Assembly: GCA_903825285.1 (NCBI GenBank)
Contig: CAIJZY010000043.1
Location: 1 to 62,558, forward strand
Length of the DNA: 62,558 bases
Direction: 5' to 3'
Source of the DNA: an uncultured Opitutia bacterium
Lineage (GTDB): Bacteria; Verrucomicrobiota; Verrucomicrobiia; Opitutales; Opitutaceae
The position numbers were made by a program, and so were the translations under genes. The notes below the pieces were generated by a model. That model had not been told where the DNA came from. It did not search any database and saw only the letters and a program-made list of their open reading frames with translations. Below are positions 1-62,558 of the stretch, one piece after another. Numbering within the stretch: position 1 is the first letter of the stretch; every line of letters begins with the position of its first letter.

Positions 1-675
1 GTCCCGCCGAAAAACGTGAACGTCATCATGGTCGCGCCGAAGGGCCCGGGACACATCGTGCGACGCCAGTTCACCGAAGGCAAAGGCGTGCCGGCCCTGA
101 TCGCGGTTTACCAAAACCCCGGCAAGGACGCAAAAAAGCTCGCGCTCGCGTGGGCGAAAGGCGTTGGCGGCACCCGCGGCGGCGTCCTCGAAACCTCCTT
201 CAAGGAGGAGACCGAGACCGACCTCTTCGGGGAACAGGCCGTGCTCTGCGGCGGCGCCAGCGCCCTCGTGCAGGCCGGCTTCGAGACCCTGGTCGAGGCG
301 GGCTACCAGCCCGAGATGGCGTATTTCGAGTGCCTGCACGAGCTGAAGCTCATCTGCGACCTCATGTACGAGAGCGGCATCGCCGGCATGCGCTTCTCGA
401 TCTCCGAGACGGCCAAGTACGGCGACATCACCCGCGGCCCGCGCGTCGTGAACAAGCAGACCAAGGCCGAGATGAAGAAGATCCTGAAGGAGATCCAGAC
501 CGGCAAGTTCACCCGCCAGTGGGTCCGCGAGTACAAGGGCGGCCTGAAGAAGTACAACGCGCTCCTCAAGAAGGGCGAGCAGCACCAGATCGAGAAGACC
601 GGCGCCTACCTCCGGAGCATGATGCCCTGGATGACGAAGAAGAACATCAAGGGCGTCCAGGCCTCGTACTCCTAA
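1..675 (+). CDS. ilvC: Ketol-acid reductoisomerase, C-terminal part
   Basis: This is the last 224 codons of acetohydroxyacid isomeroreductase, the second enzyme of valine, leucine and isoleucine synthesis (NADPH- and Mg-dependent, cytosolic). The open frame enters from before base 1, so the gene is cut by the window edge. Visible signatures are [12 protein letters not shown] followed by VRR, the metal-binding stretch [14 protein letters not shown] and the helical C-terminal 'knotted' domain. The internal GTG at base 16 is not the true start. A strong terminator follows 27 bases after the stop, so ilvC ends its transcript here. Confidence 0.95.
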
Positions 676-701
676 GCAAAGCCGCATTGCCAAATTCACC
701 C

Positions 702-731
702 GGGCGCAGACACTGCTCTGCGCCCTTTTTC
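702..731 (+). terminator. Rho-independent terminator after ilvC
   Basis: A perfect 9-bp stem (GGGCGCAGA with TCTGCGCCC) around a 6-base loop is followed by TTTTTCTTT. It lies between the ilvC stop and the hemC start and should insulate the two. Confidence 0.9.
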
Positions 732-738
732 TTTCCCG

Positions 739-1593
739 ATGGCCAAAATCATCCTCGCCACCCGCAAAAGCCCGCTCGCGCTCGCCCAGAGCGTGATGGT
801 CGCCGCCCACCTGCGGTCGGCCCTCCAGGTCGAGGCCGAGCTCCTCAAGATGGTCACCACGGGTGACCGCCAGACGGAGTGGTCCCTCGAGCAGAAGGGC
901 GGCAAGGGACTCTTCACGAGCGAACTGGAGCAGGCGCTCCTGCGCGGCGAGGCCGACGTGGCCGTCCACAGCACCAAGGATCTCCCGGGCGAGATGCCCG
1001 CCGGCCTGGCCATCGCCGGCTACATGCCGCGCGAGAACACCCGCGACGTCCTCGTGATCCGCACCGGCCTGGCCGTGCCGGCCAAGATCGCCACCGGCAG
1101 CCCGCGCCGGCGCCTGCAGATCGCGAAATTGTTTCCCGGCGTGGAATTCACCGAGATTCGGGGCAACGTCGACACGCGCCTGAGGAAGATCGCCGAGCAG
1201 CACGTCGCCGACGCCACGATCCTTGCGGCCGCCGGCATGAAGCGCCTCGGCATCGCCAGCTGGCCCGGCCTCGATTTCCGCCCGCTGGAATTCACCCAGA
1301 TGGTGCCTGCCGTGGGGCAGGGCGCCATCGCGATCCAATGCCGCGCCGCCGACGTGGCGAAGTTCTCCACCGTGTTCGACGCCGCCACCGCCCGGGGCCT
1401 CGGCCTGGAGCGCGCGCTGCAGACCGCCCTCGGCGGCGGCTGCCACACCGCCTTCGGCGCCCACGCGGTCGGTGCCACGCTGTATTTCTACCATGAGCAG
1501 ACCGGCCTCCGCAGCCTGCCGCTGGCGGCCGCCGATCTCGACGCGCCGGTCCCGGCCGCGGCGCGCATCCTCCGCGAGCTCGGACTGAAATGA
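739..1593 (+). CDS. hemC: Porphobilinogen deaminase (hydroxymethylbilane synthase)
   Basis: Joins four porphobilinogens into hydroxymethylbilane in the heme pathway (cytosol). The active-site Asp is in HSTKDLPGEMP (D81), the substrate-binding arginines are in TGSPRRR (119-125), and the dipyrromethane-cofactor Cys is C235 in LGGGCHTAFG. At 284 residues it is shorter than the E. coli enzyme (about 313), with the shortage in the C-terminal domain. The stop overlaps the hemD start by four bases (ATGA), which indicates translational coupling. Confidence 0.95.
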   Translation: MAKIILATRKSPLALAQSVMVAAHLRSALQVEAELLKMVTTGDRQTEWSLEQKGGKGLFTSELEQALLRGEADVAVHSTKDLPGEMPAGLAIAGYMPRENTRDVLVIRTGLAVPAKIATGSPRRRLQIAKLFPGVEFTEIRGNVDTRLRKIAEQHVADATILAAAGMKRLGIASWPGLDFRPLEFTQMVPAVGQGAIAIQCRAADVAKFSTVFDAATARGLGLERALQTALGGGCHTAFGAHAVGATLYFYHEQTGLRSLPLAAADLDAPVPAAARILRELGLK

Positions 1594-2384
1594 GTACGAC
1601 GCCCCTCACCGGCCGCCGGATTGTCCTGACCCGCGCCGGCCACCAGAACTCGGAACTGCACGCCAAGCTGGCCGCGCTCGGCGCCGAGGTGCTGGAGCTG
1701 CCGCTGATCCGGGTCTCCAAGGCCGTCCGCAACGAGGACCTTGCCGAGGTGTTTCCCGAGCTGGGCCAGTACGACTGGCTGATCTTCACGAGCGCGAACG
1801 GCGTGCGCTACTACTTCGAGGAATTCTTCCGCGTGTTCGACGACATCCGCTCGCTGGGGCTCATCCGCCTGGCCTGCGTCGGCGAGGCCACCGCGCGCGC
1901 CGTGACCGCGCTGCACCTGCGCGTCGAGTGCCAGCCGACGACGGCGACGGCGGAGGCGCTGGCCGACGCGCTCGTCGCCACGGGCAGCCTCGACAGCGCC
2001 AAGGTGCTGGTCGTCACGGGCAACCTGAACCGCGAGGCGCTGGTGCAGCGGCTGGAGGCGGCCCGCGCCATTGTGGACACGCTGCAGGTCTACCAGACGG
2101 AAAAGAACGACCTGAGCGACGACCCGGCCGCGGCCGAGTTCCGGGCCCGCGGCGGCGATGCCATCCTCTTTGCCAGTTCCTCCGCCGTGCAGTCGTTCGC
2201 CGACCAGGCCCGGGCGCTGCAGCTGTCGCCCGGCGCGCTGCGGCCGCTGGCCGGCAGCATCGGTCCGCAGACGAGCGAGACGATGAAGACGATCGGCGTC
2301 CCGGTGGACTTCACCGCCAAGGAGCCGGGCCTCGACGCGCTGATCGCCGCGACGGTCAAGGCCCTGGCTGCGCGCAAAGCGTGA
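1590..2384 (+). CDS. hemD: Uroporphyrinogen-III synthase
   Basis: Cyclises hydroxymethylbilane with D-ring inversion to uroporphyrinogen III. This family diverges strongly in sequence. The call rests on the 264-residue length, the N-terminal pattern GRRIVLTRAGHQNSELHAKL, the conserved DWLIFTSANGV segment, a second Rossmann-like half with ILFASSSAVQSF, and the position directly behind hemC with a 4-base overlap. hemL lies elsewhere in the window at about 41-42 kb. Confidence 0.92.
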   Translation: MSTTPLTGRRIVLTRAGHQNSELHAKLAALGAEVLELPLIRVSKAVRNEDLAEVFPELGQYDWLIFTSANGVRYYFEEFFRVFDDIRSLGLIRLACVGEATARAVTALHLRVECQPTTATAEALADALVATGSLDSAKVLVVTGNLNREALVQRLEAARAIVDTLQVYQTEKNDLSDDPAAAEFRARGGDAILFASSSAVQSFADQARALQLSPGALRPLAGSIGPQTSETMKTIGVPVDFTAKEPGLDALIAATVKALAARKA

Positions 2385-2430
2385 GCCGCCGGACCGCGGT
2401 CAGTTCACCGCATCCCTGCGACATACTCCG

Positions 2431-3048
2431 ATGCAGCTGCTCCTGAGCCTCCTGTTTCCCGGCGAGCACCGGCGGAGCTGGATCGACCTGGGCTTCCGGG
2501 CCGCGCTGCTGGCCTTTCTGATTGCCTGGTCGTGGAGCTATTTCTGGGTGCGCCTCATCGACCTCGGGCCCAATCCGGGCGTCATGCACCTCGTCCACCT
2601 GGTTTTCCACGAGGCGGGTCACACCATCACGGGCATGCTGACGGACAACCGCACCCTCGTGGTCTTCATGGGCAGCGGCATGCAGGTGCTGATGCCGCTG
2701 GTCGTGACGATCGCGTTCTACGTGACGAACAAGGACGCCTTCAGCTCCGCGGTAGGACTGTGGTGGACCGGACATGCGACGCTGGACGTGGCGCCCTACA
2801 TCGGCGACGCGCGCTCGCTGAACCTCCAGTTGCTGGCCGGCGGCACGGGCAAGGAAGTTGAAGGGCACGACTGGGAGTTTTTGCTCGAGCACTGGCATGC
2901 GATGAACCGCGACGTCTACATCGCGGCGCACGTCGCCACCGTGGGCCGGGTGCTGATGGTCGTCGCGTTTGCCTGGGCGCTGGGCTCATTGGTCTACGAC
3001 GCCTACATGCGGGACGCGCCGGACCTCACGGCGGGCGACGAGGGTTGA
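2431..3048 (+). CDS. Putative integral-membrane zinc metalloprotease (M50-like)
   Basis: A 205-residue membrane protein. Hydrophobic segments lie near residues 22-42, around 85-100, 105-125 and 170-190. A zinc-protease signature HEAGH occurs at 60-64 (LVFHEAGHTITGM), at the start of a membrane helix as in site-2-protease-like peptidases. I see no clear LDG-type second motif, although a TLDVAPYIGD stretch could supply an acidic ligand. Substrate and role are unknown. It follows hemD by 46 bases on the same strand. It could equally be a non-proteolytic membrane protein that keeps the HExxH motif. Confidence 0.6.
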   Translation: MQLLLSLLFPGEHRRSWIDLGFRAALLAFLIAWSWSYFWVRLIDLGPNPGVMHLVHLVFHEAGHTITGMLTDNRTLVVFMGSGMQVLMPLVVTIAFYVTNKDAFSSAVGLWWTGHATLDVAPYIGDARSLNLQLLAGGTGKEVEGHDWEFLLEHWHAMNRDVYIAAHVATVGRVLMVVAFAWALGSLVYDAYMRDAPDLTAGDEG

Positions 3049-3102
3049 GGCGCAGTGCCGGATTGCCATGGCCCGGCGGGCCTGCCTTCCTGTGGGTCTG
3101 CC

Positions 3103-4197
3103 ATGAAAGTTCCCTTCCTGGATCTGTCCCTGCAGCATAAGGCGCTGCGCGAGCCGGCGCTCGCGGCGCTCGCGACGACCTACGACGCCACCCGTTTCTG
3201 TCTCGGGAAGGATGTGGAGGACTTCGAGAAGAACTTCGCGGCCACCCTCGGTTACCCGCAGGCCGTGGGCATGAACAGCGGCACCGCACCGCTCCACGTG
3301 GCCTGCATGCTGGCCGGATTCGGCCCGGGCGACGAGGTCATCACCGCACCGTTCACCTTCATCTCCTCGGCCTGGGGCATCAACTACGTCGGCGCCCGTC
3401 CGGTCTTTGCCGACATCGAGGAGGGCACCTTCAACCTCGACCCGGCCCGGCTCGCGGCGGCCATCACCCCGCGCACCAAGGGCATCATCGTGGTCCACCT
3501 CTTCGGCCAGCCGGCGCGCATGGACGAGATCATGGCCATTGCGCGGAAGCACAACCTGTTCGTGATCGAGGACTGCGCCCAGGCGGTCGGAGCCCATTAC
3601 GAGGGCGTGCCGGTCGGCATCATCGGCGACGTCGGCACCTTCAGCTTTTATCCGACCAAGAATCTCGGCGGCTGCGGCGAGGGCGGGGCGTTTGTCTCGC
3701 GCCGGCCGGAGCTGCACACCCGCGCGCGCCACATCCGCGTGCACGGCTCGGACCGCCGTTACTACCACGACATCGTGGGTGGCAATTTCCGGATGGACGG
3801 CTTCCAGGGCGCGCTGCTCAACGTGAAGCTGCCGCACCTGGCCGAGTGGACGCAGCGCCGGCAGGCCATCGCGGCCCGCTACCTGCAGGGCATCCGTCTC
3901 GCCGATGTCCGGCTGCCGGACCAGCCGGGCTACGGGCGCTCCGTGTTCCACCAGTTCACCCTGCGCCATCCGCGCCGCGACGCGCTGCGCGAGCACCTCA
4001 CCAAGCATGAGGTCGGCACCGACCTGATCTACCCGGTGCCACTGCACCTGCAGAAGTGCTATGCGTCCCTGGGCTATGTCGTCGGCTCGCTGCCGGTGGC
4101 GGAGAAGGCCGCGTCAAACTGCCTCAGCCTGCCGATCTTCCCCGAGCTCACGGACGCCCAGGTGGATCACGTGATCGCGAGCCTCAACTCGTTCTGA
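3103..4197 (+). CDS. DegT/DnrJ/EryC1-type PLP aminotransferase
   Basis: A sugar-nucleotide-type aminotransferase (364 aa) of the kind that aminates keto-sugars for surface polysaccharides. The N-terminus KVPFLDLSLQHKAL is typical of the family. The substrate-side stretch MNSGTAPLHVA and the PLP-lysine loop FSFYPTKNLGGCGEGG are present. The ATG at 3103 is preferred because the longer frame from 3055 only adds low-complexity residues. trpF follows after two bases, so the two are probably co-transcribed although the pathways differ. The substrate cannot be told from the sequence. Confidence 0.9.
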   Translation: MKVPFLDLSLQHKALREPALAALATTYDATRFCLGKDVEDFEKNFAATLGYPQAVGMNSGTAPLHVACMLAGFGPGDEVITAPFTFISSAWGINYVGARPVFADIEEGTFNLDPARLAAAITPRTKGIIVVHLFGQPARMDEIMAIARKHNLFVIEDCAQAVGAHYEGVPVGIIGDVGTFSFYPTKNLGGCGEGGAFVSRRPELHTRARHIRVHGSDRRYYHDIVGGNFRMDGFQGALLNVKLPHLAEWTQRRQAIAARYLQGIRLADVRLPDQPGYGRSVFHQFTLRHPRRDALREHLTKHEVGTDLIYPVPLHLQKCYASLGYVVGSLPVAEKAASNCLSLPIFPELTDAQVDHVIASLNSF

Positions 4198-4199
4198 CC

Positions 4200-4847
4200 A
4201 TGGCGTCTGGCATCCGGCTGAAAGTCTGCGGGCTCACGACCCGCGCGGATGCGGAATTCGCCGCCAGCCTCGGCGCCGGTTATCTCGGCTTCATCCTGCA
4301 CCCGGCCTCGCCGCGCTATCTGCCCCTGGCGTCATTCGCCGCCGTGGGTCACGGCATTTCCGGCCCAAAGAAGGTCGCGGTCTCGGTCGAGCCCACGCCA
4401 GGCGATCTGGCAGCCATGGGCGCGGCCGGTTTCGATTACTTCCAGGTTCATTTCCGGGTCGATCTGCCCCCGGTGACCGTGGCGAGCTGGGCCGAGACGG
4501 TTGGGCTGGAGCGCCTCTGGCTCGCGCCGAAGCTGCCGCCGGACCGCGATGTCCCCGCGGGACTCCTGCCGCTGGCGCGGACATTCCTCCTCGACACCTT
4601 TCATCCGGAAAAATACGGCGGCACGGGACTGACCGGTGACTGGGGAAAATTCTCCCGGCACCAGCAGGCGCACCCGGAGAAGAACTGGATCCTCTCGGGC
4701 GGCCTGAGTCCTGAGAACATCCGGGACGCCCTGACTGCCTCAGAGGCTCGGTTCGTCGATGTGAACAGCGGGGTGGAGTCCGCCCCGGGTCGCAAGGATC
4801 ACGCCCGTCTGCGGGCCTTCGTCGCGGCGTTGCCCTTGGCTCGCTGA
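4200..4847 (+). CDS. trpF: Phosphoribosylanthranilate isomerase
   Basis: Amadori rearrangement of N-(5-phosphoribosyl)anthranilate in tryptophan synthesis, in a TIM barrel (215 aa). The catalytic Cys motif is KVCGLT, the phosphate-binding loop is LSGGLSPENI, and the catalytic Asp lies in VDVNSGVE. The start at 4200 sits two bases after the upstream stop. trpC is far away at 38.5-39.3 kb, so the trp genes are dispersed. The last 49 bases overlap the 3' end of the oppositely oriented ogt gene. Confidence 0.93.
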   Translation: MASGIRLKVCGLTTRADAEFAASLGAGYLGFILHPASPRYLPLASFAAVGHGISGPKKVAVSVEPTPGDLAAMGAAGFDYFQVHFRVDLPPVTVASWAETVGLERLWLAPKLPPDRDVPAGLLPLARTFLLDTFHPEKYGGTGLTGDWGKFSRHQQAHPEKNWILSGGLSPENIRDALTASEARFVDVNSGVESAPGRKDHARLRAFVAALPLAR

Positions 4848-5341
4848 GGTTTTCCGGCCGGCACGCCCTCGCGGGCGAGCAGCAGGGCCTTGATCTTTTC
4901 ACCAAAGGCGAAGCCGGTCAGCGAGCCGTCGCGTCCGATCACGCGGTGGCAGGGAATGAGCAGGCAGATGGGGTTCGTGGCATTGGCCCGTCCCACGGCC
5001 CGGGCCGCACGGGGATGTCCCAGCTTGGCGGCCAGTTCTCCGTAGCTGCGCGTGGCCCCGTAGGGAATGCGCTGCAGGGCAGTCCACACGCGGCGTTGGA
5101 ACGTCGTGCCGTCGGGCGCAAGGGGCAGATCGAAACTCCGGCGACGTCCCGTGAAAAACTGCCGCACCTCGCGGCGCACTCTGGCGAGGCGGGCGGGAGA
5201 GCGGGAGATTTCACCGGCGTTGAAGCGGCGGCGCAACGCGGCCAGGCCACCAAAGGCCGTGGCCACGACGGCGCCGTCGTCATTGATGGCAGCCGAGAAT
5301 GAGCCCGCGGGCGTGGAAAACGTGTCGTAGTGGTGCTTCAT
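4799..5341 (-). CDS. ogt: Methylated-DNA--[protein]-cysteine S-methyltransferase
   Basis: Suicide repair of O6-alkylguanine by transfer to an active-site cysteine. The acceptor motif PCHRVIG and the upstream helix-turn-helix region RIPYGATRSYGELAAKLG are intact (180 aa). The start at 5341 overlaps the stop of the Ada-AlkA gene by four bases (ATGA), so the two repair proteins look translationally coupled. The 3' end overlaps trpF on the other strand by 49 bases. Confidence 0.95.
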   Translation of the reverse strand: MKHHYDTFSTPAGSFSAAINDDGAVVATAFGGLAALRRRFNAGEISRSPARLARVRREVRQFFTGRRRSFDLPLAPDGTTFQRRVWTALQRIPYGATRSYGELAAKLGHPRAARAVGRANATNPICLLIPCHRVIGRDGSLTGFAFGEKIKALLLAREGVPAGKPQRAKGNAATKARRRA

Positions 5342-6780
5342 GACGGAGGGGGATGGTTGAATTGCCAGAGGTGGGTGGTGGCGAGGCTGCGGTAGGGGGA
5401 GAACATGGCCATCAGGCGGCGAGTCGCGTCGATGTCGGGACGCTCCTCGAGTTTCAGGAGGGACTTGAGTCCACTGGTCACGCCCGTGTCGCCGAGGGGC
5501 ACGCAGTCGGGAAACCCGAGGGCGCGCATCATGAGGTAATTCACGGACCACGGCCCGAGTCCGCGGATGGCCAGCAGGGTCCGTTCGGCACGGGTGGCCG
5601 ACATCGCCGCCAGGGAATCAAGGGCGAGCTTACCGCTGGCAATGAGCCGGGAGGTGGCGATGACGTAGTCCGCCTTCTGCCGCGAATACTGCAGCGGCAG
5701 CAGGTCGGCCGGCTCGAGCGTGGCGACCGCAGCAGGCGTGGGCGGGGCGATGAGTCCCTCGGCCACAGGCGTGCCCGTGCGCTCGATCAGCCTGCGCTTG
5801 AGGAGGCAGGCAAAAGGGAAGTTGATCTGCTGCCCGATGATCGACCACAGCAGGCCGTCGTACACCGATGGTGTCCGGCTGATCCTCAGTTCGGGCCGGC
5901 CGGCCACCAGTCGTGCGAGGCCGAGCTTGCGCGCCAGCCGCGCGAAGGCCGCCGCGTCCTCGTCGAGCCCGAGCAGGCCCACGACCAGGGCATGGACCTC
6001 CGGGAGCAGGGATGCTAACGCGCCCGCCGAGGGTGAAACAACGACATCCACCTTTGCCGGCGAAAGTTCGAGGTGCAGCAGCGCGGGACCCGAGGAGAGC
6101 CGGAGGGCACTGGTGTAATGCGAGCCTGCCAGTCGCTCGTTCACGCTGTGCATGTCACGACTCAGTGCGCGGCGCAGGTAGGGGAGAAGATACCCGTCCG
6201 GCAGCGCCAGGCTGAAACCCGTGCCCTGGCGCAGGTCGCGATAGGCCGCAGGCGTGAGGCCGTTGAGGCGACGAAAGTTGTCATGGAAGGCCGACAGCGA
6301 CTCGAAACCCGCGTCGGCAGCGAGGTGGGCGAGCGGGGCATCGCTGGTCAGCAGCTGATGCTTGGCGTGGTCGAGCCGCGCCCGCAGCAGCAGGTAGGCC
6401 GGGGTGGTGTGGTAATGCTGCCGGAACAGCTCGAACACCCGCGTCGTGCCGAAGCCCGACCGCCGCACCAGGGCGCGCGCGTCGGTGAAGCTGGCCGGAG
6501 CCTGCCGCACCTCCGCGACCAGCGTCTCCACGGTCTCGAGCACCGGATCGGCGCCGCGGGCGAAGTCGTCGGGATGGCATTTTTTGCAGGCCCGCAGGCC
6601 CGCGGCGCGCGCCGCCTCGCAGGTGGGAAAGAACCGGACGTTGGCCAGCTTGGGCTTGCGGGCCCGGCAGGCCGGGAGGCAGTAGATGCCGGTCGTGAGC
6701 ACCCCGGTGAAAAACCGCCCGTTGTAGGACGCGTCTCCGGCCAGCACGCGGGCATACATCTGGGCTTGGGTCATGCGCAT
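5338..6780 (-). CDS. Ada-type phosphotriester sensor / AraC / AlkA glycosylase fusion
   Basis: A three-part alkylation-repair protein (480 aa). Residues 1-75 are the Ada N-terminal zinc domain, with the cysteine set C34, C38, C65, C68 in the same spacing as E. coli Ada; the first takes methyl groups from phosphotriesters. Residues about 85-185 form an AraC helix-turn-helix pair. Residues about 190-480 are AlkA_N plus an HhH-GPD 3-methyladenine glycosylase with IIGQQIN, the hairpin RGLGPWSVNYLMMRALG, and a candidate catalytic Asp in PLGDTGV. Sensing, transcription control and base excision are thus in one chain, and the O6-methyltransferase is supplied by the coupled ogt. It probably activates its own operon. 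Confidence 0.93.
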   Translation of the reverse strand: MRMTQAQMYARVLAGDASYNGRFFTGVLTTGIYCLPACRARKPKLANVRFFPTCEAARAAGLRACKKCHPDDFARGADPVLETVETLVAEVRQAPASFTDARALVRRSGFGTTRVFELFRQHYHTTPAYLLLRARLDHAKHQLLTSDAPLAHLAADAGFESLSAFHDNFRRLNGLTPAAYRDLRQGTGFSLALPDGYLLPYLRRALSRDMHSVNERLAGSHYTSALRLSSGPALLHLELSPAKVDVVVSPSAGALASLLPEVHALVVGLLGLDEDAAAFARLARKLGLARLVAGRPELRISRTPSVYDGLLWSIIGQQINFPFACLLKRRLIERTGTPVAEGLIAPPTPAAVATLEPADLLPLQYSRQKADYVIATSRLIASGKLALDSLAAMSATRAERTLLAIRGLGPWSVNYLMMRALGFPDCVPLGDTGVTSGLKSLLKLEERPDIDATRRLMAMFSPYRSLATTHLWQFNHPPPS

Positions 6781-6886
6781 GGGCCAACCCTAGCACAGCG
6801 CGCCGCCGCTGTCGTCCGGATTTCTTCGGTGCAATTCGGAACCGCGGCGGGCTCGACACGGGCGCGGGTCCGGACACGCTGGAGGC

Positions 6887-7336
6887 ATGCCTTCGCTCTA
6901 TGAAACCCTTCGCGCTGACATCGTGGTGGCCATGAAGGCCCGCGATGCCGCGACCACCCTCGCGCTGCGCACGGCCGACGCCGCGATCAAGCGCGCCGAG
7001 CTCGACACGGGCAAGCCGATCGATGACGCGCTCGTGATCACCACCCTGAAAAAGGCGGTCAAGAACCTCGCCGACGCCAAGGAGGAATTCGCCAAGGGCG
7101 GCCGCGCCGACCTCGTCACGGCCAACGAGACCGAGATCAAGGTGCTGGAGAAATATCTGCCCAAGGGCCTCGACCCGGTGCGCCTCGAGGCGCTGGTGGT
7201 GGAGGTCATCAAGGAAACCGGCGCACTCTCGAAGAAGGAGATGGGCAAGGTCATCGGCGCGCTCAAGCAGCGGCCCGAGGCCCCGCTGATCGACTTCGGC
7301 GCCGCCAGCAAGCTCGTGCAGTCCAAGCTGCCCTGA
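6887..7336 (+). CDS. YqeY/GatB-tail family protein
   Basis: A 149-residue helical protein of the YqeY family, related to the C-terminal tail domain of GatB that contacts tRNA. Recognisable segments are MKARDAATTLALR near the N-terminus, EFAKGGRADLV and the closing GKVIGALKQRP and GAASKLVQSKL. In vivo function is uncertain. It is divergent from the Ada-AlkA gene and is followed 16 bases later by a glycosidase-like gene on the same strand. Confidence 0.85.
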   Translation: MPSLYETLRADIVVAMKARDAATTLALRTADAAIKRAELDTGKPIDDALVITTLKKAVKNLADAKEEFAKGGRADLVTANETEIKVLEKYLPKGLDPVRLEALVVEVIKETGALSKKEMGKVIGALKQRPEAPLIDFGAASKLVQSKLP

Positions 7337-7352
7337 GGCGGCGCCGGCCCGC

Positions 7353-8915
7353 ATGGAGCGCGCGCTGACGCTGCACCCGGCGGCGGACCGTCCCGGCCGA
7401 CTGGAGTTTTCCGGCTCGCCCGAGGCCGAGCTGTTCTCGCGGGAGGTGGCCGAGTCGCTGGCGGGCATCCTCCGGGAGAATCTCATCCCCCAGCGCACGC
7501 CGGATGGCTATCCGCCGGGGTTCGTCCGCGCGTCCGTGCCGCCGCGGCCGTGGTGGGACACGATGTGGACGCGCGATGCGGGCACATTCCTGCGCGAGCT
7601 GGTGGGCTGGGGCTATTTTGAGCACGCCGCGCTCGTGGCGCGGTGCCTGATCGAGAGCGTGGCGCAGAATACCCAGGGCTTCTGCGCCTTTCCCGAGAAA
7701 CTTTACCCGGGCAAGCCGGAGGCCGGCGAGGAGATCGACGGGACGGCGGCGATCGTCATCGGCCTGGTCCACCTTTGGCGTCATCTGCCGCCCACGCATC
7801 CCTTCCGCGCGACGCTGCGCGACTTCCTGCACCGGCCCTCCTCGCCGGTCCGCTACCTGCAGCATCAGGCGCGGGTCCAGGGTCTCATCGCCGGCACGGG
7901 CGAGTTTGGCCCGGGTTGCTCGGTTGACGGCTACTACTGCAGCTGCGTGCAGAACAACCTCGCGATGCTGGCCCTGCTGGCCGCGGCGGAGATGGAGGCG
8001 GCGGCGGGCGAACCGGCTCTGGCGAGCGACTATCGCACCACGGCGCGGGGACTGAGCGAGAAAATGCTGGCCACGATGCTTTATCCTGATGGCTCGTGGA
8101 TGTGGGGTGTGCGACCGGAGGATCACCGGCCCGATCCCGGGATACTGGACGAGCCGGTGAATCGCGGCACCGGCCTGCACAACGGCGTGGCCTCGATGTA
8201 CGCCGACGTGCTGGGACTTGATCCGGTCGGTGCCGGGTGGCCGCTGGCCGGGCCGTGCTGGAAGACTTTCGAACGCTTGCTGTCGGCACCGCTGCGGCGC
8301 GAGCAGTTCGAACGGCATGGTTTCTGGCCGCAGTGGGACCCGCCCTTCCGCGGCGGCCTGAGCAGCGGACCTTCTTACGGCGAGGGCTATGCATTGCAGA
8401 CCATGCTGCTCTACGACCGGCTCGACCTGGCCGATCGCTCGCTCCGCTGGCTGGCGCGCGCCACCTTTGAGGCGACGCCGCAGCCGTTCAACGCGCTGCA
8501 CCGGACTTCGCCGTATCATTTCTACGAGCGCACCTATTCCCCGGATGCGCCCGGTCGCGTGGAATTCGAGGAAGGCTGCGGCGCGCTGAACCTCGTCAAT
8601 GTCACCGAGCCGCTGAAGATCGCGCGGCTCATGCTTGGGGTGGACCTCGCGGCCGACGGCGAAGTGCGGCTCTTCCCCCGGCTACCCGCATGCATCTCTC
8701 GTATTACCGCACGGCAGTGGCCCCTGCGCGACGGACAGACTGTGGTGACTGCGGATATCGATCTGGTCCGTCAGCCGGGCGGAGCCTTGGACGTGTCTGT
8801 CCGAGCACTGGGCCAAGAACGCATTTCCCAGCTAAGCCTGCGTTATCGTCTGGGAGACGGGACCATTGCTCAGACTCACCATGACTTAACTGAGCTGAAG
8901 GTGACGCTCGGGTAG
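7353..8915 (+). CDS. Glycosidase-like protein with (alpha/alpha)6 barrel
   Basis: A 520-residue cytosolic protein (no signal peptide) resembling GH63/GH15/amylo-1,6-glucosidase-type catalytic domains. A conserved aromatic patch WWDTMWTRDAGTFLREL contains an acidic residue where such enzymes place the general acid. Repeating helix pairs follow (GYFEHAALVARCLIES, AAIVIGLVHLWRHL, GTGLHNGVASMYADVLGL, SGPSYGEGYALQTMLL). The exact family and the oligosaccharide cleaved are not certain. It ends against a large intergenic dyad repeat shared with the convergent DTW gene. Confidence 0.65.
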   Translation: MERALTLHPAADRPGRLEFSGSPEAELFSREVAESLAGILRENLIPQRTPDGYPPGFVRASVPPRPWWDTMWTRDAGTFLRELVGWGYFEHAALVARCLIESVAQNTQGFCAFPEKLYPGKPEAGEEIDGTAAIVIGLVHLWRHLPPTHPFRATLRDFLHRPSSPVRYLQHQARVQGLIAGTGEFGPGCSVDGYYCSCVQNNLAMLALLAAAEMEAAAGEPALASDYRTTARGLSEKMLATMLYPDGSWMWGVRPEDHRPDPGILDEPVNRGTGLHNGVASMYADVLGLDPVGAGWPLAGPCWKTFERLLSAPLRREQFERHGFWPQWDPPFRGGLSSGPSYGEGYALQTMLLYDRLDLADRSLRWLARATFEATPQPFNALHRTSPYHFYERTYSPDAPGRVEFEEGCGALNLVNVTEPLKIARLMLGVDLAADGEVRLFPRLPACISRITARQWPLRDGQTVVTADIDLVRQPGGALDVSVRALGQERISQLSLRYRLGDGTIAQTHHDLTELKVTLG

Positions 8916-8919
8916 TTGC

Positions 8920-9071
8920 TCACCACCACGGGCACGGAGACACGAAGGCTTCGCGTGCTTGGCGGCCTTGGCGATAATGATGGTTCGAGACGATGTCCCT
9001 AACCGCGAAGGTCGCCAAGATCGCGAAGCTAAAGTCGGCATGACTTGATGTGCTTCGTGCCTTTGTGGTGA
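8920..9071. repeat. Nested intergenic dyad of CTTCGTG/CTTCGCG words
   Basis: The gap between two convergent genes is one large imperfect inverted repeat. The outer arms are 8920-8947 (TCACCAC...CACGAAG) and 9053-9071 (CTTCGTGCC...GTGGTGA). The inner arms are 8949-8973 and 9004-9028, which match in about 20 of 25 positions when one is complemented. It probably forms a long hairpin at the convergent gene ends and resembles the dyads at 39310-39373 and 20891-20920. Confidence 0.7.
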
Positions 9072-9077
9072 AAAATC

Positions 9078-9785
9078 TCAGGCCTTGATGAAACGGTTGC
9101 GCTCAGCGCTGCGGCCGCGGTGGGCGCGGCGGGTGCTCGGGTCGCTGTAGGGCTTGCGGCGGTAGCCCTGACGGTTCGGATCCGTTGCGCAGCGGATCTG
9201 GAAATCCTGCATGCGCTGGAACAAGCCCAGGAGCTGGTCGGGCAGGGGATAGTCATCCAGCCCGGACTGTTTCAGGGCCAGCAGCACCTCGTGGGTGGCC
9301 TCCAGCGTCGAGAGGCAGCCCTCCTGTGGCTGCTGCTTGATCACGTAGCGACTCGGGGCGGTGGCATTGAAGATGATCCGCGGCAGCCGCTGGAGCGTCG
9401 GGCTGAGACGCAGCATCTTGCGGGCGCAGGCCCAGGTGGCATCGATCAGCAGCACGACCAGCCGGCGCGGACCCAGCTCGGCGGGCGTGAGTCCGCCGGT
9501 GGAGAGGTTGCGCGCGTCGCGGCCCGGGTAGAGCAGCACCGGGAAATTGCGCGGGTCGGAGAGCAGCGCCTGCACCTCCTCGTTGCCGTCGAAGTCCACG
9601 CCGACATGCACCTCGCTGTTCGCCAGGCAGAGCCGGGTGAGCCGGCCCGTGGCCGCCTTCTCCTGCTTGTATTCCTTGGGGTGCATCAGGAACACGAAGC
9701 GCGTGCGCGTCGGCATCGCCTGGATCGACGGGCACCAGCACAGCGCCTTGGGCCAGAAGCAGCGGTAGCAGGTCTCGCGGGCCAT
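9078..9785 (-). CDS. DTW-domain protein (probable tRNA aminocarboxypropyltransferase)
   Basis: The family transfers the 3-amino-3-carboxypropyl group from SAM to uridine in tRNA (acp3U). The sequence shows the N-terminal cysteine cluster CYRC and CWCPSI, which probably binds metal, and the signature LLIDATWACARKML, where the usual DTW reads DATW. LYPGRDARNL also fits the family. The protein is 235 aa. It lies eight bases after a PLD lipoprotein gene on the same strand, so the two may share a transcript. Confidence 0.85.
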   Translation of the reverse strand: MARETCYRCFWPKALCWCPSIQAMPTRTRFVFLMHPKEYKQEKAATGRLTRLCLANSEVHVGVDFDGNEEVQALLSDPRNFPVLLYPGRDARNLSTGGLTPAELGPRRLVVLLIDATWACARKMLRLSPTLQRLPRIIFNATAPSRYVIKQQPQEGCLSTLEATHEVLLALKQSGLDDYPLPDQLLGLFQRMQDFQIRCATDPNRQGYRRKPYSDPSTRRAHRGRSAERNRFIKA

Positions 9786-9793
9786 GGGTCGGA

Positions 9794-11347
9794 TCAGAGC
9801 AGCGACTCGATGGGCAGCCAGGACAGGAACCGGGCGCCGAGCTTGCGCCAGAATCCGGCGCCGGGCTCGTGATGGTGGACAATCTCCAGGTCGCCCTTGT
9901 GCTCGATCCAGATGAGGAGACCGTGGGGGTCGAGCCGCACCTCATAGGTGTTCTCGCGGATGTCTCCGGCGAACCCATCGGCGAGGCTCGCGGCGAGCGT
10001 CGGGCTGTCGATCACGAAGCCGATCTCGGTGTTCAGCAGCGCGGAGCGCGGGTCGAAATTGAACGAGCCGATGAAGATCCGCTCGCGGTCGATCGCCACG
10101 GTCTTGGCGTGCAGGCTGGAGGGCGCGCTGCCGAGGCGGTGCCGGGCGCGGGCCCGGGGACTGTCGAGCTCGCGCTTGGCCTCGTACAACGCCACGCCGG
10201 CGCGCAGCAGCTGCTTCCGCCACTTCGCGTAGCCGGCATGGACCGCGATGACGTCCGTGGCCTCGAGGGAATTGGTCAGCACCGACACCTTCACCCCGCG
10301 GCGCGTGAGGTCGGCGAGGTAGCGGGTGCCGGCCGCGGTCGGCACGAAGTATGGCGAGACCAGTTCCAGCTCGCGCCGCGGCGCCCCGAGGACCTTCTCC
10401 AGCTGGGGCAGGAACCCGGCCTCCGGGTGCGCCGCGTCGAGGGCCTTGGCCGGATCGTCGCTGATGACCCTCACGGGGGCCCACTCGAGGGCGAGGCGAT
10501 GCTCCAGCAGAGCGCGCACGACCGGTTGCCGGGACCCGGCTTGGGCATAGGCCTGCGCCGTGGGATCACCGCGAAGGGCGTTGAGCTGGCGGGAGACTTC
10601 GGCGAGCGCATCCGGTCCTGGGGCCGAGAGCAGGCTGCCGACCGGGTAGGCTGAGGCGCTGGCCCAGTAGCGGTCGAAGTCGCGGGATACCGCGTTGACC
10701 ACCGGGCCGACGGCCAGCGCGTCGAGGTCGATGAAGGTGACATCGTCGCTGGCGCCGAAGTACTCGTTGCCGACATTGCGGCCGCCGATGAGCGTGACCT
10801 GGTTGTCCACGGTGAACGCCTTGTTGTGCATGCGCCGGTTTAGCCGGGAGAAGTCCGTGAGGTAGCCGGCCAGGTGCCAGCCGCGCAGGAGGAAGGGATT
10901 GAAGAGGCGAACCTCGATCCGCGGATGCGTGCCGAGCGCGGCCAGGAGGCGGTCGAGCGAGGCCGAGCTGTTGTTGTCATCCAGCAGGAGCCGCACGCGC
11001 ACGCCCCGGTCCGCCGCGCGCAGCATGCTGCCGAGGAGCAGCCGGCCCGCGAGGTCGTCGTGCCAGATGTAGTACTGCACATCGAGCGTCCGGTCCGCCG
11101 CATCCGCGAGGAGCGTCCGCGCGGCGAAGGATTCGCGCCCGCCCTCCAGCGTCACGATGCCGGACAGCCCCGGGTGGGCCGCGACGTCCGCGGCGACGGC
11201 CCGACCGAGGCGCGTGTCGGACGTTTCCGCGAGCACGGCCGAGCCGGGCCGGGACGCGAGCGAAGGCAGGGAGCGGCAGCCTTGGAGCAGGGCCATGGCC
11301 AGGGCGAGAACGCCGAGGCTGCGCCGGCACCGGTTTGACCGCATCAT
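9794..11347 (-). CDS. Phospholipase D-like lipoprotein (cardiolipin synthase-type)
   Basis: A PLD-superfamily protein of about 517 aa with two HKD sites. The first is HNKAFTVD within MHNKAFTVDNQVTLIGGRN, the second is HAKTVAID followed by RIFIGSFNFDPRS. The N-terminus has a signal peptide and lipobox (LALAMALLQGC), so it should be a lipid-anchored envelope protein. The start at 11347 (MMRSN) is chosen because a longer frame from 11419 would bury the signal peptide. The arrangement resembles ClsC/YmdC-type cardiolipin synthases, but another phosphodiesterase activity is possible. Confidence 0.85.
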   Translation of the reverse strand: MMRSNRCRRSLGVLALAMALLQGCRSLPSLASRPGSAVLAETSDTRLGRAVAADVAAHPGLSGIVTLEGGRESFAARTLLADAADRTLDVQYYIWHDDLAGRLLLGSMLRAADRGVRVRLLLDDNNSSASLDRLLAALGTHPRIEVRLFNPFLLRGWHLAGYLTDFSRLNRRMHNKAFTVDNQVTLIGGRNVGNEYFGASDDVTFIDLDALAVGPVVNAVSRDFDRYWASASAYPVGSLLSAPGPDALAEVSRQLNALRGDPTAQAYAQAGSRQPVVRALLEHRLALEWAPVRVISDDPAKALDAAHPEAGFLPQLEKVLGAPRRELELVSPYFVPTAAGTRYLADLTRRGVKVSVLTNSLEATDVIAVHAGYAKWRKQLLRAGVALYEAKRELDSPRARARHRLGSAPSSLHAKTVAIDRERIFIGSFNFDPRSALLNTEIGFVIDSPTLAASLADGFAGDIRENTYEVRLDPHGLLIWIEHKGDLEIVHHHEPGAGFWRKLGARFLSWLPIESLL

Positions 11348-11415
11348 GGTTGCCCGGATTTCGCGGCATTCGCGGGTATCCGCGAGGAAATTCCGCGCCA
11401 CGCGGGCGCGGGCGA

Positions 11416-11607
11416 TCACGCGGGCGACGTCGGTGCGGCGCCCCGGCGCGGTCGGCGGGCCAGCGGGAGCCCGATCGCGAAGATGAGGTTCATGCCGGCG
11501 ATGGCGGCGAAGATGGGCGCGGGCAGGATGCCAGCGGCTGAGGCGCGGCGGGCAGGCTGGTCAGCGGCCGACGCCATATGGCGCAGACGGAAGCGAGGGA
11601 ACCCCAA
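11416..11607 (-). CDS. Possible small single-span membrane protein
   Basis: A 63-codon frame, or 53 from an inner ATG at 11577, lies in the otherwise empty 295-base gap between the PLD gene and ffh. It encodes one hydrophobic stretch (ILPAPIFAAIAGMNLIFAIG) followed by an arginine-rich end. I do not recognise it and it has no clear ribosome site. It may be spurious in this GC-rich sequence. Confidence 0.25.
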   Translation of the reverse strand: MGFPRFRLRHMASAADQPARRASAAGILPAPIFAAIAGMNLIFAIGLPLARRPRRGAAPTSPA

Positions 11608-11642
11608 GCGCCGGGCGGATCCACACGCCGTAGCGGCGGTGC

Positions 11643-12992
<1,350 letters not shown>

Positions 12993-13115
12993 GGAAAGGG
13001 GCAATAAGAGCGGGGCCGGGTCGCTCCGCAATCAAAACGAGGCGGTTTCACCGGGGATGGAGATTTTTGTGGCCTAGGCGGATTCTCTTCTGCGACGCTG
13101 ACTGAAAATCATCCC

Positions 13116-14309
13116 ATGAGCACCCCGTCCCCGAGCAGTCCCTGGGTCGCGAAACACGTCGCCGCGCTCCCGAAGAGCGGCATCCGCGATTTCTTCGAGC
13201 TGGTCGCCGCCCTCAAGGGCCAGGGCGTCATCTCCCTCGGCGTGGGCGAACCCGACTTCGTCACGCCGCAGCACATCCGCGACGCGTCCATCGCCGCCCT
13301 GCAGCGCGGCCGGACCTCCTACACCTCGAACCTCGGCCTGGTCGAGCTGCGCGAGGAGATCGCCCGCTATGTCGAGCGGCATTTCCATGTCAGCTACCGT
13401 CCGGCGGACCAGATCATTGTCACGGTGGGTGTCAGCGAGGCGCTGGACCTGGCCTGCCGTGCGTTCATCAACCCGGGCGACAAGGTCATGTACCACCAGC
13501 CGTGCTACGTGAGCTACTTTCCGAGCATCGCGCTGGCGCACGGGCAGGCGATTGCGGTGCCGACCTTCGTGCAGGACGACTTCGCGCTCACGGCCGAGGC
13601 GCTGCGCGCCGCGTGGCAGCCCGGCACGAAGATGCTGATGCTGAACCTGCCGTGCAATCCGACCGGCGGCACCTGCACGCGGGAGCAGCTGGAGAAGATC
13701 GCGGCGTTCTGCCGGGAAAAGGACCTGCTCGTCCTTACTGACGAAATCTACTCCGAGCTTACGTTCGAGGGCACTCACACCAGCATCGCCAGCCTGCCCG
13801 GCATGGCGGAGCGCACGATCTTCCTGCACGGTTTCTCGAAGGCGTTCGCGATGACCGGCTGGCGCATCGGCTACGCGTGCGGACCGGCGCCGCTGATCGA
13901 TGCCATGATGAAGGTCCACCAGTACACAATGCTCTGCGCCTCAATCATCGCCCAGGACGCGGCCCTCGAGGCCCTGCGCAACGGCTGGACGGCGGTGCTG
14001 CAGATGCGCGAGCAGTACCACCGCCGGCGCGACCTGATTGTCCGCCGATTCAACGAGATCGGCCTGAAGTGCCACCTGCCGCGCGGCTCGTTCTACGCCT
14101 TCCCCAACATCACCGCCACCGGCCTCTCCGAGAAGGACTTCGCCGTCGGCCTGCTGGAACAGCACAAGGTCGCACTCGTGCCCGGCACCGGCTTCGGCGA
14201 GGGCGGACGCGGCCATGTCCGCGCCTGTTTCGCCACCAGTTACGAGCAGATCGGCATCGCCTGCGACCGCATCGAGCAATACGTCGCGGGAATCAAAGGC
14301 CGGACGTAA
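13116..14309 (+). CDS. Class I/II PLP aminotransferase
   Basis: A fold-type I aminotransferase (397 aa). The PLP lysine lies in [16 protein letters not shown], the cofactor phosphate and pyridine contacts in NLPCNPTGG and LTDEIYSELTF, and the C-terminal substrate Arg in GRGHVRACFA. It resembles the PatA/AspC branch that handles aromatic, branched or acidic amino acids; the substrate is not decidable here. A second, distinct family member is encoded at 23855-25048. It is followed by a gap of repeats and a terminator-like hairpin. Confidence 0.88.
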   Translation: MSTPSPSSPWVAKHVAALPKSGIRDFFELVAALKGQGVISLGVGEPDFVTPQHIRDASIAALQRGRTSYTSNLGLVELREEIARYVERHFHVSYRPADQIIVTVGVSEALDLACRAFINPGDKVMYHQPCYVSYFPSIALAHGQAIAVPTFVQDDFALTAEALRAAWQPGTKMLMLNLPCNPTGGTCTREQLEKIAAFCREKDLLVLTDEIYSELTFEGTHTSIASLPGMAERTIFLHGFSKAFAMTGWRIGYACGPAPLIDAMMKVHQYTMLCASIIAQDAALEALRNGWTAVLQMREQYHRRRDLIVRRFNEIGLKCHLPRGSFYAFPNITATGLSEKDFAVGLLEQHKVALVPGTGFGEGGRGHVRACFATSYEQIGIACDRIEQYVAGIKGRT

Positions 14310-14321
14310 CCCGGCGGACTC

Positions 14322-14412
14322 ATCGCAGTTCGCAGTGCGCGGATCGCAGTTCGGCCGGGCAGATGAAATTCGGCAAATGCCGGCGGTCCGATCGAACTGC
14401 GAACTGCGGGCC
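14322..14412. repeat. GCAGTTCG word repeats in an inverted arrangement
   Basis: Between the aminotransferase and der, the left part (14322-14354) repeats ATCGCAGTTCG and GCAGTGCGC. The right part (14390-14412) holds the complement as GATCGAACTGCGAACTGCGG. The octamer GCAGTTCG and its complement occur several times, giving a hairpin-forming dyad of the same general type seen at other gaps in this window. Confidence 0.6.
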
Positions 14413-14427
14413 ACGAACGCCGGAGGT

Positions 14428-14453
14428 AAATCCGCCCAGCGGGCGGATTTTCC
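14428..14453 (+). terminator. Terminator-like hairpin before der
   Basis: A perfect 10-bp stem AAATCCGCCC with GGGCGGATTT around a 3-base loop is followed by TCC. The T-run is short (ATTTT), so it is a plausible terminator for the upstream aminotransferase gene. The A-rich 5' side could let it work in both directions. Confidence 0.55.
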
Positions 14454-14492
14454 TCCTCGCTACCCGCGGCGGGCTAAACACAACTAGCGTCG

Positions 14493-15986
14493 ATGAACCG
14501 CACCGTCGCCATTGTCGGCCGACCCAACGTCGGCAAGAGCCGCCTTTTCAACCGCCTGGCGCGGAAACGGATCTCCATTGTCCATGACCAGCCCGGCGTG
14601 ACGCGGGACGTGATTTCCGCGGAGATCGCCGACGGCCTCTACACGCTGCTCGACACGGGCGGCATCGGCTACCGCGGCAAGGACACGCCGGCGGCACTCA
14701 CGGCGGCGTCGGAGGAGCAGGTCAATTTCGCCATCGAGACGGCCGCGCTGATCCTCTTTGTCATCGACGGCCTCGAGGGCCTCACGTCCCTCGACGAGAA
14801 GATCGCCGCCATGCTCCGCCGCAGCAAGCGGCCGGTGCGGCTGGTGATCAACAAGGCCGACTTTGACGACGACAAGATCCAGCTGGCGGAAGCCTACCGG
14901 CTTGGCCTCGGCGAGCCCCTGCGCGTCTCGGCCGAGCATGGCCGGGGCGAGTCCGAGCTGCGCGACGCGATCCTGGCGGTGCTGGGCACGGCGCCGGATC
15001 CCGACCGCGGCCGCGACGCGGCGGCGGCGCTGGGCGTGTGCTTCATCGGGCGGCCCAACGTGGGCAAGTCCTCCCTCAGCAACCGCCTGCTCCAGAGCGA
15101 CCGCCTGATCGTCAGCGAGGTCCCCGGCACCACGCGCGACGCCGTCGAGCTGCCGTTCGAGTTCAAGGGCCGCAACGGCAAGCTTTACCCCTTTCGCCTG
15201 ATCGACACCGCCGGCATCAAGGCCGCGACCAAGCTGGCCTCGCCGATCGAGTATTTCTCCCGGCTGCGCTCGCTCGACGCGATCAAGAACACCGACGTCG
15301 TGTTCCTCGTGCTCGACGCGATGGACGGCGTCACGCAGCAGGACAAGGCCATCGCCGGCGAGGCCGTGAAGGAGCACAAGCCGATCGTGGTCGTCGTGAA
15401 CAAGTGGGACCTCGTGAAGGCGGCCTTCCTGCGGCAGGGCGGTTTCGCGCCGTACAAGAGCGAGCGCGACTACCGCGAGAAGTACGAGCACGCGCTGTTC
15501 GAGCGGCTCTACTTCACGCCGGGCTCCCCGGTGATCTTCGTCTCGGCCGTGAGCGGCTACGAGGTGGACCGCATGCTCAATGCCGCGGTGAAGCTCAACC
15601 GCCAGCTGGACCTCAAGCTGCCCACCGCGAAGCTCAATGCCGTCCTCGGCTACCTGACCGAGCGCACGCCGCCCCCGGCCGTCGGCGGCCGTCGCTTCCG
15701 CATCTACTACGCTACGCAGACCGGCACGCGCCCCTTCCGGATCAAGCTGTTTTGCAACCGCGAGGAAAAGCTCACGGAGCAGTACCGTCGCTACCTCGAG
15801 GCCGGCTTGGTCAGGGAGTTCGACCTCGCGGGCTGCCCCATCTACTTCGACCTGGTCGGCAAGGAAAAGCACGAGCCGGGCACGCCCTACTCGGGCAAGG
15901 CCGCCCGCGCCGAGGCGCACGCCCCGAAGTGGAAGGCCAGCGAGTCGGCCGACGACAAATTCAGCCATGAAACTCTCGAAGACTGA
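14493..15986 (+). CDS. der: Ribosome-assembly GTPase Der (EngA)
   Basis: A double-GTPase needed for 50S maturation (497 aa). The first G domain has GRPNVGKSRLF (9-19), PGVTRD, DTGG and NKAD. The second has GRPNVGKSSLSNRL near residue 187, PGTTRDAVE, DTAGI and NKWD. A KH-like domain follows (GYLTERTPPPAVGGRRFRIY). Its 3' end overlaps the next gene by 20 bases. Confidence 0.97.
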   Translation: MNRTVAIVGRPNVGKSRLFNRLARKRISIVHDQPGVTRDVISAEIADGLYTLLDTGGIGYRGKDTPAALTAASEEQVNFAIETAALILFVIDGLEGLTSLDEKIAAMLRRSKRPVRLVINKADFDDDKIQLAEAYRLGLGEPLRVSAEHGRGESELRDAILAVLGTAPDPDRGRDAAAALGVCFIGRPNVGKSSLSNRLLQSDRLIVSEVPGTTRDAVELPFEFKGRNGKLYPFRLIDTAGIKAATKLASPIEYFSRLRSLDAIKNTDVVFLVLDAMDGVTQQDKAIAGEAVKEHKPIVVVVNKWDLVKAAFLRQGGFAPYKSERDYREKYEHALFERLYFTPGSPVIFVSAVSGYEVDRMLNAAVKLNRQLDLKLPTAKLNAVLGYLTERTPPPAVGGRRFRIYYATQTGTRPFRIKLFCNREEKLTEQYRRYLEAGLVREFDLAGCPIYFDLVGKEKHEPGTPYSGKAARAEAHAPKWKASESADDKFSHETLED

Positions 15987-16884
15987 ATACCGCGGCGGCG
16001 AGGCACTCCGCCTGGAGTCGCGCGCCCTCGAGCTCGTCATCCCCACCGGACTCGGCCCGCGCATCACTTCGCTGCGCTCGCGCCGCGGTCGCGCGGGCAA
16101 TCTCTTTCTGGCATTTCCCGCGGACGAGCCGCGCTATCACGGATATTATCTCCGCGGTGGCCACCGGCTCTGGCATGCGCCTGAGGATATCGTCCGGACC
16201 TACCAACCCGACGACGCGCCGCCGGCGCTGAAGCATCTGCCCCGCGGCGCTGCGCTCACGCAGCCGACCGAGCCGCTGACCGGCCTGCAGAAGGGCGTGC
16301 GGGTTGAACTCATCGGCGAGCGCACCGTGAAGGTCACGCACACGCTGGCCAACCGCGGCGCCTGGCCCGTGGAATGCGCGGCCTGGGCCCTGACCATGTT
16401 CCCAGCGGGCGGCTACGGCGTCGTGCCGCTCCTGCCGAAGGGCGACCACGCGCGGGGCGACCTGCTGCCTACCTATGCGATGGTGCCGTGGAGTTTCACC
16501 GACCTTTCGCTGCCGGTGTGGCAGCTGCACCGCGACTTCATCGGGATCGAGGTGGCCAAGGCCAAGTCCGCCCAGAAGCTCGGCATGACGCAGTTCCCCG
16601 GCTGGTCCGCCTACTGGCGCCGGGGCACCACCTTCGTGAAATACGCCGCCGGCATCGCCGGCGCGACATATCCGGACATGGGCAGCAGGTTCGAGGTGTT
16701 CACCAACGGCTCGATGCTGGAACTGGAGACGCTGGGGCCGCTGACGACGCTCGCCCCCGGCCGGAGCTCGACGCATGTCGAGTACTGGACCGTCCTCGAC
16801 GGACTGCCGAAGCCTTCCTCGGACGGCGCATTCGCCAAGTCCCTGGCCCCGGCCGTGCGGGCCTGGCTGGCGCAGCTGAAGTGA
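15967..16884 (+). CDS. Galactose-mutarotase-like carbohydrate-binding-fold protein
   Basis: A 305-residue all-beta protein resembling uncharacterised aldose-1-epimerase-fold proteins. It opens with a beta-rich LESRALELVIPTGLGPRITS, has a central HRLWHAPED segment, and closes with FEVFTNGSMLELETLGPLTT and HVEYWTV, which match the family ending where a catalytic Glu would sit. There is no signal peptide. The start lies inside the end of der (20-base overlap) and the stop overlaps the fmt GTG start, so the three genes form an operon. A catalytic role is not established. Confidence 0.7.
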   Translation: MKLSKTEYRGGEALRLESRALELVIPTGLGPRITSLRSRRGRAGNLFLAFPADEPRYHGYYLRGGHRLWHAPEDIVRTYQPDDAPPALKHLPRGAALTQPTEPLTGLQKGVRVELIGERTVKVTHTLANRGAWPVECAAWALTMFPAGGYGVVPLLPKGDHARGDLLPTYAMVPWSFTDLSLPVWQLHRDFIGIEVAKAKSAQKLGMTQFPGWSAYWRRGTTFVKYAAGIAGATYPDMGSRFEVFTNGSMLELETLGPLTTLAPGRSSTHVEYWTVLDGLPKPSSDGAFAKSLAPAVRAWLAQLK

Positions 16885-17861
16885 CCCCGCTCAAACTGGT
16901 TTTCCTTGGTTCCGATCCCATCGCGCTGCCGCTGCTCGAGTGGCTGGCGGGGGAGGGCCGCGCCGTGGCGGAGGTCAGCGCGGTCTTCACCCAGCCCGAC
17001 CGGCCGGCCGGCCGCGGGCAGCAGGTCATGGCCAACGCGATCAAGGCCTGGGCGCTGGCGCGCGGCCTGCCCGTGCATCAGCCCGCGAAGCTGGGCGACG
17101 CGGACCGCGCCGGCCTTGCGGCGCTGCAGCCTGACGTCGCGCTGGTGATGGCGTACGGGCAGATCCTGCGCGACGACTTCATCGCGGCGCCCCGGCTCGG
17201 CACGCTGAACCTGCACACCTCGCTGCTGCCGAAGTACCGCGGCGCCTCACCAATCCAGACCGCGATTGCCTGCGGGGAAACCGAGACCGGCGTGAGCCTG
17301 ATGCGCATCGTGCGGAAGCTTGATGCCGGTCCCGTGGCCGACGTGGAGCGGATCGAGATCGGTCGGCTCGACACCGCCGCCGACGTGGAGTCACGGCTGG
17401 CCGCGGCGTGCGTGCCGCTGCTGGCCCGCACGCTGCCGCATCTGCGCGCCGGCACCCTCGAGTTTCACCCTCAGGACGAGTCCGCGGCGACGAGCTGCCG
17501 CCGGCTCGAGAAGGCCGATGGCGCCCTCGACTTCCTGCAGCCCGCCGCGGATCTCGCGGCGCGGGTCAACGGCCTCTTTCCCTGGCCGACCTGCTCAGTG
17601 CACCTCGCGGGTACGGAGGTGAAGATCGGCCTGGCCGATGCGATCCCGGGGGCCGGAGCCCCCGGCACGGTGCTGGGCGCCGATGAGGTGGGCCTCCTTG
17701 TGGCCACGGGGTCCGGGGTCCTGAGACTGCGCCGACTCCAACGTCCCGGCGGTAAGCTCCTGGGCGCACCGGATTTCCTGCGCGGGTTCCCCGTGCCGGC
17801 CGGCACGTTTGTGGCGAGCCGCCCGATGGCCGGACTCAGGCGGGAGCCGGACGGAGCATGA
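16881..17861 (+). CDS. fmt: Methionyl-tRNA formyltransferase
   Basis: Formylates Met-tRNA(fMet) using 10-formyl-THF. The N-terminal catalytic domain shows FLGSDPIALPLLEWL, VMAYGQIL, LNLHTSLLPKYRGASPIQ with the expected Asn-His, and TGVSLMRIVRKLDAGP. A C-terminal OB-like domain follows (326 aa). The start is a GTG at 16881 that overlaps the previous stop (GTGA). An ATG start in this frame would lie far upstream inside the neighbour. Confidence 0.95.
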   Translation: MTPLKLVFLGSDPIALPLLEWLAGEGRAVAEVSAVFTQPDRPAGRGQQVMANAIKAWALARGLPVHQPAKLGDADRAGLAALQPDVALVMAYGQILRDDFIAAPRLGTLNLHTSLLPKYRGASPIQTAIACGETETGVSLMRIVRKLDAGPVADVERIEIGRLDTAADVESRLAAACVPLLARTLPHLRAGTLEFHPQDESAATSCRRLEKADGALDFLQPAADLAARVNGLFPWPTCSVHLAGTEVKIGLADAIPGAGAPGTVLGADEVGLLVATGSGVLRLRRLQRPGGKLLGAPDFLRGFPVPAGTFVASRPMAGLRREPDGA

Positions 17862-17916
17862 CGCCGACGCGGGTCTTTCTTGTTTTTGCCCAATGCATGC
17901 CGCATGCTGCGCACCC

Positions 17917-18486
17917 ATGTTGAGGCGCAATTTCCTGATCGTTTTGGCTCTGCTGGCGGGAGCGGCCGTGGGCCGCGCGCAGCAGTCCACCCAGGTGGAA
18001 CTCGCCAACCTCCGCGAGGACCTCCGGGGCATGGTGCAGCGGGTGGGGGAGCTCAGCCTGCGTGTCGAGCAGCTAGAGCGGCAGAACTCCGAGCTGCGGG
18101 AAAAACTCAATGCCGGCACGCCGGCCTACGCGACCCTCGAACAGCTGAACGACGCCGTGACCGAGCTGCGCCGGGCGATTGATGCCGGCGACGCTGCCAC
18201 GGCGGAGCGCGCGGCGGCGCAGATCAAGCGGCTCGGCGACGCCACCAACGCGGCGATTGACTCGCTGGCGAAGGGCCTGGCGACTCGGCCGACGGTGACC
18301 ACCTTCACCGAGAACTATGCGAAGGAAGGCGTGAGCTACACCGTGCAGAAGGGCGACACGCTGGCGCTGATCGCGAAGAAGACTGGCGCGAAGTCCCAGG
18401 ACATCATCAACGCGAACAAGATCGTTGATCCCTCGCGCATCCAAGTCGGCCAGACCCTGTTCATCCCGACCCCGGCGACCAAATAA
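17917..18486 (+). CDS. Secreted coiled-coil LysM protein
   Basis: A 189-residue envelope protein. An N-terminal signal peptide (RRNFLIVLALLAGAAVGRAQ) is followed by a coiled-coil stretch from about 25 to 70 (VGELSLRVEQLERQNSELRE). A single LysM domain sits at the C-terminus (SYTVQKGDTLALIAKKTGA to VGQTLFIP), which should bind peptidoglycan. It lies between fmt and parB on the same strand, only four bases from parB. The start at 17917 places the signal peptide first. Its specific role is unknown. Confidence 0.8.
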   Translation: MLRRNFLIVLALLAGAAVGRAQQSTQVELANLREDLRGMVQRVGELSLRVEQLERQNSELREKLNAGTPAYATLEQLNDAVTELRRAIDAGDAATAERAAAQIKRLGDATNAAIDSLAKGLATRPTVTTFTENYAKEGVSYTVQKGDTLALIAKKTGAKSQDIINANKIVDPSRIQVGQTLFIPTPATK

Positions 18487-18490
18487 TCTC

Positions 18491-19408
18491 ATGGCAGCTC
18501 CCAAATCCCGTCTCGGCCGCGGACTCGGCGGCCTCATCGCCAGTTCCGCCCCGGCCACCCCCAAGCCCGAGCATCCGCCCCACGTCGTCGCCGCGCCGAT
18601 CGCCCCGACCCCCGGTTACCTGGAGGTCGCGGTTCACCTTGTGGAGCCGAGTCCCTACCAGGCGCGCCGGGAGATTCCGGAAGAGCAGCTCCACGAGCTG
18701 GCGGAGAGCATTCGCTCGGAGGGCCTGCTGCAGCCGATCGTCGTGCGCAAGGCCGGGGACAAGTACCAGCTCATTGCCGGCGAGCGCCGCTGGCGCGCCT
18801 TCCAGCAGCTCAAGCTGAAGTCCATTCCCGCCCGGCTCGTCGAGGCCAGCAACGCCTCCGCCGCCGCCCTCGGCCTGATTGAGAACCTCCAGCGCGAGGG
18901 CCTTAACCCGATCGAGGAGGCCCATGGCTACGCCAGCCTGATCCGCGATTTTGACCTGACCCAGGAGACCGCCGCCGACCGCGTCGGCAAGGCCCGCGCC
19001 ACCGTGGCGAACACCCTCCGCCTGCTCACGCTCGACGCCGAGATCCAGGGCTACCTGGCCAAGAACCTCCTCAGCGTGGGCCACGCGAAGGTCCTGCTGG
19101 GTGTCGCCGACACCGCCCAGCGCGCCGTGCTGGCCCGCCGTGCGATTGAGGAGGGCCTCAGCGTGCGCACGACCGAGAAGCTCGTGCAGGACCGCAAGGC
19201 CGCCGGCGGCCATGCCCGCACGACCAAGGCCCGCGGCGTTTCCGCGAAGGACGCCGAGGCGGTCGCCGATATCGCCAAGAAACTCACGTCCCACCTCGGC
19301 GCCCGCGTGGCCGTGCTGCACACCCCCAAGAAAGGTCGCATCGTCATCGAGTACCGCGGCAACGAGGACCTCCAGCGCCTGCTCGAAAAGCTGGGGATCG
19401 AGACCTAG
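18491..19408 (+). CDS. parB: Chromosome-partitioning protein ParB
   Basis: A ParB-family CTPase clamp that loads at parS sites and helps chromosome segregation (305 aa). N-terminal ARR-like leader SRLGRGLGGLIAS, then the CTP-binding domain with AGERRWRAFQQL and ENLQREGLNPIEEA, a helix-turn-helix (TQETAADRVGKARATVANTLRLL) and a C-terminal dimer domain. No parA gene lies next to it or elsewhere in the window, which is unusual, and I found no canonical parS palindrome here. Confidence 0.93.
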   Translation: MAAPKSRLGRGLGGLIASSAPATPKPEHPPHVVAAPIAPTPGYLEVAVHLVEPSPYQARREIPEEQLHELAESIRSEGLLQPIVVRKAGDKYQLIAGERRWRAFQQLKLKSIPARLVEASNASAAALGLIENLQREGLNPIEEAHGYASLIRDFDLTQETAADRVGKARATVANTLRLLTLDAEIQGYLAKNLLSVGHAKVLLGVADTAQRAVLARRAIEEGLSVRTTEKLVQDRKAAGGHARTTKARGVSAKDAEAVADIAKKLTSHLGARVAVLHTPKKGRIVIEYRGNEDLQRLLEKLGIET

Positions 19409-19429
19409 CGGGTGATCCGGTGGCTGGAA

Positions 19430-19511
19430 GTCAGTGGACCGTGAGCTCTGGACCGTGCGCGGGATCACAGAACTCCCTCAAATCCATGCGACTGTGGGAC
19501 CGTCCACAGTC
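19430..19511. repeat. GGACCGT word repeats with a small dyad
   Basis: The 177-base gap between parB and secG contains repeated GGACCGT/GACCGT words and a perfect 8-bp inverted repeat, GACTGTGG (19490-19497) with CCACAGTC (19504-19511). No T-run follows. It is another example of the word-type intergenic repeats in this window. Confidence 0.5.
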
Positions 19512-19585
19512 CACCAGCACCGTCGACCGATGCGCATCCCGGCATTGACAAATCCGGCGCGCGCCTGATTTTCTGACCCTTTCAC

Positions 19586-19924
19586 ATGAGCATTCTCCTC
19601 ACGGTCCTGACCGCTATCCTGATCCTCATCTCGGCGTTCCTGGTTCTGGTCGTCCTGGCCCAGAAGGCCAAGAGCGACGGCGGCGTGGGTTCAGCGCTGG
19701 GCGGCGGCATGACGGAGGCGACCTTCGGCGCCGACACCGGCAACGTGCTGAGCAAGGCGACGATCAACGCCGCCATCGCCTTCTTCGTGCTGAGCTTCAT
19801 CCTTTACCTCGGCCACATCTACCAGCGGAAGCACGCTTCTGCCGCGGCGGGTGATGCGCTGCCGACGATCTCGGCTCCCGCGGCCAAGCCGGCGACGCCG
19901 CCCACGGCCCCGGTCAAGCCCTGA
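19586..19924 (+). CDS. secG: Preprotein translocase subunit SecG
   Basis: A small membrane subunit of SecYEG (112 aa). Two membrane spans (LLTVLTAILILISAFLVLVV and INAAIAFFVLSFILYLGHIY) flank the conserved cytoplasmic loop QKAKSDGGVGSALGGG. An Ala/Pro-rich tail follows. A terminator lies about 20 bases after the stop. Confidence 0.93.
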   Translation: MSILLTVLTAILILISAFLVLVVLAQKAKSDGGVGSALGGGMTEATFGADTGNVLSKATINAAIAFFVLSFILYLGHIYQRKHASAAAGDALPTISAPAAKPATPPTAPVKP

Positions 19925-19928
19925 CCCC

Positions 19929-20816
19929 ATGCCGGTCCGGAGACACACGCCCGCCCTATTCTGGCGGGCGTTTTTTATTCTCACGGTCCTCGTGACCGGT
20001 CGCTTGCAGGCGGGCCCCGCGCCGTCCACCAATGCCGCGCCGGGCGAGTATCTGCAGTTTGGCACCCCCGATCAGGAGGAGGGCCGCCGCGTGCTGGCGG
20101 GCTTTCGCGCGGCGGGCATACCGGGTGAGTTCTACCTCGAGTTTGACCTGCACGTCCTGCCCCGGCGCGGTGACGAGCGCGTGTTGTCCGGACGCCTCTG
20201 GGGCGCACGCAACGAGCAGGGGGCCGTCACCCGCGTCGCGGTCACGGCCGACGGCGGCGGCGAGCGCCGACTGCTGATCCAGAACGGCCCGCAGGCGACA
20301 GTGTGGGGCGTGGACCTGGGCGCGGCGACCACCACCACGCGGGTGGTGGATGCGTTTGAGCCACTGGTGCCTGGGGTCGAGCTCACCGCCTTCGACCTCC
20401 AGATGCCCTACCTATACTGGCCCGACGCGAAGCTGGAACGCCTGACGCGCATCCGCAGCCGGCCGGCCCATGTGTTCCTCTTCCATCCGCCCGCGGCCTT
20501 CGCCGCGCAGCACCCCGAGATCCTTGGCGTGCGCGCCTACCTCGACACGCAGTTCAACGTGCCGGTGCAGAGCGAGCTCATCGGTCGGAACAGCCGCGTG
20601 CTGCGCACGCTTTCGCTGGTGGATTTGGCCAAGGTGGGCAACGAGTACATCCCGAAGTCCATCGACCTCCGAAACGACGAGACCCGCGACAAGACCCGCT
20701 TCCAGGTGACCGCGGCCGCGCTGGGCCAGTCCTTTCCCGCGACGGCATTTGCCCCCGGCGAGCTCGTCTCGCCGCCGCCGGCAATCCCGCGCCGCCTGGT
20801 GCCCATCGCGCCCTGA
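19929..20816 (+). CDS. LolA-like outer-membrane lipoprotein-sorting family protein
   Basis: A 295-residue exported protein with an N-terminal signal (FFILTVLVTGRLQAG). The C-terminal half resembles the LolA-like family of periplasmic lipid or lipoprotein carriers: LRTLSLVDLAKVGNEYIPKS followed by a basic, aspartate-rich strand. The substrate is unknown. The ATG at 19929 gives a good signal peptide, yet an intrinsic terminator hairpin falls across codons 7-16, so read-through from secG would be limited and expression may need its own promoter or anti-termination. A later non-ATG start would lose the signal peptide. Confidence 0.65.
   Translation: MPVRRHTPALFWRAFFILTVLVTGRLQAGPAPSTNAAPGEYLQFGTPDQEEGRRVLAGFRAAGIPGEFYLEFDLHVLPRRGDERVLSGRLWGARNEQGAVTRVAVTADGGGERRLLIQNGPQATVWGVDLGAATTTTRVVDAFEPLVPGVELTAFDLQMPYLYWPDAKLERLTRIRSRPAHVFLFHPPAAFAAQHPEILGVRAYLDTQFNVPVQSELIGRNSRVLRTLSLVDLAKVGNEYIPKSIDLRNDETRDKTRFQVTAAALGQSFPATAFAPGELVSPPPAIPRRLVPIAP
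19947..19976 (+). terminator. Terminator of secG, embedded in the next gene's start
   Basis: A perfect 9-bp stem ACGCCCGCC with GGCGGGCGT, a 7-base loop and a TTTTTT run. By form it is a strong intrinsic terminator for secG. It lies entirely inside the signal-peptide codons of the gene that starts at 19929. Confidence 0.8.
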
Positions 20817-20890
20817 CGCGCGCGGAAGATCTCAGAGTCTGCTCGCCAGCGATCGCAGCTGGCTAGATCCACCAGCCAAGGCTGCGGTCA

Positions 20891-20920
20891 TCTTCGTGTG
20901 CTTCGTGTCCTTCGTGGTGA
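20891..20920. repeat. Triple CTTCGTG nonamer
   Basis: Three tandem nonamers (CTTCGTGTG, CTTCGTGTC, CTTCGTGGT) lie in the 217-base gap before the GH99-like gene. They match the arms of the dyads at 8920-9071 and 39310-39373, but here only one arm is seen. The rest of the gap (20940-20967) has GGAGGC-type words and no gene. Confidence 0.65.
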
Positions 20921-21033
20921 CATTTCCTAGAAGTGATCGCGGAGGCTCGGAGAGGCGGAGGCGCGGAATTCCTGCCTCTTGCGGCCAACCAAGGCGCCTT
21001 GCGTCCGGGGATCGAAGGCGGCTTGCTCGGGAC

Positions 21034-22170
21034 ATGGCCGCGAAGGCGCATCGTCCGGAAGTTGCCGCGATCTACTGCCCGCTCTGGCACAACTATGACC
21101 ATGCCAGCTCGTGGAAGGGCGAGGGCTGGTGCGAGTGGGAGCTGGTGCGCACGGCGAAGCCGCGCTTTCCCGGGCACCGCCTGCCGCTGCGGCCGAGCTG
21201 GGGCTTCTTCGACGAGAGCAACCCACGGTGGGCGTCGCGCGAGATCGCACTGGCGGCCGATCACGGCATCGATGTCTTCATCTTCGACTGGTACTGGTAC
21301 AGCGGTGTGAAGCTGATGGAGGAGGCGCTGGAACGCGGCTTCCTCCAGGCGCCGAACCGCCGCCGGCTCAAGTTCGCGCTGATGTGGGCGAACCACAACT
21401 GGGCCGACTATTTCCCGGCGCCTTTCGACCAGCCCTGGAATTCGTGGCTGCCGATGCGCCATTCGCCCCGCGACCTCGACCGCGTCATCGCCTTTGCAAG
21501 CGAGCACTATTTCCGGCAGCCCAATTACTGGCGTGTGGACGGCCGCCTGTTCTTCAGCCTTTTCCAGGCGGAGTGGTTCGTGCAGGAGTTGGGCGGCCCG
21601 GCGGCCACGCGCCGACTGCTGGCCCGCATCGACCGTCGCCTGCGTGCGGCCGGACTCCCGCCCATGCACTGGAATGCGATGACCTGGAGCGCGGCGCCGG
21701 TCGCCATGCTGCAGGAGGCCGGATTCCACAGCACGACCACCTACAACATCATTTCCAGCGGAAAACCTCGCGCGGGGCTGATCCAGTCCTACCCCGACGT
21801 CGCGGCGGCGCATGTTCGCAAGTGGCGCGAGCTCGCGGCGGCCCCGCTGCCGCACTGTCCCGTGGTCACGATGGGCTGGGACGTCACCATGCGCTGCGAC
21901 CCGAAGCTGCGCTGGCCGTTTCCGCGCTCCCGGCGCACCGGCCAGCACGACTATCCCTATTGCCACGTTGTCGTGGGCAACACCCCGCGGCGCTTTGGTG
22001 CGCTGTGCCGGCAGGCGGCGGAGCACGTCCAGGCGGACCCGCGGCAGCCGTTCGCGGTGTTCGTCAACGCCTGGAACGAATGGACCGAGTACAGCTTCCT
22101 GCTGCCCGAACGGCGCCACGGCCTGGGTTACCTGCGGGAACTGCGGCGTGCGTTTCGCACGCCACGCTAG
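21034..22170 (+). CDS. GH99-like / WbsX-type glycosyltransferase-associated protein
   Basis: A 378-residue cytosolic protein of the glycoside-hydrolase-family-99-like (WbsX) group often found in polysaccharide loci. The family pattern is visible as YCPLWHNYDHASSWKGEGWCEWE, FDWYWYSG, MWANHNWADY and the C-terminal NAWNEWTEYSFLLPE, whose acidic residues are likely catalytic. The start at 21034 is the first ATG that keeps the conserved N-terminus without a low-complexity extension. The enzyme's exact reaction is unproven. Confidence 0.8.
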   Translation: MAAKAHRPEVAAIYCPLWHNYDHASSWKGEGWCEWELVRTAKPRFPGHRLPLRPSWGFFDESNPRWASREIALAADHGIDVFIFDWYWYSGVKLMEEALERGFLQAPNRRRLKFALMWANHNWADYFPAPFDQPWNSWLPMRHSPRDLDRVIAFASEHYFRQPNYWRVDGRLFFSLFQAEWFVQELGGPAATRRLLARIDRRLRAAGLPPMHWNAMTWSAAPVAMLQEAGFHSTTTYNIISSGKPRAGLIQSYPDVAAAHVRKWRELAAAPLPHCPVVTMGWDVTMRCDPKLRWPFPRSRRTGQHDYPYCHVVVGNTPRRFGALCRQAAEHVQADPRQPFAVFVNAWNEWTEYSFLLPERRHGLGYLRELRRAFRTPR

Positions 22171-22201
22171 ACCTTGGCCCGCGACGGAGCCTGCGCCGAT
22201 C

Positions 22202-23332
<1,131 letters not shown>

Positions 23333-23471
23333 GGGGGTGGGGAAGGAAAGGCTGCGTTGAAACTCCAACAATCCCCAGCTGAGTCAATTTCTTATCCGCG
23401 GCAATAATAGTTGCCCCGGTGCTCGGTGAAGGGCCTTATTCCTGCTGGTCTGCGTTATCCCCCCATCCGTC

Positions 23472-23789
23472 ATGACCTCCCGTGCTGCCAAGGCTTCCGC
23501 TCCTCTCACCTGCGATCTCTCCCACGGGCTGATCGCCAAAATTTCAGCCATCCGGAAAGGCCGTGGACTCAAGACCGCGAGCGAGGCCGTGCGCCTCGCC
23601 ATCGCGGAGTTTGAGTTCGAGTCCTGCCGCCCGGTCCACGAGGCGCATCAGCAGATCTCGGTGCGCATCAGCCCCGCGCAGCGCGCGCTGCTGCGGCGCC
23701 AGGCGAAGCGCACCGACACCAGCGTCGGCGAACTCGTCCGCCTCGCGCTCGAGGCGCTGCCGGTCCGCGCGCCGCGCGTCCGCCGCTGA
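23472..23789 (+). CDS. Tandem ribbon-helix-helix-like DNA-binding protein
   Basis: A 105-residue basic protein made of two similar halves, each like a ribbon-helix-helix module. Half one runs from LTCDLSHGLIAKISAI to TASEAVRLAIAEFEFE. Half two runs from QISVRISPAQRALLRRQAK to SVGELVRLALEALPV. The two halves share a beta-strand, a helix and an S-x-E-x-V-R-L-A-x helix. RHH proteins normally dimerise, so an internal duplication could act as one pseudo-dimer. It stands alone between the ABC ATPase and an aminotransferase; the target is unknown. Confidence 0.6.
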   Translation: MTSRAAKASAPLTCDLSHGLIAKISAIRKGRGLKTASEAVRLAIAEFEFESCRPVHEAHQQISVRISPAQRALLRRQAKRTDTSVGELVRLALEALPVRAPRVRR

Positions 23790-23854
23790 CCACCCGCGCT
23801 AGGACGGTGCGGGGGCTTGCTTTTGCGCCGTCGGTTTCCTTTTAGTGGTGGTCC

Positions 23855-25048
23855 ATGACCTCTGCACCGCTGCCGCTGTCCGTCTGGGCCCGCAACATCT
23901 CGCCGTCGCCAACCCTCGCGGTGGACGCCAAGGCGAAGGCCATGCAGGCGGCCGGCGCGGACGTCTGCAGCTTCGCGGCGGGCGAGCCGGACTTCGACAC
24001 GCCCGACCACATCAAGGAGGCGTGCATCACGGCCCTGCGGGGCGGCAAGACGAAGTACGGCCCGACGCCCGGCATCGAGGTGCTGCGGCAGGCGATCGTG
24101 AACCGCTACGCCGCCGAGTACGGCCTCAAGGCCACCATCGCCCAGGTGATCGTCTCCCCCGGCGGCAAGTTCAACTGCTTCCTCGGCATCCTCGCCACTT
24201 GCTCGCCCGGCGACGAGGTGATCATCCCGGCGCCGTACTGGGTCAGCTACCCCGAGATGGTGAAGCTGTCCGGCGCCACCCCGCGCTTCGTGCTCTGCGA
24301 CGACCGCACGGGCTTCAAGCTCACGCCGGCCCAGCTCAGCGCCGCCCTCACGCCGAAGACTCGGCTGCTGGTCCTCAATTCCCCGTCCAATCCCACCGGC
24401 GCCGTCTACACGCGCGCGGAGCTGTCCGCCCTGGTGGACATCGCGGTGCGGCACAACCTCTACATCCTGTCCGATGAGATGTACGAGCACCTGATCTATG
24501 ACGGCGCGACCCCGACCTGCCTGGCGACGCTGTCGCCCGAGGCCGAGGCGCGCGTGATCACGGTGGCGGGCTTCTCGAAGACCTACGCCATGACCGGCTG
24601 GCGCATCGGCACGACGCTCGCGCCGCTGCCGGTGGCGAAGGCCATCGCCGAGTTGCAGAGCCAGATGTCGTCCAACGTCACGACCTTCGCCCAGTACGGT
24701 GCGCTGGCGGCGCTGCAGGAGAAGGAAAAGACCTCCGCGGCCCTCGCCACGATGCTCACGGCCTTCGACCGCCGCCGTCGCAACCTGCACGCCGAGCTCA
24801 ACCGCATTCCCGGCATCCACTGCCTGCTCGCCCAGGGCGCGTTCTACCTGTTCCCGAACATCTCCTCCTTCGGGCTCAAGGACGTTGATTTCTGCAACCG
24901 GCTGCTCGACTCCGAGCAGGTCGCGGCCGTCCCCGGCAGCGCCTTCGGCGCCGAGGGCTACCTGCGGCTGAGCTATGCCACGAGCGACGCGACCATCGCC
25001 AAGGGCGTCGCCCGACTCGCCAAGTTCTGCGCCTCGCTGAAGAAGTGA
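23855..25048 (+). CDS. Aspartate-type class I aminotransferase
   Basis: PLP aminotransferase (397 aa) of the 1-beta aspartate/prephenate aminotransferase group. N-terminal [21 protein letters not shown] and [17 protein letters not shown], then [24 protein letters not shown], the PLP-lysine site [16 protein letters not shown] and the terminal Arg in YLRLSYATS. It may make aspartate, or glutamate/arogenate partners of aromatic synthesis. The stop overlaps a possible GTG start of the sulfurtransferase gene behind it. Confidence 0.9.
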
Positions 25049-25092
25049 CCGCGGGGACGACGGACGTCCTCCGCCATCGGCCCCGGGACGCC

Positions 25093-25932
25093 ATGCTCAT
25101 CGACCACCAGCGACTGCGGGACCATCTCGCCGACCCGGTGTGGGTGGTGTTCGACTGCCGGCACGATCTCCAGCAGGCCGGGCGCGGCGCCCAGCTCTAC
25201 CGCGAGGGCCACATCCCGGGCGCGCATTTTGCCCCCGTGGACACGGCGCTGTCCGGGGCCAAGTCCGGCTCCAACGGACGGCACCCGCTGCCGCGGCCGG
25301 AGGACTTCGGGAATTTCCTTTCGCAGCAAGGCGTCACGCCTGCGACGCAGGTCGTGGCCTATGACGACGTCGGCGGCCAATATGCGGCGCGGCTCTGGTG
25401 GCTGGCGCGCTGGATCGGCCTGAAGCACGTCGGCGTGCTCGACGGCGGCTGGCCGAAGTGGTGCGCCGCGGGTCTGCCCGTAACCACGGAGGTCCCGGTG
25501 CCACGTCCCGCGCCAACGCTGGCCGCGCAGCCGAGTTCCGGCCTCTGGGTGACGGCCGCGGAGGTGCGCGACGGAATCGAGCGGAGCCAGTGCCTCGTGG
25601 TGGATGCCCGGGCACCGGAGCGTTATCGCGGCGAGGTGGAGCCGCTGGATCCCGTGGCCGGGCACATTCCGACGGCGCGGAACCGATTCTACAAAACGAA
25701 CCTCAACCCCGATCTCACGCTGCGGCCCGCGGCCGAGCTCCGCCGGGAGTTTGAGGAACTGCTGGCGGGACGCCCGCCCGCCGAGGTGGTGCACCAGTGC
25801 GGCTCGGGTATCACGGCCTGCGCAAATCTCCTGGCGATGGAGCATGCCGGCCTGACCGGCTCCAAGCTCTACGCCGGTTCCTGGAGCGAGTGGGTCGCGG
25901 ACCCGACGCGGCCGGTGGCCCGGGGCGCCTGA
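25093..25932 (+). CDS. Thiosulfate/3-mercaptopyruvate sulfurtransferase
   Basis: A two-domain rhodanese. The inactive N-domain (VWVVFDCRHDL, YREGHIPGAHFA, VLDGGWPKW) is followed by the active C-domain (LVVDARAPERYRGE, GHIPTARNRFY), with the catalytic cysteine in VHQCGSGITACAN. The loop CGSGITA is of the mercaptopyruvate-sulfurtransferase type. I place the start at the ATG at 25093, just before the rhodanese fold. A GTG at 25045 overlapping the upstream stop is the alternative and would add 16 residues. Confidence 0.88.
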   Translation: MLIDHQRLRDHLADPVWVVFDCRHDLQQAGRGAQLYREGHIPGAHFAPVDTALSGAKSGSNGRHPLPRPEDFGNFLSQQGVTPATQVVAYDDVGGQYAARLWWLARWIGLKHVGVLDGGWPKWCAAGLPVTTEVPVPRPAPTLAAQPSSGLWVTAAEVRDGIERSQCLVVDARAPERYRGEVEPLDPVAGHIPTARNRFYKTNLNPDLTLRPAAELRREFEELLAGRPPAEVVHQCGSGITACANLLAMEHAGLTGSKLYAGSWSEWVADPTRPVARGA

Positions 25933-25988
25933 GGTTCGCGCCACACGCCCGGCTTGCCTCCGGAAGCACGCCGCCGTCCCTTGAGGAC

Positions 25989-26471
25989 ATGATCCACCGA
26001 CTGGTACGAGAGCAGCGTGTGCCAGGCCGCCCGGCGGCCATCTGGGAATTCTTCGCCGCGCCGCGCAACCTCAACGCCCTCACGCCGCGCAACCTCTCGT
26101 TCGCCATCGTCGGCGCGGAGCCTGGTCGGATGCATGCCGGGCAGCTCATCGAATACCGGATCGGCGTGCTGCCGGGTGTGACCACACGGTGGCTGACGGA
26201 GATCACCCATGTGCAGGAGGGCGAATTCTTCGTCGACGAGCAGCGCTTGGGTCCATACCGGCTCTGGCACCACGAGCATCACTTTGCACCCGATGTGTCC
26301 GGTGACGGCGTGCGGATGACGGACCGCGTGACCTATGAAGTCGGCTGGAGCCTGCTGGGCGAGGCAGTGCATGCGCTTTGGATCCGCCGCCAGCTGGCCG
26401 AGATCTTTGCGTACCGCAGCCGGAAGATCGCGGAACTGTTCCCGGAATCCGCAGCCGGTCCGAAGGCCTGA
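25989..26471 (+). CDS. SRPBCC (START-like) family protein
   Basis: A 160-residue helix-grip protein of the SRPBCC/cyclase-dehydrase type, which binds hydrophobic ligands. Features are IWEFFAAPRNLNALTP, GQLIEYRIGVLPG, RWLTEITHVQEGEFFVDEQ and the C-terminal helix LAEIFAYRSRKIAELF. Proteins like this often occur with photolyase- or epimerase-like partners, but none is next to it here. The ligand is unknown. The start at 25989 precedes the first beta strand. Confidence 0.8.
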   Translation: MIHRLVREQRVPGRPAAIWEFFAAPRNLNALTPRNLSFAIVGAEPGRMHAGQLIEYRIGVLPGVTTRWLTEITHVQEGEFFVDEQRLGPYRLWHHEHHFAPDVSGDGVRMTDRVTYEVGWSLLGEAVHALWIRRQLAEIFAYRSRKIAELFPESAAGPKA

Positions 26472-26481
26472 CCGGTGGGCA

Positions 26482-26513
26482 ATAAAAAGCGCCGGTCCAA
26501 CTCGGGCCGGCGC
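26482..26513 (-). terminator. Terminator of the OmpW-like gene
   Basis: Read on the minus strand, a 10-bp stem (GCGCCGGCCC with GGACCGGCGC, one G-U pair) with a 5-base loop runs into TTTTTATTG. It starts about 23 bases after the OmpW-like stop. Confidence 0.85.
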
Positions 26514-26535
26514 GACCACACACAAAGGTCAGGGC

Positions 26536-27165
26536 TTAGAACTCGTAGCGGAGACCGACGGCGTAGAGCCACGGATCGAGGCGGGCCTCGGTCAGCGTCG
26601 CGGCGGCGGTCATCACGTCGGAGCGGATCATGGCGCGCTTGACGTCGATGTTGAAGGACCACGAGTCGTCGATCTTCCAGTCCACGCCGCCCTGCGCGGC
26701 CAGGCCGAGGCTGTGGTTGTTGAGGTGCAGCGGCACACCAGCGACCACGAGGTTGCTGTCCCAGATCAGGGTGAAATTGACGCCGGCGCCGATGTAGGGA
26801 CGGAACGAGCCGCCCGAGTTGGCGCGGTACTGCAGCAGGAAGGTGGGCGGGAGATGTTTGAACGTGCCCAGCTTGCCCACGCCGGCGAGGGTGACGTCCT
26901 GCGTCTGCGGGATGGTCAGCACGACCTCGGCGCCGAAGCTGTCGGTGAAGGCGTAATCCACATCGATCTCGGGGATCATCTTGTCGTTCACAGCGACGGC
27001 ATTCTTCGGGAAGTTGATCCCGAGGGCGGTGAATGCATCGGACTGGTCCACGGTCTGAAGGTAGGTGGCCCGGAGGCGGACCGACCAGGGACTGGCGGCC
27101 TGGACAGCCGCGGCGGTGAGCACCAGCAGGGCGCTGCAGGCGAGGAGACGGAGCGATAGCTTCAT
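26536..27165 (-). CDS. OmpW-family outer-membrane beta-barrel protein
   Basis: A 209-residue protein with an N-terminal signal peptide (LACSALLVLTAAAVQA) and an eight-strand barrel pattern. WSVRLRATYLQT at the start, FLLQYRANSGGSFRPYIGAG in the middle and a final aromatic residue (YAVGLRYEF) are typical of OmpW. The family forms narrow hydrophobic-lined channels in the outer membrane. The start at 27165 puts the signal peptide first. It is followed by a strong terminator and seems monocistronic. Confidence 0.88.
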   Translation of the reverse strand: MKLSLRLLACSALLVLTAAAVQAASPWSVRLRATYLQTVDQSDAFTALGINFPKNAVAVNDKMIPEIDVDYAFTDSFGAEVVLTIPQTQDVTLAGVGKLGTFKHLPPTFLLQYRANSGGSFRPYIGAGVNFTLIWDSNLVVAGVPLHLNNHSLGLAAQGGVDWKIDDSWSFNIDVKRAMIRSDVMTAAATLTEARLDPWLYAVGLRYEF

Positions 27166-27345
27166 GGGTAGGGTAGTAGAGCCGCAGGAAAATCCGGCGG
27201 CATGGCGCATCCTAGCGGAATCCGGCACGGGGCTTCTCGGCATCCGTTGTCTTTGATGACGCATGGTTTGACCGACAGGGAAGGCGGGATCGCCGGGCGT
27301 GCGATTCTGGTTGCCCGCGGCGCGATTTTTCCGCGCCTTGGACGC

Positions 27346-27465
27346 ATGGGAGCCAAATATCTGCCGACGCACCGCGACCTCCAGGCCAGCCGCCGCTTTC
27401 AGCAAAAGCAGAACCCGCTGCGAAAGTTCAAGCCGGCCCCGGCGAAAAAAGGGAAGCGCAAGTAG
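27346..27465 (+). CDS. Possible small basic protein
   Basis: A 39-codon frame upstream of and divergent from the OmpW-like gene. It encodes a very basic peptide with a lysine-rich tail (FKPAPAKKGKRK) and no hydrophobic segment. Such peptides can bind RNA or ribosomes, but I do not recognise this one and no strong ribosome site is seen. It may be chance. Confidence 0.3.
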   Translation: MGAKYLPTHRDLQASRRFQQKQNPLRKFKPAPAKKGKRK

Positions 27466-27481
27466 GGCGAGCGACCATTGC

Positions 27482-27568
27482 GGTCAGTTGATAGCTGACA
27501 GTTGAAAGTTGAAAGCCGGACGAACAAAGGCATCCACAGCTTTCAACCTTCAACGATCAACTGGTCGC
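27482..27568. repeat. AGTTGAA word dyad
   Basis: Left arm 27482-27518 carries GGTCAGTTGAT and GTTGAAAGTTGAAAGC. The right arm 27539-27568 carries GCTTTCAACCTTCAAC and GATCAACTGGTC, its approximate complement. Together they make an imperfect inverted repeat just downstream of the PhnA-like gene. Confidence 0.6.
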
Positions 27569-27574
27569 ATCTCC

Positions 27575-27901
27575 TCAGCCCTTCTTCACGAAGCAGGCCT
27601 TCAGCGCCATGGCGGTGCCGTCGATGCGGCAGTCGATCTCGTGGTCGCCGTCGACGAGGCGGATGTTCTTGGCCTTGGTGCCGCCCTTCAGCACTCCGCC
27701 GCCGCCGCGGAGCTTGAGGTCCTGGATGAGGATCACGGTGTCGCCATCGGCGAGCACGTTGCCATGGGCGTCTTTCACCACGCGCGCCGCGACGGGGGCC
27801 TCCTCCTTGGGCCATTCATGGCCGCAGGTCGCGCACTCCCAGCGGTCCGGGTGGCTGAGCACATCGTCAAGGGAGCAGGCGGGGCAGGTGGGTTTGGGCA
27901 T
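27575..27901 (-). CDS. PhnA/YjdM-type zinc-ribbon protein
   Basis: A 108-residue protein with an N-terminal zinc ribbon (CPACS and CATCGHEW) and a C-terminal SH3-like domain (VKDAHGNVLADGDTVILIQD, LKGGTKAKNIRLVDGD). The family was once linked to phosphonoacetate hydrolysis, but that name is not supported for most members. It lies 66 bases behind icd on the same strand. Confidence 0.88.
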   Translation of the reverse strand: MPKPTCPACSLDDVLSHPDRWECATCGHEWPKEEAPVAARVVKDAHGNVLADGDTVILIQDLKLRGGGGVLKGGTKAKNIRLVDGDHEIDCRIDGTAMALKACFVKKG

Positions 27902-27908
27902 GGGAATG

Positions 27909-27954
27909 GAAACAACGCGCCCGCCGTCCGGCGGTGAGGCCGGGGCGGCGGGCG
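27909..27954 (-). terminator. Hairpin after icd
   Basis: A perfect 9-bp stem, CGCCCGCCG (27918-27926) with CGGCGGGCG (27946-27954), encloses a GC-rich loop. On the minus strand it is followed by GTTGTTTCC, so it may be a weak terminator between icd and the PhnA-like gene. Confidence 0.4.
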
Positions 27955-27967
27955 GGAGCGAACGCGG

Positions 27968-30208
<2,241 letters not shown>

Positions 30209-30362
30209 TCAGGATGAAAGTGCAGCTGCACACAAGGATGGGCGCGCAGCACGGTCAAAGGCAATTTCCGCGCAGGAATTGCGGGCCACGCCGCATCCGT
30301 TGTGGCATGACCATTCGTTTCCGCGGATGTCTGGCGAGGGCTCGGCGTTCCCGCGATGCCAG

Positions 30363-31301
30363 TTACACGAACAGATAAACGTAGCAGGCGAAGCCGACCG
30401 CCGCGCTGCCGGCCGTGGCGGCGAGGGCCCAGAGGATATTCTTCTGCCGGGCGGCCATGGAGAAGGTCGAGATGATGACGCCAAGCTGGGCGGCGAGCAT
30501 GCCATAGAAGAAGCGCTGGCTGCGGTTATGGTGGCGCTCGGCCGAGAGGTTGCTCTGCCGGACCTGGAGCTCGTACAGCTGCGCGATGACCTGGTTCTGC
30601 CGCGACTCCGTGTCGTAGCGCTGGCCCGCAAAGGTGAGCCGCGCGGCCACCAGGCTGCGCAACGGGTCCGGGGCGCCGCCGGCCGCGGTCAGCTCGCGTT
30701 CGAGGGTGTCGATCGCCTGTGAAATGGGTCGCAGCTCGGCATCGGCCGCGCGCACGCGGGCGGTCGCGTCAGCCATCGCGGACTCCAATTCGGCCGGCTT
30801 GATGGCGGCCAGCAGCCGAGCGATCGCCGCATCGGATTCCCCGGCGTCCACCGCGGCGAGGGCCGCGGCGATCCGGGAGTTGCCGGCGACCTCGGCGGCC
30901 AGCGGCGGCAGTGTCCCGCGCACCAGACATTCCAACGCCCGCTTGCCCATGGGCGACTCCAGCAGCTTGCGGGCGGCCGGGCTGGCCAGGCGGGCGTCGA
31001 GCGCCTTGGCGTCGAGCGGCGGCGCGCTGGTCGTGCCGCGGATCACGTCGAGGGTGTTGCGCTGCAGGGCGGCGCGGAGCCGCTTGGCCTGGAAATAACT
31101 CCACTGGTCGCCCGCCTTCGACTGCAGCTGCGCGGCGAAGGAGCGGTCATACTGGGCCCGCGTCATCTCGCTCGAGGAGAGTCCCGCCAGCAGGGTCGCG
31201 ATGACGGTCATGACGATGGGCGTGGCTGCGAGGACCTTGCCCCAGCGGTTCGCGGGGATGTCGGCTTTCAGGGCTTCGGGGATCTCGATTTTGGCGCTCA
31301 T
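30363..31301 (-). CDS. Membrane protein with periplasmic or cytoplasmic coiled domain (DUF4337-like)
   Basis: A 312-residue protein with one span near residues 20-42 (LAATPIVMTVIATLLAGL) and two at the C-terminus (YGMLAAQLGVIISTFSM, ILWALAATAGSAAVGFACYV). The segment after the first span, AGDQWSYFQAKRLR, is like DUF4337 proteins. The long middle part is helical and acidic. Function is unknown. The start at 31301 is chosen since the frame upstream to 32045 lies across the divergent Gre gene. Confidence 0.6.
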   Translation of the reverse strand: MSAKIEIPEALKADIPANRWGKVLAATPIVMTVIATLLAGLSSSEMTRAQYDRSFAAQLQSKAGDQWSYFQAKRLRAALQRNTLDVIRGTTSAPPLDAKALDARLASPAARKLLESPMGKRALECLVRGTLPPLAAEVAGNSRIAAALAAVDAGESDAAIARLLAAIKPAELESAMADATARVRAADAELRPISQAIDTLERELTAAGGAPDPLRSLVAARLTFAGQRYDTESRQNQVIAQLYELQVRQSNLSAERHHNRSQRFFYGMLAAQLGVIISTFSMAARQKNILWALAATAGSAAVGFACYVYLFV

Positions 31302-31400
31302 GGGTGGGCTGGGAGAGCCGTCAACACGGCAGATTTTGACCGCTGATGCGATGCGGATTTGCCGCATTGAGGTCCGGAGGAAAAGGGGTATGATACAGGC

Positions 31401-31907
31401 ATGAGCAAGGCATTTACCCGCGAAGATGATGAGACCGAGGAGCCGGTACTGCCGCCGCTGATCTCGCCGCTGCCGCCCGGCACCAAGAACTACCTGACCC
31501 CCGAGGGCCAGAAGCGCCTGCAGGCCGACCTGGCCCGCAAGCTGACCGAGGAGCGCCCGCCCCTGGTTCCAGCCGCCGTCACCGACCCCGAGGCCAAGCG
31601 GGAGCTGGCGCAGCTCGACCAGCACATCCGATATCTCCAGCAGAGCCTCGCGACCGCGGAGGTCGTGCCGCCCACGGGCGCACCCGCCGACCAGGTCACG
31701 TTCGGCTCCACCGTGACCGTGCGCGACCACCAGGGCGTCGAGTCCGTCTACCGCATCGTGGGCGTGGACGAGGCGGATTTCACCCGCAACGAGGTGAGCT
31801 GGCTCTCGCCGATCGCCCGCGCGCTGATGAACGCCCACCTCGGGCAGCGGGTGCCGTTCAAGTTCCCGCGCGGCGCCACCGAGCTGGAGATCATCAAGAT
31901 CGCGTAG
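31401..31907 (+). CDS. Transcript-cleavage factor GreA/GreB family
   Basis: A 168-residue Gre factor that rescues backtracked RNA polymerase. The N-terminus SKAFTREDDE is GreB-like, YLTPEGQKRLQADL begins the coiled coil, and the C-terminal FKBP-like domain shows VTFGSTVTVRD, YRIVGVDEAD and the family-typical SPIARALMNAHLGQRVPF. The usual coiled-coil tip acidic pair (D/E-x-x-E) is not obvious: the tip region reads RPPLVPAAVTDPEAKREL, so the acidic pair may be D-x-E in TDPEA. Confidence 0.85.
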   Translation: MSKAFTREDDETEEPVLPPLISPLPPGTKNYLTPEGQKRLQADLARKLTEERPPLVPAAVTDPEAKRELAQLDQHIRYLQQSLATAEVVPPTGAPADQVTFGSTVTVRDHQGVESVYRIVGVDEADFTRNEVSWLSPIARALMNAHLGQRVPFKFPRGATELEIIKIA

Positions 31908-32043
31908 CACGAATCTGCGGTCGGCCCGCACAATAGGTCGCATGGGTCTTGTCCGCGGATGATTGCTCACGAGTGGCGGCGCAACCCGGCCACGTGTCCG
32001 CTTGCACCGCCCGCGGGATTTTGCGCTGATCGGGAACATCCCC

Positions 32044-33561
32044 ATGACCCTCTACATTGGCATCGATTCCGGCACCCAGAGCGTCAAAGCAGTCGTGCTC
32101 GACCTCGCCACACGGCGCGTCATCGCGGAGGCCCGCGCCCCGCATAGCCTGATTGCCGGGCTGCCCGTGGGGCACATGGAACAGCATCCGCAGGAGTGGA
32201 CGCAGGCCCTCGACACGGTCCTTGCCGCCGTGGCTGCGAAGATCGACGGCCGGCAGGTGCGCGGCATCGGCGTCTCGGGGCAGCAGCACGGCTTCGTGCC
32301 GCTCGATGCGGCCGGCGAGGTCATCCGCCCGGCCAAGCTCTGGTGCGACACGAGCACCACCGCGGAGTGCGACCTGATCACGCGCCGGCTGGGCGGCCCG
32401 CGGGCCGCGCTGCGGCTGACCGGCAACCTCATCCTTCCCGGTTTCACCGCGCCGAAGATCCTCTGGCTGAAGCGGCATGAACCGGCGAACTACCGGCGGC
32501 TTCGCCATGTGCTGCTGCCGCATGACTACCTGAATTTCTGGCTCACCGGGAACTACCACATGGAGTTCGGCGACGCCTCCGGCACCGCGCTGCTCGATGT
32601 GCGACGCCGGGTGTGGTCGAAGCCCGCGATCAACGCAATCGACGCGCGCGTGGCCGACTGGCTGCCGGCGGTGTCGCCTTCACACGTCCCGGCGGGAGCA
32701 CTGCGTGCGACGCTGGCCGAGCGTTATGGCTTCGCCTCGGACGTCGTCGTGAGCGCCGGCGGCGGCGACAACATGATGGGCGCAATCGGCACGGGCAACG
32801 TGGCCCCAGGCGTGGTCACGGCGAGCTTCGGCACCAGCGGCACGATCTACGCGTACTCCGCGAAACCGGTCACCGACCCACTGGGGGAGATTGCGGCGTT
32901 CTGCTCCTCGACCGGCGGCTGGCTCCCGCTGCTCTGCACGATGAATGTCACCACCGTCACCGAGCAGGTCCGCGCCCTGTTCGGCCAGGATCACGCCGGC
33001 CTCGAGTCGGCGGTGGCGTCCGCCCCCGCCGGCGCCGACGGCCTCGTGCTGCTGCCATACCTGGCCGGGGAGCGCACTCCCAACGTGCCGGAGGGTTCCG
33101 GCGTGCTGCTGGGGTTGAACCAGAAGAATTTTACTCCGGGGCACCTGGCCCGCGCGGCCATGGAGGGTGTCACATTGGGCATGAACTACGGCCTGCGCCG
33201 TCTCGCCACGCTGGGCGTCCGGGCGAAGGAGATCCGCGTGACCGGCGGCGGCGCGAAGTCACCCGTCTGGCGCCAGCTCATGGCCGACATTTTTGGCGTG
33301 CCCGTGGTGGCGATGCAGGAGGACGAGGGCGCGGCGCTCGGTGGCGCGCTGCAGGCCGCCTGGTGCGTGGCCCTCGGCGCCGGGGACAAGAAGGCGAAGC
33401 TCACGGATTTCACGACCGGCACCGTCGCCCTCAACGAGGCCACCCGCTGCCGTCCCGATCCGGCGAACGTCGCCCATTACCGGGAGCTCCAGCGCGTGCA
33501 GGACAAGCTCAGCCTCGCCCTCCGGGAAGTCTTCCCGCTCCAGCGCCGGTTGGGGAAATGA
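32044..33561 (+). CDS. xylB: Xylulokinase (FGGY family)
   Basis: Phosphorylates D-xylulose on the route from xylose to the pentose-phosphate pathway (505 aa). Shown by YIGIDSGTQSVKAVVLDL at the N-terminus, the active-site pattern VSGQQHGFVPLD, LPHDYLNFWLTG, the FGGY signature region GADGLVLLPYLAGERTP and the ATP-site stretch IRVTGGGAKSPVWRQLMADIF. No xylose isomerase lies beside it. It is convergent with the AraC-family regulator that follows. Confidence 0.93.
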   Translation: MTLYIGIDSGTQSVKAVVLDLATRRVIAEARAPHSLIAGLPVGHMEQHPQEWTQALDTVLAAVAAKIDGRQVRGIGVSGQQHGFVPLDAAGEVIRPAKLWCDTSTTAECDLITRRLGGPRAALRLTGNLILPGFTAPKILWLKRHEPANYRRLRHVLLPHDYLNFWLTGNYHMEFGDASGTALLDVRRRVWSKPAINAIDARVADWLPAVSPSHVPAGALRATLAERYGFASDVVVSAGGGDNMMGAIGTGNVAPGVVTASFGTSGTIYAYSAKPVTDPLGEIAAFCSSTGGWLPLLCTMNVTTVTEQVRALFGQDHAGLESAVASAPAGADGLVLLPYLAGERTPNVPEGSGVLLGLNQKNFTPGHLARAAMEGVTLGMNYGLRRLATLGVRAKEIRVTGGGAKSPVWRQLMADIFGVPVVAMQEDEGAALGGALQAAWCVALGAGDKKAKLTDFTTGTVALNEATRCRPDPANVAHYRELQRVQDKLSLALREVFPLQRRLGK

Positions 33562-33594
33562 CGCGAGGCCGCGCGACCTTCGGGCCCTCGGTGG

Positions 33595-34392
33595 CTAAGA
33601 TTTCCTGCGCCCGGCGCCCGGTCGTCGGCCGAAGCGGGAGCGGTAAGCCCGACAAAAGGTGTTGCTGCTGGTGAAGCCGCTGGCGAGGGCCACGTCCTGC
33701 ACGCTCAGCTCCGTGCCCGCCAGCATCGCCCGGGCGTGCTCCAGCCGCAGGCGGCGCAGCATGACCCCGGGCGATTCACGGTAGCGGGCGCTGAACTCCC
33801 TTATGAAATGCTCGCGGCTGATGCCGCATTTCTGGGCGATGCCCTTCAGGTTCACGGGTGAGCGGAAGTGGTTCCGAACGTAGTGGTGGCCGAACTCAAT
33901 GGGGTCGCTGGTCCGCGTGCCCTGGACCTGCTCGCGATACAGCGCAATCAACAGCCGGCACATCAGCTCGGTCTCGTGCAGCCGGTCGCGGAACCGCCGC
34001 TGGCGGAAGCGCTCGATCGCCTCGTCGAAGAGCGCGGTGGCCTCGGACTCGTCCGGCATGCGCACCACCGAGCCAAAGTCGGCCCGCAGGCGGTTGAACA
34101 GGTCCTGCGCCCCCTGCGGCGAGAAGGCGAGGAAGCGCAGCCGGTACGGCTCTGTGGCATCGGGCGGATAGCCATAGCCCGTGGGCTCCGTGTGGGTAAA
34201 GAGCATGGCGTGGCCCGCCGGCACCGGCACCGTGCCGTTCGCGTCGCGGAAGAACCCGGCGCCCGCCAGCGTGCGCTGGATGACCAGCGAGAACTGACCC
34301 TCGCGGTGGGTGTTGTCGAAGCAGTAGTCGGGATGGTCGCGCACCTCCTCGGCGCCGACGTGCACGACGGTGAAGGGATCTATCACGGGCAT
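33595..34392 (-). CDS. AraC-family transcriptional regulator
   Basis: A 265-residue regulator with an N-terminal cupin-like sensor (AGHAMLFTHTEPTGYGYPP) and a C-terminal double helix-turn-helix (LKGIAQKCGISREHFIREFSAR and VQDVALASGFTSSNTFCRAYR). It is divergent from the GH4 alpha-galactosidase gene, so it most likely controls that gene in response to a galactoside. xylB lies on its other side, in convergent orientation. Confidence 0.9.
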   Translation of the reverse strand: MPVIDPFTVVHVGAEEVRDHPDYCFDNTHREGQFSLVIQRTLAGAGFFRDANGTVPVPAGHAMLFTHTEPTGYGYPPDATEPYRLRFLAFSPQGAQDLFNRLRADFGSVVRMPDESEATALFDEAIERFRQRRFRDRLHETELMCRLLIALYREQVQGTRTSDPIEFGHHYVRNHFRSPVNLKGIAQKCGISREHFIREFSARYRESPGVMLRRLRLEHARAMLAGTELSVQDVALASGFTSSNTFCRAYRSRFGRRPGAGRRKS

Positions 34393-34513
34393 GTCCCATG
34401 CATCACATTATGCACATGCGGAATCAACCTTTTGCTATCTACGGCCCGGACCGATCCTGTGCGGAATGATTCCCGACGCCATCGGGCGCCGCTTTCCCCA
34501 TCACATTATTCCC
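34393..34513. promoter_or_regulatory. Divergent araC-type/GH4 control region
   Basis: This 121-base region between the two divergent starts is relatively AT-rich. It holds an inverted repeat TGCAT (34399-34403) with ATGCA (34410-34414), next to a second TGC-type half site. It is the natural place for the regulator to bind; no clear -35/-10 pair could be fixed. Confidence 0.3.
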
Positions 34514-35989
34514 ATGAGTGCCTCCAAGACCAAACTCTCCGGCCACGCCTCGCACACCCAGGACGCCGCCGCCCGCGGCCTGCCCGGCTCGCTGCTGCGG
34601 CCGATCAAGATCACGATGCTCGGCGCCGGCAGCGCGTTCACGCCACGGCTGATGAACGACATCCTCCGCATCCCGGGCGACCAGGGCGGCACAATCGCGC
34701 TGGTGGACATCGACCGCGAGCGGCTCGACACGATGGTCAAGCTGGTCACGCGCCTCACGCAGCAGCTCGGCAAGGCCAACTGGAAGGTCATCGGCTCGGC
34801 CGACCGCCGGAAGGTGATGGCCGGCTCGAACTACATCGTTAACTGCATCGAGGTGAGCGGCACGGCCTGCGTGCGCTTCGACAACGACATTCCCGCGAAG
34901 TACGGCATCAACCAGTGCATCGGCGACACCATCGGGCCGGGCGGGTTGTTCAAGTCCATGCGGACGATCCCGGTCTTCCTCCAGGTGTTGAAGGACGCCG
35001 AGCAGCTGTGCCCCGACGCGATCGTGCTGAACTACACGAACCCGATGGCGATGATGTGCCTCGCCGCGGGCCGTTCCTCCTCGATGCAGATCGTGGGACT
35101 CTGCCACTCCGTGCAGGGCACCAGCCACCTCCTGGCCGAGCGGGCCGGCGTGCCGGTGGCGGAGATGGACTGGGAATGCGCGGGCATCAACCACCTCGCA
35201 TGGTTCACCAAGCTCGAGCACCGCGGCCGCGACCTCTATCCGCGGCTCAAGCGCAAGGCTGCCGCGGATCTCGCCCGGGCCCTCAAGGAGGGTCGCCCGA
35301 AGAAGCCGAAGCGGCTGAACCACCACCAGTGGGAGGCGGCCGAGTGGCACAAGGACATCGTCCGGAAGGACATGATGCTCCAGTTCGGGGCGTTCATCAC
35401 CGAGTCGAGCGGACACCTTTCGGAGTACCTGCCGTACTACCGGAAGCGTCCCGATCTGGTCCAGCGCTACAGCCGCGAGGGCTACGATGGCGGCACAAGC
35501 TTCTACGCCGACAACTGGCCCAATTGGCGCAAGGGCGCCGACAAGCAGCGCGCCCGCATGCTCGCCGGCAAGGAGGCGATGGACTGGGAGCGCAGCTGGG
35601 AGTACGCGAGCTGGATCATCGAGGCCCGCGAGAAGGACACGCCCTACCGGATCCACGGCAACGTGATGAACAACGTCGCGGGCGCTGGCCAGCTGATCAC
35701 CAACCTGCCGGCCGACGGCTGCGTCGAAGTCGCGTGCATGATCGACCGCAACGGCATCAATCCCACGCGCTACGGCGCGCTGCCGCGGCAGATGGCCGCG
35801 GTGTGCGACTCGAACATGCGGATGTTCGACCTCGGCGCCCAGGCCTGCATCGAGCGCAGCAAGGAACTCGCCATCTACGCCCTCATGCTCGACCCGCTCA
35901 CCTCGGCCGTCTGCAGCCCAGAGGAGATCAAGCGCATGACGCTCGAGATGTTCGCGGCCGAGAAGGCGTTCCTGCCGGGTTACCGGTGA
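34514..35989 (+). CDS. GH4 alpha-galactosidase (MelA type)
   Basis: A 491-residue NAD- and Mn-dependent glycosidase that acts by a redox elimination mechanism. The NAD-binding loop is MLGAGSAFTPRLMNDIL. The family motifs NYTNPMAMM, GLCHSVQGTSHLL with the metal Cys and His, and CAGINHLAWFTKLE with the second metal His all occur. These are typical of alpha-galactosidases rather than 6-phospho-glucosidases. The start at 34514 is the first ATG after the control region that needs no unusual extension. Confidence 0.93.
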   Translation: MSASKTKLSGHASHTQDAAARGLPGSLLRPIKITMLGAGSAFTPRLMNDILRIPGDQGGTIALVDIDRERLDTMVKLVTRLTQQLGKANWKVIGSADRRKVMAGSNYIVNCIEVSGTACVRFDNDIPAKYGINQCIGDTIGPGGLFKSMRTIPVFLQVLKDAEQLCPDAIVLNYTNPMAMMCLAAGRSSSMQIVGLCHSVQGTSHLLAERAGVPVAEMDWECAGINHLAWFTKLEHRGRDLYPRLKRKAAADLARALKEGRPKKPKRLNHHQWEAAEWHKDIVRKDMMLQFGAFITESSGHLSEYLPYYRKRPDLVQRYSREGYDGGTSFYADNWPNWRKGADKQRARMLAGKEAMDWERSWEYASWIIEAREKDTPYRIHGNVMNNVAGAGQLITNLPADGCVEVACMIDRNGINPTRYGALPRQMAAVCDSNMRMFDLGAQACIERSKELAIYALMLDPLTSAVCSPEEIKRMTLEMFAAEKAFLPGYR

Positions 35990-36010
35990 GACGCTGACGT
36001 AGCGGAAGCC

Positions 36011-36066
36011 AGACGTCAGGGGTCAGAGGTCAGAAGTCAGGGCAGAGGCGGACTGGTTCGCCTCTG
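36011..36066. repeat. GTCAG word repeats and hairpin
   Basis: Four GTCAG words in a row (GTCAGGG, GTCAGAG, GTCAGAA, GTCAGGG) lead into a perfect dyad CAGAGGCG (36043-36050) with CGCCTCTG (36059-36066). It sits between the convergent GH4 and acetyltransferase genes. A second hairpin without T-run, CCACCGC with GCGGTGG, follows at about 36111-36129. Confidence 0.55.
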
Positions 36067-36143
36067 GCCTTGGCTGGGAGCTTGGACCTCGGACTACGGG
36101 CTGAAGATTGCCACCGCGGGCCGGCGGTGGAGAGGTGGGGCGA

Positions 36144-36638
36144 TCACTCCCCGAGCCGGCGGCCGAGGATGACCAGGTCGCGCTCGACGCCGTCCAGGAG
36201 GGCGACGCGCGGGAGATGCGCCCAGCGCGTGAATCCGTTCTTGGCGAAGAAGCGCAGGCTCGGATCGTTGTGGGCGAAGATGTAGCCGAGGAGCGTGTGT
36301 AGTCCGAGCCGCGGCGCCTCGGCCACGGCGCGGTCGAGGAGCAGCTGCCCCAGGCCGGTGCGACGACGGGACTCCGCGACGTAGATCGCGATCATGGCCG
36401 TGCCATCATAGGCCGCCCGCGGATAAAAGGTGTCGAAACTCAGCCAGGCGGCGATGCCCGCGGCGTCCTCGGCGACCCAGATGGGACGTCGCACGGGGTC
36501 GTGGGCCTGCAGCCAGGGGACGCGGCTGGCGACGGTTACCGGCACGAGGTCCGCGGTCACCATGCGACCCGGGATGATAGAGTTGTAGATGGCCACGATG
36601 GCCGGCAGGTCGGCCTCGACTGCGTCGCGGATCCTCAT
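36144..36638 (-). CDS. GNAT acetyltransferase (phosphinothricin-acetyltransferase-like)
   Basis: A 164-residue N-acetyltransferase. MRIRDAVEADLPAIVAIYN opens the fold, the acetyl-CoA loop is ESRRRTGLGQLLLDRAV, and HNDPSLRFFAKNGFTRWAHLP is the C-terminal motif seen in PAT/YncA-type enzymes. The substrate could be a toxic amino acid analogue or methionine sulfone. It lies four bases behind a small membrane protein gene on the same strand. Confidence 0.87.
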   Translation of the reverse strand: MRIRDAVEADLPAIVAIYNSIIPGRMVTADLVPVTVASRVPWLQAHDPVRRPIWVAEDAAGIAAWLSFDTFYPRAAYDGTAMIAIYVAESRRRTGLGQLLLDRAVAEAPRLGLHTLLGYIFAHNDPSLRFFAKNGFTRWAHLPRVALLDGVERDLVILGRRLGE

Positions 36639-36642
36639 GGCG

Positions 36643-36891
36643 CTAGCGCTTGATGAACCGCAGCAGCCAGCAAAAGAGCAGGGCGCCCAGCACGGCGAAG
36701 ATCAACTGGCCGATGAAGGCGTTCGCCGTGATGCCGAGCAGGCCGAAGACGAAGCGGCCGAGAAAGGCGCCGATGATGCCGACGACCAGGTTGCCCGCGA
36801 GGCCGAAGCCGCGGCCCTTGCTGATCAGGCCGGTGATCCAGCCAGCCAGTCCGCCGATCACCAGAAACGTCACGAAGCCCTGCAGTGTCAT
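36643..36891 (-). CDS. GlsB/YeaQ/YmgE-family membrane protein
   Basis: An 82-residue protein of the transglycosylase-associated family, with three short membrane spans and a glycine pattern GGLAGWITGLISKGRGFG and VVGIIGAFLGRFVFGLLG. The family is often stress-induced; its biochemical role is unknown. The acetyltransferase gene follows after four bases, so they are likely co-expressed. Confidence 0.88.
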   Translation of the reverse strand: MTLQGFVTFLVIGGLAGWITGLISKGRGFGLAGNLVVGIIGAFLGRFVFGLLGITANAFIGQLIFAVLGALLFCWLLRFIKR

Positions 36892-36952
36892 GCCGCGAGC
36901 ATGGAATCCGCCCGTGGCGGCGCGAGCGTATTTACGCCGGCCCGCCGGGGCC

Positions 36953-37621
36953 TCAGTGCGCGGCCGCCGGCCGGGCGAACTCGATCTTCTCCGCGTACTC
37001 GAGGAGGCGGTCCCGGAGGAGTTTGTCCTCCTCCGCCTTGGTCTTGTGATAGGTGCTGCGCTCGGTCACGCGCTCGGCGAGCTCGGTGGTGATGACGAAA
37101 ACGTTGCCGTTGTGGACGAAGATCAGGTTCCCGCGCTTGGCGACGACCGGCGTGTTGTCGGCCCCGATGATCGCCCGCTTGTTGTTGAACATCGAGCCGC
37201 CGGGCAGAAGCGTGTAGGCGATGATCGCGCCGTCCATGACCGTGGGCGAGAACCCCACGTCCTCGACCGTGCCGCCGGGATAGGCGCTCTGGAAGTCCGG
37301 CATGACATACGTGGCGAAGAAATAGCCGAGGTAGTCTTTCGGCCCGCGGGTGGAGTACTCCCAGCGCTGCGTGGCATCCTGCGGGAAGACGCCGATGCTG
37401 ACATGGATGCTGAAGCTGTCCTGGAAGGTGACCACGTTCTCCGTGTCGGAAATGCTGCCGCCGAGCTCGGGCAGCACGGGGATGGGCATGCGGAAGATGC
37501 CAGTGGGGGAGAAGTAGTAGTGGTTCTCCACCCGTCCGACCAACCCCCCGGCAAAATCACCTGACTGGCCCATCAGCGGCGCGGTCAGCAGCAGCAGGAG
37601 CGTGAAGGTGAGGCGCAACAT
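36953..37621 (-). CDS. Secreted protein of unknown function
   Basis: A 222-residue protein with a clear signal peptide (RLTFTLLLLLTAPLMGQ). The mature part is mixed beta and ends in a helix rich in charged residues (KTKAEEDKLLRDRLLEYAEK). I recognise no family; the pattern (RVENHYYFSPTGIFRMPIPVL) resembles bacterial stress-associated secreted proteins but that is weak. It lies 53 bases behind rsmA on the same strand. Confidence 0.6.
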   Translation of the reverse strand: MLRLTFTLLLLLTAPLMGQSGDFAGGLVGRVENHYYFSPTGIFRMPIPVLPELGGSISDTENVVTFQDSFSIHVSIGVFPQDATQRWEYSTRGPKDYLGYFFATYVMPDFQSAYPGGTVEDVGFSPTVMDGAIIAYTLLPGGSMFNNKRAIIGADNTPVVAKRGNLIFVHNGNVFVITTELAERVTERSTYHKTKAEEDKLLRDRLLEYAEKIEFARPAAAH

Positions 37622-37674
37622 CCAGGGTACTTCTTAGAAGGAGTCGGGCGGCTTTCAAGCCGCGCCTAAAAGAT

Positions 37675-38502
37675 TCATACCGCGAGCCGGAGCCAAAGTT
37701 CCACGGGAATGGCCTCGGCGCGGGTTTGCGGTGGCACGCCGGCGGCGGCCAGCTCCGCGAGCCAAGCCGCGCCGCCATCGGGCAACAGGCCGCGCAGCAC
37801 GCCGCCCACCTGCTTGCGCCGCTGCTGGAAACAGGCGCGGATGATGCCCCGGGTGGCCAGGGCGAAGACGTGGGGCGACGCGCGCCGCACCAGATGGAAC
37901 AGGTACGACTCGATCTCGGGGGCCGGGTAGAAACAGGCCGCGTCGACCTTGTGGCCGGGCGCGAGGTCGTAGGCCGCCTGAAGGAAGATCGAGATTGCCC
38001 CGAATTGCTTGGTGCCGGGCCGGGCGGCGTAGCGCTGGGCGGCCTCCTGCTGGAGCATGAGCACCATGCGCTCGGGCAGCGGCCCGGAGAGCACGGCGTC
38101 CATCCAGGGCGTGGAAATCGCGTAGGGCAGGTTGGCCACGACCTTGAAGGGCCGCTGCGCGGGTCCCGGCTCGAAGCCGGCGCGGGGGTGCTCGACCGCG
38201 TCACCCTCCAGCAGATGCAGGCGTCCACCGGACTGCGGCAAGAGTGCCTCCTCGAGGTGCAGGTGCAGGTTGCGATCCTTCTCGACCGCCCAGACCTCGG
38301 CCCCGGCCTCGAGCAGGGCGCTGGTCAGGGTGCCCAGCCCCGGGCCAACCTCGACCACGGCATCGCCCGGCTGCACCTGGGCCAGCTCGAGCGATTTGCG
38401 GACGATGTTGCCGTCGACGAGGAAGTTCTGGCCGAGGAACCGCTTCGGCTGGTGGCCGAGCTGCGCGAGGAGCTCGCGCGTGGTGCGGGGGGAAAGCGGC
38501 AT
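37675..38502 (-). CDS. rsmA: 16S rRNA dimethyladenosine transferase RsmA (KsgA)
   Basis: Dimethylates two adjacent adenines in helix 45 of 16S rRNA (275 aa). It shows KRFLGQNFLVDGNIVRKSLE, SAM-binding VVEVGPGLGTLTSALLE and the catalytic motif VANLPYAIS. The start codon shares one base with the trpC stop (TGATG), so translation is likely coupled. Confidence 0.95.
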   Translation of the reverse strand: MPLSPRTTRELLAQLGHQPKRFLGQNFLVDGNIVRKSLELAQVQPGDAVVEVGPGLGTLTSALLEAGAEVWAVEKDRNLHLHLEEALLPQSGGRLHLLEGDAVEHPRAGFEPGPAQRPFKVVANLPYAISTPWMDAVLSGPLPERMVLMLQQEAAQRYAARPGTKQFGAISIFLQAAYDLAPGHKVDAACFYPAPEIESYLFHLVRRASPHVFALATRGIIRACFQQRRKQVGGVLRGLLPDGGAAWLAELAAAGVPPQTRAEAIPVELWLRLAV

Positions 38503-39302
38503 CAGGCGGCGCGGAAATCGGCGACCAGCGTGGACGGCTCGGCCGCCCGCATGAGGGCCTCGCCCACCAGCACGGCGTGGGCGCCGGCGGCGCGGGCCCG
38601 GGCGGCGTCGGCCCGGGTGGAAATGCCGCTCTCGCTGACGGCGATGACGCCGCGGGGGAACCGCGGGATCAGGCGCTCGCTCAGGGCGAGGTCGGTGCGA
38701 AAGACGGCCAGGTCGCGGTTGTTCACGCCGATGATCCTGGCGCCGTGGCGCACGGCCCGCTCGATCTCGGCCTCGGTGTGGATCTCATAGAGCGCGTCGA
38801 GCCCCGCGGCAGTGGCGGCGGCGGCCAGCGACTGGATCTCCTCATCCCCGAGCGCGCGAACGATGATGAGGATGGCGCTCGCGCCCGCCTCCCGGGCCTG
38901 CAGCACCTGGATTGGATGCACCATGAAGTCCTTCCGCAGGCAAGGCACCGCGGGCGGCGTGGTGCGGAAATGGGCGGTCACGCCCTGGAGGTCCGCGAGC
39001 GTCCCGCCGAAATATTTCTCGTCGGTCAGCACCGAGAGCGCGTCGGCGCCGGCGGCCTGGTAGCGCTGCGCCTGGACCAGGGCGGAGGCGCCGGCCTGGA
39101 TTTCACCCGCCGAGGGCGAGCGCCGCTTGATCTCCGCAATCACGGCGAGCCGGCCATCGGTGCGCCTGAGCGCAGCCGCGAAAGACGGCGGGCGCGGCAG
39201 CCGGGTGTGCGCGGCGGCCAGCTCGGCCTCGGGCACGGGCCGGACGAGCGGCGCGATCTCGCGCCGCTTCCACGCCATGATCTCGGTGAGCTTGTCGGAC
39301 AT
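38502..39302 (-). CDS. trpC: Indole-3-glycerol phosphate synthase
   Basis: Ring closure in tryptophan synthesis (266 aa TIM barrel). Motifs are AEIKRRSPSAG with the catalytic Lys, LSVLTDEKYFGG, LRKDFMVHP, IIGVNNRDL and VSESGIST. It is upstream of and coupled to rsmA. It is divergent from mazG, and the 86-base gap between the two starts is mostly a dyad repeat. trpF is 34 kb away. Confidence 0.95.
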   Translation of the reverse strand: MSDKLTEIMAWKRREIAPLVRPVPEAELAAAHTRLPRPPSFAAALRRTDGRLAVIAEIKRRSPSAGEIQAGASALVQAQRYQAAGADALSVLTDEKYFGGTLADLQGVTAHFRTTPPAVPCLRKDFMVHPIQVLQAREAGASAILIIVRALGDEEIQSLAAAATAAGLDALYEIHTEAEIERAVRHGARIIGVNNRDLAVFRTDLALSERLIPRFPRGVIAVSESGISTRADAARARAAGAHAVLVGEALMRAAEPSTLVADFRAA

Positions 39303-39309
39303 GTGGCCC

Positions 39310-39373
39310 CACGAAGGACGCGAAGCGCGCCAAGGTAAATCCGTTTTTCGTCGTGCGCTTCCCGTCCTTCGTG
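39310..39373. repeat. CACGAAGGACG dyad in the trpC/mazG divergent gap
   Basis: The left arm CACGAAGGACGCGAAGCGC (39310-39328) and the complement of 39355-39373 agree in 18 of 19 bases. The loop contains GTAAATCCGTTTTTCG. It fills the divergent promoter region, so promoters for both genes must lie in or beside it. Confidence 0.75.
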
Positions 39374-39388
39374 CTTTCCTCCGGGTCC

Positions 39389-40057
39389 ATGAGCGCAATC
39401 GAGGACCTCTGCCGGACGATGGCCCGGCTCCGCGAACCGGGCGGATGTCCCTGGGACCAGGAGCAGACGCACGCCACGCTCGTGCGCTGCCTGATCGACG
39501 AGGTGAGCGAGTTGATCGACACGATCGACCGGCAGGACCTGCCGCACATGCGCGAGGAGCTGGGCGATGTGCTCATCCAGATCGTCTTCCACGCGCGGCT
39601 CGCGGAGGAGGCGGGTCAGTTCAATTTCGAAGACGTCGCCCGGGACATCAACGACAAGCTCATCCGGCGGCACCCGCATGTGTTCGGCACGGACAAGCTG
39701 CACACGTCCGACCAGGTCATCGCCCAGTGGGAGCTCATCAAGTCCACCGAGAAGAAGCTCGGCCCGCCGAAAAGCGGCATGTTCAAGGCGCAGCCGCCCC
39801 GGCTGCCCGCATTGATGCTGGCGGAGGCGGTCTGGAAGCAGATTGAAAAGGAGCAGCTGCCGGTGGGTGAGAGCGTGGACCGGACCCAGGTGCAGGCGCT
39901 GGGCCGTCACCTCACGGCCGAGACGCTGGGCCGGATGCTCTTTGAGATCGCGGCCGCGAGCCGGGCACAGGGCCTGGATCCCGAGGGCGCGCTGCGGCAG
40001 CATGCGGCGAAGGTCATGCGCGATGTCGAACAACGAGTCCAAGCCCGCACGTCCTGA
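39389..40057 (+). CDS. mazG: Nucleoside triphosphate pyrophosphohydrolase MazG
   Basis: All-alpha NTP pyrophosphatase (222 aa) that cleaves NTPs, including ppGpp-related or damaged nucleotides. The metal site EExxE is seen in DEVSELIDTID and MREELGDVLIQIVFHARLAEE. GCPWDQEQTHATL and RRHPHVFG are family-typical. The 3' end overlaps xerC by 35 bases. Confidence 0.93.
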   Translation: MSAIEDLCRTMARLREPGGCPWDQEQTHATLVRCLIDEVSELIDTIDRQDLPHMREELGDVLIQIVFHARLAEEAGQFNFEDVARDINDKLIRRHPHVFGTDKLHTSDQVIAQWELIKSTEKKLGPPKSGMFKAQPPRLPALMLAEAVWKQIEKEQLPVGESVDRTQVQALGRHLTAETLGRMLFEIAAASRAQGLDPEGALRQHAAKVMRDVEQRVQARTS

Positions 40058-40976
40058 CCTCCCGCCGGAGGTGCTGGTGGAGTGGTGGCAGCCCTTCGCG
40101 GACTACCTCGCGCACGAGCGGCGCTACTCAGGCTACACCCTGCGCAACTACCGGCAGGCGCTGGCCGACTTCGTGGCGTGGCTGCAGGCCGACAACCTGC
40201 CCCCGGGGCGTTTGGCGGACCTTGGCCCGCGCGAGATCCGCGACTTCGTGATCGAGGCGCAGCGGCGCTTCGGCCGGCGCACCCTGCACAACCATGTTTC
40301 GGGGCTGCGCTCGTTCTACAAGTATTGGCTGCGGCACGGCAAGGTCCGCCGCAACCCCTTCGTCGGCGTCCCGCTGCCCAAGGTGGAGCGGCGCCTGCCG
40401 AAATTCCTCACCGAGGATCAGATGCTCCAGCTCCTCGCCGGCCCGCAACGGCTCCTGGCAAAGGGCGAGATTGATGGCTTTACCGCGCTGCGCGACCGGC
40501 TCGTGATGGAGCTGCTCTACGGCGGCGGCCTCCGCGTGAGCGAGCTGGCGGGACTGAACTACGGCGCCATCGAGATCGACACCGGCGTGGCCCGCGTGGT
40601 CGGCAAGGGCAACAAGGAGCGGCTCTGCCCCCTGGGCCGCGTCGCGACGGAGCTGGTCGCGAAGTTCAAGACGGAGTATGCGCGTCACACGAAGCCGTTT
40701 TCCCCGGTCATCGTGGACGGCCATCATCGCCGGCTGCCGGTGCGGCAGGTGCAGCTGATGCTGAAGCGCTACCTGGCGCTGGCGGAGCTCCCCATGGACC
40801 TCACGCCTCACAAGCTGCGGCATTCCTACGCGACGCACCTCCTGAATGCCGGCGCGGATCTCCGCCTCGTGCAGGAACTCCTCGGCCACGCCCAGCTGGC
40901 CACCACGCAGGTCTACACGCATGTCAGCGTGGCCCGGTTGAAGGACATCCACGCGCGGGCGCACCCGCGCGGGTAA
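40023..40976 (+). CDS. xerC: Tyrosine recombinase XerC/XerD
   Basis: Chromosome-dimer-resolving recombinase (317 aa). An N-terminal SAM-like domain is followed by the catalytic set R171 (GGGLRVSEL), K195 (GKGNKER), H263 and R266 (HKLRHSYATHLL), H289 (LLGHAQLATTQ) and the nucleophile Y298 (VYTH). The start at 40023 lies inside mazG (35-base overlap). C/D assignment is by general likeness only. It is distinct from the element integrase at 50944. Confidence 0.9.
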   Translation: MSNNESKPARPDLPPEVLVEWWQPFADYLAHERRYSGYTLRNYRQALADFVAWLQADNLPPGRLADLGPREIRDFVIEAQRRFGRRTLHNHVSGLRSFYKYWLRHGKVRRNPFVGVPLPKVERRLPKFLTEDQMLQLLAGPQRLLAKGEIDGFTALRDRLVMELLYGGGLRVSELAGLNYGAIEIDTGVARVVGKGNKERLCPLGRVATELVAKFKTEYARHTKPFSPVIVDGHHRRLPVRQVQLMLKRYLALAELPMDLTPHKLRHSYATHLLNAGADLRLVQELLGHAQLATTQVYTHVSVARLKDIHARAHPRG

Positions 40977-40986
40977 CGCGACCGGG

Positions 40987-42270
40987 TCAGAGCCCGGCGA
41001 TCGAGGTAGTGAAGACCTCGCAGGCGCGGTCGATGGCCGAGCCCTCGTGGGCCGTGCTGAGGAATCCGGCCTCGTACGCGCTGGGCGCGAGGTAGACGCC
41101 GCGCTCCAGGCAGGCGTGGAAGAACCGTCCGAAGAGCTTGGCGTCGCCCGTGAGGGCCGTGGCGTAGTCGCGGACCGGGGTGGCCGTGAAGAAGATGCTG
41201 AACATGGATCCGCACTGCGGCACCTGCACCGGAATGCCCTTGGCCTTCGCCGCCGCCACGACGGCGTCGCGGAGCTGCCGGCCGAGGGTGTCGAGCCGTG
41301 CGTAGGGATTGAGCTCCTCCAGCAGCTGCAACGACGCGATGCCCGCCGCCATGGCGAGCGGGTTGCCGCTGAGCGTGCCGGCCTGGTAGACCGGGCCGAG
41401 CGGCGCCAGGTAGTCCATGATGTCGGCCCGGCCGCCGAAGGCCCCGACCGGCAGGCCGCCACCGATGATTTTGCCGAGGCAGGTGAGGTCCGGGACGATC
41501 TGCTCGCGCTCCTGCACGCCGCCCTTGGCAAGGCGGAAGCCGGTCATGACCTCGTCGAAGATCAGCACCGTGCCGTGCCGGGCCGTGATCTCGCGCACGA
41601 ACGCGAGGTAGCCGGGATCAGGCATGATGAAGCCGACGTTGCCGCAGTAGGCCTCGAGAATGACGCAGGCGATCTGGCCCGGGTTGGCGGCGAAGGCGGC
41701 CTCGAGGGCCCCACGGTCGTTGTAGGGAAGGACGACCGTCTCGCGCGCAAACGACGCCGGCACGCCGGCGCTGTCGGGATTGCCATGGGTGAGCGCGCCG
41801 GAGCCGGCCTTGATCAGGAGCGAGTCGGAGTGGCCGTGGTAGCAGCCGGCGAACTTGATGATCTTGTCGCGCTTCGTGAAGCCGCGCGCCAGCCGGATGG
41901 CCGACATCGTGGCCTCGGTGCCGCTGTTGCACATGCGGACCTTCTGGATGGAGGGGAAGAACTTCACGATGAGCTCCGCCATGCTGACCTCGGAGGGATT
42001 CGGCGTGCCGAACGACGTGCCATTCTCGAGCGCCGCGGCGATGGCCGCCTTGATGCGCGGATGGTTGTGCCCGTGGATCGCCGGGCCCCAGGTGCAGACG
42101 AAGTCGATCAGCTCGCGCCCATCGGCGGTGATCAGCGTGGCACCCCGCGCCGCCTTCACAAAGAAGGGCGCACCGCCGACCGAGCGGAAGGCGCGGACCG
42201 GGGAGTTGACGCCGCCCGGGATGAGCTGCTTGGCGCGTTCGAAGAGGGAGTCGGAAACCGGGGAGGACAT
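40987..42270 (-). CDS. hemL: Glutamate-1-semialdehyde 2,1-aminomutase
   Basis: Makes 5-aminolevulinate in the C5 heme pathway (427 aa, PLP). N-terminal [67 protein letters not shown], and the [14 protein letters not shown] segment are diagnostic. The PLP lysine is expected near [14 protein letters not shown] onward. With hemC and hemD in this window it shows an anaplerotic C5 route to heme. Confidence 0.96.
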
Positions 42271-42278
42271 GGAGGAGT

Positions 42279-42311
42279 TAAACCACTAATTTTCGCTAAT
42301 TGTCGCTAATC
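42279..42311. repeat. Left arm of the GxxExxY terminal inverted repeat
   Basis: A 33-base arm that reads AAACCACTAAT, TTTCGCTAATT, GTCGCTAAT. It agrees with the complement of 42693-42725 in 28 of 33 positions. The stop codon of the GxxExxY gene (42306-42308) lies inside this arm. Confidence 0.9.
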
Positions 42312-42695
42312 TTTTTGGGTCCGGATGAATCGCTTCCAATGGAGTCGGTCGCGGCAGCCATAATTGACCAGGTAACCCACGCGCTTCTTGGTCGCCTTCA
42401 GATAATTGAATAGCTGGGCCTCGTGCTCAGGGGCGAGCGAGGTGGTGGCCTTTAGCTCCACGATGATCAGATTGCCGACAACCAGGTCGGGGCGAAGTCG
42501 TTTGATCATGGTAAGTCCCTTGTAGAAAAGACCGATCTCAGGCTGGGCGACGTGCGCAATTTGTCTGGAGGACAGTTCGCATTCAAGTGCCTCTTGGTAG
42601 ATGTCCTCGGTGAATCCGACCCCGAGCTCATGATACACGGCAAACGCGGCCGCCATGAAGTCATACCCCAGCTGTTCAGCCATCGCGTCTTCCAT
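42306..42695 (-). CDS. GxxExxY protein (PD-(D/E)XK nuclease-like)
   Basis: A 129-residue protein with the family signature GFTEDIY (27-33). The later part looks like a PD-(D/E)XK nuclease core: PD at 69-70 (RLRPDLVV), then VELKAT with E80 and K82, and a QLFNYLKATKKRVGYLVNYG helix-strand. Pfam groups this family with the PD-(D/E)XK superfamily; no activity has been shown as far as I know. Base composition is clearly lower in GC than its neighbours. The gene is held exactly between two arms of an inverted repeat, the start codon in one arm and the stop in the other. Confidence 0.92.
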   Translation of the reverse strand: MEDAMAEQLGYDFMAAAFAVYHELGVGFTEDIYQEALECELSSRQIAHVAQPEIGLFYKGLTMIKRLRPDLVVGNLIIVELKATTSLAPEHEAQLFNYLKATKKRVGYLVNYGCRDRLHWKRFIRTQKD

Positions 42696-42725
42696 TAGCG
42701 CGAATTAGCGAAGATTAGTGGTTTC
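42693..42725. repeat. Right arm of the GxxExxY terminal inverted repeat
   Basis: The complement reads AAACCACTAAT, CTTCGCTAATT, CGCGCTAAT, matching the left arm in 28 of 33 bases. The arm includes the start codon of the GxxExxY gene (42693-42695). Each arm is itself built of TTCGCTAAT-like words. Confidence 0.9.
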
Positions 42726-42748
42726 CCAACCACGAACCCGATCACACA

Positions 42749-44416
42749 TCAGCTCACATATTTCTGCACGATGGGAATGCGGCGGCCGACGCCGAAGGCG
42801 AGGGGGGTGATGCGGAGGCCGGGGGCGGCCTGCTTACGCTTGTACTCGTTGAGGTCCACCTTGCGGATCACGTCGTTGACCACCGCCTCACTGAAGCCCT
42901 GGGCGATGAGGTCGCGGCTGGAGAGGCCCTCCTCCACATAGCCATGGAGAATCCGGTCGAGCATGTCGTACGGCGGGAGCGTGTCCTGGTCGGTCTGGTT
43001 GGGACGCAGCTCGGCGCTGGGCGCCTTGTCGATGGTGTTGCGTGGGATGATTTCCCGGTCGCGGTTCACCCAGCGGGAAAGGGCATAAACCTGCGTCTTG
43101 AACACGTCGGAGATCACCGCCAGTCCGCCGCACATGTCGCCGTAGAGCGTGCAGTAGCCGACGGCCACCTCGCTCTTGTTGCCGGTGGTGAGGAGCAGGG
43201 AACCAAATTTGTTTGAGAGCGCCATCATCAGCACGCCGCGGATGCGCGCCTGGATGTTTTCCTCGGCCACGTCCCGCGGCCGGCCGGCGAACAGCGGCTG
43301 CAGCGAGGCCTCGGTGGCCGCGACGGCCTCGGCGATGCCGATGGTCTCGAAACGAATGCCGAGATTATGCGCGAGGATGCGGGCGTCGTCCCGGGAGTGC
43401 TGCGACGAGATGACGGAGGGCAGCGAGACGCCGATCACATTGTCGCGGCCCAGTGCGTCGGCGGCGACGACCGCGACGAGCGCGGAGTCGATGCCGCCGG
43501 AGAGGGCGACCAGCGCCCGCTTGAAACCGCTCTTGTGGGCGTAGTCGCGCAGTCCGAGCACGAGCGCCTCATACATGTCCTTGAGCTCGTTCTGGGCGAA
43601 GGTCGGGTGCAGGGCCCCGGCGGCCGGCGTGGGCGCGGCGGTGCGTCCGTCGGGCAGGTCCACCACGCGCGTCTCCTCCGCGAAGGCCGCGAGGCCCGCG
43701 ATGACCTGGCCGGTGGCGTCGCAGGCCAGGCTGCGGCCGTCGAAGATCAGCTCGTCGTTGCCGCCGACGGCATTGACGTAGGCGACCGGGCAGCCGAGGG
43801 CCCGGGCGGCGTCGGCAACCAGCTTCACGCGGAGGCTGTCCTTGTCGTAGTGCCACGGGCTCGCGGACAGGTTGACCATGAGGTCGCATTTTTCCGCCGC
43901 GAGCTGCTCCAGCGGCGTGCGGCCGGTGTAGAGGCGCCGCGTGCTGATCATGGGATGCGTCCAGATGTCCTCGCAGATCGTGATGCCGATGCGGCGGCCC
44001 TGGTGCTCGACGACGGTGGGCGCGGAAGCGGGCTCAAAATAGCGGTCCTCGTCAAACACGTCGTAGGTCGGCAGCAGGCGCTTGCGCGCGAGGGCGACGA
44101 CCCGGCCGCGGTGGCAGAAGGCGGCGGAGTTGTGGAAGGGCCGGCCGCGTCCCGTGTCGTTGGGCTCGACCGTGCCGATGAGCGCGGGGACGTCCCCGAT
44201 GGCCGCGGCGACCTGGGCCAGCGCCTCGGCGGTGTCCGGCACGAAGCGCCGCTTGAACAGGAGGTCGCGGGGCGGGTAGCCGCAGAGCACCAGCTCCGGG
44301 AAGACCACCAGCTCGGCGCCCTGGGCGACCAGCGCGTGGTAGGCGTCGAGGATGCGACGGCGGTTGCCGGCGAGGTCGCCGACGATCGGGTTGAGCTGGG
44401 CGAGGCCGAGACGCAT
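42749..44416 (-). CDS. nadE: Glutamine-dependent NAD+ synthetase
   Basis: Final step of NAD synthesis (555 aa). The N-terminal nitrilase-type amidase has the triad E41 ([13 protein letters not shown]), K112 ([14 protein letters not shown]) and C148 (GITICEDIW). The C-terminal synthetase shows the ATP-pyrophosphatase loop [32 protein letters not shown] and the family ending. The start at 44416 ([10 protein letters not shown]) is the usual start; an ATG nine codons upstream at 44443 is an alternative. It is divergent from maf. Confidence 0.96.
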
Positions 44417-44515
44417 GGAGGGAAAGGGACGCAACGTGGACATGTTTGCCCGCCCTGACAACTCGCAAGGCTGGGCTTGCACTGGGGCGGGGAGGGAGGC
44501 TTTGCTGCGCCCTTC

Positions 44516-45094
44516 ATGCCCACCACCCGCCTCATCCTTGCCTCCGCCTCGCCCCGTCGGCGCGAGCTGCTCGTGGGCCTGGGCCTGGCGTTCGAGGTCG
44601 TGGTGGCGGACGTGACCGAGCACGAGCACCCCGACGCCGAGCCGCGGGCCATGGTGGCCCACAACGCGGCCCTGAAGGCCGACTGGGTTGCCGCGCGCCA
44701 TCCGGAGGCGTGGGTTCTGGGCGCGGACACGACGGTTTTCATCAACGGGACCGTCCTCAACAAACCCGCCGACCTGGCCGAGGCCCGGGCCATGCTCCGT
44801 CGGCTGGCGGGCCGCACGCACACGGTGTACACGGGCGTGGCGCTGCGCCGGGCGGCGGAGGGCGTGAAGGAGGACCATGGCGTGACCAGCCTCGTCACGT
44901 TCAAGCCCTTCGATGATGCCGTGATCGACAGCTATTTCCGGCTCGTCAACCCGCTGGACAAGGCCGGCGCCTACGGCATCCAGGAAGGCCGGGAGCTGAT
45001 CATCGCCGGCTGGGAGGGCTCGTTCACAAATATTATGGGCCTACCCATGGAAGTGACGAAACAAATTTTGACGCAACGGGGTCTGTTAGGCTGA
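44516..45094 (+). CDS. maf: Maf/YhdE-family nucleotide pyrophosphatase
   Basis: House-cleaning pyrophosphatase for non-canonical or modified NTPs (192 aa). The N-terminal [18 protein letters not shown] with the SxSPRR motif, [30 protein letters not shown] and the closing [11 protein letters not shown] are family hallmarks. The start at 44516 gives the standard N-terminus. Confidence 0.93.
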
Positions 45095-45119
45095 ATATCC
45101 GCGTCCAGCCGGGTCATCC

Positions 45120-46238
45120 ATGAGCCAAACCATCGTCTCCCCGCCCTTGTCGGTCACCATGCGCCGTATCGCGGCGGAGCTGTGGGACGACCCGGATTCG
45201 CGGGGGGTGCTGATCGGCCTGCTGGCGGTTTTCCTGGTACACCTGTTGCTGTACCTGTGGGCGCCGTACCTGCTGCGCTCGGACCCGTCGATGACCGTGC
45301 TTCGGCCGCACGCCTCGACCCGGCAGTTCAACATCGAGATCGCCCCCGACACCTTCAGGCCGCCGCCGCCCAAGCCGAAGCCCCAGATGAAGTTCGTGGA
45401 GACGAATCCCAACGCGCCCGACAACGTCCCGGACAAGACCAACAATTTCGCCGCCCAGAACCAGCAGGTGGCCCAGGAGAAGCCCACGCCGAACGGCAAG
45501 AGCGACCATCCCGCCCTCGAGGGCCAGAAGGACATCAAGTCCGCGCAGATCGTCACGGGCCAGCTGAGCAAGCCGATCGAGCAGACGCCGATCCCGCCGT
45601 CAGCCGAGGCCCCGCCGCAGCAGTCCACCGTCATGACCTCGCGGCCGGAGCAGAATCCGCTCCCCGGCATTGAGAAGCGCATTGGCGACGATGCGGAGGC
45701 CCCGGGCACCAACGTCGCGAAGTTCACGGAGCACCCGAAGAACATCCCGGAGAAGATCGACGGCACCAAGAACGCCCCGCTGATCGAGGGCGCGACCGCG
45801 ATGCAGCCCGCGATCGACCCGCATCATCCGCGCCCGCGTCCGCAGATTGTGAAGCAGCAGCAGGTGCGCCCGGCGATCTTCGAGGACAACAAGTTTGGCA
45901 CGGAAAACATCGGGCCGATCGCGGTGGACGCCCGCTGGAGCAACTACGGCGTGTATCTCCAGAAGATGATCGAGACCGTCCAGCGCCAGTGGGACCACCT
46001 GCTGGAGGACAGCCGCATCTACCCGCCCAACGGCAGCACCGTCGTCGTCAAGTTTGTCATCAACTCCGAGGGCAAGATCACACGCGTCATCAGCGTGGAC
46101 AACAAGGCCACCGAGCCCGCCGCCCGTGCCTGCGTGAACGCCATCACCGACCGCTCGCCGTACGGCGCCTGGACCGACGACATGAAGGCGATGCTGGGCG
46201 AGGAGCAGGAGATGACCTTCGCGTTTTACTACCAGTGA
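45120..46238 (+). CDS. TonB/TolA-like energy-transducer protein
   Basis: A 372-residue inner-membrane-anchored protein. A single span lies at about 30-52 (GVLIGLLAVFLVHLLLYLW), followed by a long Pro/Lys/Gln-rich linker (RPPPPKPKPQMK and repeats) that could cross the periplasm. The C-terminal TonB-like domain has YLQKMIETVQRQWDHLLED, VVVKFVINSEGKITRVISVD and a final short strand. There is no exbBD next to it. It could be a TonB paralogue or a TolA equivalent. The stop overlaps the next start by GTGA. Confidence 0.8.
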   Translation: MSQTIVSPPLSVTMRRIAAELWDDPDSRGVLIGLLAVFLVHLLLYLWAPYLLRSDPSMTVLRPHASTRQFNIEIAPDTFRPPPPKPKPQMKFVETNPNAPDNVPDKTNNFAAQNQQVAQEKPTPNGKSDHPALEGQKDIKSAQIVTGQLSKPIEQTPIPPSAEAPPQQSTVMTSRPEQNPLPGIEKRIGDDAEAPGTNVAKFTEHPKNIPEKIDGTKNAPLIEGATAMQPAIDPHHPRPRPQIVKQQQVRPAIFEDNKFGTENIGPIAVDARWSNYGVYLQKMIETVQRQWDHLLEDSRIYPPNGSTVVVKFVINSEGKITRVISVDNKATEPAARACVNAITDRSPYGAWTDDMKAMLGEEQEMTFAFYYQ

Positions 46239-46993
46239 GCGCGGAGGCGCAGAGCTTCTGGGATTCGCTGCCGCTGGGGCGGGGCGTGCGGCTGCTCCAT
46301 CACGACGCGAACGGACTGGGCGCCTTCGACAAGCCCGCGGGTGTCCTCTCGCATCCGAACGCCGGCGGCGATGAGCCCCGGTCGCTGCTCACCGTCCGTT
46401 ACCAGCTCGACGGCGAGTGCTATGCCTGGGTCCCGGCGCCCGGACAGCCGCCGCGCCGGCTCTGGCTGCTGAACCGGCTGGATTCCGCCACGTCGGGCGT
46501 GATCCTAGTCGCGTCCGACGAGACGCTGGCCCGCGAGATTCGCGCCTATTTCCGCCGCAAGCAGGTCCGCAAGATCTACCAGGCGCTGGTCTTCGGTGTG
46601 CCGCGGCAGCCGACGGAAACGTGGCGCGACACCATTGCCGCGGTAAAGAAGTCTGCCCAGGTCCGCGCGGTCGCCGGGGTGGGGCGCGTGCCGGCCGAAT
46701 GCCGCATGACCGTCGTCCGTCCCGGCAAGGGTGAGCCACGCGTCAGCCTGCTGCGGCTCGAGCCGCTGACCGGCCGCAGCCACCAGCTCCGCGTCCAGTG
46801 CGCCCAGCGCCACCTCCCCATTGTGGGCGACCAGACCTACGGGGATTTTCCCGCCAACCGTGCGTTCGCGAAGCTCCATGGCACCAAGCGGCTTTTCCTG
46901 CACTCGCTGTCCACGCGCTTCGAGTACGAGTTCAAGGGCCAGAAGCACACCTTCGCCGTGGAGGCACCGCTGCCGGAGGATTTCGCGCTCTGA
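46235..46993 (+). CDS. RluA-family pseudouridine synthase
   Basis: A 252-residue RNA pseudouridine synthase without an S4 domain. The catalytic Asp lies in LLNRLDSATSGVILVA (the HRLDxxTSG motif with N for H). GAFDKPAGVLSHPN, LRLEPLTGRSHQLRVQCA and PIVGDQTYGDF are all typical. The target RNA is unknown. The GTG start at 46235 overlaps the TonB-like stop by four bases. Confidence 0.9.
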   Translation: MSAEAQSFWDSLPLGRGVRLLHHDANGLGAFDKPAGVLSHPNAGGDEPRSLLTVRYQLDGECYAWVPAPGQPPRRLWLLNRLDSATSGVILVASDETLAREIRAYFRRKQVRKIYQALVFGVPRQPTETWRDTIAAVKKSAQVRAVAGVGRVPAECRMTVVRPGKGEPRVSLLRLEPLTGRSHQLRVQCAQRHLPIVGDQTYGDFPANRAFAKLHGTKRLFLHSLSTRFEYEFKGQKHTFAVEAPLPEDFAL

Positions 46994-47003
46994 TCCAGCA
47001 TCG

Positions 47004-47074
47004 TTGTAGGGCGGGGTCGCTGACCCCGCCTTAGAATCAAAGCAAAGGCGGGGTCAGGCGACCCCGCCCTACAA
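47004..47074. repeat. GGCGGGGTC palindromic element
   Basis: The arms 47004-47032 and 47045-47074 are near-perfect complements; the right arm only has one extra C. Each arm starts TTGTAGGGCGGGGTCGC and holds its own smaller GGCGGGGTC/GACCCCGCC dyad. The loop is 12 bases. It follows the pseudouridine synthase stop by 10 bases and may also end that transcript. The form is that of a REP-like intergenic element. Confidence 0.8.
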
Positions 47075-47136
47075 TCGGGCACCGACCTGCACACGGAGCA
47101 TTGACATCGGCAGGTGGGACCGGCACCCATCGCGAC

Positions 47137-47223
47137 GTGATTTCCGCCGGTTATTATTTCTTCGGTTTTGGTTTCTGGGCCTACTTTACCCGGAAACTCA
47201 CCGGCGGCTGTCGCGAAACCTGA
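47137..47223 (+). CDS. Aromatic-rich leader peptide upstream of DAHP synthase
   Basis: A 28-codon frame from GTG at 47137 to TGA at 47221-47223. Residues 5-17 read GYYFFGFGFWAYF: nine aromatic residues (Tyr, Phe, Trp) in twelve codons. The gene it precedes makes the first precursor of exactly these amino acids. No good ribosome site is seen before the GTG. A TTG at 47101 in the same frame would extend it by 12 codons, and a consensus -35 hexamer TTGACA begins at that same position. The peptide's value is as a ribosome-stall sensor and not as a product. Confidence 0.8.
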   Translation: MISAGYYFFGFGFWAYFTRKLTGGCRET

Positions 47224-47275
47224 ACCCAGGCCAATTTTCGCCCCCTCAGCCGCCCACTCCCGGGCGGCTTTTTTA
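47144..47275 (+). promoter_or_regulatory. Transcription attenuator (1:2, 2:3, 3:4 pairings)
   Basis: Segment 1 is CCGCCGGT (47144-47151) and pairs perfectly with ACCGGCGG (47200-47207). Segment 2 also contains GGCGGCTG (47203-47210), which pairs perfectly with CAGCCGCC (47247-47254) in segment 3. Segment 3 alternatively pairs with GGGCGGCT (47262-47269) as a terminator. The aromatic codons (47152-47187) lie directly behind segment 1 and the leader stop (47221) lies between segments 2 and 3. A stall on aromatic codons would free segment 2 for the antiterminator, whereas a ribosome at the stop would cover segment 2 and allow termination. Confidence 0.8.
47248..47275 (+). terminator. Attenuator terminator before DAHP synthase
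   Basis: An 8-bp perfect stem AGCCGCCC with GGGCGGCT, a 6-base loop and a TTTTTTATT tail. It ends about 23 bases before the ATG of the DAHP synthase gene, which is typical for a leader terminator and not for a terminator of the distant upstream gene. Confidence 0.88.
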
Positions 47276-47297
47276 TTAGCCTCCACCCAGACCCGCC

Positions 47298-48350
47298 ATG
47301 ATCCTCCCCAAGACCAACCGTCTCACGCCCGAACAGCTCGCCGAGATCACCGCCATCGTCGGCGAGTTCGGCTGCAAGATTCAGCCCATCGTCGGCGCGG
47401 TTCGCACCATCTACGCCATCGTGGGCGACGAGCGCGACGATCTCATGATCAACCGGCTCGAGGGCCTGGAGTACGTGGACCGCATCGACCGGATCCAGTC
47501 GCCGTTCAAGCTGATGGACAAGCGCTCCGACCTCGCCACCGGCCGGCTCACGCTCGGCGGCGTCACGCTCGGGCAGGATCTCTTCGTCATCGCGGGCCAA
47601 TGCACGATCGACCCGAAGAACCCGAATTATTTCTACGAGACGGCGCAGGCGGTGAAGGAGGCCGGCGCCCAGATGCTCCGCGGCGGCGTGTGGAAGCCCC
47701 GCACCAACCCCTACACATTCCAGGGCGACACCAAGTCCCTCGACATCCTCATGGAGGCCTCCCGCCGCACCGGCCTGCCGGTGGACACCGAGGTCATGGA
47801 GGAGGAGCACATCAAGCTGGCGCTCGACGCCGGCGTGACGCTCCTGCAGGTCGGCGCGCGCAACGCGCTCAACTATTCGCTGCTCCGCGCCATCGGCCGC
47901 GCCGTCGCCACGCGCACCGACCGGGCCGTGCTGCTCAAGCGCAGCCTGCACATGGGCGCGCTCAACGAGTTCATCTCCGCCGCGGAGTACATCGCCGCCT
48001 TCGGCAACCCGAACATCGTCCTGTGCCCCCGCGGTACGAGTCCCACGCTCGACGGCTACCGGAACCATCCCGACGAGAGCATCACGCCCTTGCTCAAGGA
48101 AAAGACCTGGGCGGCGGTTGTCGTGGATCCCTCGCACTCGGTCGGCAAGGCCTCGTATGTCCCGGCCTGCTCCCTCGCCGCCATCGCCTACGGCGCGGAC
48201 GGCCTCTGCATCGAGGCGCATGTGAGCCCCAGCCACGGCATCGGCGACGACCCCAAGCAGGCCGTCACGCCCGAGGTGCTGAAGGAGATCATCACGCAGT
48301 CCCGCCAGCTCTGGGCCATCCGTCACGCCGGCAAGCTCGGGCACGGATAA
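47298..48350 (+). CDS. aroF: 3-Deoxy-7-phosphoheptulonate (DAHP) synthase, type I-beta with FL domain
   Basis: First step of the shikimate pathway (350 aa). Residues 1 to about 70 form a ferredoxin-like regulatory domain (AVRTIYAIVGDERDDL, EGLEYVDRIDRIQSPFKL), which in related enzymes confers Phe/Tyr feedback. The TIM barrel has KPRTNPYTFQG, the metal-binding DTEVMEEEHIKLA, GARNALNY, VLLKRSL and VVDPSHSVGK. The usual AGPCSVE-type loop reads AGQCTID, a change of the Pro and Glu that deserves notice. Control appears double: attenuation through the aromatic leader and allostery through the FL domain. Confidence 0.93.
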   Translation: MILPKTNRLTPEQLAEITAIVGEFGCKIQPIVGAVRTIYAIVGDERDDLMINRLEGLEYVDRIDRIQSPFKLMDKRSDLATGRLTLGGVTLGQDLFVIAGQCTIDPKNPNYFYETAQAVKEAGAQMLRGGVWKPRTNPYTFQGDTKSLDILMEASRRTGLPVDTEVMEEEHIKLALDAGVTLLQVGARNALNYSLLRAIGRAVATRTDRAVLLKRSLHMGALNEFISAAEYIAAFGNPNIVLCPRGTSPTLDGYRNHPDESITPLLKEKTWAAVVVDPSHSVGKASYVPACSLAAIAYGADGLCIEAHVSPSHGIGDDPKQAVTPEVLKEIITQSRQLWAIRHAGKLGHG

Positions 48351-48368
48351 CCGCCGCTGCGGTGCCCC

Positions 48369-50909
48369 TCACAGCAAGTTAAGCTGCGAATCGTCGGCCG
48401 GCGCGACGGTGATCTTCTTCTTCGGACGGGCCTGCGGTGCAGCCACGGTAACGCTCGTGTCGTCGCTCTCCAGCTTGCTGAGAATGCTCTTGGCCCGGTC
48501 GATCACGCTGATCGGGAGGCCGGCGAGGCGGGCGACCTGGATGCCGTAGCTGCGGTCGGCGGCGCCGGGCACGACGCGGCGGACAAACACGATGTCATCC
48601 TGCCACTCCTTCACCGCCACGGAGAAATTGCGCAGCCGGGTCAGGTGTTTCTCGAGCTGGGTCAGCTCCTGGTAGTGCGTCGCGAACAGCGTCCGCGGAC
48701 CGCGCTCGGCGTCGCGGTGCAAGTGCTCGACCACGGCCCAGGCGATGGCGAGTCCATCGTAGGTCGAGGTCCCGCGGCCGATCTCGTCGAGGATGATCAG
48801 CGAGCGCGCGGTGGCGTTGTTGAGGATGTTGGCGGTCTCGTTCATCTCGACCATGAAAGTCGAGTTGCCGCGGGCGAGATCGTCGCTGGCGCCCACGCGC
48901 GAGAAGATGCGGTCCACCAGCCCAAGGCGGCAGGCGCGGGCGGGCACCCAGCAGCCGACCTGGGCGAGCAGGGTGATGAGCGCCACCTGGCGGATGTAGG
49001 TGGACTTGCCCGCCATGTTGGGGCCGGTGATGAGCGCGATCTGGGCATCGGCGCACGCGAGCACCGTGTCGTTGGGCACGAAGGCCGGGCTGGTGCCGCG
49101 GGCCAGGGCCGCGCCGGGGGCCTTGAGCATCTGCTCGACGACGGGATGCCGACCCTCGGTGATCTCCAGCGCCTCGCCCTCGTCAAGCGTGGGGCGGCAG
49201 TAGTCCCACTCCCGGGCCAGGACCGCCCAGCCGGCGAGCACGTCAAGTTCCGCGAGCCCCTCGGCCGACTGCGCGAGGGCCACGGACTCGTCGAGGATGG
49301 CGGCGACGAGCTGGTTGAAGAGTTCTAGCTCGCGCGCCAGGGCATTCTCCTCGGCGTGGAAGATCTCCTTTTCCTTCTGGCGCAGTGCCTCGGTCACGTA
49401 GCGCTCGCCGCCCACCGTGGTCTGCCGGCGGATATAGTCGCTGGGCACGAGGTGGAGGTTGGCCTTGGTGACCTCGATGTAGTACCCGAAATTGTTCGTG
49501 AACCTGACCTTCAGGCTGCGGATCCCGGTGCGCTCCTGCTCGGCGCGCTCGAGGTCGGAGAGCCAGGTGCGGTTGTCGCTGGTCAGCGCGCGGAGGCGGT
49601 CGAGCTCGGGATCGTGGCCGGCGCGGATGAAGTTGCCGTCGGCGAGGTCGTTCGGGAGCTCGTCGGCGAGCGCTCGGGTGAGCAGCTCGCGCAGGGCCGG
49701 CAGCTCGGCCAGCCGGTCCTGGTAGCCGACGGCAAGCGTCCCGCCGAAGGCCGCGAGCTCGGCGCGCAGCGCGGGCAGCTGGACCAGGGTGTCGCGCACG
49801 CCGCCCAGCTCGCGGGGATTCCGCAGCCGGTTCTGCAGGCGGCCGAGGATGCGGGGGATGTCGCGCACGCCGGCCAGCTGCTCGCGCAGGGCAGCCAGCC
49901 GGGAAGGGAAGGCAAGCAGCTCGCCGACGAGCGCCTGGCGCCGTTGGATTTCCGGGAGGTCGAGCGTGGGCGAGGCGAGCCAGCGCTCGAGCAGGCGGGT
50001 GCCGGTGGCGGTGGTGGTGCGGTTGATCGCGCCGAGCAGCGAGCCGTCGCGGGCGCCCTGGCTGGACTGGAAGATCTCGAGGTTGCGCAGGGTCGCCGGG
50101 TCAAGCAGCAGCGTCCGGGCACTGCGGTATTCCTGCAGGCCGCGGAGGTTCTCGGGTTTGGCGCAAAGGTTCTCGGTGGCGTAGTAGACGAGGGCGCCCG
50201 CCGGGCCGAGGGCCGGATGGGTGTGGGCGAGGCCGAAGCCCTGGAGGTTCAGCACGCCGAGCGTGTCCATGACCGTCTTGGCGCCCGTGGCGGTCTCGAA
50301 GTGGTAGCCCGACAACTCGGAGCAGAGCCGCGCCGCGCAGAAGGCCTGCAGGGCGTGCACCTCGATCTGCTCGTGCGGCAGGGCCGCCCAGCGGGTCAGC
50401 TCGCCCTCGATCAGGAGGATCTCAGCCGGGTCCAAGGCGGTGAGGACGGGAAGCAGGTTCGCGATGTGGGTGTCGGTCGCGATGCGGAACTCGCCAGTGG
50501 ACAGGTCGAGCCAGGACGCGTGCAGGCCCTGTTTGTCGAGCGCCAGGGCGCACAGGTAGTGGTTGCGGGCGGCGTCGAGCTGGTTGGCGGAGAGGGTGGT
50601 GCCGGGCGAGAGGATGCGCGTAAGCTGGCGCTTAACCAGGCGGCCGGCCTGGGCGGGTTCGGCCTGGTCGCAGATCGCGACTTTCCGGCCTGCGGCGAGG
50701 AGCTTGGTGACGTAGGTGTCGCAGGCATGTGCCGGAATGCCGGCCATGGGGTGGTCCTGGCGCTTGGTGAGGGTCAGCCCGAGCAGGCGCGAGGCCGTCA
50801 CGGCGTCGTCAAAGAACAGCTCAAAGAAGTCGCCCAGGCGGAAGAGCAGGAGGGTGTCACGCGGCAGGCCGCGTTTGACCTCGAAATACTGTTGCATCAT
50901 AGGTGTCAT
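48369..50909 (-). CDS. mutS: DNA mismatch repair protein MutS
   Basis: Mismatch sensor of methyl-directed repair (846 aa). The Phe-x-Glu mismatch-reading motif is in RLGDFFELFFDDA. The ATPase has ITGPNMAGKSTYIRQ (about 626-640), DEIGRGTSTYDGLA and ATHYQEL, and the C-terminus is complete. The coding region begins directly with TPMMQQY, whereas E. coli MutS has about ten residues before this motif. The ATG at 50909 has no ribosome site, and an in-frame stop lies seven codons upstream. The integrase gene starts 34 bases away on the other strand, so the native 5' end was probably replaced by an insertion. Confidence 0.96.
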   Translation of the reverse strand: MTPMMQQYFEVKRGLPRDTLLLFRLGDFFELFFDDAVTASRLLGLTLTKRQDHPMAGIPAHACDTYVTKLLAAGRKVAICDQAEPAQAGRLVKRQLTRILSPGTTLSANQLDAARNHYLCALALDKQGLHASWLDLSTGEFRIATDTHIANLLPVLTALDPAEILLIEGELTRWAALPHEQIEVHALQAFCAARLCSELSGYHFETATGAKTVMDTLGVLNLQGFGLAHTHPALGPAGALVYYATENLCAKPENLRGLQEYRSARTLLLDPATLRNLEIFQSSQGARDGSLLGAINRTTTATGTRLLERWLASPTLDLPEIQRRQALVGELLAFPSRLAALREQLAGVRDIPRILGRLQNRLRNPRELGGVRDTLVQLPALRAELAAFGGTLAVGYQDRLAELPALRELLTRALADELPNDLADGNFIRAGHDPELDRLRALTSDNRTWLSDLERAEQERTGIRSLKVRFTNNFGYYIEVTKANLHLVPSDYIRRQTTVGGERYVTEALRQKEKEIFHAEENALARELELFNQLVAAILDESVALAQSAEGLAELDVLAGWAVLAREWDYCRPTLDEGEALEITEGRHPVVEQMLKAPGAALARGTSPAFVPNDTVLACADAQIALITGPNMAGKSTYIRQVALITLLAQVGCWVPARACRLGLVDRIFSRVGASDDLARGNSTFMVEMNETANILNNATARSLIILDEIGRGTSTYDGLAIAWAVVEHLHRDAERGPRTLFATHYQELTQLEKHLTRLRNFSVAVKEWQDDIVFVRRVVPGAADRSYGIQVARLAGLPISVIDRAKSILSKLESDDTSVTVAAPQARPKKKITVAPADDSQLNLL

Positions 50910-50913
50910 GGCA

Positions 50914-50937
50914 TTTATACCCGTCTTTTATACCCAC
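50914..50937. repeat. Left double TTATACCC motif (candidate attL)
   Basis: TTATACCC occurs at 50915-50922 and 50928-50935 with GTCTT between. It lies between the mutS ATG (50907-50909) and the integrase ATG (50944). The same paired motif in the same orientation occurs at 62458-62479. It may also act as the -10 region for one or both back-to-back genes. Confidence 0.6.
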
Positions 50938-50943
50938 CCAAGA

Positions 50944-52176
50944 ATGAGCGACAAAAACCCACTCTGGCGGCCGGCCGGTCCTGCAGGGCTGTATGTGAAC
51001 ACACAGTCCGGCACGTACTATTCGCGCTATCGGATGAATGGGTCGCGGACATTCCGGTCACTGAAGACAAGAGTTATTACCTCCGCAAAGCTGAAACACG
51101 CGAAGCGGCAGCTGGATGTGGAGAAGGACCGGCAGCGCGGCGCGCACCTCGACGGAAACTTCCAGACGTTGGGCGGACTGCTGGGGGAAATGAAGGCGCG
51201 GCTTGACGCGATCCCGGTCGCGGAGAACACGCGTAAAAGCCGAAACAGCAATATCGAGCGTCTCAAGGCCAACTGGCGCCGGGGCGACTTTGAGACCTTC
51301 CGGGCCCGCAACGTCACGGCCGACGTCGTGGCCGAGTTGCGCGAATACCTCCTCCACAAGGCCGAGTGGAAATGGAAATTCCAGAAATCGAAGCATCGCG
51401 GGTACAAGGCTCCCGTCGTCAACCAGACCCTTTGGGTCCTCCGCGTCATACTCGACCTCGCCGTCGAGAAACTGGTCCTGATTGAGAACCCGTTCGCGGT
51501 CTCCTCCACGCTGCGACAGGGGCTGTTTGCGAAGGGCGGGGGACGGGGCGGCCGGAGCGGCGCGAAGCTCCAGTTGCCCGACCGGGCGGACATGCTGCGC
51601 ATCTTTGCGGAAATGCGCCGCGTGCCGGACGAATCCGAGGCGTTCAAGCCCAACCCCGAGCAGCGCGTCCACCTCGAGGCCATGGCGACCGAGATGGCCG
51701 ACCATGCGGAACTCCTGACCTATTCCGGCATGCGCAAGCAGGAGGCGACGCAGTCGACCGTCGGAGACGACCAGGGCAATGAATTCAAAATCTGGGGCAC
51801 CAAGTCCGAGTCCGCCGAACGCACCATCCCCGTAAATCCGGCGCTGCGGGCGGTGCTGGATCGCATCAAAAGCCGTCGAATCGGATCCCGGACGAAGCTC
51901 GTCTATGCGAGCGAACCTCGGACCGCCCTGCGCCGGGCCTGCGCGCGCCTCGGCTTGCCGATGCTGCGTAACCACGACCTGCGCCACTACTTCGCGTCCG
52001 TGTGCATTGCCAGCGGCGTGGACATCCCGACGGTTTCCCGGTGGCTGGGCCACGCGGACGGCGGCGCGCTGGCGATGAAAACCTACGGGCATCTCCTCAA
52101 GGATCACAGCCAGGCCGCCGCCAAAAAAGTGGACTTCAACGCGCCCCGCACCGACGCACAATCCAGTGTCGCGTGA
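50944..52176 (+). CDS. int: Tyrosine-type site-specific integrase
   Basis: A 410-residue phage/ICE-type integrase. The N-terminal arm-binding and core-binding parts are followed by catalytic R264 (TYSGMRKQEATQ), K287 (WGTKSES), H344 and R347 (NHDLRHYFASV), H370 (WLGHADGG) and nucleophile Y381 (KTYGH). The start at 50944 lies 11 bases after a TTATAC box and has no ribosome site, so the mRNA may be leaderless. An ATG at 50908 would run into the mutS start and is less likely. It defines the left end of the element. Confidence 0.93.
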   Translation: MSDKNPLWRPAGPAGLYVNTQSGTYYSRYRMNGSRTFRSLKTRVITSAKLKHAKRQLDVEKDRQRGAHLDGNFQTLGGLLGEMKARLDAIPVAENTRKSRNSNIERLKANWRRGDFETFRARNVTADVVAELREYLLHKAEWKWKFQKSKHRGYKAPVVNQTLWVLRVILDLAVEKLVLIENPFAVSSTLRQGLFAKGGGRGGRSGAKLQLPDRADMLRIFAEMRRVPDESEAFKPNPEQRVHLEAMATEMADHAELLTYSGMRKQEATQSTVGDDQGNEFKIWGTKSESAERTIPVNPALRAVLDRIKSRRIGSRTKLVYASEPRTALRRACARLGLPMLRNHDLRHYFASVCIASGVDIPTVSRWLGHADGGALAMKTYGHLLKDHSQAAAKKVDFNAPRTDAQSSVA

Positions 52177-52211
52177 TGAATCCAGTTCGTCATGTCTCGC
52201 AGCGGTGGAGG

Positions 52212-52550
52212 TCAATTGAGCTCGCACCGGTGCTCAATGGAACGACGCGTCACGAGCACCCGGCGCGTGCCGGACAGCCGCTGTAGGCGCCCAGTGGCGA
52301 GTTCCGCGTAAAGCGTAGTGCGCGAGATCCCCCCGAGCAGGTAACGGGCAGTTTTCTCATCGTAGGCTTCAGGCAGCGGGGGCGGGGATTCCCCGGAGAA
52401 AGCGACCGCTTCACCTTCGAGGCCCACCCCCCATTGGGCCGCGAATTGCCTCGCTTCAACGATGTCCCTGGCCTCGTAAACGATCCGGCGGATCTCCCCG
52501 GCCGCGACATAGATTCCGGAATACTTTTTGAGCGCGGCGTCGGCCGTCAT
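52212..52550 (-). CDS. Excisionase-like small HTH protein
   Basis: A 112-residue protein whose C-terminal 50 residues form a MerR/excisionase-type helix-turn-helix (ARYLLGGISRTTLYAELATG followed by a wing RLSGTRRVLVTRRSIE). The N-terminal part is acidic and of unknown fold. It is convergent with the integrase, with 35 bases between the stops. The setting suggests a directionality factor for excision. A simple regulator is the alternative. The start at 52550 is the first ATG before the folded part. Confidence 0.7.
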   Translation of the reverse strand: MTADAALKKYSGIYVAAGEIRRIVYEARDIVEARQFAAQWGVGLEGEAVAFSGESPPPLPEAYDEKTARYLLGGISRTTLYAELATGRLQRLSGTRRVLVTRRSIEHRCELN

Positions 52551-52638
52551 GGCGCGCGCCTCCCTGCATTGGCTGTGCTCCGCGACGCGCGGTGCGCGGG
52601 AACCCTGCCGGGATCTGGTTTTGTCGTGCCGGCCATGA

Positions 52639-53064
52639 TTACATTCCCATCCGCGGCCCGGGCGGACGGATCGTCGGCGACTGCCTCGGGCGTTCGGTCT
52701 CAACCAGTCTTTGCCCTTGTTGGAGAAAATACTTTTCCAATTCGCTGATCAGGGGCTGGAGGTCGTGCGCGGTGACCTTCCAGACCGCCCTGAAATCAAC
52801 CTTGTTGTAGGTATGGGCGATCCGGTTGCGCAGCCCGCGCATCTGGTGAATCGGCAGGGCCGGCACCGCCGCCGCGGTGGCCGGCGACACGCGGGCCGCC
52901 GCCTCGCCGATAGCCTGCAGGCGCATGGCCACGGCGTCGCGCGTTTTGGCGTCGTCCCAGAACTGCGTGAAGGTCTGCCCGCGCACATAACTGGCCGCCT
53001 GTCGGGCCGAATCCAGCATGTCCTGCAGGTGGGCCAGATCGCGCTGGCCCGGCTCACCCGGCAT
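52639..53064 (-). CDS. hepT: HEPN-domain toxin HepT
   Basis: A 141-residue HEPN ribonuclease toxin. The catalytic RX4HXY motif is present as R79-N-R-I-A-H84-T-Y86 in GLRNRIAHTYNKVD. In the paired systems Tyr86 would be the residue AMPylated by the MntA partner. The start lies 11 bases inside the end of mntA, so the two are coupled. The C-terminal tail after residue 120 is Arg/Pro-rich and unusual. Confidence 0.88.
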   Translation of the reverse strand: MPGEPGQRDLAHLQDMLDSARQAASYVRGQTFTQFWDDAKTRDAVAMRLQAIGEAAARVSPATAAAVPALPIHQMRGLRNRIAHTYNKVDFRAVWKVTAHDLQPLISELEKYFLQQGQRLVETERPRQSPTIRPPGPRMGM

Positions 53065-53461
53065 AAATGACCCGCCGGTCGCGTTCGATCGTTTCCCGCC
53101 GGAAGCGGTTGGTGATTTCCTCGACCGCCTCGCAGGTCAGCAGATCCACGGGAACGCCCAGCAGCTGGGCGCATTCCGCCTCAATCGCGACGATCTCCAG
53201 GCCGGGATGTTCGGAAAAAGTGGCGATCAGGTCCACGTCGCTGCCCGGGGTCGCGCCGCCCCGCGCCACGGACCCAAAAATTTCCAGCCGCGTGATGCCG
53301 TGCTGGCGACAGACCGGCCCGAGGCGTTGGACAATCTCGGGCACCGTGGGCGGAAGTTGGGTGCCGCGCGGCCGGGGCGGCTCCGGCGGGGGCAAGACCA
53401 AGCCAGGGGCGCGGTGGGGTGCGCCCCGGACAGATTTGGTCTTTTTCGAGGCCGGATTCAT
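53054..53461 (-). CDS. mntA: MNT-domain nucleotidyltransferase antitoxin MntA
   Basis: A 135-residue minimal nucleotidyltransferase. The exact GSX10DXD signature is seen: G63-S64, then D75 and D77 in FGSVARGGATPGSDVDLIA. It should neutralise HepT by adding AMP to its RX4HXY tyrosine. The first 35 residues are a proline-rich extension. The start at 53461 is taken as the first ATG before the basic N-terminus; a start at about residue 40 would give the more usual length of about 96. Confidence 0.85.
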   Translation of the reverse strand: MNPASKKTKSVRGAPHRAPGLVLPPPEPPRPRGTQLPPTVPEIVQRLGPVCRQHGITRLEIFGSVARGGATPGSDVDLIATFSEHPGLEIVAIEAECAQLLGVPVDLLTCEAVEEITNRFRRETIERDRRVIYAG

Positions 53462-53799
53462 CGGATGAAAGGCTACCCGCGCAGACGTTGAAACCAAGGC
53501 GGAAGTTCCGCGCGCGACGGCGGGGGGATGCTGAAAGAGAAGGGCCAATTGCACGGCCTCAAATTGGGCCTTCGGCGGGAAAAATCCAGCGAGGGGAGCG
53601 AACACCCACGGCCGGCGTGTTCGCCGGCTCGTTTCGTCGCTCCTCATGGGGCCGCCACGCCGGACCGGGAACGCCCCGGGCCGCGCTTGTTCCGGCAAAG
53701 GCCGGGCCGCGACCTGGCCCGGTGACGGGGATTAATTCCATGGGGGCGCGGCCAACCTCCGGGACTTTCGACCGGTTCCAAGAGCGTCAATCTCGCCGG
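53462..53799. other. 338-base gap with alternative hairpins
   Basis: No convincing gene is present between mntA and hipA. A perfect 8-bp dyad GCGAACAC (53598-53605) with GTGTTCGC (53617-53624) competes with a wider pairing of GAGCGA near 53597 with TCGCTCCTC at 53637-53645. The region may end the hipBA transcript and carry the mntA promoter. No T-run terminator is visible. Confidence 0.4.
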
Positions 53800-55029
53800 C
53801 TACCCGGCGGAAGGACCCGGGCGCCGACCGGGCGTCGGACCGAGCTCATGGCCGACCTCCGCCGCCTTGAGCGCGGGCACCTGGGCCTGGTCGGCAAATT
53901 CCCGCCAGCGGGCCACGCTCGCCCGCACCTGCTCGACGAGGTCCTCGGCGTCCCGTCGCGCGAGTCCTTCGTTTTCGGCCAGCCGCAGCAAATGCTCCAC
54001 GCCGAGCGCGCGCCTTTCGCCCAGGATCGCCAGGCCCCGCTCGGGCTGCTGCAGGACGCTGGAAAAAGTGAGATCGTAGGCCGGCCCGACCTGCCACTTC
54101 CGGTCCCGATAGAGGAAGCCGTGGTTCTTGCCGTGGTCGTCGCGATTGCTCGCGAGCACGTTGAACACGGCGCGCCGGAAGGCCCGCCAGACTTCCGTCT
54201 CATCCTGCGTGAGGCGCCGCGCGACCCGCAGGAAGGTTTCATAGTTCAGGTCGCCCCCGCCCACGTGCAGCATGGCCGCCAGCGTGTGATGGTGGATGCG
54301 CTCCGCGCCTTCGCGGTCGAAGCGCTTCACCGCGAAATGCCGCCGCACCTGGCCGTCATGTCTGGTTTCGAGGAGCCGGGTCTCGGGCATTTCCACGCCG
54401 GCCGCGCGCGCCATCAGGGCATACGCCTCTTCCATCGGTCCATGCGCGCCGTCGGAACTGGTGTCGAACTTCACGAGCCAGGCGTCATGGCTCGTCGGCA
54501 ACTCGCCGGCGCCGGCGAGCGTGCGCCCGGCGCCCTGCCGCGGCAGCGCGATCAGCGCCTTCGGCCGGGCGCCTCCGGCCGAGGAACCGACCGCGGCCAG
54601 GACGTTCAGGTCGATTTCCCCGGCCTGTTCCGCCCGGATCACCGCGGCTTGCAGCGTGTCCAGGGACACGGCCGTCCAGGGATGCTCGGCCGCATCCCGC
54701 GCCGGTTCATACGTCAAGGCACCCATGCCGTGCGCGCCCACCAAGGCCAGCATCGCGAGCGGGGTCACCGACGGTTCCGTCGTGCCCTGCCGGCGAAACC
54801 ATTCCAGCATCACGCGCCGGCCCCACGCATCGGGCAGGGAATCATCGAAGAGTCCGGGCAGTCTGTCTCCGCCGCGGGCCTGCACGCCGGGCCGCAGCGG
54901 CAGATGGAACGGGGACAATTCATGGCCGGTCGCAATGAAGGTGGGATCGTATTCAAACGCGATGCCCGTGGCCGTCTCCGCCAGCTGGCCGACCTTTTGT
55001 CCCAGATACCTGACGGTGATCTGGCTCAT
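53800..55029 (-). CDS. hipA: HipA-type serine/threonine kinase toxin
   Basis: A 409-residue HipA kinase. The N-subdomain 1 is within the same chain (ITVRYLGQKVGQL, LPDAWGRRVMLEWF). The gly-rich loop is VGSSAGGARPKALI (148-161), the ATP-lysine K187 is in WLVKFDT, the catalytic segment N295-RDDH-GKN (ASNRDDHGKNHG) and the metal Asp D319 in AYDLTFS are intact. HipA enzymes phosphorylate glutamyl-tRNA synthetase or other targets and cause dormancy. The start overlaps hipB by ATGA. Confidence 0.93.
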   Translation of the reverse strand: MSQITVRYLGQKVGQLAETATGIAFEYDPTFIATGHELSPFHLPLRPGVQARGGDRLPGLFDDSLPDAWGRRVMLEWFRRQGTTEPSVTPLAMLALVGAHGMGALTYEPARDAAEHPWTAVSLDTLQAAVIRAEQAGEIDLNVLAAVGSSAGGARPKALIALPRQGAGRTLAGAGELPTSHDAWLVKFDTSSDGAHGPMEEAYALMARAAGVEMPETRLLETRHDGQVRRHFAVKRFDREGAERIHHHTLAAMLHVGGGDLNYETFLRVARRLTQDETEVWRAFRRAVFNVLASNRDDHGKNHGFLYRDRKWQVGPAYDLTFSSVLQQPERGLAILGERRALGVEHLLRLAENEGLARRDAEDLVEQVRASVARWREFADQAQVPALKAAEVGHELGPTPGRRPGPSAG

Positions 55030-55328
55030 GGGCGTTTCCGGCTGCCGCGTTGCCGTTTCGGCTTCACCAGGTCGGCGAGGCTCAGGGTGGACAAGTCCGG
55101 CTCCTGTCCAAGGCGATCGAACTCCTCCAGCAGTCCGAGCACGTCCAGGACCTTCAGCAGACGCAGGAGCGAGATCCGTCCGGTGCGTTCGAACAGCACA
55201 TAAGTGGGCTCCTTGAGTCCGGCCCGCCGGGCCATTTCCGCCTGCGTCCAAGCGCGCTGCAACCGCCGGTCGCGAATCCGCGAGGCGAGATCGGCGGCCA
55301 CTTCCGGAGCGCTTTTAAGCGATAACAT
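55026..55328 (-). CDS. hipB: HipB-type XRE antitoxin/repressor
   Basis: A 100-residue protein with a Cro/CI helix-turn-helix (RLQRAWTQAEMARRAGLKEPTYVLFERTG). It has a leucine-rich C-terminal region (ISLLRLLKVLDVLGLLEEFDRLG) and a basic tail. It should bind HipA and repress the operon through the inverted repeat just upstream. The stop overlaps the hipA start by four bases. Confidence 0.92.
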   Translation of the reverse strand: MLSLKSAPEVAADLASRIRDRRLQRAWTQAEMARRAGLKEPTYVLFERTGRISLLRLLKVLDVLGLLEEFDRLGQEPDLSTLSLADLVKPKRQRGSRKRP

Positions 55329-55332
55329 ATAA

Positions 55333-55363
55333 TCGACTATTGCGAATAACGGCTATTAGTCGA
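55333..55363 (-). promoter_or_regulatory. hipBA operator/promoter region
   Basis: An AT-rich stretch directly before hipB holds inverted half-sites TCGACTATT (55333-55341) and TATTAGTCGA (55354-55363), plus the small palindrome GTCGAC. It sits within 5-35 bases of the hipB start, as expected for an autorepressed antitoxin promoter. Confidence 0.55.
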
Positions 55364-55370
55364 CAATATC

Positions 55371-56063
55371 TTATTCTTTACCAATTGACAGGCTCGCCTG
55401 CTGAACGGAGCCCCAGCCGTGAAATTCCGCCGTGCGGGCCGTGGTGTCTATGATCACATGGTTCGGCTCCTTCGCCCGGGGATCCACGCCCGGATTGAAA
55501 CACCAGGCCGGGCCCAGTGGGTGGCACCAGCGCGTGGGATTATGAATATGCCCGGAGAGCACAAGACTGCCGGCCGGCAACTTCAGGACGGCGGCGGCCA
55601 CTTCGGGATCGCCCACCTCCCGGCCCAGGTCGGAGGACAGCGGCGTGCCCAACGGCGGGGTGTGCACCAGAATCACCGCCGGTTCCGGACCGGGAGCAAC
55701 CGGCACCCCCAGCCAGGGGCAACAGACGAAACGATAGCCCTGAAAAACCTCCGACGTGCCATCGACGCGCACGTTCGGCCCCGCCGCTTTCTTCAGCCAT
55801 CCGCCCTGCGTATCGGTGTCGGTGACGTGCTCCGACGGCGGCCACCAGTCATGGTTGCCAGTACACACGTACATCCTCACGGGAAAATTCCCGAGCCACT
55901 CGCGCATCCATTTGCTCTGCTCCCGCAGGCGGGTGCGGGCGTTGGGAAACAAATCCAGCAGGTCGCCGCTGAAGCAGACGGCATCGTAGCGGCGCGCCTG
56001 CGCCGCCAGCCAGTCAAGCCAGGGCCTCCGGAAATGCAGGTCTGTGACATGAAGCAGTTTCAT
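55371..56063 (-). CDS. Calcineurin-like metallophosphoesterase
   Basis: A 230-residue phosphoesterase. Metal-binding motifs occur in order: LLHVTDLHF (D-x-H), CFSGDLLDLF (GD), CTGNHDWWP (GNHD), VILVHTPP (H) and LVLSGHIHNPTRW (GH-x-H). It could hydrolyse nucleotides, cyclic nucleotides or nucleic acid. It lies between vapC and hipB on the same strand. Its place among toxin-antitoxin genes suggests cargo with a phosphodiesterase role, but no partner is evident. The start at 56063 gives the canonical N-terminus. Confidence 0.88.
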   Translation of the reverse strand: MKLLHVTDLHFRRPWLDWLAAQARRYDAVCFSGDLLDLFPNARTRLREQSKWMREWLGNFPVRMYVCTGNHDWWPPSEHVTDTDTQGGWLKKAAGPNVRVDGTSEVFQGYRFVCCPWLGVPVAPGPEPAVILVHTPPLGTPLSSDLGREVGDPEVAAAVLKLPAGSLVLSGHIHNPTRWCHPLGPAWCFNPGVDPRAKEPNHVIIDTTARTAEFHGWGSVQQASLSIGKE

Positions 56064-56139
56064 CGGCAGTCGGATGGCCCGGTTTCGGCGCTTCGGTTTT
56101 TCCGCGTTCCAGACCAGAGGCCAAAGGCGGTGCGCCGGC

Positions 56140-56520
56140 TCAATAGTCCAGCACGTGCAACCCGGGCACCCGCGAGAAATGCCGCGTGTTGCGGCTGATG
56201 AGCGGCAAGCCGAAGGCAAGCGCCGTCGCCGCAATCCAGGTGTCGTTGTCGCCGATGGGCCGGCCGGTGGTTCGCAGATCCCGGGCGATCCGCGAGGCCG
56301 TCCAGGCAATGTTCTCGTCGATCTCGACCACGGTGAAGAGACGCAGTCCCGTCTGCACATCCGCGGGGGTGGCGCACCCCTCCGCGAATTCCGCCCAGCA
56401 GATCCGGGACGTGTAGAGGGGGGCGTCGAGGTGCGCCTGCAGGAAGCGCTCCGCCTCGCCCCGGGCCTTTCGACCGCGCTGGCCGGAGGCATGAATGAGG
56501 AAGGTGCTGTCGAAGAGCAT
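56140..56520 (-). CDS. vapC: VapC-type PIN-domain ribonuclease toxin
   Basis: A 126-residue PIN endoribonuclease. The acidic metal residues are D4 (LFDSTFLIH), E44 (CWAEFAEG), D91 and D93 (IGDNDTWIAATAL). The tail LPLISRNTRHFSRVPGLHVLDY is the common ending. The start codon shares one base with the vapB stop (TGATG). Confidence 0.93.
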   Translation of the reverse strand: MLFDSTFLIHASGQRGRKARGEAERFLQAHLDAPLYTSRICWAEFAEGCATPADVQTGLRLFTVVEIDENIAWTASRIARDLRTTGRPIGDNDTWIAATALAFGLPLISRNTRHFSRVPGLHVLDY

Positions 56521-56759
56521 CAGGCGCAGCGCAGGTCACGGGACCGCCGGCGGCCCGAGGCGGCCCGCTCGATGGCCGTCCAGTTGGCGCCCCGGCCAAA
56601 GGCCCCCGCTTTCATTTCCCGGAGCAGGTCCGCCGCCGTCGCCGTCGCCGGTGGCAGGGTGATGCGCCGGACCACGGCGGAGAACGACTCCCCGGGGCGG
56701 CGGGTGGCTTTCAAGCGTTTGTAGGCGTCAACTTCCAGTGAAATGGTCTTGGAGGGCAT
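56520..56759 (-). CDS. vapB: VapB-type antitoxin
   Basis: A 79-residue antitoxin with an N-terminal DNA-binding part (SKTISLEVDAYKRLKA and GESFSAVVRRI, ribbon-helix-helix-like) and a C-terminal toxin-binding tail with the aromatic anchor GANWTAIERA. The start at 56759 is five codons inside a longer frame; it leaves the palindromic operator fully upstream. Confidence 0.87.
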   Translation of the reverse strand: MPSKTISLEVDAYKRLKATRRPGESFSAVVRRITLPPATATAADLLREMKAGAFGRGANWTAIERAASGRRRSRDLRCA

Positions 56760-56761
56760 GA

Positions 56762-56794
56762 GTTGACCATGCACAGAGAGTCTGTGCAGTCAAC
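56762..56794 (-). promoter_or_regulatory. vapBC operator palindrome
   Basis: TGCACAGA (56770-56777) and TCTGTGCA (56781-56788) form a perfect 8-bp inverted repeat around GAG. Outer half-sites GTTGAC (56762-56767) and GTCAAC (56789-56794) extend it. It begins three bases upstream of the vapB start and should be the autoregulatory binding site of the VapBC complex. Confidence 0.75.
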
Positions 56795-56841
56795 CACCCG
56801 GCGGCCCGAGGGCGCGTTTCGCCGGTTCCGAGCTGGCACGC

Positions 56842-56871
56842 TTAGCGCCGGATTGTCCCCTGTGGTATAAT
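56842..56871 (+). promoter_or_regulatory. Promoter of the 315-aa unknown gene
   Basis: A consensus -10 box TATAAT (56866-56871) is preceded by TTAGCG (56842-56847), 18 bases upstream, as a partial -35. Transcription would start near 56878, almost at the TTG start codon at 56881, which points to a leaderless mRNA. Confidence 0.55.
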
Positions 56872-56880
56872 GCGCGCCGT

Positions 56881-57828
56881 TTGCAACCCACGCTGCCCAA
56901 TGGCTTCGATTCCTGGACCCAAGTTCTCACCGACTGGGGAGTGAGCCGAGCGTACGCAAGTTTCTCGCCGCCATGCTGCTTCAGGGACCGGCCGGAACTC
57001 GCCGCCCCGTTCGTCGCCGAAATCGGCGCCGCCATCCGGGAAAAAGCCCTCGGCCAGTCGGCCCGCCAGATCGCTCTCCTCCACGCCCGGGTCACGGAAT
57101 CCGCCTACGATCAGGCGGGCGGCTCCGACTACCGCGCAACCCGCCGCATCATGGAAGCGGCCCAGGAGCGCTACTTCGCCGTTTGGCGCCATCACCGTAC
57201 GAGCCGCAGCGAGTGGGCGGCGCCCGAATTTGCCGCCCTCCAAAGAGAGAAGGATCAAGCCCAGGCCGCCTACCATGCCGTCCGCCGCCGGCACGAACCG
57301 TTCGTGCGGGAAACCCAGGCGGCGGCGGCCCGCGCCTATTGGTCATCCCGCCGGGTCCGTGGCATCCCGGACACGTTTTTCTCGGACGCGACACTGTCCA
57401 GCACCCCCGCCCGAATGCAGCGGATCCATCCTCCCTGGTGGGGCGTGTTTTTTGGCAAACTCCAAAAACCTCTGGCCCACGGCCATCTCGCCGAAGGTTA
57501 TTTGCTCGATGCGCTGCCCCAGCTGCGGGCGATGGCGATCAAGAAGACCCTCGCCGCCATGATCGACGAGTGGCATCAGGCGAACGCCCCGCACTGGGGC
57601 TGGGACCGGCCGAGCCAGTATCGGATGCTGGCAAAGCGAGCTGGCGACAAGGCCGGCCATTTGACCCGCTGGTTCAACGCCCGGGCCCCCGGCTACCTGA
57701 CGGACCGGGACGTGAAACGCTCCTTGCACGCGGATCTGGCCAAGCGCCTTGCGGCCGCCGATCCGTGGTCCGTCCCTCTGCCCGCGGGCCGCCCCGCCTT
57801 CTTCCGCCGCGAACACGGATTGAACTAG
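56881..57828 (+). CDS. Unknown element protein, 315 residues
   Basis: I recognise no family. The protein is basic, with a long helical charged middle (RRIMEAAQERYFAVWRHHRT, LQREKDQAQAAYHAVRRRHE). Its C-terminal half is rich in Trp and His (RIHPPWWGVFFGKL, WHQANAPHWGWDRP). No signal or membrane segment is seen. The start is a TTG at 56881 directly behind a strong -10 box. It is convergent with a small HTH gene and belongs to the mobile element. A replication or accessory transfer role is possible but not shown. Confidence 0.65.
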   Translation: MQPTLPNGFDSWTQVLTDWGVSRAYASFSPPCCFRDRPELAAPFVAEIGAAIREKALGQSARQIALLHARVTESAYDQAGGSDYRATRRIMEAAQERYFAVWRHHRTSRSEWAAPEFAALQREKDQAQAAYHAVRRRHEPFVRETQAAAARAYWSSRRVRGIPDTFFSDATLSSTPARMQRIHPPWWGVFFGKLQKPLAHGHLAEGYLLDALPQLRAMAIKKTLAAMIDEWHQANAPHWGWDRPSQYRMLAKRAGDKAGHLTRWFNARAPGYLTDRDVKRSLHADLAKRLAAADPWSVPLPAGRPAFFRREHGLN

Positions 57829-57866
57829 TGTTCGCTGCGCGGTCTCCCCGACGGGCCTGGGTTCCG

Positions 57867-58289
57867 TCAGGTTGACGGCATGGAATCATTTGTCGTCGGC
57901 GTTTTGGCGGGTGCGGCTGCCGTAGCATTTTTGCTGACCAGGATGGCGGGTTGGTCGCCCGCTCCCTGCGCGCCCGACCCTTCAGGAGGAGTTCTGTCCG
58001 AAGACCCGTCAGCCGCACTCCGCGTCTTGCGTCGCCGCGTCGGCTTTTGCCCCCGTTCACGCCGCAGCCACCGCCGCAAGGTCTCGTGGCCGATCTCAAT
58101 GCCCAGCAACCGCAAGCCCCGGGCCAGGGACTCCACCGACTCGCCAGTCTGGCGCAGCCGCAGCAATTCCTCGCGTTGCGGCTCCAACTGCGCCGTCGCA
58201 GGATTGCGCGGGTGCCGCGCCTGGGCCACAGCCTGGGCCAGCGTGGTGGGTAGTGGGGGAGTGAGCGGGGAGTGGATGGGCAGTGACAT
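57867..58289 (-). CDS. Small HTH protein beside the relaxase
   Basis: A 140-residue protein. A helical core (PQREELLRLRQTGESVESLA and GIEIGHETLRRWLRRERG) looks like a helix-turn-helix followed by a basic linker; the C-terminal third is disordered and Ala/Thr/Pro-rich. It is divergent from the MobF gene, and the 327-base gap between them is the best place for oriT. By position it may be a relaxosome accessory or a regulator of relaxase expression. Family not recognised. Confidence 0.6.
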   Translation of the reverse strand: MSLPIHSPLTPPLPTTLAQAVAQARHPRNPATAQLEPQREELLRLRQTGESVESLARGLRLLGIEIGHETLRRWLRRERGQKPTRRRKTRSAADGSSDRTPPEGSGAQGAGDQPAILVSKNATAAAPAKTPTTNDSMPST

Positions 58290-58616
58290 GGTGGTGAATG
58301 GGTCACCCTATGCGTGGTGGTTGGGTGGGGCAAGGGGAGCGCTTTGGGCGCCCTCTAAGCGGACACGCTTGGACGTTGGTGTCCTCCCTTCCTCATTTTA
58401 TTTGTTTTTGTTCGATGCCCCGGGTTGCTCGTCAAGGTCATGCCCTGGTTGGGTGGCTGGAGGGAGGTTCGGTTTTCTTTCCTTGGGCGAGTGGTGGCGG
58501 TACGACGCATGCGTTGAGTCATCGGATCTGGAGTCACGGGGTGGCTGCTGCAGGGGAGGAGCGGGTAGTGTGGATGGCTCTTCCCGGGCCCAGAGTTTGG
58601 CGGGCGGAGGTGGCGG
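58290..58616. other. Candidate oriT region
   Basis: The 327-base gap between the HTH gene and the relaxase has marked G-over-C strand bias, an AT-rich block at 58394-58414, a perfect palindrome ACGCATGCGT (58505-58514) and a small hairpin AAGCG-GACA-CGCTT (58357-58370). No known nic sequence is recognised. A good ribosome site GGAGG (58606-58610) serves the relaxase. Confidence 0.4.
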
Positions 58617-61514
58617 ATGCTGAGCATCCATCCCAGCAAGGCCTTCAGCAAGGCGCTCGGCGAATACCTCCGCCAAGCCGACTATTATGCGCAGGGCATG
58701 AAGGTTGAAGGCATCTGCCACGGTCGCCTCTGCGCCGTGGTGGGCCTCACCGAGGGCGCCCCCATCACTGATGAGGCCTTCGAGCGGATCGCCTCCAACC
58801 ACCACGCCATGACCGGGGAAAAACTCACCGAACGCATGGCCGCCTGCCGCCGGGCCGGCTACGATGCCACCTTCAACGCGCCCAAGTCCGTCTCGATCCA
58901 GGCCTTCCTCGGCGGGGATGACCGGCTGCTCGCGGCCCACGACCTCGCCGTCAAGGAGGCCCTGAGCGAACTGGAAAGTTTCGCCTGCCACCAGACCGGC
59001 CGCGGGCTCAACAAGCGCTACGCCACCTCGAGCGCCATCGCCGCCGCCATTTTCCGCCACGGCGAAAGCCGGGCCCTGGACCCGCACCTCCATTCGCATG
59101 CGTTCATCTTCAATGTGACGCGGGGTGACGGACCGGCCGGCCGGCTGCTTGCCCTCGAAAGTTCCCCGATCTTCACCCGGACCAAATATCTCACGGAGGT
59201 TTACCGCAACGCACTGGCGCGGGAGGTCCAGCAGATCGGCTATCAGATTGAGCGCCGGGCGAACGGCTTTGAATTAGCCGGCGTGGCGCCGGACCTGTTG
59301 AAGAGATTTTCCAAACGAGCGCAGCAACGCGATCAGGCCATCGCGGTCCGCGAAGCTGAACTGGGCCGCGAGCTCTCTCACGATGAGGTCGCCATTCTCG
59401 TCCGCGAAACCCGCGCCGCGAAGCACTACGAGCTGACCGCGGAGGATGTCCGCCACGGGCAGCTTGCCCAAGTCAGCGCCGACGAACTGGCCGCACTCCT
59501 GGCCCTCAAGGCGGGGGCACCCCAAGCTCCGCACGATTCCGTCTCCCTCCCCGAGGCCATGGCCCGCGCCCGCGAGCACGTGTTCGAACGGCGGACCGTC
59601 GTGCCGGAGCATGAATTCACGGCCGAGGTGCTCCGCGGGACCTACGGCGCCCATTCCCTCGCCGCAGTCAAATCCGCCCTGGCGGCCGACCGCGGCCTGC
59701 TCCGCGCCGACGGCCTGGTTTCCACCCCGGCCGCCCTCGAGCTCGAGCGCGACCTGATCCGTCAACTGAATGCCGGCGTTGGCGCGCATGATTCCGGTCT
59801 CGGTTTCATCCCTTCCGCCGACTGCGACCACCTCAGCGGTGAGCAACGCAGGGCCGTGGAAAAGACCCTGGATTCCCACGACGCGGTCACTGTTCTCCGG
59901 GGCCGGGCCGGCACGGGCAAGACCCAGGCCCTGGCGACGCTCATGGAGGGCGTCATGCGTTACGGGACCAAGGTCGCCTGTTTTGCCCCCACTACCCAGG
60001 CCGTGGAAGTTCTCCAGCGGGACGGGGTCAATCAGGCGGCTGCCGGCCACGCTGCCGCCGGCGCCGTCCTGCAGTCGGCGGCCACGGTCCAACGCCTGCT
60101 GGTCGATCCCGCCCTGCAGCGAACCCTCCGCGCTGAGGTCGTCATGGTCGATGAATATGGCCTGCTGTCCCTCCGCCAGCTCAAGGCGCTGGTGGCCATC
60201 ACCGCCGCCCAAGGGGCCCGCGTCCTGCTCGTGGGGGATTCGGCGCAGCATAAGAGCGTCGAGGCGGGTGATGCCGCCCGGATCATCGAAAAGGAAAGCC
60301 GGGTTCGGGTCGTGACGCTGCGGGAAGTTCATCGGCAGGCCTCCAATCCAGCCTACCAGAAGGCCGCGGAGGACCTGGCGGCCGGCCGGTTTGCCTCCGG
60401 TCTAAGTAAACTAGACCGGATGGGTGCCATCGTCGAAATCGAATCCCCACCGCTCCGCCGCCAACGGATGGTGGAGGAATGGCTGAAGGCTGCACAGGAA
60501 ACCAGGCAGGTCCGCACCCGCAGCGGGCTGCAGGAACGGGCCAAGGCCGCGCTGATGGTCGCCCCGACCTGGGCGGAAATCGACCAGCTCAACCTCGTGG
60601 CCCGCCACCGTCTCAGGGCGGAGGGAAAATTGACCGGGCCCGACTGCGACTTTGTCGCGGTGCGCGCCAAGGACTGGACCCGGGCCCAGACCAAGGACCA
60701 CCGCAACTACCGGCCCGGCGACGTACTGGTCGCCCACCAGGCCACGAAACATTTCGCCAAGGGCGACGAACTGCGGGTGCTGCGCAAGGAAAAGGGCCGG
60801 CTGATCGTGGCGCGCGGCGCCGCGGAATTGTCCCTTTCGCCCCGCCAGTCCGGGCTCGCCTGGACGGTCTGCGACGAACGTCCGAATCCCGTGGCGATGG
60901 GCGACCGGCTGCGGCTCCGGGCCATCGCCTGCGCCGAATCTCCGTCCGGGCAGGTTCGCCGGCTGGCGAACGGCACCGTGGTGACGGTCCAAGCGGTCAA
61001 CGCAGCCGGGCAGCTCGTCCTTTCGGATGGTGCCACTTTGCGTTCCCGCCAGGTCGCCTACGGCTACGCCCTCACTTCGCACGCCGCACAAGGCCTCAGC
61101 GTGGACAAGGTTTTCCTCGCCGGTGCCGCCTCCCGCGAGGGTCTCTACGTCGCCGCCACCCGCGGCCGGGAATCGGTCCGGATCTTCGTGCCCGACCGCG
61201 AGCAGTTTCTCGACGCCGCCGGCCTGCGCTCCGAAGCGCGCACCTCGGCACTGGAATTTGCCCGGCACCGTTCACTCAAACCGACGCTCCGAACCCATCT
61301 CGCCCGCGCGTGGAACTACCTGCAGCGCGTGCGCGCACAAATGGGCACCTACCTTGCCGGCCACCCGGACGCCCGGTTTCTGCCTCCGCCGGAAATCCAC
61401 CGCGTCCCCACCCGCGTCGTGGAGCACGCGCCGGCGCAGTCCGGTTCCCGGGACCACTCGCCCAGTCATCGCCCCGCCGAAGCCCCGAGCCAAGGCCTGC
61501 GGACGCGCCTATGA
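58617..61514 (+). CDS. MobF-family conjugative relaxase-helicase (TrwC/TraI type)
   Basis: A 965-residue fusion of relaxase and DNA helicase. The N-terminal relaxase has catalytic tyrosines Y23-Y24 (QADYYAQG), the TFNAPKSVS strand, and the metal histidines H157, H159 and H161 in DPHLHSH. The helicase has Walker A GRAGTGKT (about 429-436), Walker B VMVDEYGLL, and motif VI region YGYALTSHAAQGLSVDKVF with VAATRGRES. It should nick oriT and unwind the strand for transfer. A ribosome site GGAGG lies six bases before the ATG. The stop overlaps the next gene by ATGA. Confidence 0.95.
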   Translation: MLSIHPSKAFSKALGEYLRQADYYAQGMKVEGICHGRLCAVVGLTEGAPITDEAFERIASNHHAMTGEKLTERMAACRRAGYDATFNAPKSVSIQAFLGGDDRLLAAHDLAVKEALSELESFACHQTGRGLNKRYATSSAIAAAIFRHGESRALDPHLHSHAFIFNVTRGDGPAGRLLALESSPIFTRTKYLTEVYRNALAREVQQIGYQIERRANGFELAGVAPDLLKRFSKRAQQRDQAIAVREAELGRELSHDEVAILVRETRAAKHYELTAEDVRHGQLAQVSADELAALLALKAGAPQAPHDSVSLPEAMARAREHVFERRTVVPEHEFTAEVLRGTYGAHSLAAVKSALAADRGLLRADGLVSTPAALELERDLIRQLNAGVGAHDSGLGFIPSADCDHLSGEQRRAVEKTLDSHDAVTVLRGRAGTGKTQALATLMEGVMRYGTKVACFAPTTQAVEVLQRDGVNQAAAGHAAAGAVLQSAATVQRLLVDPALQRTLRAEVVMVDEYGLLSLRQLKALVAITAAQGARVLLVGDSAQHKSVEAGDAARIIEKESRVRVVTLREVHRQASNPAYQKAAEDLAAGRFASGLSKLDRMGAIVEIESPPLRRQRMVEEWLKAAQETRQVRTRSGLQERAKAALMVAPTWAEIDQLNLVARHRLRAEGKLTGPDCDFVAVRAKDWTRAQTKDHRNYRPGDVLVAHQATKHFAKGDELRVLRKEKGRLIVARGAAELSLSPRQSGLAWTVCDERPNPVAMGDRLRLRAIACAESPSGQVRRLANGTVVTVQAVNAAGQLVLSDGATLRSRQVAYGYALTSHAAQGLSVDKVFLAGAASREGLYVAATRGRESVRIFVPDREQFLDAAGLRSEARTSALEFARHRSLKPTLRTHLARAWNYLQRVRAQMGTYLAGHPDARFLPPPEIHRVPTRVVEHAPAQSGSRDHSPSHRPAEAPSQGLRTRL

Positions 61515-61891
61515 GCCTGCTCAAACCCAGACACCCCGACGTGGAATCGCTCCAATCCCTTGACCCGGGCTGCCTCGAAACCCAAGCCGTCCCCGCCGTT
61601 TGCCTTCGGCTGCAATCGCCCCGCCAGCGGCTGGCACTGCCCTACGCGCTCCTGCTCTGCGCCGAACTCTCCGAAGACGAAACCGGCTGTGTGATCACCT
61701 TCGCCACGCACGAAGTCAGTGTCCGCGGTCGCCATCTCATGGGAATCTACCTTGCCGTCAGTCAGGGCCAGGCTGCGCAGATCAGTATTGGGGATTCCGC
61801 CAGCTTCGCGGAGGGGGACAAATATATTGGGCCCCTCGTTGCCGAAATCCGAATCGAGCCCGCTGACGAATCGGGCCGGGCTCGGCGATAG
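61511..61891 (+). CDS. Small protein coupled to the relaxase
   Basis: A 126-residue protein, start overlapping the relaxase stop (ATGA). It has a short helical middle (LQSPRQRLALPYALLLCAEL) and a beta-rich end (CVITFATHEVSVRGRHLMGIYL). The sequence is not recognised; tight coupling suggests a role with the relaxase. It is the last clear gene of the element. Confidence 0.7.
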   Translation: MSLLKPRHPDVESLQSLDPGCLETQAVPAVCLRLQSPRQRLALPYALLLCAELSEDETGCVITFATHEVSVRGRHLMGIYLAVSQGQAAQISIGDSASFAEGDKYIGPLVAEIRIEPADESGRARR

Positions 61892-61946
61892 GGTTTCCAG
61901 TGCGCGCGGGGCAGGTTCCTTAATAAATATCTCGCCCCAAAAGCCA

Positions 61947-62371
61947 ACGTTCGCGTTCATCTCCGGTTGGCTGGCAGACTGTAGGCCGAAGAAGATTCTT
62001 CTGTCTGGCGGCTACTTTCTCGCTGCGACGATGGCTGTGTCCATCATGGCCTTTCCCTTGGGTGTCTGGTCACTCGGGTTGGTTTCATCTTGGGCGGTGT
62101 TTATGTGGCGATTGAAGAGACGCTCGAAGATTCGCTCTGCGCCGAGTTGGTGGGCGCCGAGCAACACGGCATGGCTTTCGGCGTGCTCGCGACGGTGAAC
62201 GGCGTGGGCGATTTCCTTTCGAGCATCGTTGTCGGGGTGCTCGGGACCGCCTTTGGAACAACAGTCGCCTTCGGCTACACAGCTGTGCTCTCGGTTGCGG
62301 GCGCGCTGCTCGTGCTCCGATTGGAACGTCCGATGAGTGCGGCAAACGGGCAGGCCGTAAGCACCCCTTAA
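61947..62371 (+). pseudogene. Frameshifted C-terminal remnant of an MFS transporter
   Basis: From 61950 one frame reads SGWLADCRPKKILLSGGYFL then MAFPLGVWSLGLV. The similarity then shifts frame near 62078-62085 and continues as GFILGGVYVAIEETLEDSL and GMAFGVLATVNGVGDFLSS to the stop at 62371. This is the last third of a 12-span MFS protein, with the N-terminal part missing and at least one frameshift. It is lower in GC than the rest and lies near the right end of the element. Confidence 0.75.
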
Positions 62372-62456
62372 GGACGTTGCACTCGCCCTCCGACTAAGCG
62401 TTATTGCGCCTACGGATTTCTGGATCAAATGCTGCGCCTTCGATTTTCTCTCCTGA

Positions 62457-62480
62457 ATTATACCCGCCCTATTATACCCT
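62457..62480. repeat. Right double TTATACCC motif (candidate attR)
   Basis: TTATACCC at 62458-62465 and 62472-62479 with GCCCTA between, in the same orientation as the copy at 50914-50937. The two copies are about 11.5 kb apart and flank the integrase-to-relaxase block. The remaining 78 bases of the window show no gene. Confidence 0.55.
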
Positions 62481-62558
62481 TTTTGGTAAGAAACCCGCGT
62501 TTTGGCGAACATCAGTGAAGCGTAGGCATATCCAGATAGAATACTGCCGCATTGGGCA

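Follow-up and report, generated by a model that had tools for sequence, protein, structure and literature searches.

A putative ribosome-mediated attenuator, probably with a leaderless start, ahead of a DAHP synthase gene in the Opitutaceae

Could an uncultured member of the Opitutaceae couple transcription of a DAHP synthase gene to the supply of charged aromatic tRNAs by means of a short leader peptide? The question is raised by a locus within a 62,558-nt stretch of DNA (contig CAIJZY010000043.1, analysed whole and hereafter called the window), in which an open reading frame crowded with aromatic codons is followed by an intrinsic terminator and then by the gene:

47137 to 47223, + strand: leader peptide ORF, with GTG start at 47137, 28 codons and TGA stop at 47221-47223
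47144 to 47151, + strand: segment 1 (CCGCCGGT), able to pair with 47200-47207 and variable in relatives
47152 to 47187, + strand: putative sensing codons Y6, Y7, F8, F9, F11, F13, W14, Y16 and F17, read from the sequence; in the folding calculation, a stall at any codon as far as 19 leaves segment 3 with a pairing probability of at least 0.75
47170 to 47198, + strand: hairpin inside the leader ORF (47170-47179 with 47189-47198), present in the minimum-energy fold
47200 to 47210, + strand: segment 2, of which 47200-47207 can pair with segment 1 and 47203-47210 with segment 3
47213 to 47218, + strand: 5' side (GCGAAA) of a distal antiterminator helix, pairing with 47236-47241
47236 to 47241, + strand: 3' side (TTTCGC) of the same helix, pairing with 47213-47218
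47247 to 47255, + strand: segment 3, both the 5' arm of the terminator and the 3' arm of the antiterminator
47248 to 47275, + strand: intrinsic terminator hairpin (arms 47248-47255 and 47262-47269) and T-run
47298 to 48350, + strand: the putatively regulated gene, encoding a type I-beta DAHP synthase whose N-terminal part is a ferredoxin-like domain

The encoded enzyme scores above the Pfam cut-offs for PF00793 and PF18152, its best PDB matches are the DAHP synthases 1rzm and 1vr6, and the NCBIfam DAHP synthase models match it strongly, yet below their curated cut-offs. The match to PF18152, the ferredoxin-like domain, bears out a preliminary description of this DNA in which an allosteric domain of the FL type had been recognised; DAHP synthase may be feedback-inhibited here and hence under double control. 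By eye, no Shine-Dalgarno sequence is evident at 47284-47297, before the ATG of the gene, and the same holds for many orthologues.

The leader ORF translates as (V/M)ISAGYYFFGFGFWAYFTRKLTGGCRET, and both its length of 28 codons and the aromatic run at residues 5-17 were found as and where the preliminary description had placed them. Nine of 12 consecutive codons are aromatic, where the window's own amino-acid frequencies, taken from its 36 long ORFs, lead one to expect about 1e-4 such stretches in the window; the run is beyond chance, and the observation is correct. All three 8-bp pairings of that description are likewise present: the 1:2 helix (47144-47151, CCGCCGGT, with 47200-47207, ACCGGCGG), the 2:3 helix (47203-47210, GGCGGCTG, with 47247-47254, CAGCCGCC) and the terminator, whose arms (47248-47255, AGCCGCCC, with 47262-47269, GGGCGGCT) enclose a loop of 6 and are followed by the T-run. 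The antiterminator as first drawn stood in its 2:3 core and not in its extent, since the distal helix between 47213-47218 and 47236-47241 makes it longer; this helix, the hairpin within the ORF and the promoter described below are additions to that first account.

The minimum-energy fold of 47110-47280 (-68.2 kcal/mol, z = -3.74) contains the 1:2 helix, the in-ORF hairpin and the terminator, and none of 200 dinucleotide shuffles was equally stable. The complementary triple GGCGGCT...AGCCGCC...GGCGGCT in such spacing has a single match in the bacterium's own genome, at the window locus, with no match to the reversed control; over 61 genomes the same triple gave 13 matches, 9 of them at the DAHP synthase leader locus, and the reversed control also gave 13, so that the triple alone is not significant.

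We consider it very likely that these elements together form a ribosome-mediated transcription attenuator of the trp/phe type that controls DAHP synthase transcription. That was the core of the preliminary description, and it is firmly upheld by conservation, by the comparison of terminator and 2:3 helix with shuffled sequence and by where the aromatic codons stand, as detailed below. Sequence, conservation and ribosome-position-dependent folding are computed results; transcription, translation and the response to tRNA we infer. RNA polymerase would start at or next to the leader GTG, and a ribosome would enter on the leaderless 5' end of the transcript and follow the polymerase. When charged tRNA is scarce, the ribosome would stall at the Tyr and Phe codons (47152-47187) and leave segment 2 free to pair with segment 3 (47203-47210 with 47247-47254), reinforced by the pairing of 47213-47218 with 47236-47241; segment 3 being thus held, no terminator would form and the DAHP synthase gene would be transcribed. 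Upon read-through to the stop codon (47221) the ribosome would cover segment 2 and segment 3 would pair with segment 4, and the transcript, about 139 nt long, would end near 47275.

If such a switch operates, it may be expected to recur ahead of orthologous genes. A DAHP synthase orthologue is found in 103 of 120 genomes of the family; when 113 genomes of the class were searched for the enzyme at E<=1e-60, 10 had it, every one of them in the window's family, so that the comparison of orthologous upstream DNA is confined to the family. We examined the DNA upstream of 102 loci (L005-L106) and of 48 further distinct loci out of 80 from named records; three regions (L029, L090 and L107) were too short, and of the 147 usable ones 36, the window included, carry an aromatic leader and 111 do not. 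Because the search, which took the most aromatic stretch of each region, initially passed over one leader (L147), the figure of 36 is a lower bound, and a 37th leader (L204), detected by covariance model, stands outside the 36-leader counts. The uniform richness of the leaders in Phe and Tyr is partly a product of selection, since it was by aromatic content that they were recognised. The named relatives of the locus belong to the Opitutaceae or Opitutae within the Verrucomicrobiota, and leaders occur in many genera; among the bearers is the cultivated Cephaloticoccus primus CAG34 (L169).

In the nearest relative (L107, 94% enzyme identity) the contig ends at the leader's end, and what it retains, as read by eye, is the stop codon, the TTTTCGC element and a terminator with a paired change from A-U to G-C. 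At a sister locus with a 90% identical enzyme (L108), neither TTGACA nor leader nor terminator was seen by eye between the RluA-like gene and the DAHP synthase gene. A lack of conservation in close relatives, which the preliminary description had named as an observation that would speak against an attenuator, is thus encountered at this sister locus and not overall, given the many genera with a leader and the part kept in L107. The switch is evidently dispensable, because L108 and 111 of the 147 regions in all are without it. On a tree of 119 enzymes (a quick search with SH-aLRT support) the leader label needs 10 changes, as against 30.5 for shuffled labels, the former number holding for a labelling in which L204 counts as a locus without leader despite having one; the leader is clustered on this tree and appears to have been lost or gained several times, the tree being silent on which.

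Conservation of the individual structures is uneven. A terminator is present at 36/36 leader loci, whereas among 720 shuffled regions 172 had any terminator and none had one as good as observed, and the longest 2:3 helix reaches at least 6 pairs (G-U allowed) in 32/36 leaders versus 247 of 1800 shuffled leader ends (14%). The distal antiterminator helix, of the GC(G/A)AA type, was read by eye in 20/36 leaders, one of them with 4 bp, in paired forms that include GCGAAA:TTTCGC, GCGAAT:ATTCGC and GCAAA:TTTGC. Covariation counts were made on 25 of the 36 leaders, leaving out three missed by the text pattern (L007, L008, L044), two near-copies (L075, L081) and six divergent sequences (L045, L054, L057, L077, L079, L080). 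In these 25 aligned leaders the 2:3 helix gave no covariation signal above shuffles, and 7 of the 8 terminator pairs never vary; segment 2 and the terminator arms hardly vary at all, as three-way complementarity would impose, and therefore no covariation is to be had from these helices. In the hairpin within the ORF 7 of 10 pairs are changed on both sides and 72.6% of cells are paired, and the covariation score of this hairpin plus terminator (0.131) was reached by 2 of 500 shuffles, the best slid version scoring 0.108. We regard the covariation of the in-ORF hairpin as only moderate, because a slide by +2 columns exceeds both the pairs changed on both sides (8 versus 7) and the further pair types (19 versus 18), and because the further pair types of hairpin plus terminator were reached in 137 of 500 shuffles; such shuffle controls do not remove the relatedness of the sequences. 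The RNA of the ORF is stabler than its synonymous-codon shuffles (p<=0.05) in 18/36 leaders, and from codon 8 to the end in 6/36. The weakest part of the attenuator is the 1:2 pairing, which is 8 bp long and perfect in the window and 4-9 bp long in varying register in relatives. The preliminary description had looked to related genomes for conserved aromatic codons with compensating changes in the stems, and of this the codons do recur, while terminator and 2:3 helix yield no covariation and the 1:2 helix varies.

With a leader this structured, and with no evident Shine-Dalgarno sequence before the DAHP synthase gene by eye, one may ask whether translational control or a ligand-binding RNA (a riboswitch, a T-box or a protein-bound leader) is at work and the ORF secondary. 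This is very unlikely: a search of the locus against Rfam returned 15 matches at E up to 10, of which none reached its gathering score and none was Trp_leader, Phe_leader, a T-box or an amino-acid riboswitch, and what closes the switch is an intrinsic terminator, its hairpin keeping clear of the start region of the gene. Among those matches, microRNA models (the best, on an upstream palindrome) fell below their gathering scores and an RNAI match overlapping the leader had 17.7 bits against a gathering score of 47; both were taken as chance.

On the attenuator reading, the fate of segment 3 should follow the ribosome. Each RNA, cut off where segment 3 ends, was folded with a ribosome placed at every codon in turn, assuming 13 nt from the first base of the A-site codon to the leading edge and counting the pairing of segment 3 with any partner. 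Ribosomes stalled at aromatic codons left segment 3 paired with a median probability of 0.78, and ribosomes at the stop codon with one of 0.15; in the window this probability was 0.85-0.88 through Thr18 and fell to 0.75 at Arg19, 0.37 at Lys20 and 0.02 at Leu21. Across the 36 leaders the permissive zone of this folding calculation holds 273 of 274 aromatic codons as against 369 of 649 others, and in 33/36 the zone ends 1-3 codons after the last aromatic one; with edges of 11 or 16 nt, 274/274 and 273/274 aromatic codons fall within it. The choice between terminator and antiterminator is, in this model, dependent on ribosome position. When the ribosome is left out altogether, segment 3 remains largely paired at equilibrium (median 0.73; 0.86 in the window), so that a classical default-off 1:2 state would have to rely on kinetics.

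A predicted promoter precedes the leader at close and nearly constant distance, and consists of two elements:

47101 to 47106, + strand: putative -35 box TTGACA of the leader promoter, found in 35/36 leaders
47124 to 47130, + strand: -10-like element CACCCAT, non-canonical, exactly 17 nt after TTGACA

TTGACA was found in 34/35 leaders and additionally in L147, L080 being the one without it, and nearly all leader start codons had been assigned before it was noticed. From TTGACA to the start codon there are 35-41 nt (36 nt in 16 leaders, 37 in 12, 38 in 5, and 35 and 41 in one each); as a control, 17 of the 111 loci whose regions have no leader show TTGACA no more than 260 nt from the gene, and by eye most of these hexamers straddle the RluA-like stop codon. 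Column counts over 34 leaders (L080 and L147 left out) give, for CACnnnT, C in 34/34, A in 30/34 and T at the seventh position in 27/34. In the bacterium's own genome TTGACA-N17-CACNNNT occurs at two sites, the window leader and a site ahead of rpmH (L293, C41:49079-49108), and the latter suggests that this lineage may use CACnnnT as a -10 element. We also weighed whether the CAC element belongs to a sigma-54 promoter and set this aside on grounds of spacing.

The gene directly upstream encodes an RluA-family-like pseudouridine synthase, its match falling short of the curated cut-off of the model. In many of the relatives that have no leader this gene nearly abuts the DAHP synthase gene, an arrangement in which the terminator might merely end transcription of that upstream gene and the aromatic ORF be a coincidence. 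We find that reading scarcely credible, since TTGACA intervenes between RluA-like gene and leader with hardly any change in spacing, ORF and terminator co-occur, and aromatic codons lie almost only in the permissive zone.

Returning to the attenuator, from the geometry of sigma-70 promoters transcription would begin at the leader GTG or ATG or no more than about 2 nt away. This spacing leaves no room for a Shine-Dalgarno site before the leader, and, being consistent in 35/36 leaders, indicates that the leader mRNA is probably leaderless. A precedent is the trpL leader RNA of Sinorhizobium meliloti, which, according to excerpts of PMC7298713, starts with the ATG of its leader ORF; the two would share an RNA that begins at the leader start codon, here deduced from promoter spacing only, and differ in that trpL reads Trp for trpE(G) and the Opitutaceae leader precedes a DAHP synthase gene.

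Which amino acids would be sensed? The leaders typically take the form (V/M)NRFAAYYFSFGFWGYFTRK..GGCREN and exceed the window background 6.7-fold in Phe and 4.6-fold in Tyr. Codons for Phe and Tyr occur in 36/36 leaders, and Trp codons in 21/36 (7.3 expected by chance; 2.6-fold over the window background), the position of the window's Trp being TGG, CGG (Arg) or something else in relatives. Because Phe and Tyr are universal and Trp is present in 21/36 at a variable position, we read the leader as a Phe/Tyr sensor: Phe and Tyr are the likely signals, and Trp is a possible one. The preliminary description had proposed joint reading of Tyr, Phe and Trp; its Phe and Tyr hold in every leader, and its Trp does not, with a codon in only 21/36. 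That the charging of all three is sensed together, as one signal for the common pathway, is still conceivable and rather doubtful. In its favour, W14 lies inside the window's aromatic run, Trp codons are enriched as just given, and mixed amino-acid sensing is known elsewhere, at the ilvGMEDA attenuator of E. coli. Against it, a Trp codon is missing from 15/36 leaders, the W14 position reads CGG (Arg) in many relatives and also pairs in the in-ORF hairpin, and the AroR leader of Corynebacterium glutamicum (Phe-Tyr-Phe) responds to Phe limitation, Tyr availability having no effect, in the excerpted text of PMC11802643. As C. glutamicum AroR answers to Phe and not to Tyr, specificity is unsafe to read from codons alone.

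How, then, does the candidate relate to known attenuators? Those of trp, pheA and pheST in E. coli each respond to a single amino acid and have a leader start from a Shine-Dalgarno site, and the aroR-aroF attenuator of C. glutamicum was reportedly the subject of Neshat et al. 2014. Excerpts of PMC11802643 describe the E. coli systems as comprising leader peptide, antiterminator and terminator, all of which recur here in predicted form; unlike them, the window locus is matched by no Rfam model of such leaders. In C. glutamicum a leader with Phe and Tyr codons lies ahead of a DAHP synthase gene and ribosome stalling enhances transcription (excerpts of PMC11802643, PMC7356990 and PMC4046766). The likeness, drawn by description only, lies in a Phe/Tyr leader peptide before a DAHP synthase gene, whose transcription is raised by stalling in C. 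glutamicum; the differences are the phylum and the codons, Phe-Tyr-Phe there and nine aromatic codons here. Candidate trp attenuators of Actinobacteria have a complementary triple, gGCC-rGCy-GGCC, common to antiterminator and terminator (PMC1262725, as excerpted), and share with the window a conserved triple, here GGCGGCT-AGCCGCC-GGCGGCT, which differs in motif, gene and phylum. Attenuation of DAHP synthase is thus already known from C. glutamicum, and the mechanism proposed here is ordinary ribosome-mediated attenuation. A search of the literature on attenuation or leader peptides together with Opitut- or Verrucomicrobi-, with most subscription papers outside its scope, found no attenuator described; in the excerpts seen, mentions of the phylum alongside such terms concern ermB, EF-P and a secretion signal. 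The candidate is therefore well supported, lies in a phylum where our search turned up no described attenuator, and probably has a leaderless start.

A covariance model (R1), built from the same 25 leader sequences, delimits the reach of the element. With stricter filters, R1 matched at E<1e-10 in the window's family only, among 387 genomes of the phylum, and in the bacterium's own genome the next match after the window locus had E = 0.09; the attenuator element is patchy in occurrence, being absent from the sister locus L108, and its strong matches are in the Opitutaceae only. Twenty weak matches (4 in the bacterium's own genome and 16 found across the phylum) were inspected by eye, of which 15 showed no aromatic leader and five (L208, L223, L224, L226 and L227), in the same family, are leaders ahead of an ilvD-like gene, rich in Ile, Val and Leu, such as MTSSLKLSLHLFTALIIAVVILLTPSNGRLSHN. 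The downstream gene was identified as dihydroxy-acid dehydratase (ilvD) by NCBIfam at L208 and by eye at the other four. These leaders share the same kind of segment 2 and terminator with the DAHP synthase leader, and are a candidate second amino-acid attenuator in the Opitutaceae. One further locus upstream of ilvD (L236) is a pattern match only, and the own genome has an ilvD-like locus of its own (L246).

A bolder reading, which we think unlikely, would have a leaderless attenuator whose promoter is locked to the leader start codon, with ribosomes loading on the 5' end, one peptide integrating Tyr, Phe and Trp charging for the common aromatic pathway, and a cassette of this kind serving the family again, with a branched-chain leader, before ilvD; the RNA of about 139 nt and its hydrophobic peptide could also act in trans, as peTrpL does. 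On the more restrained reading set out above, the Verrucomicrobiota would be added to the groups in which sequence evidence supports an amino-acid attenuator. Some leaders contain Trp and others do not, and the leader itself is present in some close relatives and missing from others; these contrasts form a natural series from which to learn which tRNA is decisive and what lies behind the frequent absence of the switch. The probable leaderless start would furnish a simple model, open to test, of how ribosomes load in attenuation.

Elsewhere in the same genome, the 300 bases upstream of two AroFGH-type DAHP synthase genes (L001, L002) and of a KDO8P synthase gene (L003) contain no aromatic leader by eye. 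Positions 47006-47076, just 5' of the leader promoter, form a long and nearly perfect inverted repeat (GTAGGGCGGGGTC...), and a palindrome resembling it follows another terminator in the genome (L190); the repeat is probably a dispersed REP-like element.
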